The translations under genes were made by a program, and so were the position numbers. The notes beneath the pieces were generated by a model. That model saw only the letters and a program-made list of their open reading frames with translations, was not told where the DNA came from and searched no databases. A stretch of 33,435 nt of DNA from Planctomycetaceae bacterium (GTDB taxonomy: Bacteria; Planctomycetota; Planctomycetia; Planctomycetales; Planctomycetaceae): NCBI GenBank assembly GCA_020426325.1, contig JAGQQG010000064.1, positions 1 through 33,435 of the forward strand. Direction: 5' to 3'. Shown in pieces: positions 1 through 33,435 of the stretch (positions are counted from its first letter, which is position 1; the number at the start of each line of letters is the position of its first letter).

Positions 1-78
1 GTCATGTCACAACGCACCGTCTACCTCATGCGCGGCATCGACCAATCCGGCGAGAATGATTTTCGGATTCGGTACTGA
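1..78 (+). CDS. C-terminal end of an unidentified protein (partial)
   Basis: The first plus-strand frame is open from the window edge to a TGA at 76-78 and ends in SGENDFRIRY. The 25 residues look like an ordinary polar protein tail, but the piece is too short to place in a family. It could equally be non-coding sequence that happens to lack a stop. Nothing recognisable lies between it and the symporter gene, which ends at 225 on the other strand. Confidence 0.3.
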   Translation, partial: VMSQRTVYLMRGIDQSGENDFRIRY

Positions 79-224
79 ATTCTCCCATCAATTCGACTCA
101 CACGCTTCCGACCCTCGCTTGCAGCTTATCGCCACCAAAAAACATGAGACGCTCTTCAACATCGCTAATCCGCAAGCACCCGCGGCGAAACAATTGAATT
201 GGGTAACCGCTCGTCGATCTCGCG

Positions 225-2147
225 TTATCGGTAATGATACAGCATGAACACCGCCATAGAACACAGGATCGCCGCCCAGAAACGATCTTCGATGAGTAGC
301 GCGGCCACGGGCGAGGCACCGTTTTCCTGTCGCTGTCGCTTGTGATGCACCACCGTCGGCGAGAAGGCCAACCACGTCCAGATCATCCCCAGCACGCCAC
401 ACACCGTCGGCGAGAGCATCTCACTGACCATGACCCACCCCAGTAACGCATACACACCAATCGACACGAGAATCATCCCGAACGAATTGACCAGCGTTCC
501 CGGAGCATGACCGCCGAGATCGGTCCATACGAGACGGCTCTTTTCACTGTCGGACAAGGTCATCAGGCTCACGATGATATGGATCACGAAACACAACAAC
601 AGCACGAACACGACTCGATGAAAGAACGCCAGCTTCGGCCCGAAGGCTTCGACGATACCTGGATAGCCACTTGCGAAGTTGTTGTAGCCCCACTCGACCA
701 GCCATGAGAAGAACACTCCCGACAGGATTGTGACGATCGATCCGGTCGCTGTTGCCCGTCGCCAGAACATGCCGAGGATGAACGTCACCAGCACCCCAGG
801 AGAGAGATAGTTCTGATAGTCGACGAGTTGCAGGAAGAAGTTCGCCTCGGAGTTCGGGTCGAGAATGAAGATGGCCATCAGGGCAGCCATCACCACGAGT
901 GCGACAATCGACAGTCGGCCAAAACGGATCAACTCCTTGTCCGTCGCGTTCGGATTCACGTACGGCTTGTAGAGGTCCATCGTGAGAATGGTCGCAGCCG
1001 AGTTCATCATGGAGTCGATCGATGAGAGGATGGCACCGATCAGTCCCGCAGCGATGATGCCGATGATGCCGTAACCGACCGGGATCACCAGTTTGACCAG
1101 TTCCGAAAAGGCCGCGTCTGGATCGACCGCCCGGTCGGGCATCTCCTTCTGGAACAGATAGAACGCCGCGATGCCGGCACCGATGGCGAAGAAGGGGATC
1201 AGCAGCTTCAGGAATCCCGCAGCAACGATGCCGATGCGGCCCTCACTGTCGCTGCGGGCACCCAATGCTCGCTGGACGATGAACTGGTTAGTCCCCCAGT
1301 AGAAAAAGTGCATGGCCATCAGCCCGGTGAAGGCTCCCGTCCAAGGCAGATCCGGATGATCCATCGGTAAGTACAACGACATCTTGTCCGCACCGCCGGC
1401 CCCCTGATCGATGGCCATCATGGCCCCCCAACCGCCGATCCGATGAAACGTGATCACCGCGACCACAATGCCGGCAGCCAACAACAGGCACGACTGAATC
1501 ACGTCCGTCCAGACAACCGCTTTCAGTCCACCGAAGATCGTGTAACTCGCAGAGATGACCGCGAGCGCGATCACAAACAGAGCGTAGTAGGTGAAGTCAA
1601 CATCAAGCTTGGTCCGTGCCGTGGATGACTCCGCGCCCGTCTCGCCAGCCAATGTCTCAACTTCTTCGGCGACTTCAACGAGTGCATCCCCCCCTAACAA
1701 CACACAGATCGTCCGCGAGCCGATGTACAACCCAGGCACCATCTGCACAAAAGCCATGATGATCACCATGATGATCGCATAGGCCACGCGACTACGGTCG
1801 TCATACCGACGCCCCAGGTACTCGGAGAGCGTATACAGATTGAGTTTGCGATAGACGGGCAGAAAGCCATAGCACAGCACCATCAGTCCTGCGATGGCCC
1901 CCAGTTCAAAGTGAGCCTGAGCAAACCCGATGCTGAAACCGATTCCCATCATGCCCACCATGTGGTTGGCACTCACGTTGCTGCCGAAGATTGACCCGGC
2001 GACGCCCCACCAGGGGAGTCCTCGACCCGCGAGGAAGTAATCTTCCGACGTGTTCTCCTTCCGGCCGGCAATCATCCCGACAACCATCGCACCAATCAGT
2101 GCGGCAAAGAAGATGAACAGATCGAGCGGCGTAAAGACGTCTCCCAC
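225..2147 (-). CDS. Sodium:solute symporter (SSS/SGLT family)
   Basis: Inner-membrane sodium-coupled transporter of 640 residues, a usual size for SGLT-like members with 13-14 membrane helices. Hydrophobic segments run through the whole protein. The family-typical segment GGLKAVVWTDVIQ follows a membrane helix, and the first helices carry a GRGLPWWGVAGS-type segment, as in sugar-type SSS proteins. The start is a GTG with AAAGGA seven bases upstream, a good Shine-Dalgarno match. It lies 143 bases downstream of the secreted alpha/beta hydrolase on the same strand, so the two may be co-expressed, with the hydrolase releasing a small product that the symporter imports. This is inference. The substrate (sugar, carboxylate or other) cannot be told from the sequence. 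The family call is firm. Confidence 0.9.
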   Translation of the reverse strand: MGDVFTPLDLFIFFAALIGAMVVGMIAGRKENTSEDYFLAGRGLPWWGVAGSIFGSNVSANHMVGMMGIGFSIGFAQAHFELGAIAGLMVLCYGFLPVYRKLNLYTLSEYLGRRYDDRSRVAYAIIMVIIMAFVQMVPGLYIGSRTICVLLGGDALVEVAEEVETLAGETGAESSTARTKLDVDFTYYALFVIALAVISASYTIFGGLKAVVWTDVIQSCLLLAAGIVVAVITFHRIGGWGAMMAIDQGAGGADKMSLYLPMDHPDLPWTGAFTGLMAMHFFYWGTNQFIVQRALGARSDSEGRIGIVAAGFLKLLIPFFAIGAGIAAFYLFQKEMPDRAVDPDAAFSELVKLVIPVGYGIIGIIAAGLIGAILSSIDSMMNSAATILTMDLYKPYVNPNATDKELIRFGRLSIVALVVMAALMAIFILDPNSEANFFLQLVDYQNYLSPGVLVTFILGMFWRRATATGSIVTILSGVFFSWLVEWGYNNFASGYPGIVEAFGPKLAFFHRVVFVLLLCFVIHIIVSLMTLSDSEKSRLVWTDLGGHAPGTLVNSFGMILVSIGVYALLGWVMVSEMLSPTVCGVLGMIWTWLAFSPTVVHHKRQRQENGASPVAALLIEDRFWAAILCSMAVFMLYHYR

Positions 2148-2290
2148 AGGGCGATCCTTTCAATGTTTGACAGATGAATGCTCAAAGTAGCCAGCACTCT
2201 CCGCGTGATGAACGGATGAAGGAAAACCTTTCGATCCATCAACACGACTGCAGGTGGCAGTGACATCTCGCGGAGAGAATCACAATCAGG

Positions 2291-3235
2291 TCACAGATGG
2301 TCGACGATCCACGCGATCGCGTCGGGGACCCAGTCCGCCGAGAGACGATGTCCGCCGTCGAAGAATCGCTGGTCGGAGATCGAGTTGTCGATGAGTGAGA
2401 ACCGGCCACGAGCATGAGGAACCGGACACATGGTATCGCCTGTGCCCAAGATTGTCAGGAAAGGCCGCTCACCAATCTCGCTCAGAAAGTTCTGCGGAGC
2501 GATGGGGGACCATTTCGATCGTTCCGCAGGCGTCGCCACCGCGACCGCCACCTTCACACGAGGTTCGACGCCGGTCAGTAGATGAGTCTGCGTGCCTCCC
2601 ATACTGTAACCGAGCACACCAATACGATCGGCATCAATGTCCGGTCGTGTCTCCAGAAAGTCGATGGCACGCCTGTAGTCACGAACGGTCTGAATGTAGA
2701 TGTCCTCCTGCGTGAAGTAACCCTTTCGCGGGTTCTCCCCTTCTGCCTGAAAGTGATTGACCGGAGCAAAGTCATTTTGAGCGATGCGATCGCCGTGACA
2801 CTGTGCATCAATGGCGAAGACCACATAGCCCGCCTTCAGCAGCGCCCTGCGGACATTACCTCCGCTGATGTAGTTGTCGTCAATCCACCAATGCTCTTTG
2901 GAACCGGACCATCCATGCAGAAGGAGTACACAGGGTTGCGTCCCAGTCACGGCAGAGTCGTACTGCAAATAGGCCGGCACGAGAAACCCCTGCACACCTC
3001 GAAAGACGATCTTCTCTCGCGAGTATCCGTCCTGTTCCTTTTTCTCGACGATGCGTGCTTCCAGCGGAATGCTGGGATCGTAGTCGTAGAACCTCATGAC
3101 CGCCTGCGTCGCTTCCGCTCCCAATCGTTCGACGTCAGCCACTTCGGGTTCATTGACGACAGGAGCGTCCGCGTTCAGTTGTTGACGATATGCGAGTGTC
3201 ATCACCAGGAGGATTGTCAGTCGGCAAACACGCAT
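2291..3235 (-). CDS. Secreted alpha/beta hydrolase (dienelactone hydrolase/acetyl-esterase-like)
   Basis: A 314-residue serine hydrolase with a short Sec-type signal peptide (residues 1 to about 22: MRVCRLTILLVMTLAYR...). The alpha/beta-hydrolase fold is shown by LLLHGWSGSKEHW (oxyanion loop, about residues 105-117), the nucleophile elbow GYSMGG (Ser211), the acid in GTGDTMCP (Asp267) and the histidine in GGHRLS (His296), so the triad looks complete. The ATG at 3235 is preferred over the GTG three bases upstream because AGGA sits seven bases before it. It is upstream of the symporter on the same strand. It probably acts as an esterase in the periplasm, but the substrate is unknown. The fold and catalytic residues are seen directly; the esterase role is inferred. 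Confidence 0.85.
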   Translation of the reverse strand: MRVCRLTILLVMTLAYRQQLNADAPVVNEPEVADVERLGAEATQAVMRFYDYDPSIPLEARIVEKKEQDGYSREKIVFRGVQGFLVPAYLQYDSAVTGTQPCVLLLHGWSGSKEHWWIDDNYISGGNVRRALLKAGYVVFAIDAQCHGDRIAQNDFAPVNHFQAEGENPRKGYFTQEDIYIQTVRDYRRAIDFLETRPDIDADRIGVLGYSMGGTQTHLLTGVEPRVKVAVAVATPAERSKWSPIAPQNFLSEIGERPFLTILGTGDTMCPVPHARGRFSLIDNSISDQRFFDGGHRLSADWVPDAIAWIVDHL

Positions 3236-3238
3236 CAC

Positions 3239-3582
3239 GTATTCCTCGAAATAATGGAATCTTCAACTTGACTTTCGCAAAGATGTAAAGACGCCTAGAA
3301 AAGGTTTTGAAACTGGTTCAACAGGGCATGGAAATCTGGCTTTGCGACTTGGCACCTTTGCGAGCCCCACCCGACGGAGGCGAAGAGGGCAAACTCGACT
3401 TGTAATTGTCATCCGTTTCTCCCAAGTGCTATACTGTGAGGTGCTTCGGCGAGGAGTACAATCGTCACCGACGATGACTGACGCCGAGGTCCGGAACAAA
3501 ATTGCCTACCACTGAATTCACGTCCTCACATTTGTGCCCGGTCGGGCATCCTGCCTCGTGAGGTCGAACAGGAGACGCGGTC
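3239..3582. other. Intergenic region between divergent genes
   Basis: This 344-base gap separates the minus-strand hydrolase from the plus-strand DUF1501 gene. Apart from a promoter-like pair at 3406-3435 I see no gene, RNA or strong hairpin in it. Confidence 0.6.
3406..3435 (+). promoter_or_regulatory. Candidate sigma-70 promoter for the DUF1501-sulfatase-SGNH genes
   Basis: TTGTCA (3406-3411) and TATACT (3430-3435) are separated by 18 bases. Each differs from the consensus by one base. It points toward the DUF1501 gene at 3583 and would give a leader of about 140 bases. Confidence 0.45.
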
Positions 3583-4959
3583 ATGCTGAAGATCGATGTG
3601 GGCGGATCGGGGAAGTACTGTGACGGCATCAGTCGTCGCAGCTTCGTGCAACTGGGCGTCGCAGGGATGGCGAGTCTCGGTCTCGCTGATGTACTCCGCG
3701 CGAAAGAGCAGGGAACCGGTCGCACGGCGAAAGCCCAATCGGCCATTCTCATCTGGCTCGATGGAGGCCCGGGCCATCTCGACACATACGACATGAAGCC
3801 AGAAGCACCAGCAGAGGTGCGGGGCATCTGGAGTCCGATCCGCACCAACGTGCCGGGCTTCGAGATGACCGAACTGTTCCCCAAGCAGGCCCAAGTCGCA
3901 GACAAATTCTCGATCGTCCGCTCGCTGCATCACGATACGGGGGACCACTTCGCCGGCGGGCACCGCATGCTCACTACGAAGGACATGGGCGTCAGCGGAG
4001 CCAACAACACGGGCAAGTTCCCTTCACTCGGATCGATCATCTCCCGCGAGCGCGGCCCCAACCGGCGAGGGATGCCTGCTTACGCCGCAGTCCCCGTCGC
4101 AAGCAGCATCGGCCTCAACCCCGGCTACTTCGGCGGCAACTGGCTCGGCGGACATCTCGACCCCTTCCAGACCGGCGGTGATCCCAGCAATGCCAATTTC
4201 AAAGTGCAGAATCTCGACCTTGCACCGGGTCTGTCGATTGATCGCCTCAATCACCGACGCACCCTCAACGCGACTCTCGACCGCATTCCGCGCACGCTTG
4301 ATGCCAGCGGCACGTTCAAGTCACTCGACAAGTTCGATCACGATGCCTTCGAGTTTGTCTCCGGCAAGCAGGCCCGTGAAGCGTTCGACATGTCTCGTGA
4401 GGATGAGGCCACCCGCGACGCCTACGGACGTCACTCGTGGGGACAGAGTGTGCTGCTTGCCCGTCGTCTCGTCGAAGCGGGCACCACATTCGTCACCGTG
4501 CACTTCGGCGGATGGGACCACCACTGGGATCTCAAGACAGGGATGGAGTCCTATCTCCCCCGCGTCGATTCAGCGGTCTCGGCCCTGTTCACCGATCTCG
4601 AGCAGCGAGGAATGTTGGACTCCACGCTCGTCATCCTCTGCGGCGAGTTCAGCCGCACGCCCCGCATGAACGACGGCGGCAACGGTGGCCCGCCGCTCAG
4701 CAAAGGCACGCCCGGCCGTGATCACTGGGGCAACGCGATGTTCTGCCTGCTCGGTGGCGGAGGCATCCGCGGCGGACAGATCATCGGCTCGACCGATGCC
4801 AAGGGGGAACGTCCGTTGACCCGTGCGGTCGAACCGATGCATATTCACGCCACGATCTACGAACTGATGGGCGTCGACCCAAAACTCCACCTGCTCGATC
4901 ACGCCGGACGCCCAACAGCCGTGATCGATGATCCCACTCCGATCCACGAGCTGATCTGA
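3583..4959 (+). CDS. DUF1501 domain protein, Tat-exported
   Basis: A 458-residue DUF1501 protein. This family belongs to the alkaline phosphatase/sulfatase superfamily and is greatly expanded in planctomycetes. The N-terminus has a twin-arginine signal (SRRSFVQLGVAG, arginines 18-19), so the protein should be exported folded. Typical landmarks follow: LIWLDGGPGHLDTYD (about 55-69), a SLHHDTGDHFAGGHRML segment, FGGWDHHWD, GEFSRTPRMN and GRDHWGNAM, which carry the Asp/His residues expected to bind metal. The ATG is preceded by AGGAG. The sulfatase and SGNH hydrolase follow on the same strand. The enzymatic activity of DUF1501 is not established; the usual pairing with PSD1 proteins suggests a role in degradation or sensing of complex substrates at the cell surface. 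Confidence 0.9.
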   Translation: MLKIDVGGSGKYCDGISRRSFVQLGVAGMASLGLADVLRAKEQGTGRTAKAQSAILIWLDGGPGHLDTYDMKPEAPAEVRGIWSPIRTNVPGFEMTELFPKQAQVADKFSIVRSLHHDTGDHFAGGHRMLTTKDMGVSGANNTGKFPSLGSIISRERGPNRRGMPAYAAVPVASSIGLNPGYFGGNWLGGHLDPFQTGGDPSNANFKVQNLDLAPGLSIDRLNHRRTLNATLDRIPRTLDASGTFKSLDKFDHDAFEFVSGKQAREAFDMSREDEATRDAYGRHSWGQSVLLARRLVEAGTTFVTVHFGGWDHHWDLKTGMESYLPRVDSAVSALFTDLEQRGMLDSTLVILCGEFSRTPRMNDGGNGGPPLSKGTPGRDHWGNAMFCLLGGGGIRGGQIIGSTDAKGERPLTRAVEPMHIHATIYELMGVDPKLHLLDHAGRPTAVIDDPTPIHELI

Positions 4960-4968
4960 ATTGGACCA

Positions 4969-4987
4969 CAGGAGCGCGAGGCTCCTG
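4969..4987. repeat. Small hairpin, 7-bp stem
   Basis: CAGGAGC and GCTCCTG flank a 5-base loop just after the DUF1501 stop. A second small hairpin (CGACAG-CC-CTGTCG) follows at 4994-5007. Neither has a T-run, so intrinsic termination is doubtful. A diverged copy of the right half (CTCCTGCCGAGCCG) occurs near 16170, which suggests a dispersed intergenic repeat. Confidence 0.55.
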
Positions 4988-5008
4988 TCGAGCCGACAGC
5001 CCTGTCGC

Positions 5009-5069
5009 CGTAGCTGAACTCGCCAGAGTTCAGACACTCTACCGCTGAATTCTGGCGAATCCAGCTACG
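5009..5069. repeat. REPIN-like inverted pair of hairpins
   Basis: Arms 5009-5033 and 5045-5069 are inverted copies matching at 22 of 25 positions. The left arm is itself a hairpin (CTGAACTC-GCCA-GAGTTCAG, 8-bp stem); the right arm forms a matching one with one mismatch. Two inverted hairpins around a short spacer is the layout of REPIN-type mobile palindromes. Confidence 0.7.
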
Positions 5070-5144
5070 AAAGGCATTCAACGCAGCCAATCAAGACGAG
5101 GCATGACAGATACCTTGCCCTCACAGTCACTTCCTAGGACTCTC

Positions 5145-6461
5145 ATGACTCGATCCCTGCGCTGTCTCATCGCACTGCTCTTGTTCGTCTACAATTCTGC
5201 GGCAAGCGGTGACGCCCCGCGTCCGAATGTCATTCTCATCATGGCGGATGACATTGGTTATGAGTGCTTCGGCTGTTACGGCAGCACACAGTATTCGACG
5301 CCTCACATCGACCGCATGGCCAAGCGGGGGATGCGGTTCACGCACTGCTACTCGCAGCCGCTGTGCACACCCAGCCGTGTAAAACTGATGACGGGCCTTT
5401 CCAACGTCCGGAACTATGCTGCGTTCTCCATACTGCGTCGTGATCAGAGGACGATCGGCCAATATTTTCACGACGCAGGCTATCACACGGCCATCGCGGG
5501 CAAGTGGCAACTACTAGGGGCAGACCAGTACTCGAAGCAATTCCGCGGCAAGGGGACCTGGCCGCAGGACACAGAATTTGACGAAATCTGCCTCTGGCAG
5601 GTCGACAAAATGGCCGAACGCTATCACGCGCCCGGACTGTGGATCAACGGCGAGAATCAACAGTTCGGTGACGACCAGTACGGCCCCGAGATCTGCGCGA
5701 ACTTCCTCATCGACTTCATGAAGGCCCATCAGGACGAACCCTTCTTCGTCTACTACCCGATGATCCTCGTGCATAATCCGTTTGTGCCGACTCCCGACAG
5801 TGCTTCGCTGACAAGCAAGAAACGACAACAGAACTTCGAGGACATGGTCGCCTACATGGACAAACTGGTCGGGCGCATCGTTCAGACGACCGAAGACCTG
5901 GGGATCGCGGAGCGGACGCTGATTCTGTTTACCGGCGACAACGGCACTAACAAGGAGATCACGTCGACCCTCAATGGCCGCGAGATCCAGGGAGGCAAGG
6001 GACTGATGACGGACGCAGGCACGCGAGTCGCACTGGTCGCACAATGGCCGGGAGTCATTCCCGAGGGCCAGGTCACCGACACGCTCGTCGACTTCTCCGA
6101 CTTCCTCCCGACAACGCTCGAAGCGACCGGGCAAGCTATTCCTCTGGGACTGGACGGGCAGAGCTTTCTCCCGCAGTTGCGAGGCGAGCGGGGAATGCCT
6201 CGCGAGTGGATTCACATGTACTACTGCCCCCGCCCCGAGCAGACGCCCCCCCAACAGTTCGTTCGCGACCAGCGATGGAAACTCTATGCCGACGGCCGGT
6301 TCTTCGACGTCGAGGCAGATGTGTTGGAACAACACCCTCTCGGAGACCTGGAAACCGGCAGTCCGGAGGCCACCGCTCACACAAAGCTGAAGCAGGCCCT
6401 TGCACAGTTTCCGTCGATGGGACAATCATTGCTGGACTTCGGTGAGACTTCCAACGAGTGA
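5145..6461 (+). CDS. Secreted sulfatase (formylglycine-dependent)
   Basis: A 438-residue type I sulfatase that hydrolyses sulfate esters, probably in the periplasm or outside the cell. It has a Sec signal peptide (MTRSLRCLIALLLFVYNSAASG). The signature CTPSR at residues 74-78 supplies the cysteine that is matured to formylglycine. ADD (35-36), AGKWQ (Lys120), the VHNPF histidine (210) and TGDNG (Asp265, Asn266) supply the metal and sulfate ligands known from the family. I place the start at 5145 because AGGA lies five bases upstream and a signal peptide follows directly; an in-frame ATG at 5103 would add 14 residues and spoil the signal. It follows the DUF1501 gene and precedes an SGNH hydrolase on the same strand. 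The target polysaccharide or glycoconjugate is not known. Confidence 0.92.
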   Translation: MTRSLRCLIALLLFVYNSAASGDAPRPNVILIMADDIGYECFGCYGSTQYSTPHIDRMAKRGMRFTHCYSQPLCTPSRVKLMTGLSNVRNYAAFSILRRDQRTIGQYFHDAGYHTAIAGKWQLLGADQYSKQFRGKGTWPQDTEFDEICLWQVDKMAERYHAPGLWINGENQQFGDDQYGPEICANFLIDFMKAHQDEPFFVYYPMILVHNPFVPTPDSASLTSKKRQQNFEDMVAYMDKLVGRIVQTTEDLGIAERTLILFTGDNGTNKEITSTLNGREIQGGKGLMTDAGTRVALVAQWPGVIPEGQVTDTLVDFSDFLPTTLEATGQAIPLGLDGQSFLPQLRGERGMPREWIHMYYCPRPEQTPPQQFVRDQRWKLYADGRFFDVEADVLEQHPLGDLETGSPEATAHTKLKQALAQFPSMGQSLLDFGETSNE

Positions 6462-6516
6462 AGTCTCTCAGTCATCTTCAGGCGACGTGACTTCAACTCT
6501 CACGGACAGGTTCACC

Positions 6517-7626
6517 ATGCTCGGACGATGCTTCGCGTTCTCGATTCTCTTTCTGGTCTTCGGGCCAGCGGTTGCTGACGACGTTGCAGAGAGCTCGCTG
6601 CGACTGACTCTTCCGCCGACGATGAATGCGGTCGTTGGCCAGGAGATGGGTCTGTACTTCGACAACATCGTCCTGACACAGTCGCCGGACGAACTGCAGT
6701 TTGATGTGACATGTGATATCGGGACGCTGTCACACAACTGCTGGACGGTCACGCCTTCTGCTGACCAAGTCGGTCTGCACGAGTTCACGGTAAGCGTCAG
6801 CGATTCGCACGGCGTTCAACAGGGACAGGGGGCACTCACTTTGCAGGTTGTGCCCGCCGATGCGCGGGCGGGGGAGTCCGTGACTCTTCTGATCGTAGGA
6901 GACAGCCTGACGCATGCGACGGTCTATCCGAACGAACTGGCGAGACTCCTTGGCGGACAAGGGAACCCGGACTGGTCGATGCTCGGCAGCCATCGCCCCG
7001 ACAGCGCAACCGCAGGAGTCGCTCATGAGGGCTACGGCGGCTGGACCTGGCAACGCTTCGCCAATCACTACGAGCCCGATCCCGACGGCACTTACAAGAA
7101 ACGCAGCAGTCCGTTCGTCTTCCTCGGTGAAAACGGGCAACCTCAACTCGATGTCGACCGCTTCTTCGACGAAGCGTGTGACGGCGAACGTCCTGATACG
7201 GTGTTCTTCCTGCTCGGCATTAACGACTGCTTTGGAGCGAACCCTGATGATCCAATCGCGATGGATGTCCGCATCGATGCCGTCCTGATGCACGCGGACA
7301 CAGTCCTGGCCGCCTTCCACGAGGCGGCTCCCGAGGCTGAGTTGGCGATCTGCCTGACGCCGCCGCCCAACACCAGAGAGTCTGCCTTTGAAGCCAACTA
7401 CAGAGGAGCCTACCACCGCTGGGGCTGGAAGCGGATCCAACATCGCCTCGTCGAAAGAATGCTCGAACACTTCGCGAATCGGGAGGATGAGAAACAGTTC
7501 CTCGTTCCGACTGAGTTGTTCATCGATCCCGAGAACGGCTACCCCGAGAACAACGCCGTCCATCCGAACGAAGTCGGCTATCATCAACTCGCCACCAGTA
7601 TGTACGCCTGGCTCAAGTCTCGGTGA
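6517..7626 (+). CDS. Secreted SGNH/GDSL hydrolase with N-terminal beta-sandwich-like region
   Basis: A 369-residue secreted esterase-type protein. Residues 1-20 (MLGRCFAFSILFLVFGPAVA) are a Sec signal. Residues of about 25-115 read like a bacterial Ig/cadherin-type domain. The SGNH core then starts with LLIVGDSLTHA (nucleophile Ser in GDSLT), has GINDCF (block III Asn) and ends with NNAVHPNEVGY (catalytic His). The residue three before the histidine, usually Asp, is Asn here. I chose the ATG at 6517 because the frame's upstream extension overlaps the sulfatase and lacks a signal peptide. The gene lies 55 bases after the sulfatase, so the two are probably co-transcribed, with deacetylation alongside desulfation as a plausible joint role (inference). 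It converges on the next gene with only six bases between stops. Confidence 0.85.
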   Translation: MLGRCFAFSILFLVFGPAVADDVAESSLRLTLPPTMNAVVGQEMGLYFDNIVLTQSPDELQFDVTCDIGTLSHNCWTVTPSADQVGLHEFTVSVSDSHGVQQGQGALTLQVVPADARAGESVTLLIVGDSLTHATVYPNELARLLGGQGNPDWSMLGSHRPDSATAGVAHEGYGGWTWQRFANHYEPDPDGTYKKRSSPFVFLGENGQPQLDVDRFFDEACDGERPDTVFFLLGINDCFGANPDDPIAMDVRIDAVLMHADTVLAAFHEAAPEAELAICLTPPPNTRESAFEANYRGAYHRWGWKRIQHRLVERMLEHFANREDEKQFLVPTELFIDPENGYPENNAVHPNEVGYHQLATSMYAWLKSR

Positions 7627-7632
7627 CGACTG

Positions 7633-9081
7633 TCAAGCGATGATCTCGTGAATCGGATTGCCGTGGTCGATGTCCAGACGTTTGCGACCGGGGATTTCGA
7701 GCTTGCGGGAGTCGAGGCCGAGCTGATGCAGGATCGTTGCGTGGATGTCGGTCACGTAGTGGCGATTCTCGACGGCGTGGAAGCCGATCTCGTCGGTTGC
7801 TCCATGGACGATGCCTTGTTTGAGTCCGCCGCCGGCCATCCAAACGGTGAAGCCGAAGATGTGATGGTCCCGTCCATCGGAACCCTGTGTCCCTGGCGTG
7901 CGACCAAACTCGGTCGCAAAGATCACCAGTGTGTCGTCGAGCATGCCGCGACGATCGAGGTCTTCGAGCAGTCCGCCGATCGGCTGGTCAACCGCCAGGG
8001 CGTTGCCTGAGTGATTCGCTTTGAGTCCTCCGTGAGCGTCCCACTTGCCGGCGCCGCCGGCACCGTGCTGAATCTGGATGAAGCGGACACCTCGCTCGAC
8101 CAATCGTCGGGCAGCGAGCAATTGCATCCCGAAATCACGGCTGTGTTCCTGGTCCAGCCCGTAGAGTGACTGCGTTTCTGCTGTCTCTTTCGAGAATTCG
8201 ACGACCTCCGGGATCGACCGCTGCATACGGAATGCCAGTTCGTACGAGGCGATCCGCGCGGCCATCGCCGGGTCATCCGGATACTCCACGCCCCGTAACG
8301 CATTCAGGCGATCGATGAGATTCCTGCCGACGGCCCGTGCATCCTCCGGAAATGGTCGCTGAGGCTGCGAGAAGTCGAGTGGATTCTCAGGATCAACGCG
8401 AACCGGGACCGCATCGTGAGCCGGACCGAGATAATGTCCATCCCGCTTGTTCCAATACTCACGGTTCCCCATTGAGATGTATTGGGGGAGGTTGTCATTC
8501 AGCGACCCCAGTCCATAGTGCACCCAGGCTCCCAGATTCGGAAAGTCTCCATCGTTCTGATGACGTCCGGAATGGAACTGTGTCTGGGCGCCGTGATTGC
8601 TGTCGGTCGTCCACATCGAACGGACCACAGCCAGTTTGTCGACATGCGAGGCGATGTGCGGGAACCAGTCCGCGACCTCGATACCACTTTCGCCGTGCTT
8701 GCGGAAACCGACCTGAAGCGGATAAAGCACGTTTCGCTGGCCACCGTTGGCGTCCGGGACAACAAGTCGCTCGATCGCCAACTTCTTGGGGTCCTGAGTA
8801 TCAGCGAACGGGGTCTCTGCAATCGTTTTGCCACCATACTCGGTGATTTTGGGTTTCGGATCGAAGCTCTCCATGTGGCTCACTCCGCCATTCATGAACA
8901 GCCAGATGACGCTTTTCGCCTTCGGGACCGAGTGAGGCTCGCCAGTCGGGGGAGACCATGCATGCGTGCCCGCCTGACTCTCTCGATGCAACATCGCACC
9001 CAGCGCAAGTCCGGTGAAGCCCATGCCCACGTCAGCCAGGAACGTGCGACGGTGTAAATGATTGTGCCGTCCAAAGTTCAT
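7633..9081 (-). CDS. DUF1501 domain protein, Tat-exported (second copy)
   Basis: A 482-residue DUF1501 protein of the common planctomycete type that is paired with PSD1. The N-terminus contains [10 protein letters not shown] followed by a hydrophobic stretch, a twin-arginine export signal. Family landmarks include [73 protein letters not shown] and [11 protein letters not shown]. The GAGG eight bases before the ATG supports the start. The gene begins 25 bases after the PSD1 gene on the same strand, the usual PSD1-DUF1501 order. It differs clearly from the DUF1501 at 3583, so the two are paralogues rather than a recent duplication. Biochemical function is not established. Confidence 0.92.
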
Positions 9082-9106
9082 CCGATTTACCTCGTTGTCT
9101 CCCGGG

Positions 9107-11806
9107 TCATCGAAGTGTCACGAAGTCATTATGGTTCATGAGAGCCCAAACGAGATTCGCACGAGGGCTTTCGGACGTCGCGTCCGGCAGGGCTCTCCAT
9201 TCCGCGAGTGCCGCCATGCTCGCTTCCATCTCCTCGTCTTTCGGCTCGATGCCTAGCAAAACAGAGAAAGCATTGCGAACAAATGCAGCGTCATCATCCA
9301 CATCGTTGAAGAGTCGTTCCGAGATTGGTCCCATCGCGTCGAGGACCTGCTGACTGTTCGTCAATGCGAGGGCCTGTTGAGGAACGACGCTTTGCTCTCG
9401 ACGGTAGCAGTCCTTGACAAGTGCTTCGTCGAACGTGGTGAGGAACAGGTTGCGGTCGTTGTTTGAGTGGAAGAAGTACAAGCTGCGACGGTGGGAGTCT
9501 GCCTGCTGAGTCGCGGGGATCGGTGGTCCGCCCATCGTGGGATCGAGCGTGCCGGCGAGAGACAGAATCGAGTCACGGACCACCTGTGACTCCAGACGGA
9601 TCGGCACACGTCGCCACCAATACCGATTGTCCGGATCGATTGCGACGTTTGCCTCAGCGTTCGCTGAGGAGGAACTCATGCGGTAGGTCGCCGATGTCAC
9701 GATGAGGCGATGTAGATGCTTCATGCTCCAGTCGTTGTCCATCAGTTCTGCGGCCAACCAGTCCAGCAGGGCCTGATTCGTCGGCGGAGACCCGTTGCGG
9801 CCAAATTCGAACACTGTCGCGACCAATGGTTCACCCATGTGCCGGGTCCAGATGTGATTGGCTGCCACGCGAGCGGTCAACGGATTGCGGGAATCCGTGA
9901 GCCACTTCGCCAAAGCCGTTCGACGGCCGGTGCTCTTTGGCGAAAACTTGACGGTGGGATCGTCTTTGCCAGAGAACATAAACCGTGTCGGGGTCCACTG
10001 GGCCCCGACGAGCGGAGTGAACGTCTCATCCTCACCGATCTCGGCTGCGAGACTTTCTTCGGCTTTCCCAACAGCTTCCTGAGCCGTTTTGACTTCCTTT
10101 TCAATCGCCTCTTTCTTGTCATCCGCTGCCTGTGATCGCCGCAACTCAGCATCGGCCAGTTTGTGCTTGGCAGAGGCAACTGCCAACTCCCGTTCGGCGG
10201 TGACAGCAGCGGTTGTTCGTTCGCGGAGGGCTTCCGCCTCCAGACCTTCCCATGAGCCACGCATCGCCTCGGCCCGCCGCTGAACGCTGGCCAGTTCCGC
10301 GTTCGCGACTGCGACGTTGAGTTCGGCCAGTCGCAACTCTCCACTGGTCTCTTGTTCTGCCTCGCCTTCGGCTTCCTCAGTTGAAGCGAGTTGTTCTTGC
10401 GCCTGCCGCCGTTTTGACTCAGCCGCTTTGAGTTTCTGTGTCGCCTGATCGATGTAGGCCTCCAGCACCCACGGTCGACGTGCGGGGTCCCAAGCCTCAT
10501 CCGGTAGCGGGACTGGTTCAATGTCCAAATTGGCGAATGCGAGGACCTCCGGGACGCCCGGCGCGATGACGGTTGACGTGTCGGGATTCTTCGCCTCACC
10601 TCGAACGTAGCGATACGTCGGTTCATCCGGCAGGCCGTCGAACACCCGGGGGATACCGTCCTTTTCCAGATCGAGTTCGCCCGGCACCAGATCCAGACGC
10701 ACATGGTACGGTTCGAAAAAGGCTCTCATCCGATAGAAGTCCGTCTGTTCAAACGGATCGTACTTGTGATCGTGGCACTTGGTGCAGTTCATCGTGAGGC
10801 CAAGGAACCCTTTGCTCACATGTTCGACCGTTTCCTCCATCCACTGCGGGCGGTTGAACAGGAAGTAGTTGCGAGCGAGATACCCGCTGGCACGCAGTTT
10901 GTCGAGATCGTTGGGATAGAGTTCGTCAGCTGAAAGCATCAGCCGAACCATCTCATCGTACCCGAGGTCTTCGTTCAACGACTCAATAATCCAATCGCGC
11001 CAATGCCAGATGTGGTGCTGACTGTTCCGCAACTGCTGACCGAGCCCCCACCAGTCGCTGTATCGCCAGATGTCCATCCAGTGCCGCGCCCAACGCTCGC
11101 CATGACGCGGATCGTCGAGCAGACGTTTGACGGTCTGTTCATACCAGTCAAGCGATTCGTCACGCAGACATTCAGCAATCTCGTTCGCAGTCGGCGGAAG
11201 TCCAATGAGGTCGAGCGACAACCGCCGCAACAGCAACAGCCGAGATGCCTCCGGTTGTGGTGTGAGACCTCGTTCCTCATGTTCTCTGGCAATAAATGCG
11301 TCGATCGGATTCCGGACCCAATCCATTTTCTCGACAACGGGCACTTCCGGTCGCACGACTTGTTGAAAGGCCCAATGCTGGCTCGGATCGTCTTCCGGTT
11401 TCTCATCCGCGGGACCGACGGCTCCGTTTGAAATCCACTGCCTCAGCAGTTCGATCTGTTCCGCAGACAACGGCTCCCCCTCGTGCTCTGGAGGCATGCG
11501 CTCAGCCATGTTCGCTGCCGACACACGTGCCAGCAGGAGACTGTTCTCAGGGTCTCCCTGAGCAATTGCTCCCCCCTCAATCATCAGCTCAACTGTATCG
11601 AGTCGCAGTTCGGCTTCCTGTTTGAGTCCGCCGTGACAGGAATAGCAGCGTTCCCGGAGGAGGGGCTTGATCGTTTTCAGGTAGTCGTCGCGCTCGTCCG
11701 CGATCAGGAGATTGGTCCCGATGAGCAAGAACAGGGCCACAAGTAGAGCGGGGGACACGGGGAGAAAGCGAACAATTGGAGTCCGCCCTGGAGTGATTAC
11801 AGACAT
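9107..11806 (-). CDS. PSD1 protein: planctomycete cytochrome c + DUF1549 + coiled coil + DUF1553
   Basis: An 899-residue exported protein. Residues 11-36 are a signal/anchor helix. The planctomycete cytochrome c domain follows with the haem motif CYSCH (Cys54, Cys57, His58) and a likely axial Met in [14 protein letters not shown]1549 follows ([27 protein letters not shown]) and contains a second CxxCH, CTKCH, in [16 protein letters not shown] charged Ala/Glu/Lys-rich coiled coil of about 130 residues separates DUF1549 from DUF1553 ([20 protein letters not shown]...). The start at 11806 is chosen because the 28 residues upstream are encoded by the tRNA-Gly gene and its spacer. It forms an operon with the DUF1501 gene downstream. 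The family is thought to act in periplasmic oxidation or degradation of complex substrates, but no reaction is proven. Confidence 0.92.
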
Positions 11807-11832
11807 CTGACTCACGACCCCTCGATCAGAAG

Positions 11833-11904
<72 letters not shown>

Positions 11905-11913
11905 AGAGATGTC

Positions 11914-11943
11914 ATTGTACCGTGGAACTCGACTGGTCGACAA
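11914..11943 (-). promoter_or_regulatory. Candidate sigma-70 promoter for tRNA-Gly
   Basis: On the minus strand TTGTCG (11938-11943) and TACAAT (11914-11919) are separated by 18 bases. The -10 box ends nine bases before the mature tRNA 5' end, so transcription would start almost at the tRNA itself. Confidence 0.55.
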
Positions 11944-12136
11944 GCATTTGTTGGGGAACTACAGTTCCTCGAATGTGTTATTGAGAAGACGCTCGAAATC
12001 AGGCTGAGGGGGAGCGCCGATGGAGTTGGCTCCCAATGCTGCCCCGCTTAGACCCCTCACCCTGCTTCACTACGCTTCGCTTGAGAAGCATTCCCTCCCC
12101 CACAGGGGAGAAGGGAAGATGTAAAGGAGAGAGTTC

Positions 12137-12811
12137 GTGTTTGGACCGGTTCAACCCACGCCTTATGACCTGACGTTCTCGCTGTTCGGGATTCCGGTGC
12201 GGGTGATCGCATGGTTCTGGCTGACTGCTGTGATTCTCGGGTTCAGTTCTGTTCATATTGGGCCAGAGTATCTGCTGGCGTGGGTGGCGATCGTGTTTGT
12301 CTCGATCCTTGTCCACGAGTTGGGACATGCACTCGTCGCGGCTGCATTTGGGTATCCACCTCGCATTCTGCTGTACCACTTCGGGGGACTCGCCATGTAC
12401 TCCCCCGGTTACAACTACACACAGTTCCGATCAATCCTCATCTCTCTCGCCGGTCCGGGAGCAGGATTCCTGCTAGCGGGACTGATTTTCTTCCTAGGTC
12501 GATCAGGAGTGCTCAGTTTTGCGAACGACAATTTATTGATGAAATTCGCGATTCTGCAGGCTTACCATGTCAACCTGTGGTGGGGCCTGATGAACCTGCT
12601 GCCGGTGCTCCCGCTCGATGGGGGCAATATCTGCCGCGATGTCTGTACTTCGATCAACGCACGTCAGGGAGAACGCTGGGCGACGATCATCGCGCTCGTG
12701 ACTGCAGCGGGTGTTGCTCTTTACGCGTTCCAGTCGAGAGAGACATACATCGCGATCCTGTTTGGCTTCATGGCGTATCAGAATTACGAGATGCTGCAAC
12801 GACGTTTTTGA
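12137..12811 (+). CDS. Site-2 protease-like membrane metallopeptidase (M50 family)
   Basis: A 224-residue polytopic membrane protein with the two zinc-site motifs of the M50/S2P family in the right order: HELGH at residues 60-64 inside a membrane helix, and NLLPVLPLDGG at about 153-163, whose Asp is the third ligand. It is short and has no PDZ domain, like the compact SpoIVFB-type or Rip-like members. The GTG start has AAAGGAGA close upstream. M50 enzymes cut membrane-embedded substrates such as anti-sigma factors; no candidate substrate gene is next to it here. It converges with the enolase-superfamily gene, with a 39-bp palindrome between the two. Confidence 0.85.
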   Translation: MFGPVQPTPYDLTFSLFGIPVRVIAWFWLTAVILGFSSVHIGPEYLLAWVAIVFVSILVHELGHALVAAAFGYPPRILLYHFGGLAMYSPGYNYTQFRSILISLAGPGAGFLLAGLIFFLGRSGVLSFANDNLLMKFAILQAYHVNLWWGLMNLLPVLPLDGGNICRDVCTSINARQGERWATIIALVTAAGVALYAFQSRETYIAILFGFMAYQNYEMLQRRF

Positions 12812-12816
12812 TTTGT

Positions 12817-12855
12817 CCCGTTTAGCCGCACATTTCAAATGTGCGGCTAAACGGG
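12817..12855. repeat. 39-bp perfect palindrome between convergent genes
   Basis: Two 19-base arms (12817-12835 and 12837-12855) are exact inverted copies around a single base. In RNA this gives a stem of at least 16-17 pairs with a minimal loop. It sits six bases after the peptidase stop and 27 bases before the end of the convergent gene. There is no T-run on either side, so it may block read-through mechanically or be a mobile palindrome rather than a classic terminator. Confidence 0.75.
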
Positions 12856-12882
12856 GTGTGAGTCACAACATGCGATCGTTGC

Positions 12883-14235
12883 TCAGAACCCGAGGCCGAT
12901 GCCGGTCAGGACTCCCGTGCCGACAGTGCCGTCGGTGATCTCGAACATTTCGGGGAACTGATGGGCCCATTTCTTGTTCGGACCGGGACAGTATTGACGT
13001 CCGTTGCCTTCGATCCCTGCGACGGTCGGGATGCGGGCTGCGATGGATGCTGAGTGCAGGAATGAGTAGCCGGGGCAGGTGAGGTCCTGGACGCAGAGAA
13101 ACATGCCGAACTTCTGAGCTGCTGCGGCTGCAAACAGGGCTTCCGTTTGTCCTTTACAGGCCTTGAGAGCCACGCCGGAGTAACCTTGCTCCTTCGCCAG
13201 GAGAAGGGCCTCATAGTCGATCAGCGACTCATCAATGACCACCGGCTTCTTCTTCGCGACTTCGTGCATTGTGTTGTCGGGATGTGACTTCAAATCACGA
13301 TGCGTCGGCTGTTCGATGTACTGGATGCGGTCATAAGCCTGCGGCCTCTGCTCCTGAATTTTTGCGAGAAAGTCGAGCACGTACTGTTCGTTTTCGCACT
13401 TCTCGTTGAAATCCAGCGAGTAGAACCACTGATCGCATCCACGTGCAGCCTCGGTTTCCGCAGCCACTGCATCCACTGCGAGCACACGTTGGACATCCCA
13501 GTCAAGATCGTCACCTGCCAGTTTGATCTTGAGGTGCGTCAATCCGTCTGCTGCGATCCAACCGGCCAGCGTCTCCGGCAGTTTGTCGCCCACAGGCTTC
13601 TCGACGTCCGCATCTGTCAAAGGATCGATGGCTCCGACCAGATGATAGAGAGGCATCCGCTCCTTCGGTTCGCGGAGCGTGTACTGGTCGAGGTACTCCC
13701 CTGCGAACTGATTATCGAGATACTCAGACAAGTCATGGCTCATGAAGTCAGCCGAGAGCGCGTTGTAACTGTTGACTTCATTGACCCGTCCGAACGCATC
13801 ATGCAGGGCAGCATCGATGGGACTGGCCGCCACCAATTGTGCGAGCGCAGGCACCGGCTCTGCAAGCTTCATCGTTTCGGAGACGGTCTTCCCCAAATGG
13901 TGGTATTCGGCGGAGACATGAAAGACCAGATCGATCGGATGGCCCGACTCCGGAATCAACTCGAATAGCCGGAGAGCCCGTTCGGAGAAGTTCATCATGG
14001 CCTTCTCGGCATCGTCAGGCTCGACTTTGCCGGCCGGCCAGGCCCAGATGTTTCCGACCGGCATGCTGCCGAATCCCGTGGCGTGGTTCCCATCCTCGTT
14101 TTCGACCGTTACCTCAACGTTGATCAGTTTTGAGGTGGACATCACACGACCGCCAAACTTGAGCGGCGTCCTGAAGGGACAGGGATCAAAAGAGATGCGT
14201 GTGTCAATGACACGGATATCAGACGGCTTGGACAT
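12883..14235 (-). CDS. Enolase-superfamily enzyme (mandelate racemase/muconate lactonizing subgroup)
   Basis: A 450-residue enzyme with the catalytic pattern of the MLE-type subgroup. There is a KIK motif (Lys236, Lys238) after the barrel start, metal ligands Asp275 (SLDFNE), Glu308 (YIEQP) and Asp335 (VVIDES), and a second catalytic lysine at Lys358 (ALKACKG). These residues abstract the proton alpha to a carboxylate in known members (racemases, epimerases, dehydratases, cycloisomerases). The start at 14235 (MSKPSDIRVIDTRI) was chosen over an in-frame start 14 codons upstream because this matches the usual N-terminal beta strand. It has no signal peptide and is therefore cytoplasmic. The substrate is unknown; an acid sugar or dipeptide would fit. 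It is divergent from the phosphohexomutase-like gene. Confidence 0.85.
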   Translation of the reverse strand: MSKPSDIRVIDTRISFDPCPFRTPLKFGGRVMSTSKLINVEVTVENEDGNHATGFGSMPVGNIWAWPAGKVEPDDAEKAMMNFSERALRLFELIPESGHPIDLVFHVSAEYHHLGKTVSETMKLAEPVPALAQLVAASPIDAALHDAFGRVNEVNSYNALSADFMSHDLSEYLDNQFAGEYLDQYTLREPKERMPLYHLVGAIDPLTDADVEKPVGDKLPETLAGWIAADGLTHLKIKLAGDDLDWDVQRVLAVDAVAAETEAARGCDQWFYSLDFNEKCENEQYVLDFLAKIQEQRPQAYDRIQYIEQPTHRDLKSHPDNTMHEVAKKKPVVIDESLIDYEALLLAKEQGYSGVALKACKGQTEALFAAAAAQKFGMFLCVQDLTCPGYSFLHSASIAARIPTVAGIEGNGRQYCPGPNKKWAHQFPEMFEITDGTVGTGVLTGIGLGF

Positions 14236-14364
14236 GACCTCGCGGTTGATTGAAGGGAGGAAATCGGCACAGCTCAATTTGCCGATTCTATGCAGAAAAT
14301 CACTCTGAGTTCAATCACGCTTTCCACGTAAAAGACCTGTTTCGAAGACAGCAAAAACCGGACC

Positions 14365-14394
14365 TTGACCCTGATTTGCCGTCTGCCATACAGT
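14365..14394 (+). promoter_or_regulatory. Candidate sigma-70 promoter for the phosphohexomutase-like gene
   Basis: TTGACC (14365-14370) and TACAGT (14389-14394) are 18 bases apart. The predicted transcript would start about 25 bases before the GTG at 14426. Confidence 0.4.
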
Positions 14395-14425
14395 CCGTCC
14401 GTGCACGGTCGGAGATCGTGAGAAC

Positions 14426-15811
14426 GTGGCTGCGACGCGACCGGAATCGGCCCCTGTCATGGATGTGACTCAAACTCCCTCCCCCCTGTTTGGCCCGCTC
14501 GTCTCTCCCCGGTTCATCGATGATGAAACGGATGACGAGTTGCTGCCCGATCCAAGTCCGAGAATGGCAGCGGATCGTTCAGAGTCGGAGGCTCCGCTTC
14601 TTCCAGTCTTGTCAGCCCCGACGAGAACGTATCTCTGTCCGGGCGAAAAACATCCTATCCCCCGTTCGGTTCATCTGGCTCGACTGGCGGCGTTCTATCC
14701 CAACTGCCGCTTGTGCGAACATCGCGCGGATACGGGACATCTTCCGCGATCCATGATCGGCCGGCTCGAGCAGACCGCTCAGCGTGGCGAGCAGGTCTCT
14801 CCCTTTCAACGTGACGGGATTCGGGGGGCCTACCTGAATCAGCTGACCCGAAAGCTTGCAGGACGAATTGCAGCTGCGTTCGCAGAGCACCTTTGGAGCA
14901 TTCGACCACTCCAGGGACGTCCACAGGCTACTGAGGATAATGACGACGTGCCAGTGACAACGCGTCGCCTGACCGGACCGACGGTCGTCATCGGTCAGGA
15001 TGCACGTCCATCTTCGCCCGATTTATCAGTGGGGATCAGTGAGTCACTGCGTCGGATGGGTTGTGATGTCGTGGATGTGGGGCGTGTCAGTCGTCCTTGC
15101 TTTGCCTTTGCTGTTGATCATTTGCAGGCCCAGGGGGGATTGTTCATCACCGGAAGTGGATCTGCCGAATCGTGGACGGGAATTGATGTCGTCGGCCCGG
15201 GGGGCATCCCCTGGTCGATCCCGGGAACGCTGTCCGATATCGAACGACGCTACCATCGCGAGATCTCGCGTCCCACCAGACAGGGAGGGGCACAGCGCTA
15301 TTTCGATGCGACCGTGCCCTACCGGGCAAGTCTGCTCAAGCACTACCAGACGGTGAGGCCTCAGAAGCTCGCCTGCTTTTGTGAGGATGCCACCATCGTC
15401 GAAACATTGAAGTCCCTGCTGGAACCACACCCGGCTGAGGTACATTGGCTTGACGATGCTAAACTTTCGCCGGGCGGTCGATTGTTGGCCCTGAAGACCA
15501 TTTCCGTAGATCTGGGAGTGCTCCTGAATGAGGAGGGCACCGCAATCCGCCTGTTTGATCGGGACGGACGTCCCGTCTCCGAGCAACTGCTGCTGGGACG
15601 CGTTTTGAAGGCCGCGGTCTCGTCGAAGGACCCGTTTGTACCTGAGCAACACGACCAGGAGAGCGAGTCGATCGCCCTACGCATGCAGGATCAAACGTCG
15701 ACAATCGGCGTCCAGTCTGGCGGGCGTCTCTGGTTTCGAGATGCCTTTCCACGCTGTGACGCCCTCATCACGATCGGCCATCTGCTGCAATCTCACCCGT
15801 CTGATGCCTGA
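14426..15811 (+). CDS. Phosphoglucomutase/phosphomannomutase-like protein with N-terminal Cys/His motif, probably inactive
   Basis: A protein of 461 residues from the GTG at 14426, or 450 from the ATG at 14459; neither start has a strong ribosome site (GGAG is 11 bases from the GTG). The N-terminal third is acidic and then holds a likely metal-binding knot, CPGEKH...C-x2-C-x-H (about 14635-14725). The phosphohexomutase fold is suggested by FQRDGIRGAYLNQLTRKLAG and VVIGQDARPSSPDLSVGISESL. The phosphoserine loop, normally TASHNP, reads ITGSGSAESW (about 15143-15175). The metal loop, normally DGDGDR, reads NEEGTA (about 15527-15544). I infer a non-catalytic relative with a structural or regulatory role. 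A catalytically altered mutase is the alternative. Confidence 0.7.
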   Translation: MAATRPESAPVMDVTQTPSPLFGPLVSPRFIDDETDDELLPDPSPRMAADRSESEAPLLPVLSAPTRTYLCPGEKHPIPRSVHLARLAAFYPNCRLCEHRADTGHLPRSMIGRLEQTAQRGEQVSPFQRDGIRGAYLNQLTRKLAGRIAAAFAEHLWSIRPLQGRPQATEDNDDVPVTTRRLTGPTVVIGQDARPSSPDLSVGISESLRRMGCDVVDVGRVSRPCFAFAVDHLQAQGGLFITGSGSAESWTGIDVVGPGGIPWSIPGTLSDIERRYHREISRPTRQGGAQRYFDATVPYRASLLKHYQTVRPQKLACFCEDATIVETLKSLLEPHPAEVHWLDDAKLSPGGRLLALKTISVDLGVLLNEEGTAIRLFDRDGRPVSEQLLLGRVLKAAVSSKDPFVPEQHDQESESIALRMQDQTSTIGVQSGGRLWFRDAFPRCDALITIGHLLQSHPSDA

Positions 15812-15819
15812 TTTCTCGG

Positions 15820-15847
15820 TTGTCAACCGAGCGACTCATGTTAGATT
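15820..15847 (+). promoter_or_regulatory. Candidate promoter for the small basic protein
   Basis: TTGTCA (15820-15825) and TAGATT (15842-15847) are 16 bases apart, about 120 bases upstream of the small ORF. The -35 box lies in a 15-base palindrome (TCGGTTGTCAACCGA) that could also be an operator or the end of the previous transcript. Confidence 0.35.
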
Positions 15848-15970
15848 ATCTGATTCGACAAAGTTGCTTCTGCCCGCTTGCGGCAAGGCTTCACAATACC
15901 AGTTGAACTGTCACATCCCGGCCTTCCACAAGAGAGGCCGTTCGACCAGACATCCCCGGAGGAAACGATC

Positions 15971-16069
15971 ATGGCCAAGACCCAACGCAAACTGAAGAAA
16001 GCCAACCACGGCAAACGCCCCGCCAGTGCCCAGGCACGCCGCTCCAAGCGCAAGGGGATCAAAACCTGA
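15971..16069 (+). CDS. Small very basic protein, 32 residues
   Basis: This short gene encodes 32 residues (MAKTQRKLKKANHGKRPASA..., ending RRSKRKGIKT), of which 13 are Lys or Arg. It has an excellent ribosome binding site, GGAGGA, about seven bases before the ATG, and is followed at once by a clean intrinsic terminator, so it looks like a real, well-expressed single gene. No hydrophobic segment is present. The composition fits a nucleic-acid or ribosome-associated protein, similar in character to small basic ribosomal proteins, but I do not recognise a named family. A longer frame opening at 15878 has no such ribosome site. Confidence 0.75.
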   Translation: MAKTQRKLKKANHGKRPASAQARRSKRKGIKT

Positions 16070-16101
16070 GACGAGCAGTGATGCTCAATCTCGAAACAAC
16101 G

Positions 16102-16129
16102 AAAGCCCGCCGAACCCGGCGGGCTTTTT
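16102..16129 (+). terminator. Intrinsic terminator after the small basic protein gene
   Basis: An 11-bp perfect GC-rich stem (AAAGCCCGCCG / CGGCGGGCTTT) with a 4-base loop is followed by a T-run. It lies 33 bases after the stop codon. On the minus strand the T-run is short, so it mainly serves the plus strand. Confidence 0.9.
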
Positions 16130-16180
16130 CTATTTTCCACTGGAAATCTCCGACATGGAAGGGCGAAACTCCTGCCGAGC

Positions 16181-16195
16181 CGCATCTTCGATGCG
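16181..16195. repeat. Small hairpin in a diverged intergenic repeat
   Basis: CGCATC-TTC-GATGCG forms a 6-bp stem. The sequence just before it (CTCCTGCCGAGCCG) resembles the one at about 4983, so this may be a worn copy of the same intergenic repeat family. It lies downstream of the stop of the CcsBA gene on the minus strand. Confidence 0.4.
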
Positions 16196-16238
16196 TCGCT
16201 AAGAAAGACAATCCCGCCGATTCTGCTTCGACGGTGCA

Positions 16239-19200
16239 CTAGCTGGTGCTCAGCCCTCGACTGCGCCACCCCCCCTGCGGCAGGCAACCAACTGCCACGA
16301 CCAACAACTGCGATGCACAGAACAATCCCAGCATCGCGAGTCGACCTTCGGTGAACCCGTACGAATGCAGACCAACGTTGAGTTCGTTGACGCCGAACCA
16401 ACTCCAGCTGACCACGATATTCCCGAGGACCGTCAACACTGCCAGGCCACGCGACTTGACCATGCCGCCCCAGCGAGCGTGAAGGACCAAGGCATTCCAG
16501 AGGACGATGATGAGGGCTCCATTTTCCTTCGGGTCCCAACCCCAGAAGCGGCCCCAGGAGTCATCGGCCCACAAACCGCCCAGCACCGTGCCGAAGAAGC
16601 TGAAGAAGATCGCGAAGCACAGCACACCGTAGTTCATACGAGTCAGCGTTTGCTCTTCGTCCGAGGAGAGCGACTTCGTCAGGACGCCACGCAAGATCGT
16701 CACCAATCCTAACAGACCAGAGACATAGGTGGCCGCGTAACCCAGGGTTACACACACGACATGCGTCGCCAGCCAGAACTGTGTGTCAAGTACGGCTTCG
16801 AGGACGCCGAACGTGTCGCCGTCCATGGCCAGTCCGTGTGCAATCCGCAGTGTGAGGAATCCGGTCACCGCAGCGATCACATTGCCGACCCCCAACCGGT
16901 AGACCATCTCCAGACCGATGCCGAACAGCACGCCTGCCCAGCCGATGAACACGGCGGACGAGTACAGATTCGTCACCGGTGGACGCCCGGAAATGTAGAT
17001 TCTCCCGATGATCGCAAGGGTGTGCAGGACGAAGGTCGTCACGATGACCCAGAACGCTGCATTGTTGAGTGGTCGTGTCCACACGAGCCAGCTCATCGCG
17101 ACCAGCACGAACGCGACCACGTAGATCCAGGATGCCAAGTTAAAGGGGGCGACACCGTTGTAGTATGCCTCGAAGTCAGCCGCCTTAAGGTCCACAACTT
17201 TGGCGGAATTCGGGGGAGTGAGCTTCTCGATCGTGACCGACTCAAGCAGGTCGCGGTACTCGGCGACAGCCGTATTGAAGGCGGACGCATCACCTTTTGC
17301 ATGAGCAGCGAAGATGTCTCTCAGATGTGCAAATGCGGGAGGCATCTCACGGCCGAGTCGCTCGTCCATCGTGGCGTAGATGCTGGCCAGCGGATAGGAG
17401 ACCCAGTCCGCTTCCTGCATCTCAGCGAATGACTGTTCGCTGCGTTCGACATGCGTGGGCACAGCGAGAGGGAACCCCAGTCGCGGAATCCCTTCGTTCG
17501 CCTGCTCCATGAAAGTCTTCACCGCCATCAACTGCTGAATCGCCTCCGTCTTGTTAGCCTGCATGTCCTCCTGAGAGGGAAGGGGGGGCGTCAGATCAGC
17601 CAGATCGCGGAAACCGGTTTGCAGTCTGTCGTAGAGACTCACCTTCCGCTGGAGTTCCAGCTGTTTGCGTTGAATGAGCGTCAGCGAACTCTGATCCGCT
17701 TCAACCGCGGCTTCGAGTTGCGGGCGCATCTCGCTCCACTTTTCCTGAAACTCGGCCAAACTGTATGTCCATGATCCCGGTCGGCGTTCGAGTCCCAGCA
17801 AGTCGACCATCTCGACTGACTCAATCCGGAAGACCTGATGCTCGGCCGCCTCTATCGGCTTCGCAATCACATCAAGCAGCCAATTCACTGCTGATTTTGA
17901 TCGTTCTTTGCCGTCCATGCGGTCGTGCTTGAACGTCTGTCGGTCGGAGAGTGCAATCAGTGCGTTGCGGGCCAGTGAGTCGAACGGTTGCGGACGCCCA
18001 TGATCGATCACGGGAAGTTCACCAAAGGCGGCGATGTCCGGATCACCTGACTTCGGCCTGCGAGGTGAGGCGAACATGGCGATGAACATCGCAGTCAACA
18101 CGACCGAGATCACCGGCACCAGCCACCTTCGTTTGTCCATTTTCAGACTCGTGGGTGCCTTGATTCCGTCCGGTGACTCGACCTTACGCATCTGGTCAAA
18201 GGCGGACAGACGACGGCTCAGGAACCGCAGCAACGTCAGGGTGAATTGGGCCAGCATGCCCACCACCACGATCATGCAGGCCACGTAGGGGACCATCCAG
18301 CCGGTGTTGCTGACCACCTGCAGGGTCGTCGCCTCCTTGGACTGCGAACTCGGCAGCGATCCCGCCGGATGAAAGCTGCTTTGATAGAATGTCTCTCCGC
18401 CGTACCGCAACGGGTTGTTCATCCAAACCGGATATTCGAATGTCGAACCCCGTTCGCTGTCAGCGATTTTGAGGATCGACCGGTAATCACGCGGACTGCT
18501 GGTGCCTGCGTAGTCGTTCTTCTGCACGTCCACGAGCGTGACCTCGTATGGCTTATACAGTCGTTTGAAGCGAAGTGACACGTCGTACTCACGGCCGTCG
18601 ACGTCGATCGTCTGATCTTCCCCGAAGAAGTACGGGGGCTTCATCCACACGCTGGCGACGTATGTCCCCAGGCTCTCACCGGTCGACTTGTTCAAGAGCT
18701 CGATATAAGCCGAGGGATGATCCACGGTCGCTTCCGTGTCTGTCCCCGATGTCGGTTTGACCTCGACTGCTGCAAAGCGTTTACCGACGCCATCGGTCAC
18801 GGGGTTCTCGAAGTCGGGATTCTTCGCGAGGAAACCTCGTTCGCCGTCGAGCCGCTGCAAGTCCGAGTTGGGAAAGTAATCGACGACTCGGACATCGAAG
18901 GGAAGATGATCGTCAGACAGCGTCGCTCCGGTCTCCAGCAGCCGCGCCGGGATGATGGTATGTACGTCCTGCGACTCGTCCGACTTGTCGACAACCGCCA
19001 GTTCGACCGTGCGGATGTCTTCGCTGTACTGAACGGTTTGCCCTTCCTCGATCAGCATGCGGCTTTCGACGTGAGCAGTCCCCACCAGCACGTCGAAGAC
19101 CATCATGAGGCCGATGCCCCCGTGCAACAGAACGATCCCGCCCCGCTTGCGGAACACAAGGATACATCCCGCCAGGAGGATGAGCGCAGCGAGCGTCGCC

Positions 19201-19970
19201 TTCAGCACCTGATACAGAATCCGCATCGACGAGTCGTCAAATGGACCGACGACGAACGTGCTCAACTCGACCAGTGCAAACAGACCCGCTGTGCCGGCGA
19301 GCAGCCAGCGCACGTTTCGCTGACCTTCGGCCGTGTTAAATGCATAGACCGTCGACAGACCCGTCAACGCCAGAAGCGAGACCTGCATCACCTTCCAAAG
19401 CACGTCATAGCTTAGCCAGGTCTCCGATTGCAGGCCGTCCGGGTTCGACCCGCTCTTGATGACGAGCGTGGTCACGAGGCAGCCAAACAGAATCGTCGCC
19501 CAGCCGATTGCCAGCCGCGCGCCTTTGGCCTGCATCTTGAAGCGGACCGCGTGGGCTGCAAACAGATTGAGCATCATCACCGCCCCGATCGTCCAGCCTT
19601 TTGGAAACCAGATGCCCAGCCACGAGGGCAAATCGGGTGGATTTCCCGAGCAGAACGCGGGAGGAACGAAGATCTGAAAATCAATCCAGGTAAACAACTC
19701 ACCAGGATGAATCCATGGGAAAGCCGAGGAAGTCAGCCGTGTGAAGTCGATCCGGAAGTACTCGTTGATCACCGCCCAGATGTCCTTGTCGACCTGGGCC
19801 AGGGTGCCGGCAAGGACAATGAAGATGGACAGTGCAAACAACACGACCGTCAACTTGAGCGAGGCCAGTGGGGTCAGGACCTGACGGGCCGCAGACAGAA
19901 AGGATGTCTCCTCCGTTGTTATTCGTGAGGAAACTGAGTCTGACTGGATGTCCTTCTCAACCGTTGCCAT
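16239..19970 (-). CDS. ccsBA: Fused cytochrome c biogenesis protein ResB-CcsA (CcsBA)
   Basis: A 1243-residue membrane protein that fuses both halves of the System II cytochrome c haem lyase. It moves haem across the membrane and attaches it to CxxCH apocytochromes. Residues 1 to about 620 are ResB/CcsB-like: several N-terminal helices, then a large periplasmic domain ending near WMNNPLRYGGETFYQSSF, then a helix. A region of about 300 residues follows with GRPQPFDSLARNAL (about 655) and helical, charged sequence. CcsA (about 945-1243) has the tryptophan-rich haem-handling motif WGRFWGWDPKEN (about 1138) and conserved histidines in later helices. GAGG eight bases before the ATG supports the start. 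It lies 61 bases downstream of a lipoprotein gene, probably in one operon. Its clients would include the haem-binding PSD1 protein in this window. Confidence 0.93.
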   Translation of the reverse strand: MATVEKDIQSDSVSSRITTEETSFLSAARQVLTPLASLKLTVVLFALSIFIVLAGTLAQVDKDIWAVINEYFRIDFTRLTSSAFPWIHPGELFTWIDFQIFVPPAFCSGNPPDLPSWLGIWFPKGWTIGAVMMLNLFAAHAVRFKMQAKGARLAIGWATILFGCLVTTLVIKSGSNPDGLQSETWLSYDVLWKVMQVSLLALTGLSTVYAFNTAEGQRNVRWLLAGTAGLFALVELSTFVVGPFDDSSMRILYQVLKATLAALILLAGCILVFRKRGGIVLLHGGIGLMMVFDVLVGTAHVESRMLIEEGQTVQYSEDIRTVELAVVDKSDESQDVHTIIPARLLETGATLSDDHLPFDVRVVDYFPNSDLQRLDGERGFLAKNPDFENPVTDGVGKRFAAVEVKPTSGTDTEATVDHPSAYIELLNKSTGESLGTYVASVWMKPPYFFGEDQTIDVDGREYDVSLRFKRLYKPYEVTLVDVQKNDYAGTSSPRDYRSILKIADSERGSTFEYPVWMNNPLRYGGETFYQSSFHPAGSLPSSQSKEATTLQVVSNTGWMVPYVACMIVVVGMLAQFTLTLLRFLSRRLSAFDQMRKVESPDGIKAPTSLKMDKRRWLVPVISVVLTAMFIAMFASPRRPKSGDPDIAAFGELPVIDHGRPQPFDSLARNALIALSDRQTFKHDRMDGKERSKSAVNWLLDVIAKPIEAAEHQVFRIESVEMVDLLGLERRPGSWTYSLAEFQEKWSEMRPQLEAAVEADQSSLTLIQRKQLELQRKVSLYDRLQTGFRDLADLTPPLPSQEDMQANKTEAIQQLMAVKTFMEQANEGIPRLGFPLAVPTHVERSEQSFAEMQEADWVSYPLASIYATMDERLGREMPPAFAHLRDIFAAHAKGDASAFNTAVAEYRDLLESVTIEKLTPPNSAKVVDLKAADFEAYYNGVAPFNLASWIYVVAFVLVAMSWLVWTRPLNNAAFWVIVTTFVLHTLAIIGRIYISGRPPVTNLYSSAVFIGWAGVLFGIGLEMVYRLGVGNVIAAVTGFLTLRIAHGLAMDGDTFGVLEAVLDTQFWLATHVVCVTLGYAATYVSGLLGLVTILRGVLTKSLSSDEEQTLTRMNYGVLCFAIFFSFFGTVLGGLWADDSWGRFWGWDPKENGALIIVLWNALVLHARWGGMVKSRGLAVLTVLGNIVVSWSWFGVNELNVGLHSYGFTEGRLAMLGLFCASQLLVVAVGCLPQGGWRSRGLSTS

Positions 19971-20031
19971 TGCGGCTACCTCGTTTGTGTCTCTGAATTC
20001 GGGCGTCCAAACGTTCAGCAGTCGGAAGCCA

Positions 20032-21141
20032 TCATTTCGGGAACTTCACAGACGTCACGAACGCCTCGAAATTCTCAAGTTCCCGTTCGGCCAGAGTGGG
20101 GTCTCCCATCATTTTGAAGAACCAGCTCTGCCCTCCCATCGGGACGATCACCGCCACGATTGTTTGTTCCTCGCTGACAAGATTGAACAACCGACCCGTA
20201 GTGCCGTCGACATTGAGTTCCTGAGACGTTTCATTGATTGTTTCCTGCGTCACATCTTCGAGACCGATCTGCCCTCGCCAGCGATTGACATTCGAGAGTT
20301 CATCCCCTCCTGCCATCATCGCACTGATATCAAGGGATTTGTCGCCATCTGTCACGGCAAACGAAGCGGCTCGCATCGAGGAGGCCTTGCCGGCCTCCCA
20401 GTTCTCGGGAGTATCAAAAGTCAATGTCGATCCGGATGGTTTCGGGGATGTGACGGCTGTCTCTCCGGCAGGTTTGGAAGATTCGGCAACGGCTGGTGTC
20501 TCGGGCAGAACGACCGCCCCCAACATCCGGGCGTCCTCGACCTCGTCCGTCTTGCCCTTGAGGTCGACCAGCGTCACCTGTTGACCGTTGGCCAACAGTG
20601 CACTCAATTCACCTCGCTCTTTCGCAGCTGCGACCCAGTCCTCGCCTTCCATTGGCCCCAAGCCGAGTTGCCCCCGCCAACGGTCGATGTTCTGGCGCAC
20701 GTATTCGTTCCGGTCGTCGCCGAAGACGGGCAGCTTGATCACGCTGACCTCTAATGGAGGATCGGTCCCATCAACTGTCAGAGTTGCGAATCTCATCGCG
20801 GAGCCTGGCTCTGCAGACCAGCCTTCTGGCAAGGTCCATGTCGGTTCACCAGAGGCAAAGTCCAGCGACTCCATCAGTGATTTGAATTGTGGCTCGACAG
20901 CAGTCACGGCTTCTGACGCCCCTGACATCTTGAAGAACCACGCCTGCGGGTTCCCGGTCTGCGCCGGATCAGCCGACGCGCGGGAAAGGGCGACTGGCGT
21001 GTTCTCTTCCTTCGGGACGGAATATTGTGTGATCGACTCCTGACTCCCGCAGCCTGCCAAGACTACCAAAAGGTTCATCAGTAGAGTCGAGCGATTCAGC
21101 TTCAAGGGAAAACAACAATGTTCGCGGAGCGGGGATCGCAT
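20032..21141 (-). CDS. Lipoprotein with a duplicated domain, function unknown
   Basis: About 369 residues. The N-terminus has a basic stretch and a lipobox (LLVVLAGC, lipidated Cys near residue 31), so it should be membrane-anchored. The rest contains two related units. Both carry a WFFKM segment followed by F-x-x-x-x-x-S-L/V-x-F, and both carry a P-E-G/N-W ... RWRGQ-L/I-GL segment (NIDRWRGQLGLGPM and NVNRWRGQIGLEDV), so a domain has been duplicated in tandem. I do not recognise a characterised family. The start is uncertain: 21141 gives a normal lipoprotein signal, while 21180 and 21078 are alternatives. It directly precedes ccsBA on the same strand, so a link to cytochrome c assembly or a periplasmic redox process is possible. 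Confidence 0.75.
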   Translation of the reverse strand: MRSPLREHCCFPLKLNRSTLLMNLLVVLAGCGSQESITQYSVPKEENTPVALSRASADPAQTGNPQAWFFKMSGASEAVTAVEPQFKSLMESLDFASGEPTWTLPEGWSAEPGSAMRFATLTVDGTDPPLEVSVIKLPVFGDDRNEYVRQNIDRWRGQLGLGPMEGEDWVAAAKERGELSALLANGQQVTLVDLKGKTDEVEDARMLGAVVLPETPAVAESSKPAGETAVTSPKPSGSTLTFDTPENWEAGKASSMRAASFAVTDGDKSLDISAMMAGGDELSNVNRWRGQIGLEDVTQETINETSQELNVDGTTGRLFNLVSEEQTIVAVIVPMGGQSWFFKMMGDPTLAERELENFEAFVTSVKFPK

Positions 21142-21273
21142 CAGAAGCTCTAGGGGTGAGAATCGGAGGAGGGACAGCATCGACCAGCCGCAACCTTATG
21201 TGTCCCAGTCATTTACCGCACATCTGCACAGGCAGGTTGACGACCGGGAGAATTCATTCAGGGGCGACAACTC

Positions 21274-21279
21274 ATTATA
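21274..21279 (-). promoter_or_regulatory. Candidate -10 box for the lipoprotein-ccsBA operon
   Basis: A perfect TATAAT on the minus strand lies about 130 bases upstream of the lipoprotein start. The matching -35 region is poor (TGTACT at 18 bases), so this is tentative. Confidence 0.35.
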
Positions 21280-21496
21280 GGTCTGCCAACCATGAAAAGT
21301 ACACTTCCCCAACGACTCACTTCTGATCCATCCGTGCTTTCCTCGGACACAGACGACGTGGAATCCGGGAAGCGAGATGTGACCGCAGATTGAATCGCTG
21401 AACGTTTGCATTCAAACGTCAATCCTGCACAGGCGGGGGATCCAGGCCAACTTTGAAGATTGCAGCACGTCAGAGGTCACGATGTGTGCTCACTGG

Positions 21497-21516
21497 ATTC
21501 CCGCGTGCGCGGGAAT
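21497..21516. repeat. Palindromic intergenic repeat
   Basis: ATTCCCGCG-TG-CGCGGGAAT is a perfect 9-bp stem, and it is flanked by CTGG and GACGG. This motif type is seen as a dispersed repeat in many bacterial genomes. No second copy is in this window. Confidence 0.6.
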
Positions 21517-21590
21517 GACGGAAAGGAAGCGATTCAGCTGGACGCTCTGTTCCCATTCGTTCCTGCCTGAACATTGCACAGGCTGAGGTT

Positions 21591-21606
21591 TGGCACGCGA
21601 TCTGCA
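21591..21606 (+). promoter_or_regulatory. Candidate sigma-54 (RpoN) promoter
   Basis: TGGCACGCGATCTGCA matches the -24/-12 consensus TGGCACG-N4-TTGCA at all but one base, with exactly ten bases between the invariant GG and GC. It points to the small ORF at 21799 and the thioredoxin-protease gene at 22041. No activator site was identified. Confidence 0.4.
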
Positions 21607-21798
21607 ATTCCTCTTCATCCGGACAATGGTCATTGTCCCCATGAGTCCTCGACTCAAACGAAATCCCCCGCGACCTCAACCTTTCAGGCAGAAAACCGGG
21701 AAATTCCTCGCCAGCAAGGATTCGCCAGCGAGAGACCCATTTGTAACTTTTTCTGCTGACCGGTTGTAAGAACGACAATTGAAGGCAAGGAGGCCTTG

Positions 21799-21882
21799 AT
21801 GCTGAGCCGTGCTCTCCGTCGAATTCTCGACACCCCTCTTTTCGCCGTCCGGCGATCCCTGCACGCGCCTCAGTCTCGCTGA
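21799..21882 (+). CDS. Possible 27-residue basic small protein or leader peptide
   Basis: An ATG follows AAGGAGG (21787-21793) with a five-base spacer, the best ribosome binding site in this part of the window. The frame encodes 27 residues (MLSRALRRILDTPLFAVRRS..., Arg-rich, amphipathic-looking) and stops at 21880-21882. No homologue is recognised. It may be a small protein, or a leader peptide for the gene that starts 158 bases downstream. The quality of the ribosome site is the only strong evidence. Confidence 0.4.
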   Translation: MLSRALRRILDTPLFAVRRSLHAPQSR

Positions 21883-22040
21883 CTCTCTTCCCGATCCCCA
21901 ACCCAATCCCCTTCATCAGGACGCCTGAGTGTCTCAGGACGAGGACACTTGGCACGTCCCACACACTTCCCACGGCAAGGATGCCCACAGACAGGACTGT
22001 CTGGGGATGATCTCCGCTGAACGCTCGAATGGAGTCGACC

Positions 22041-23753
22041 ATGATGACTTCCGCCATCCCCGCAGCCATCCTCTCCATGGCCGCCATCACCGGACAACCA
22101 CGAGGCGAAGTGCTGGACTTCAGTGCCACCTGGTGCGGTCCTTGTCAGCAAATGGCCCCGATCGTTTCCAAGCTGGAACGGCAGGGCTACCCGATTCGCA
22201 AAGTGGACGTCGACACCAACCGGGCCCTCGCTCAAAAGTACGGCATCTCCAGCATCCCGGCCTTTGTACTTGTCGTCGATGGTAAAGAGGTCACTCGGAT
22301 CGTGGGAGCCGTCTCGGAACAACAACTCGTCGGTATGCTCAGTCAGATCCCCAGCGACCCTCCCGTCATGACAGCTCAGAGCGAGACTTCAGGTCCGAGT
22401 CGATCACGACAGTCAGAAACTCCCCGTCGCTCTCGCGAAGAAACCTCCATCCAGCCAGTCATGGCCTTAGCTGAGGATGAACCACATTCCACCACTTCCG
22501 AAGATAATGAGAGACCATCTGCTCGGGGACTCATTGGAAAACTTTTCAATCGCGGTGAAACAAAGGAGGCCTCAGAAACTCCGGAGGTCGTCCGAGGCAA
22601 CATCGACACAGAGCAAACGCAACAACAGAACGTCCTGCCCATCCGCAACCCGGTTGAAGCCAGTGTCCGTCTGCATGTCACCATCAATGGACAGACACAA
22701 GTCGGCTCCGGCACTTCGATCGAGAGTCAGGAGGGACAGACGATTATCACCACCTGTGGCCACTTGTTTGACGGCTGGAACGATCGTTCGAAGATCGAAG
22801 TCGACCTGTTTCTGAACGGCGAGGTCCAGCGGTATGTCGGCCGCATGATCCAGTACGATATCAACGCAGATGTCGGTCTGGTCGCCATCCCCACGGATAC
22901 AATCGTGCCGACAGCTGAAGTCGGTCCAGCAAACGCCCGTCCGCAGGTCGACCAACCGCTGATCACCATCGGCTGCAGCGGTGGAGCGACTCCGACTCAG
23001 GAACGGGTTCAGGTCACGGCCCTCAACTACTTTGAAGGACCGGACAATATCGAATGCACCGGAGTCCCGGTTCAGGGACGATCAGGAGGGGGTCTGTTCA
23101 ATCGACAGGGACAGCTCGTTGGATTGTGTATCGCTGCAGACGCGGAACGTCAACGGGGCGCTTATGCAGGATTGCTGGCCATTCACGACCTGCTCGCTTC
23201 AACAGGCATGTCCGACCTGTATCAGCAGGCCCCCCAGGCGACGCCTGCCGTGGCGGTCGCCCCTGCGACAACTCTCGCTGAGACTGCTGCTCCCGTTACG
23301 AACACTCGTCAACTCACTGCCTTCGACAGTAATCCCCAAGCGACGCCCGACGCGGCACCTCCTCAGACGAACGGCGGATTCGACCCGTTCGCCTCGAACA
23401 CAGCCTCTGAAGCACCTCGTACTGCAGAGGTCATCGTGATCGTGAATCAACCGGATGCCCCCAGCAAAGTCGTGATCATCGATCATCCGAGTGAGAAATT
23501 TCTGAGTTACCTGGATGGACAGATCGCTGCCCGTCAGACCCCCATGCAAACCAAACGGGTGTCGTCGGACAATCCAGCGTCCTTTCGGACCAGCAGCCGA
23601 TTCACGATTCCCGGACAGGATGACCCGTTCGTCGCCAGCATTGCAAACGTCAACGATCGTTCCCGGGATGCGTCCTGGCAGCCAACGTCACTGGCTCGCC
23701 CGTTTCAGCCTCAGCTGTACATCCGCTCGGCAAACACGCGGACTGACAAGTGA
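22041..23753 (+). CDS. Thioredoxin-trypsin fusion protein
   Basis: About 570 residues. Residues 1-20 are weakly hydrophobic and may be a poor signal peptide. Residues of about 22-110 are a thioredoxin domain with the redox motif WCGPC (Cys32, Cys35) and the cis-proline loop GISSIPAF. A low-complexity linker of about 100 residues follows. A trypsin/HtrA-like protease domain (about 205-395) has a full triad: His241 (TTCGHLF), Asp277 (NADVGLV) and Ser348 (GRSGGGLF). The C-terminal 170 residues are proline- and alanine-rich with one possible small domain (AEVIVIVNQPDAPSKVVIID). GGAG six bases before the ATG at 22041 decides the start over an ATG 12 bases upstream. It may couple redox state to proteolysis outside the cytoplasm; this is inference. 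Confidence 0.85.
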   Translation: MMTSAIPAAILSMAAITGQPRGEVLDFSATWCGPCQQMAPIVSKLERQGYPIRKVDVDTNRALAQKYGISSIPAFVLVVDGKEVTRIVGAVSEQQLVGMLSQIPSDPPVMTAQSETSGPSRSRQSETPRRSREETSIQPVMALAEDEPHSTTSEDNERPSARGLIGKLFNRGETKEASETPEVVRGNIDTEQTQQQNVLPIRNPVEASVRLHVTINGQTQVGSGTSIESQEGQTIITTCGHLFDGWNDRSKIEVDLFLNGEVQRYVGRMIQYDINADVGLVAIPTDTIVPTAEVGPANARPQVDQPLITIGCSGGATPTQERVQVTALNYFEGPDNIECTGVPVQGRSGGGLFNRQGQLVGLCIAADAERQRGAYAGLLAIHDLLASTGMSDLYQQAPQATPAVAVAPATTLAETAAPVTNTRQLTAFDSNPQATPDAAPPQTNGGFDPFASNTASEAPRTAEVIVIVNQPDAPSKVVIIDHPSEKFLSYLDGQIAARQTPMQTKRVSSDNPASFRTSSRFTIPGQDDPFVASIANVNDRSRDASWQPTSLARPFQPQLYIRSANTRTDK

Positions 23754-23871
23754 CCAACATGACGGGGTGAGAGGCGACCGACAGGTCCGTTCACGATGAA
23801 CATTGCCCGGCCATGATGGCCCACACACCGTCTACAGCCAACATCCGTTATTGATTGACGATACCTTGTGG

Positions 23872-24729
23872 CTAACCGATCTCCGAGGCGATCTCCGCGA
23901 TGGCAGCCGTGTCGAGCACGAGGTGATTGGACTCGAACAGACCCTTGATTGCCGCTTTGTGGACCTTCATTTTGGTGCCGCCGACGCCGATGGCTCCATA
24001 GCAGGTGATCCCTCCAATCTCTTTCGCCTTGTCGGTAACACCGATGCCTTCCAGACCCACCGGCGGGACGGCGTTGAGATCAATCGCGACCTTCAGCCCC
24101 CAGAGACCCTGCCACTGGCTTTCTGACAGAAATTGCACACCGGATGCTCCGGCTGCAATGAGCAGCTCGACTTCGGTGATTGCTGATGCGAGTGCCTCCC
24201 CCGTGGATCCGACTGGTTCGACAATCGCTTCCTCAACAACAGTGCGAATGGCATCACAAGTTTCGGCAGCACGATCAACCGACCGAGACCCGATCCGCAC
24301 ATGGGCTCCCTTCATGGCGAGGATTTGAGCGGCCCGATGCCCGACCGGTCCGGTCCCCCCCAGCACGAGGGCGGTGACGCCCTTCAGGCTCATGTGACGA
24401 GCAGCTGCCTGCACGGCTGCGGCTGCCGTCGTGTTGGAACCGTTCGAGTCCATCATCACAGAGACGCGCATCGGGCCGAAGAACGTCTTCGTCACTTTCT
24501 CAAGGACTGCTTCACCGGATGCAACATCGCTTCCTCCAACGAAGATGGCGGTGTGTTTCAACTCGTCGGGACCGCGAGTGAAGATGGCACCATGCACCAG
24601 CGATGTGACATTCTCCGGGGTCACGCCTCCGTATGCGAACACCTCGTCTGCCCCTGCATCCACTGCGACGACACGATCGAACGTACTTGGGAGAGGATCG
24701 GTGTCGAATTGAATCAGGATATTCTTCAT
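23872..24729 (-). CDS. mtdB: Methylene-tetrahydromethanopterin dehydrogenase (MtdB/MtdC type)
   Basis: A 285-residue cytoplasmic enzyme that oxidises methylene-H4MPT to methenyl-H4MPT with NAD(P)+, the step after Fae in formaldehyde oxidation. The N-terminus MKNILIQFDTDPLPSTFD and the later MDSNGSNTTAAAAVQAA segment are typical. The Rossmann loop VLGGTGPVGHRAAQ binds the cofactor. I start at 24729; two upstream starts in frame lie in or next to a hairpin and add nothing conserved. The gene is 85 bases downstream of fae on the same strand. Planctomycetes are known to carry both MtdB- and MtdC-type enzymes, and these cannot be separated by eye. Confidence 0.88.
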   Translation of the reverse strand: MKNILIQFDTDPLPSTFDRVVAVDAGADEVFAYGGVTPENVTSLVHGAIFTRGPDELKHTAIFVGGSDVASGEAVLEKVTKTFFGPMRVSVMMDSNGSNTTAAAAVQAAARHMSLKGVTALVLGGTGPVGHRAAQILAMKGAHVRIGSRSVDRAAETCDAIRTVVEEAIVEPVGSTGEALASAITEVELLIAAGASGVQFLSESQWQGLWGLKVAIDLNAVPPVGLEGIGVTDKAKEIGGITCYGAIGVGGTKMKVHKAAIKGLFESNHLVLDTAAIAEIASEIG

Positions 24730-24751
24730 CGGAAGTCTGTCCATGTGAGAA

Positions 24752-24784
24752 AGCACCCCAGCTGCCTGAAGCAGCCGGGGTGCT
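24752..24784 (-). terminator. Strong hairpin between fae and mtdB, probable attenuating terminator
   Basis: Read on the minus strand, AGCACCCC/GGGGTGCT (8 bp) continues through one mismatch into GGCTGC-type pairs (GCTGC/GCAGC, 5 bp) around a 5-base loop, followed by TTTCTC. It lies about 30 bases after the fae stop and just before the mtdB start. The short T-run suggests partial termination. Confidence 0.65.
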
Positions 24785-24814
24785 GGAAATCTTGCAATGA
24801 CGCGCGTCGATCGT

Positions 24815-25312
24815 TTACACGCCAGAGAACGGATGCTTGGCCGAGTCCTTCTTGGAGACGACTTCGTCAGCAGAAGGATCGTCCTTCAAGGCTCGCTGAA
24901 TCGAGAGCTTGGTGGCTTCGTAGTTGTACTCGAAGATCTTCTTATCGTCTTCGGCTTCCCAGTGGATGAAGACACCACACACGATCACCCAGTTATCGCA
25001 CTGATCCTTCGGAATCGTGCCATCCGCAACGCAGTCGGCAACCGCCTTCGCGACCGCGTACTGAGCGGGACCGAACATCTGGACGGCCTGTTTGGCGCCC
25101 TTGATCGTGACCTTGGTGACCATCACCGTTGAAGGCTTCACAGCGAGATTTGGTTCGAGCACGGCCAACAGGTTGCTGTGACCCTGAGTTTGCTGAGCGA
25201 GGGCATTTGCGAACGCCACGCCGGTCGGACCGTCCTTATCACCAATCAGAAGGTCGATGTGTGCGACTTCATTTCCATCGCCGACCAGTGCTTCGCCAAT
25301 ATGCATCGCCAT
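24815..25312 (-). CDS. fae: Formaldehyde-activating enzyme
   Basis: A 165-residue cytoplasmic enzyme that condenses formaldehyde with tetrahydromethanopterin to methylene-H4MPT. The family is highly conserved and the match is obvious: GEALVGDGNEVAHIDLLIG (conserved active-site His18), NLLAVLEPNLAVKPSTVMV, VQMFGPAQYAVAKAVAD, GVFIHWEAEDDKKI and the tail YNYEATKLSIQRAL...HPFSGV. The protein is a few residues shorter at its N-terminus than the methylotroph enzyme. GGGAG seven bases before the ATG supports the start. mtdB follows on the same strand. Confidence 0.96.
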   Translation of the reverse strand: MAMHIGEALVGDGNEVAHIDLLIGDKDGPTGVAFANALAQQTQGHSNLLAVLEPNLAVKPSTVMVTKVTIKGAKQAVQMFGPAQYAVAKAVADCVADGTIPKDQCDNWVIVCGVFIHWEAEDDKKIFEYNYEATKLSIQRALKDDPSADEVVSKKDSAKHPFSGV

Positions 25313-25459
25313 GAGTATGCTCCCTTGTTATTTGTCCTGAACGTTTTCATGATAGAGGCTGGTCGTCAGCCAAGTGGGCCCCAGCTTCGATGACGTCTTC
25401 CGAAGTCGTGTCTTATCAACTCTCTGCCGTGAATTCCACCCTCCGCCCCCGCTGACGAC

Positions 25460-26677
25460 ATGCCTCGCCGAACCACCGCATCGAAACCGCCAGCAAATGC
25501 AGGCAGCGGGGAGGGTGCGCCTGCGGCCGACGTGATCATCGTCGGCGCCTCAGTCCGCTCAGCGGCCTTCTCGACGATTCGAGCGGGACTTCGTCCGCTG
25601 TGTATCGACCAGTTTGGTGATGCCGACCTGCAAGCAGTCGCTCCGGTCGTCAGAGTCGAAGATTATCCCAACGGAATCATCGCAGCCCTTGAAAAATTGC
25701 CCCCACTCCCGGTCATTTACACCGGAGCGATGGAGAATCACCCTTCGGTTCTGCGCGACATCGCCGCCCGTCAGCCCCTGCTGGGGAATGATGCCGACAC
25801 GGTCGAGCGCGTCCGCGACCCGGTTCAGTTACATCGAATCCTGAGCAAATCGCACGTCCTTTGCCTTGATGTGCGTGACGAGCCTCACCCGCCTCCTACG
25901 GACGGACATTGGCTCCTCAAACCAAAGCACGGTTCAGGTGGACGGGGGATTACGGTCTGGAACGAAGAGGCGTCCAACTCGCCGACGCTGCAGGAACCAC
26001 ACTACTTTCAACGAAGAGCTGAAGGCACACCCGTCTCCGCCCTGTTTGTCGGGACGGATGACCCCGGGAGTTTGCGGTATGTCGGCCTGACACAACAGAT
26101 GATCGGCTGCCCTGAGTTGAATGCGGGTCCCTTCACATGGTGCGGTTCAGTTGGACCGATCATTCTTGACCCCGGAGGCGAGATTCTCATTCGACGGACG
26201 GGAGCGGTCCTCGCGCATCGATTCGGACTGCGCGGCCTGTTCGGATGCGACTTTGTGCTTCAGACACCGACACAACCGTTGCTGACGGAAGTCAATCCGC
26301 GATACACGGCTTCTGTCGAAATACTGGAAGTACTCGCCGAGGCCAATCTCATGCTGGATCACTGCGAGGCGACCGGGATGACGCTCCCCGAGCATCGTGA
26401 CCCACGAGTGCTGGTTGCTCCACGCGGAGCGGTGCTCGGGAAAATGGTCCTGTTCGCCGACCGGGATGTCGTCGCACCGGATACCTCCAGCTGGCTGCAA
26501 ATGGGGCCTTACGGTCCGATCCCCGCGTATGCTGACGTCCCCACACAGGGGACCCTTCTTCCAAAAGGAAGTCCAATTTGTACGGTCCTGGCGGCCTCTG
26601 CAGAGACCGATCAGTGCATCGGCTACATGCGCCGGCGACTCGCCGAAGTGTCGACTGTGCTCACCGATCCATCGTAA
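25460..26677 (+). CDS. ATP-grasp enzyme, probably of the H4MPT-linked C1 gene set
   Basis: A 405-residue cytoplasmic protein. The N-terminus starts with a nucleotide-fold segment (ADVIIVGASVRSAAFS, about residues 23-38). The ATP-grasp core has HWLLKPKHGSGGRGITVW (ATP-binding Lys and Gly-rich loop, about 152-169), FGLRGLFGCDFVL and the metal site TEVNPRYTASVEILE (about 275-289). ATP-grasp enzymes join a carboxylate to an amine. An ATP-grasp protein is known among the archaeal-like genes linked to H4MPT in methylotrophs and planctomycetes (orf17 type), and the position beside fae and mtdB fits that identity. No strong ribosome site precedes the ATG, which opens an Ala/Gly-rich tail, so the true start could lie slightly downstream. 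Confidence 0.8.
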   Translation: MPRRTTASKPPANAGSGEGAPAADVIIVGASVRSAAFSTIRAGLRPLCIDQFGDADLQAVAPVVRVEDYPNGIIAALEKLPPLPVIYTGAMENHPSVLRDIAARQPLLGNDADTVERVRDPVQLHRILSKSHVLCLDVRDEPHPPPTDGHWLLKPKHGSGGRGITVWNEEASNSPTLQEPHYFQRRAEGTPVSALFVGTDDPGSLRYVGLTQQMIGCPELNAGPFTWCGSVGPIILDPGGEILIRRTGAVLAHRFGLRGLFGCDFVLQTPTQPLLTEVNPRYTASVEILEVLAEANLMLDHCEATGMTLPEHRDPRVLVAPRGAVLGKMVLFADRDVVAPDTSSWLQMGPYGPIPAYADVPTQGTLLPKGSPICTVLAASAETDQCIGYMRRRLAEVSTVLTDPS

Positions 26678-26733
26678 TCTCCGTGAGAGAACAGCACATT
26701 GGAGAGTGAATGTGCGTTGAATCGATCGACCTG

Positions 26734-26749
26734 CTGTGGAGAACCACAG
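26734..26749. promoter_or_regulatory. Possible operator upstream of the ESX-like genes
   Basis: CTGTGG-AGAA-CCACAG is a perfect 6-bp inverted repeat. A TAATAT box lies 11 bases downstream (26760-26765), about 40 bases before the first gene. No good -35 box is visible, so the site is a guess at a regulator-binding position. Confidence 0.3.
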
Positions 26750-26804
26750 GTGAGCTGCGTAATATGAAAGAGGATGATTTGCACCTCCAGAACGGCAGAT
26801 TCTC

Positions 26805-27077
26805 ATGCCTCAAGCCATTGCCAATCCGGACGATCTGCGACAGTTCGCCCAGCAACTCAAACAGTTTAACAACACACTGACCGATCAGGCCTCCATGCTG
26901 GCCTCGCGGCTCGAAGCACTCAGCGCTTCCTGGCGAGACCAGGAGAACAAAAAGTTCACCGAGGAATTCCAGCAGCACATGCGTCTGCTCGGTCAGTTCG
27001 TCGACGCAAACAATGCCCATATCCCGTATCTACTCAGGAAGGCGGAGCGGATTGATGAGTATCTCCAGCAGAGGTGA
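26805..27077 (+). CDS. WXG100-like small protein (W-x-D variant)
   Basis: A 90-residue all-helical protein with the size and layout of ESAT-6/WXG100 proteins: helix, central turn, helix. The turn reads SWRDQENKKF, so Trp43 is followed by Arg-Asp in place of x-Gly. The pattern W-x-D-x5-F is shared with the second small protein at 27812. There is no signal peptide, as expected for type VII substrates, which are exported as helical dimers. It is the first gene of a co-directional set ending in an FtsK/EccC-like ATPase. It could be a secreted substrate or a structural partner of the ATPase. No clear ribosome site precedes the ATG. Confidence 0.7.
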   Translation: MPQAIANPDDLRQFAQQLKQFNNTLTDQASMLASRLEALSASWRDQENKKFTEEFQQHMRLLGQFVDANNAHIPYLLRKAERIDEYLQQR

Positions 27078-27121
27078 GACAGACCAGGGACTGAGAGTGA
27101 TTTGAGGAGTGAACTCGACGA

Positions 27122-27187
27122 GGGGACAAGGAGAGGGGGAGACAATGAGAGTTCTCTGACACAAGATCCCCCTCTCTCCTTGTCCCC
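27122..27187. repeat. Purine/pyrimidine inverted repeat between the first two ESX-like genes
   Basis: The left arm 27122-27140 is purine-rich and the right arm 27167-27187 is its inverted complement with one two-base insertion. The arms are separated by 26 bases. It could form a long hairpin in the transcript between the two genes and may be a mobile intergenic element. Confidence 0.65.
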
Positions 27188-27241
27188 CACTCCCTGTGTC
27201 ACCATTTCCAAACCCAAACATACATTCACCGGCCACCCGCA

Positions 27242-27796
27242 ATGTCAACTGCCCGCGTCACTGACATCGCTGCCGTGCGAGCTTTCAAGGCTGCACTCAT
27301 TGAGTTCGAGGAAGAAGCTTCCTCGACCCTTGAGATGATGCAGTTGCAACTGCATCGTACGATGGACTGGGTTGAGCACGAACAGCCGGCTTACTGGACC
27401 AAGCAGATTCAGATCGGGTTCGAAAAAGTCTCTCAGGCGAGGACGGCCCTCTCAACCTGCCAGATGCGCACCGTCGGCGGACGCAGGCCCGCGTGCATCG
27501 AAGAGAAACAGGCACTCGCCAAGGCTAAGCAGCGACTGCAGCTCTGTCAGGAGATGATGCCTCGTGTGAAGAAATGGGCCGTCAAGCTGGCGGATGAGTC
27601 CGACGAGTTTCGCGGCCGTTCATCAGCCTTCGCCCGTATCGTCGAGATGGACCTGCCCAAGATGATCGCTCTCATCGAGCGGACGGCCGCATCACTCGAA
27701 CGTTACGCCGAGATCGCGCCAGGGCCCGCAGTCGAAGAGCTGCCACCACCCTCAACGTCTGCCCCAACAGCGTCACCGACCGAAGACAATTCGTGA
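27242..27796 (+). CDS. Helical, coiled-coil-prone protein of the ESX-like module
   Basis: A 184-residue protein predicted to be almost wholly helical up to about residue 155 (heptad-like EEEASSTLEMMQLQLHRTMDW..., QALAKAKQRLQLCQEMM), then a Pro/Ser/Thr-rich tail. It has no signal peptide, membrane segment or known catalytic motif. I do not recognise a family. Its place between the two W-x-D small proteins, with 15 bases to the next gene, suggests a structural partner, chaperone or larger WXG/LXG-like substrate. Confidence 0.65.
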   Translation: MSTARVTDIAAVRAFKAALIEFEEEASSTLEMMQLQLHRTMDWVEHEQPAYWTKQIQIGFEKVSQARTALSTCQMRTVGGRRPACIEEKQALAKAKQRLQLCQEMMPRVKKWAVKLADESDEFRGRSSAFARIVEMDLPKMIALIERTAASLERYAEIAPGPAVEELPPPSTSAPTASPTEDNS

Positions 27797-27811
27797 TCAG
27801 CGAGAATAACC

Positions 27812-28051
27812 ATGTCACGACATGCCGGCGGGCTTCAATCTGGAATGGGTCGTCTCAAGGAGGCATGGGACGATCTGTCTGCGAAGTGGATGCAGACCCG
27901 CGAGTACTGGCAGGACGCCAATGCCCGTCGATTCGAGGAAGAGGAACTGCAACGGATCGCGAACGAACTGGAGCGAGTTCTCCCTGTAATCTCCCGGATG
28001 TCGCAGGTGATCGCGAATGCCGAGCGAGACCTCGCCGACAACAAACATTGA
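27812..28051 (+). CDS. Second WXG100-like small protein (W-x-D variant)
   Basis: A 79-residue helical protein. The central turn reads YWQDANARRFEEEE, with Trp33, Asp35 and Phe41 spaced exactly as Trp43, Asp45 and Phe51 in the protein at 26805, so the two look like distant paralogues and could form a heterodimer as EsxA/EsxB do. It has no signal peptide. It starts 15 bases after the helical protein, and its TGA is in the same frame as the following ATPase gene. Confidence 0.7.
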   Translation: MSRHAGGLQSGMGRLKEAWDDLSAKWMQTREYWQDANARRFEEEELQRIANELERVLPVISRMSQVIANAERDLADNKH

Positions 28052-28096
28052 CATTCACGCAGACAGCAACACCAGGACAAAACACGGATATCTCTC

Positions 28097-31000
28097 TTGA
28101 GCGATACAACGCGCCCGTCTGATACCTCACTGACTGTAATCACCGAACTGCTTCTCCGGCTGGAAGCGGACATCGCACAGCGTACGCAGTCCGAGCAGGC
28201 CTTTGTTTCTCAGTTTGGCTCCAGCATCGACCCGGAGCGTGAAGCTCTCGAACAAAAACTGTCGGACGTGGTCAACAGACAGTCTGTCCAGGCAGCCGAA
28301 CTCCAGGAGCAGTTCGCATCGCGACGACGTGAAATCGAGTCGGAGCATCTTACTCAGCGGAACACCGTAAAATCGGAACACGAAGCGGAGCTCTCTCGTG
28401 TGCGTCGGGAGGCACAACAAGAGACTGACCGCGTTAACGCGCAACATGAAGACAGCCGCTGGGTCGCCACTTCGGTGCTTGACGAGACGGCTGACGAAAG
28501 CCCCAAACGGCAATTCGAGCGCGTTCGCCAGTCCCTCGACAAGTCCCTTGAACAACAGCAGTCTCAGATCGCCTCACTGCAAACTCAACTCCACGAAATC
28601 GCTGAATCGCGTGGGTGGTCAGTCGACCCACTGGGGCCGCCTGAAACGGATGCCAACGATCTTGAATCCTTCTCGACCGAATTCTTCGAGGCTACAGAGG
28701 CCGCTCACAACCGATTGACCTCTTTACAAAAACTGCGACTGCCCAAGTTGTTCGTCGGGTTACGGTCGCTGTGGCTGTTCGTCGTGTTGACGGCGGTGAT
28801 CGGCATCCCTGTCTTCCTGTTCGTGCCTCCATCGATCGGCGACATCGCGAAGGAACGCATGGACCCTGCCTGGATGATCGCGACAGTCGTAGCCTCTGCC
28901 GTCGTCAGTGCACTCCTCGTCACCGTCATGTACACCCTCGCATCGATGAGTCAGTCCGATGCGTTCTCTCGACTCCATGAGCAGGTCTCATCAGCACAGT
29001 TCTTCCATGAACGCTGGTCACAACTCGCCATCAAAGAGCGTCAACGGCGGGAACGTGAATACGAAAAACAGCAACTGCAACGCGAGGAGCAACTGCGTCT
29101 GCAACTCGAAAGATTCGAGGCCACCCATCAGCGCACGCTGGCTGAGATCGATGAACGCCGACAGGCAGAGATCAGCAAGTTTTCAACCGAATACACCTCA
29201 CGTACGAAGGCCATCGACGCCGAGCGAGTCACGCTACTGGCTGCAATCGACGAGGAGGAGAAAGAACAGCTCGCAGAGCTCAAGCGATCCTTTGAGGACG
29301 AAAGGAATCGTCGACAGATGGACCTCGATCTCCACATCGGCAATCGCCGTCTGGAGCAGAAGCAGTCCTGGGAGCAGCTGACGTCGACCTGGACCGGAAA
29401 CCTGCAGGCATTTGATGCCTACGTGAACCAATCCAGGCAACGTGATGCTGAGCGGAACCTCACATGGTCGCAACTCGCCGGTCCTGAGTGGACTCCGCCC
29501 ACGGTCATCCCCGAAGGCATCCGCATCGGCGAATACGAGATTGATCTCGCGCAACTCCCTCACGGGATGCCCGAGTTGGACGGTCTGACGAAAGCTCCAG
29601 CGACATTCCGCATCCCGACAATCCTCCCTTTTCCGGAAAAGCCCTCTCTACTGTTGGAGACCAAAGGCAAGAACGGTCGCCGCGAGGCGGTAGAGGCCAT
29701 GCAGGTCGTATTGCTGCGCATGCTGACCCGTCTCCCGCCCGGCAAACTGCGACTGACGATCATCGATCCGGTCGGTTTGGGCGAGAGCTTTGCCGGTCTA
29801 ATGCACCTTGGCGACTTCGATGAGTTATTGATCACCAGCCGCATCTGGACGGAGATGGGACACATCGAGTCGCGTCTGGCTGAGTTGACCGAGCACATGG
29901 AGAACGTGCTCCAGAAGTATCTCCGCAACGAGTTCGCCACCATCGAGGAGTACAACCATTTCGCAGGCGAGGTCGCGGAGCCGTATCACGTGCTCGTCGT
30001 GGCCGACTTCCCGCACAAGTTCAGCGAGCAGGCGGCCAAGCGGCTGGTCAGCATCGCCACCAGCGGTCCGAGATGCGGCGTCTACCTGCTCATGAGTACC
30101 GACACCTCCGCGCAGATGCCGAACGCCTTCGACCTGCCAACCGTTGAAGAAACGGCCAACACCTTCGAATGGCGAACGGCCCCTCGAACCCAAGCTTCGG
30201 TTGCGGGACAAACTCCGGCTGAAGAATCCGCCCCGCAACATCGGGATTTCGACGACTCATCATTCTCACAACTCGGCTTGCCGGACGACTTCTCGAGCTT
30301 CGGCAAGACCACGGAAGATCACCGCGAGCCAGCGTTCTATCTCGCGACCGATCAGCCTTTGCTCGCACGTTGGCCTGTCGTCATCGATACACCGCCTCCG
30401 CCGGATCTGTTCACGAAGATCGTCAAAAACGTCGGCGAAGCCTCTAAGGATGTGCGTCGCGTTGAAGTGTCGTTCTCCCGCATCGCTCCCAAGCCGGAAG
30501 AATTCTGGAGCAAGGACAGTCGCTCGGGGATCGACATCCCACTCGGTCGCGCCGGGGCCACCAAGTTGCAACATCTTCGCTTGGGGAAGGGGACAAGTCA
30601 GCACATGCTCGTCGCTGGCAAGACCGGTTCCGGCAAATCGACCTTCTTCCACACGCTGATCACCAACGTCGCCATGTATTACTCGGCCGAAGAGGTCGAT
30701 TTCTATCTCGTCGATTTCAAGAAGGGGGTCGAGTTCAAAGCGTACGCAGGTGGCAAGCTCCCGCACGCCCGTGTGATCGCCATTGAAAGTGATCGCGAGT
30801 TCGGCGTCAGCGTCCTCCACAGACTCGATGCCGTCATGAATCAGCGCGGCGATCTCTTCCGCAAACACAACGTCCAGGACATCGCCAGCTACCGCAATCT
30901 CGTGGAGAGTCGAGAGCGGAGAGGGGAGAGCGGAGAGCGAACGACCACCCACAACCCTCAACCCTCAACCCTCAACCCTCATCTCCCCCGTATTCTGCTC

Positions 31001-32386
31001 GTCATCGACGAGTTCCAGGAGTTCTTCGTCGAGGACGACCGCTATTCGCAGCAGGCAGCACTGATGCTCGACCGTCTCGTCAGACAGGGACGTGCGTTCG
31101 GTGTGCATGTGATCCTCGGCTCGCAAACCCTCGGCGGGGCGTACTCGCTCGCACGCAGTACGCTTGGTCAAGTAGCCGTGCGTGTCGCCCTGCAGTGCAG
31201 TGAGGCGGATGCCCATCTCATCCTCAGCGAAGACAACACGGCTGCCCGGCTCCTCACTCGTCCCGGCGAAGCCATCTACAACGATGCCAACGGCATGATC
31301 GAAGGCAATCATCCGTTCCAGATCGCCTGGCTCCCCGATGAAGAACGCGAAGGCTATCTCGGCGTCATGCAACACTTCGCCCGCGAACAACACCTCAAAC
31401 TCGAACCCGCTGTCGTCTTCGAAGGCAACATCCCGTCAGATGTGTCCCGCAACGAAGAATTTGTCGAACTGCTCTCCGCCGGGTGGCCGGGGCTGGACCA
31501 ACGGGAAGCCCCGGAACAGCAAACGGCATCAGCCCCCCACATCTGGCTGGGGGAAGCGGTCGAGATCGGCCCGCCCACGAGCATCAACTTCCCACAACAG
31601 GCAGGAACCAACCTGATCCTCATTGGCTCCGATCCCGATGCCGCACTTGGCATCCTCTCCACCGGCCTCATCGCCCTCGCCGCCCAACAAAGCCCACCGG
31701 CTACGTCCGGTGGGTCTGAGACAGAAGCAGCTCCCTTCTACGTTTTCGATGGCAACCCGGTCGGCTCGCCGGAGGCCAACCTGTGGAAGCACGTGGCAGG
31801 CGTCATTCCGTCTGATGTCCACATCATCACGCCGCCGCACGCTCCGCAGGCTCTCGCTGAACTGTCCGCTGAGCGCCTTCGCCGCGATGCAGACCCGAAT
31901 GCGTCCCATCCGCCGCTGTTCGTCATCATCGACGGCGTGAGCAAGTTTCGCGACCTGCGGAAATCGGACGACGACTTCTCACTCAGCGGCTTCGGCTCAT
32001 CCAGCGACGACGCTCCAGCTGATCCCGGCCAGCAGTTCACCGACCTGCTCAGCAAAGGCCCCGACCTGGGGATGCACGTGCTCTTGTGGGCGGACACCTA
32101 CAGCAACGCGGACCGCTGGCTCAGCCGTCAGTCGATGCGGGAATTTGAACTCCGCATTGCCTTCACGATGAATGCGGCCGATTCGAGCAACTTCCTCGAC
32201 AGCCCGCTCGCCTCCCGCCTCGGCGTCCACCGCGGCCTCCTCTACCGCGAAGAGACCGGCACCCTCACCAAGTTCCGCCCCTACGGCCCCCCCACACCCC
32301 AATGGCTCGACCACATTCGCTCACAACTGCAAGCCGAACAGGAACTGGAACCCGCGACAGACCTGGACAGCTTTCGAGTGTCATAG
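28097..32386 (+). CDS. EccC/EssC-like FtsK-SpoIIIE ATPase with coiled coils and two membrane helices
   Basis: A 1429-residue protein, likely the motor of a type VII-like secretion system. Residues 1-210 are charged coiled coil. Two membrane helices lie at about 224-243 and 258-282. A second long coiled coil spans about 290-450. Three ATPase-like domains follow. Domain 1 (about 490-700) has a broken Walker A (ETKGKNGR at 521-528) and a Walker B-like LTIIDP near Asp557. Domain 2 has an intact Walker A (GKTGSGKS, 841-848) and Walker B (LLVIDE, Asp971-Glu972). Domain 3 has degenerate motifs (GSDPDAAL at 1177, VIIDG near Asp1279). Repeats insert about 20 residues before Asp971. The start is a TTG without a good ribosome site; it is the first start codon after the TGA of the upstream gene in the same frame. 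Confidence 0.85.
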   Translation: MSDTTRPSDTSLTVITELLLRLEADIAQRTQSEQAFVSQFGSSIDPEREALEQKLSDVVNRQSVQAAELQEQFASRRREIESEHLTQRNTVKSEHEAELSRVRREAQQETDRVNAQHEDSRWVATSVLDETADESPKRQFERVRQSLDKSLEQQQSQIASLQTQLHEIAESRGWSVDPLGPPETDANDLESFSTEFFEATEAAHNRLTSLQKLRLPKLFVGLRSLWLFVVLTAVIGIPVFLFVPPSIGDIAKERMDPAWMIATVVASAVVSALLVTVMYTLASMSQSDAFSRLHEQVSSAQFFHERWSQLAIKERQRREREYEKQQLQREEQLRLQLERFEATHQRTLAEIDERRQAEISKFSTEYTSRTKAIDAERVTLLAAIDEEEKEQLAELKRSFEDERNRRQMDLDLHIGNRRLEQKQSWEQLTSTWTGNLQAFDAYVNQSRQRDAERNLTWSQLAGPEWTPPTVIPEGIRIGEYEIDLAQLPHGMPELDGLTKAPATFRIPTILPFPEKPSLLLETKGKNGRREAVEAMQVVLLRMLTRLPPGKLRLTIIDPVGLGESFAGLMHLGDFDELLITSRIWTEMGHIESRLAELTEHMENVLQKYLRNEFATIEEYNHFAGEVAEPYHVLVVADFPHKFSEQAAKRLVSIATSGPRCGVYLLMSTDTSAQMPNAFDLPTVEETANTFEWRTAPRTQASVAGQTPAEESAPQHRDFDDSSFSQLGLPDDFSSFGKTTEDHREPAFYLATDQPLLARWPVVIDTPPPPDLFTKIVKNVGEASKDVRRVEVSFSRIAPKPEEFWSKDSRSGIDIPLGRAGATKLQHLRLGKGTSQHMLVAGKTGSGKSTFFHTLITNVAMYYSAEEVDFYLVDFKKGVEFKAYAGGKLPHARVIAIESDREFGVSVLHRLDAVMNQRGDLFRKHNVQDIASYRNLVESRERRGESGERTTTHNPQPSTLNPHLPRILLVIDEFQEFFVEDDRYSQQAALMLDRLVRQGRAFGVHVILGSQTLGGAYSLARSTLGQVAVRVALQCSEADAHLILSEDNTAARLLTRPGEAIYNDANGMIEGNHPFQIAWLPDEEREGYLGVMQHFAREQHLKLEPAVVFEGNIPSDVSRNEEFVELLSAGWPGLDQREAPEQQTASAPHIWLGEAVEIGPPTSINFPQQAGTNLILIGSDPDAALGILSTGLIALAAQQSPPATSGGSETEAAPFYVFDGNPVGSPEANLWKHVAGVIPSDVHIITPPHAPQALAELSAERLRRDADPNASHPPLFVIIDGVSKFRDLRKSDDDFSLSGFGSSSDDAPADPGQQFTDLLSKGPDLGMHVLLWADTYSNADRWLSRQSMREFELRIAFTMNAADSSNFLDSPLASRLGVHRGLLYREETGTLTKFRPYGPPTPQWLDHIRSQLQAEQELEPATDLDSFRVS
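30912..30979 (+). repeat. In-frame tandem repeats inside the ATPase gene
   Basis: GAGAGCGGAGAG occurs twice (30912-30923 and 30926-30937, 14-base period). CAACCCT then occurs four times without interruption (30952-30979). They encode a low-complexity stretch (ESRERRGESGERTTTHNPQP...) between the conserved NLV segment and the Walker B strand. Confidence 0.9.
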
Positions 32387-32982
32387 ATCGTTTTCTCGGC
32401 AGAGCTGTAGGTAAGGCTCTGCCTGACGATTGACATGGACCGTCGAGCATTCGCAAGATTGTGCGTGTGGGTGTAATGTAGATGAAGCAATTGATCGCCC
32501 CACAGGTGGTTTTTGACCGACGCAAGTGTACCGTCAGGCTGAGCCTGACCTACGCGACTGCAAATCAAAGAAGGATGTCCACCCGGCAAAGGTGTAGATT
32601 GGCCATAATGAGAGAATTATATCATCATCGGAACGCATATGGCAATCGATATTTTAGATGATGGGCATGGTGTGGATCAAGCAAAACAGATCCACGCCTC
32701 CATGCTGACTTCCACGGATTAGCACGCCTTGGAGCATTGGCAGAATCCTCCGAGCCGAGCAATAGGTCTGTTTCATGATCAAGCAATTACAGTTTACCAC
32801 CAAAGCCATATAAGTGTGGCTGATGACCGCTCGGTTCAAATTTATCAATGGGACAACACTGCCCGTTCCCACTAAACATCAGCTAATACGTCAGAGTGTC
32901 ACCTGTTTGCCACCCGGATGTTGCAATCAGGCATGCACGGATGCTCTGCATACCTTTAAGCACATGTGTAAGGTATTAATAA
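32387..32982. other. Intergenic region, repeat-bearing then AT-richer
   Basis: About 600 bases without a supported gene. The first 170 bases hold a hairpin (GGCAGAGC/GCTCTGCC, 32398-32423) and the REPIN-like pair at 32407-32553. From about 32600 the sequence becomes AT-richer than the rest of the window, with no convincing frame on either strand. Confidence 0.55.
32407..32553. repeat. REPIN-like inverted repeat pair, 147 bp
   Basis: Arms 32407-32428 and 32532-32553 are inverted copies with 20 of 22 matching bases. The right arm is itself a hairpin (GTCAGGC-TGA-GCCTGAC). The 103 bases between them have no coding potential. Size and layout suit a non-autonomous palindromic element. Confidence 0.65.
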
Positions 32983-33348
32983 ATGGCCCGTAAACGATTG
33001 CCTGACAGTCTGATGTGGTCTAGTGGAGTAGTTGTGACGATATTCGCTGCAATTTACACTTGTGCTTGTTTCACTGAGCGACACTGTTCGACCAAGCCAC
33101 GACATAGTGAAATGAAAAAAGTTGGCATGCGTGTTGTGCAAGCACTTGAGGCATACAGAGAGTCACACGGGGCATATCCCGCTACCCTTGAGCTCGCCGG
33201 AATCAACGCCTCTTGCGGCGATAACTGTGCGCTGCAGTATGAAGTGATGCATGGGGGGATGAAGTATAGAATGTACCTAGGGGATATCATTGATGATGGA
33301 TTCAGTTTAGTGTACGATTCAGAATCAGGATGGTATTTTGACTCATAA
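32983..33348 (+). CDS. Small membrane-anchored protein, pseudopilin-like, function unknown
   Basis: A 121-residue protein with one N-terminal membrane helix (about residues 13-30) and an extracytoplasmic part. The segment VVQALEAYRESHGAYPATLELAG resembles the helix-turn region that follows the first helix in type II pseudopilins (AxxxYRxxHGxYPxxL), but the N-terminal prepilin cleavage motif is not evident. Two cysteines (CGDNC) could form a disulfide. AAGGT lies about 10 bases before the ATG. Codon use is more AT-rich than its neighbours and the gene is flanked by repeats and an IS end, which suggests acquired DNA. It could be a genuine orphan or an uncharacterised envelope protein. Confidence 0.6.
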   Translation: MARKRLPDSLMWSSGVVVTIFAAIYTCACFTERHCSTKPRHSEMKKVGMRVVQALEAYRESHGAYPATLELAGINASCGDNCALQYEVMHGGMKYRMYLGDIIDDGFSLVYDSESGWYFDS

Positions 33349-33380
33349 GTATCGACGCCTTAGAACGCGTTTGAAAAGGG

Positions 33381-33435
33381 TTAGTTGAGTCGTCTGACCA
33401 TGATGTGGATCATGGCGACGTAGATGAATGCTTCA
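33381..33435 (-). CDS. C-terminal end of an IS transposase (partial, IS5-type)
   Basis: On the minus strand the last 18 codons entering the window read EAFIYVAMIHIMVRRLN and stop at 33381. This tail resembles the end of IS5/IS4-group DDE transposases. The gene runs off the window, so the family is tentative. The sequence just beyond the stop (AGAACGCGTTTGAAAA, about 33362-33377) may be the terminal inverted repeat of the element. Confidence 0.55.
   Translation of the reverse strand, partial: EAFIYVAMIHIMVRRLN

Follow-up and report, generated by a model that had tools for sequence, protein, structure and literature searches.

Type VII secretion is usually viewed as belonging to the Bacillota and Actinomycetota and as relying on several membrane subunits, and in the systems studied so far WXG100 proteins and EccC/EssC-type ATPases are parts of the secretion machinery. 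The T7SSa, T7SSb and T7SSc-j systems have been described in these two phyla with further components (PMC11217815), and LXG effectors have been reported to depend on two small WXG100-like partners (Klein 2022, PMC9600955). Footnote 6 to Table 1 of Zhang et al. 2012 lists solo WXG proteins associated with a distinct YueA-like ATPase (PMC3482391). In addition, two WXG100 proteins and an EssC-like ATPase, of which only the middle domain is predicted to be active, are described in the CoCoNuT paper; the relatives devoid of transmembrane segments in that account are located in defence operons, and secretion there is a prediction (PMC11090510). Among solved WXG100-like hairpins, HP0062 is reported to carry WRD in its bend (PMC3397514).

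Locus layout and the three small proteins

The window analysed here, a stretch of 33,435 nucleotides from a Planctomycetaceae bacterium (contig JAGQQG010000064.1), encodes four genes on the forward strand at positions 26805-32386, where the sequence-only reading had placed a type VII-like module: W1 (26805..27077, 90 aa), P184 (27242..27796, 184 aa), W2 (27812..28051, 79 aa) and an EccC/EssC-like ATPase (28097..32386, 1429 aa, TTG start). The genes are co-directional as proposed, and the claim of short gaps requires a correction for the W1-P184 spacing, which amounts to 164 bp and contains a hairpin repeat; the spacing in the near relative L127 is 63 bp when the corresponding start is used. 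Synonymous differences from L127 outnumber replacement differences in W1 (30 and 4 codons, respectively) and in the ATPase (470 and 265), indicating protein-level selection on the module genes.

Judged by their sequences, W1 is a WXG100 protein and W2 is a divergent relative of W1. The W1 protein scores 40.1 bits against the WXG100 Pfam profile (cut-off 27.3) and 30.8 against NCBIfam TIGR03930, under the cut-off of 44.85 for this model. It also aligns over almost its full length with solved hairpins, HP0062 being the best match (2.4e-12), followed by EsxB and EsxA. Pfam searches with W2 returned nothing at E values of 0.01 or below; profile-profile alignment of the W1 and W2 families with hhalign spans 60 columns (E 2.5e-6, probability 89%). 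Both proteins present the W-x-D-x5-F pattern noticed in the initial inspection (WRDQENKKF at residue 43 of W1 and WQDANARRF at residue 33 of W2), which arises in 0.4% and 0.2%, respectively, of 20,000 shuffled sequences. Of the 33 aligned W1 sequences, 31 are 90 aa long and the other two have 89 and 91 aa; the invariant columns include W43, D45, E47, F51, Y86 and L87. The bend motif reads W-x-D in all 33 rows and W-x-G in none, and W33 and D35 of W2 are likewise invariant across 33 rows. The YxxxD/E export arm was found in none of the 33 W1 rows and none of the 33 W2 rows, the relaxed pattern [YF]xxx[DE] occurring within the last 45 residues of a single row in each family.

The AlphaFold2 model of P184 (mean pLDDT 90.8) presents two long helices (residues 9-75 and 86-158), which we read as a predicted hairpin, and a low-confidence tail. 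Foldseek searches of this model against the PDB returned no match with E below 1e-3, the listed matches being generic long helices, and comparison with LXG, performed through Pfam, yielded no match. Profile comparison revealed weak similarity to W1 (E 1.3e-4, probability 53%) and no match to W2. YxxxD/E occurs anywhere in P184 in 10 of 32 rows, and [YF]xxx[DE] within the last 45 residues in four. The turn between the helices contains a cysteine pair (residues 73 and 85) in 6 of the 32 aligned rows and in 25 of 69 further loci. A pair of this type is also present in the Caballeronia, Rhodococcus and Deinococcus proteins discussed below and absent from the Helicobacter one; given that the pattern was picked after inspection and that it appears in 29%, 5% and 6% of the respective shuffles, it constitutes only a hint.

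The ATPase and its predicted membrane anchor

The analysis located two hydrophobic segments in the ATPase, in agreement with the two membrane helices previously postulated. The predicted helices, at residues 225-243 (28769..28825, forward strand, as are all ATPase features; hydropathy 2.73) and 260-278 (28874..28930; hydropathy 2.38), are flanked by two charged stretches. The first encompasses residues 1-218 (28097..28750), with 38% E/K/R/Q and 2.5% P/G in residues 1-120, and the second residues 290-455 (28964..29461), with 45% E/K/R/Q and 1.2% P/G. Both are termed coiled-coil-like on composition, a heptad-period test having given no decisive signal. Two hydrophobic segments were detected in 39 of 45 ATPase ORFs, once 5 truncated ORFs were left out; a single segment was present in five, and none in the frameshifted ORF of L081.

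The Walker motifs and the match to the three-ATPase chain of EccC point to three FtsK/HerA domains, as originally suggested, of which only the middle one is predicted to be active, a restriction absent from the initial description. The Walker A motif GKTGSGKS (residues 841-848, 30617..30640) and the Walker B stretch ILLVIDEFQE (residues 966-975, 30992..31021) both map to this middle domain. A single Walker A motif is present in each of the 50 ATPase ORFs examined, and residues G841 and T843-S848 of Walker A and D971, E972 and F973 of Walker B are invariant in all 42 aligned rows.

Sequence and predicted fold both support a closer relationship of the ATPase to EccC/EssC than to FtsK, as anticipated in the sequence-only reading. 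NCBIfam models for EccCb (7.2e-29), EccCa (1.3e-25) and EssC (5.2e-24) outscore that for FtsK (2.8e-8), all of them under their curated cut-offs, and a profile search against the PDB ranks EccC (8e-43) and YukB (1.6e-30) ahead of FtsK (3.4e-12). Foldseek searches with residues 455-1429 matched EccC (4nh0) with 2.7e-31 in an alignment of 1032 columns that counts gaps, and FtsK with 1e-15; the TM-score of the EccC match is just 0.34-0.38, suggesting that the domains of the two proteins are differently or flexibly arranged. Searches against viral models recovered FtsK-type and packaging ATPases, the best at 1.1e-15. No FHA domain appeared among Pfam matches up to E 0.1. A tree that includes 21 planctomycete rows, drawn from the 50 ATPase ORFs, sets the group apart from both EccC/EssC and FtsK and, given its long branches and ambiguous root, favors neither of them as the sister group.

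These data bear on the alternative of a DNA pump of the FtsK/HerA type that has the small proteins as partners. The middle domain matches Pfam FtsK_SpoIIIE with 6.7e-36, and the Foldseek match to FtsK points in the same direction. Nonetheless, EccC and EssC score far higher in both sequence and fold, an 801-aa frame on contig C110 of the same genome is a better FtsK_SpoIIIE match, and the partner genes are WXG100-like, making this explanation very improbable.

Distribution, relatives and possible function

The ATPase was found in 50 of 292 sampled planctomycete genomes, or about one in six. W1 and P184 were each detected in 49 of the 292, always among these 50 carriers and in none of the sampled genomes without the ATPase, and W2 was identified in 49 of the 50 carriers, to which its search was confined. 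The complete set is present in 48 of the 50, including 11 carriers that retain every part although their genes are scattered. The value of 3.4e-55 obtained for co-occurrence of W1 and the ATPase presupposes independent genomes and is hence not a fair probability. The four-gene order, whose conservation had been put forward as a check, is kept in 32 of 50 ATPase-bearing genomes of the phylum sample (the window and 31 of 49 retrieved regions) and in 56 of 80 named loci.

Among the candidates scored, W1, P184 and W2 each occupy one place per genome, and one genome (G066) has two ATPases. The 292-genome searches scored 2 ATPase, up to 18 W1 and up to 11 P184 candidates per genome, and extra or very divergent copies may therefore have been missed; within ATPase carriers, the P184 and W2 searches scored nearly all or all candidates. 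In the ATPase tree, nine of ten rows from family f1 form one clade (support 96/92), with L060 outside. The module looks mostly inherited along with its host family. Single places, the family-f1 clade and completeness despite scattering all disfavor, for the planctomycetes, the mobile-element reading of the 2012 footnote.

The P184 position is occupied by a larger protein in two plasmid relatives, from Caballeronia and Helicobacter sp. The Helicobacter locus carries a WHH nuclease gene followed by a SUKH immunity gene between the WXG100-like gene and a 77-aa gene preceding the ATPase, and the Caballeronia locus encodes proteins of 436 and 113 aa at this position. The P184 position ties the planctomycete module to a toxin-carrying plasmid relative. 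Against the P184 profile, the larger Caballeronia, Deinococcus and Helicobacter proteins score no higher than decoys, and a 314-aa protein encoded at a Rhodococcus locus reaches 23.8 bits (the top score among 4059 reversed decoys is 9.8); the WXG100-like proteins of Caballeronia (14.9 bits) and Rhodococcus (14.0) lie slightly above decoys. The small genes adjoining the ATPase in Caballeronia (76 aa) and Helicobacter (77 aa) are not recognizable as W2, scoring 1.6 and 3.8 bits against decoys of up to 13.0.

Plasmid relatives also adjoin VWA, CARF, kinase and phosphatase genes, or TerD genes, or Hsp70, and could suggest that the locus is an anti-phage or conflict module in which the WXG100/EssC-like cassette known from CoCoNuT and TerY-P operons stands alone. 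The composition of the CoCoNuT cassette outlined above (PMC11090510) and the PADLOC defence-ATPase models mad8 (1.4e-23) and SspH (1.5e-22), which nearly equal EssC on this ATPase, are in line with this proposal. We consider it improbable, since no such neighbor was identified among 19 Pfam-scanned window ORFs (a subset that counts the four genes of the module and an ORF in the wrong frame), and the family-f1 clade and the completeness of the scattered sets are unlike a mobile defence island.

Under a broad definition of type VII systems, the locus encodes an EccC/EssC-type membrane ATPase with tandem FtsK/SpoIIIE domains and, together with it, a WXG100 protein (W1, by Pfam). Three outcomes had been set beforehand as contradicting the type VII-like reading, namely small proteins without a WXG100 fold (assessed here on sequence), FtsK kinship and an unconserved order; none of them occurred, and the reading is supported. 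We propose that the module is probably a type VII-like system in reduced form, whose ATPase would export a W1-P184-W2 complex. The two helices would hold the ATPase in the cytoplasmic membrane, with a putative ring on the cytoplasmic side; the middle FtsK-type domain would hydrolyze ATP, and the first and third may have turned structural or substrate-binding. A pre-secretion complex may form by packing of the putative W1 and W2 hairpins onto the long P184, comparable to that of Lap1 and Lap2 on the T7SSb LXG domain; the ATPase would recognize this complex and move it, in part or whole, across the cytoplasmic membrane. P184 would then be the counterpart of an effector transport part, toxin-bearing in distant relatives and presenting here a putatively disordered tail, with an Imm33-like domain in some lineages.

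Alternatively, a membrane-bound remodelling or signalling ATPase might act intracellularly on the three helical proteins, for instance in envelope stress or cell division, with no export involved. EsaB/YukD and EssB/YukC returned no match in the window's genome (95.6% complete; the Bacillus subtilis control was positive), W1 and W2 lack the export arm, no effector family was recognized, and four nearly constant parts with one place each are reminiscent of a housekeeping complex. A search for EccB returned nothing, which is not informative given that its control was silent as well. Against this possibility, which we hold to be on the unlikely side, WXG100 proteins and EccC/EssC-type ATPases serve secretion in studied systems, and a toxin and its immunity gene at the Helicobacter P184 position are sensible if the protein is exported. 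A variant that retains export, and that we deem unlikely, is that a toxin-free type VII machine has become a housekeeping organ of a diderm phylum, in which export of a fixed W1-P184-W2 complex builds or maintains part of the planctomycete envelope and effector arming, by an Imm33-like tail in some members and a nuclease in plasmid relatives, is a side branch; if true, no smaller working type VII exporter would be known to us. The occurrence of the four-part set among 50 of 292 planctomycete genomes, complete even if scattered, makes two questions testable in non-pathogens: the minimum number of parts for a type VII-like exporter, and whether two-membrane cells employ one.

Comparison with described systems

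Like T7SSa, T7SSb and T7SSc-j, the module combines an EccC/EssC-type ATPase with a WXG100 protein; unlike them, as described in PMC11217815, it resides in a planctomycete host and comprises four genes. The T7SSb LXG-Lap1-Lap2 complex (PMC9600955) offers an analogy of anatomy, with a long transport domain and two small WXG100-like partners that a type VII system exports. The module differs from T7SSb in W1 and W2 without a YxxxD/E arm, an ATPase without an FHA match and a genome without YukC or YukD matches. HP0062, the best solved match to W1, shares its WRD bend (PMC3397514), and the Helicobacter sp. plasmid relative departs from the module in its toxin and immunity gene at the P184 position.

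The closest counterparts qualify the suggestion of an undescribed subtype. The general kind, WXG proteins with a three-domain ATPase and an active middle domain, has been known since 2012: the solo-WXG footnote names planctomycetes, solo WXG domains and three HerA/FtsK domains of which the middle alone is active (PMC3482391). That paper terms its solo-WXG types mobile T7SS versions, whereas the planctomycete set examined here appears mostly inherited within host families. The description of a form that lacks membrane helices followed in 2024. The N-terminal coiled coils, regarded at first as atypical, are already reported for this CoCoNuT-linked form, which shares the three-domain ATPase with a central domain alone predicted active (PMC11090510). 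Its two WXG100 proteins, of which one lacks the motif, and its coiled-coil protein fused to a nuclease can be counted as further likeness. As portrayed there, the CoCoNuT-linked ATPase lacks membrane helices and lies among VWA, CARF and McrBC-like genes; the module ATPase has two predicted helices, and the scanned window ORFs include none of these neighbors. P184, W2 and the membrane helices are features without mention in the passages of PMC3482391 on the solo-WXG type and, as far as searched in the open-access literature, P184, membrane anchoring and the co-occurrence of the four parts are new.

Gene layout and distribution among planctomycetes

The module comprises four forward-strand genes, encoding the small WXG100-type protein W1 (26805-27077), the long helical protein P184 (27242-27796; 184 residues), a second small, divergent WXG100-like protein, W2 (27812-28051), and an EccC/EssC-like ATPase (28097-32386; 1429 residues). 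A Pfam scan detected PSCyt1, PSCyt2, PSD1 and DUF1501 domains in neighbouring proteins of the window, indicating that its source is a planctomycete. The W1-P184 gap is occupied by a hairpin repeat with a long stem (27122-27188), which presents one further, partial match in the genome and a predicted RNA fold of -47.1 kcal/mol (z -2.7; 2 of 200 shuffles equally good); in L127, a near relative, the gap spans 63 bp. Beside the module (23872-26677) lie genes for a formaldehyde-activating enzyme and a methylene-tetrahydromethanopterin dehydrogenase and an ATP-grasp gene, the last also found upstream of W1 in loci L037 and L038.

Distribution was analyzed in a tool-drawn sample of 292 planctomycete genomes at least 85% complete, scoring 2 ATPase, up to 18 W1 and up to 11 P184 candidates per genome (E ≤1e-30 for the ATPase, ≤1e-4 for W1 and P184). 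Among these candidates, the ATPase was identified in 50/292 genomes and W1 and P184 in 49/292 each, all of them inside the 50 ATPase genomes. A search confined to those 50 located W2 in 49, and all four genes were present in 48; W1 was not found in G288, nor P184 and W2 in G046. W1, P184, W2 and the ATPase follow one another contiguously in this order in 32 of these genomes, represented by the window and 31 of the 49 regions that were fetched. In five further genomes the order is compatible with interruption by a contig break. W2 is followed by an N-terminal part of the ATPase as far as the end of the contig in G109, G260, G161 and G190 (profile E ≤7e-11), and in G066 the contig ends just past W2. 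Another 11 genomes carry the genes dispersed, at two to four separate places (G077, G092, G022, G121, G167, G276, G134, G234, G206, G186 and G267), and G288 and G046, the last two, fall outside these classes. Among the candidates scored, G066 is the only genome of the 50 with two ATPase copies (L066 and L070). In GTDB, 80 named loci were kept from at least 513 encoding a relative; contig ends included, 56 showed the full order, nine the trio, four W1-P184 and 11 W1 alone. The order is intact in one cultured carrier, Aquisphaera insulae JC669, and W1 was the only module gene found at the Thalassoglobus neptunius KOR42 locus.

The ATPase and the small proteins

Pfam identified FtsK_SpoIIIE in the ATPase, best at residues 812-1011, and NCBIfam matches to EccCb, EccCa and EssC (7e-29 to 5e-24) ranked far ahead of FtsK (2.8e-8), every one of them under its curated cut-off. 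PADLOC defence proteins also matched (mad8, 1.4e-23; SspH, 1.5e-22). Against solved proteins, a 35-row family profile was nearest to EccC (8e-43), EccC5 and YukB, with FtsK at 3.4e-12. In Foldseek searches with an AlphaFold2 model of residues 455-1429 (mean pLDDT 85.0), FtsK (1e-15) ranked behind both EssC (1.0e-20) and EccC of Thermomonospora curvata (2.7e-31; TM-score 0.34-0.38 across 1032 columns). Each of the 50 ORFs examined contains one Walker A motif, in the middle domain, and Walker A and B of this domain are invariant in all 42 rows of an alignment excluding L080 and seven ORFs of at most 1250 residues. Of 45 ORFs assessed by hydropathy (five truncated ORFs excluded), 39 have two predicted membrane segments, five have one and the frameshifted L081 has none; in the window's ATPase, composition suggests charged, coiled-coil-like stretches on either side of the pair. 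An in-frame stretch of the gene just before Walker B (30905-30995) resembles a dispersed genomic repeat, with 21 genome matches including itself, the others spanning 29-82 bases; it adds about 20 residues, which L129 lacks and through which L127 and L128 align.

Pfam classes W1 as a WXG100 protein at 40.1 bits against a cut-off of 27.3, whereas its NCBIfam score stays under the WXG100 cut-off. With 38/38 candidates of the 6.8-Mb genome scored, no other protein matched the Pfam WXG100 model. For W2, a Pfam scan up to E 0.01 returned no match and the NCBIfam WXG100 model only E 0.038; profile-profile comparison relates its family to that of W1. W-x-D is present in 33/33 rows of each family, and W-x-G in none. 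A cysteine lies within the last 12 residues of 29 of 33 W2 homologues; the window's W2 lacks it.

P184 and relatives outside the phylum

In the AlphaFold2 model of P184 (pLDDT 90.8), a short turn separates helices of 67 and 73 residues, and the tail is of low confidence; we read this predicted fold as a hairpin. Foldseek returned no specific structural match for it. Both extended homologues scanned (L047, 9847-10944; L049, 9620-10756) carry a C-terminal Imm33-like domain above the Pfam cut-off, that is, an immunity-type domain fused to a putative transport part. Tails of similar length occur on the L185 and L191 homologues.

A tblastn search against plasmids yielded 257 records, from which five loci were taken as relatives and 10 for comparison. 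The Caballeronia locus encodes, in order, VWA, WXG100, 436-, 113- and 76-residue proteins, ATPase and CARF; that of Helicobacter sp. NHP19-012 encodes an 89-residue WXG100-like protein (Pfam 24.0 bits, under cut-off), a 340-residue WHH nuclease, SUKH immunity, a 77-residue protein and ATPase. Gene orders in two Rhodococcus loci and one Deinococcus locus differ from these, and paired membrane segments were seen in none of the five relatives' ATPases. The W1 profile matched a small protein in four of the five loci (87.6, 57.4, 41.8 and 32.6 bits; best of 4059 reversed decoys, 12.2), reaching only 7.7 bits in that of R. pseudokoreensis. The P184 profile clearly matched one larger protein, in Rhodococcus AH-ZY2 (23.8 bits; decoys 9.8), with the larger proteins of Caballeronia and Deinococcus at 8.5 and 6.7 bits and the Helicobacter nuclease absent among the matches listed. 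The W2 profile matched a 144-residue Deinococcus protein (20.7 bits; decoys 13.0), and scored 1.6 and 3.8 bits on the 76-residue Caballeronia and 77-residue Helicobacter proteins. Caballeronia and Helicobacter thus have the toxin slot in common by position, and of the larger proteins just one, that of Rhodococcus AH-ZY2, is supported as a homologue of P184 in sequence.

Comparison with known secretion systems

The general kind of system is already known: a footnote in Zhang 2012 (PMC3482391) mentions it, planctomycetes by name, the CoCoNuT paper (PMC11090510) presents a form without membrane helices, and WXG and FtsK genes in H. pylori are termed a minimal type VII set in PMC4978471. In the open-access literature searched, neither P184 nor membrane anchoring nor the joint occurrence of the four parts was found described, and to that extent these are new.

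We favour a reduced type VII-like system, in which the ATPase would probably export a W1-P184-W2 complex. The module is analogous in anatomy to the LXG-Lap1-Lap2 complex (PMC9600955) and to the EsaD complex with its three small partners (PMC10653861): a long helical protein and two short ones accompany an ATPase of the EccC/EssC type. The export arm YxxxD/E was found in none of 33 W1 and 33 W2 rows, and YukD and YukC had no match in the window's genome, all of which counts against this reading.
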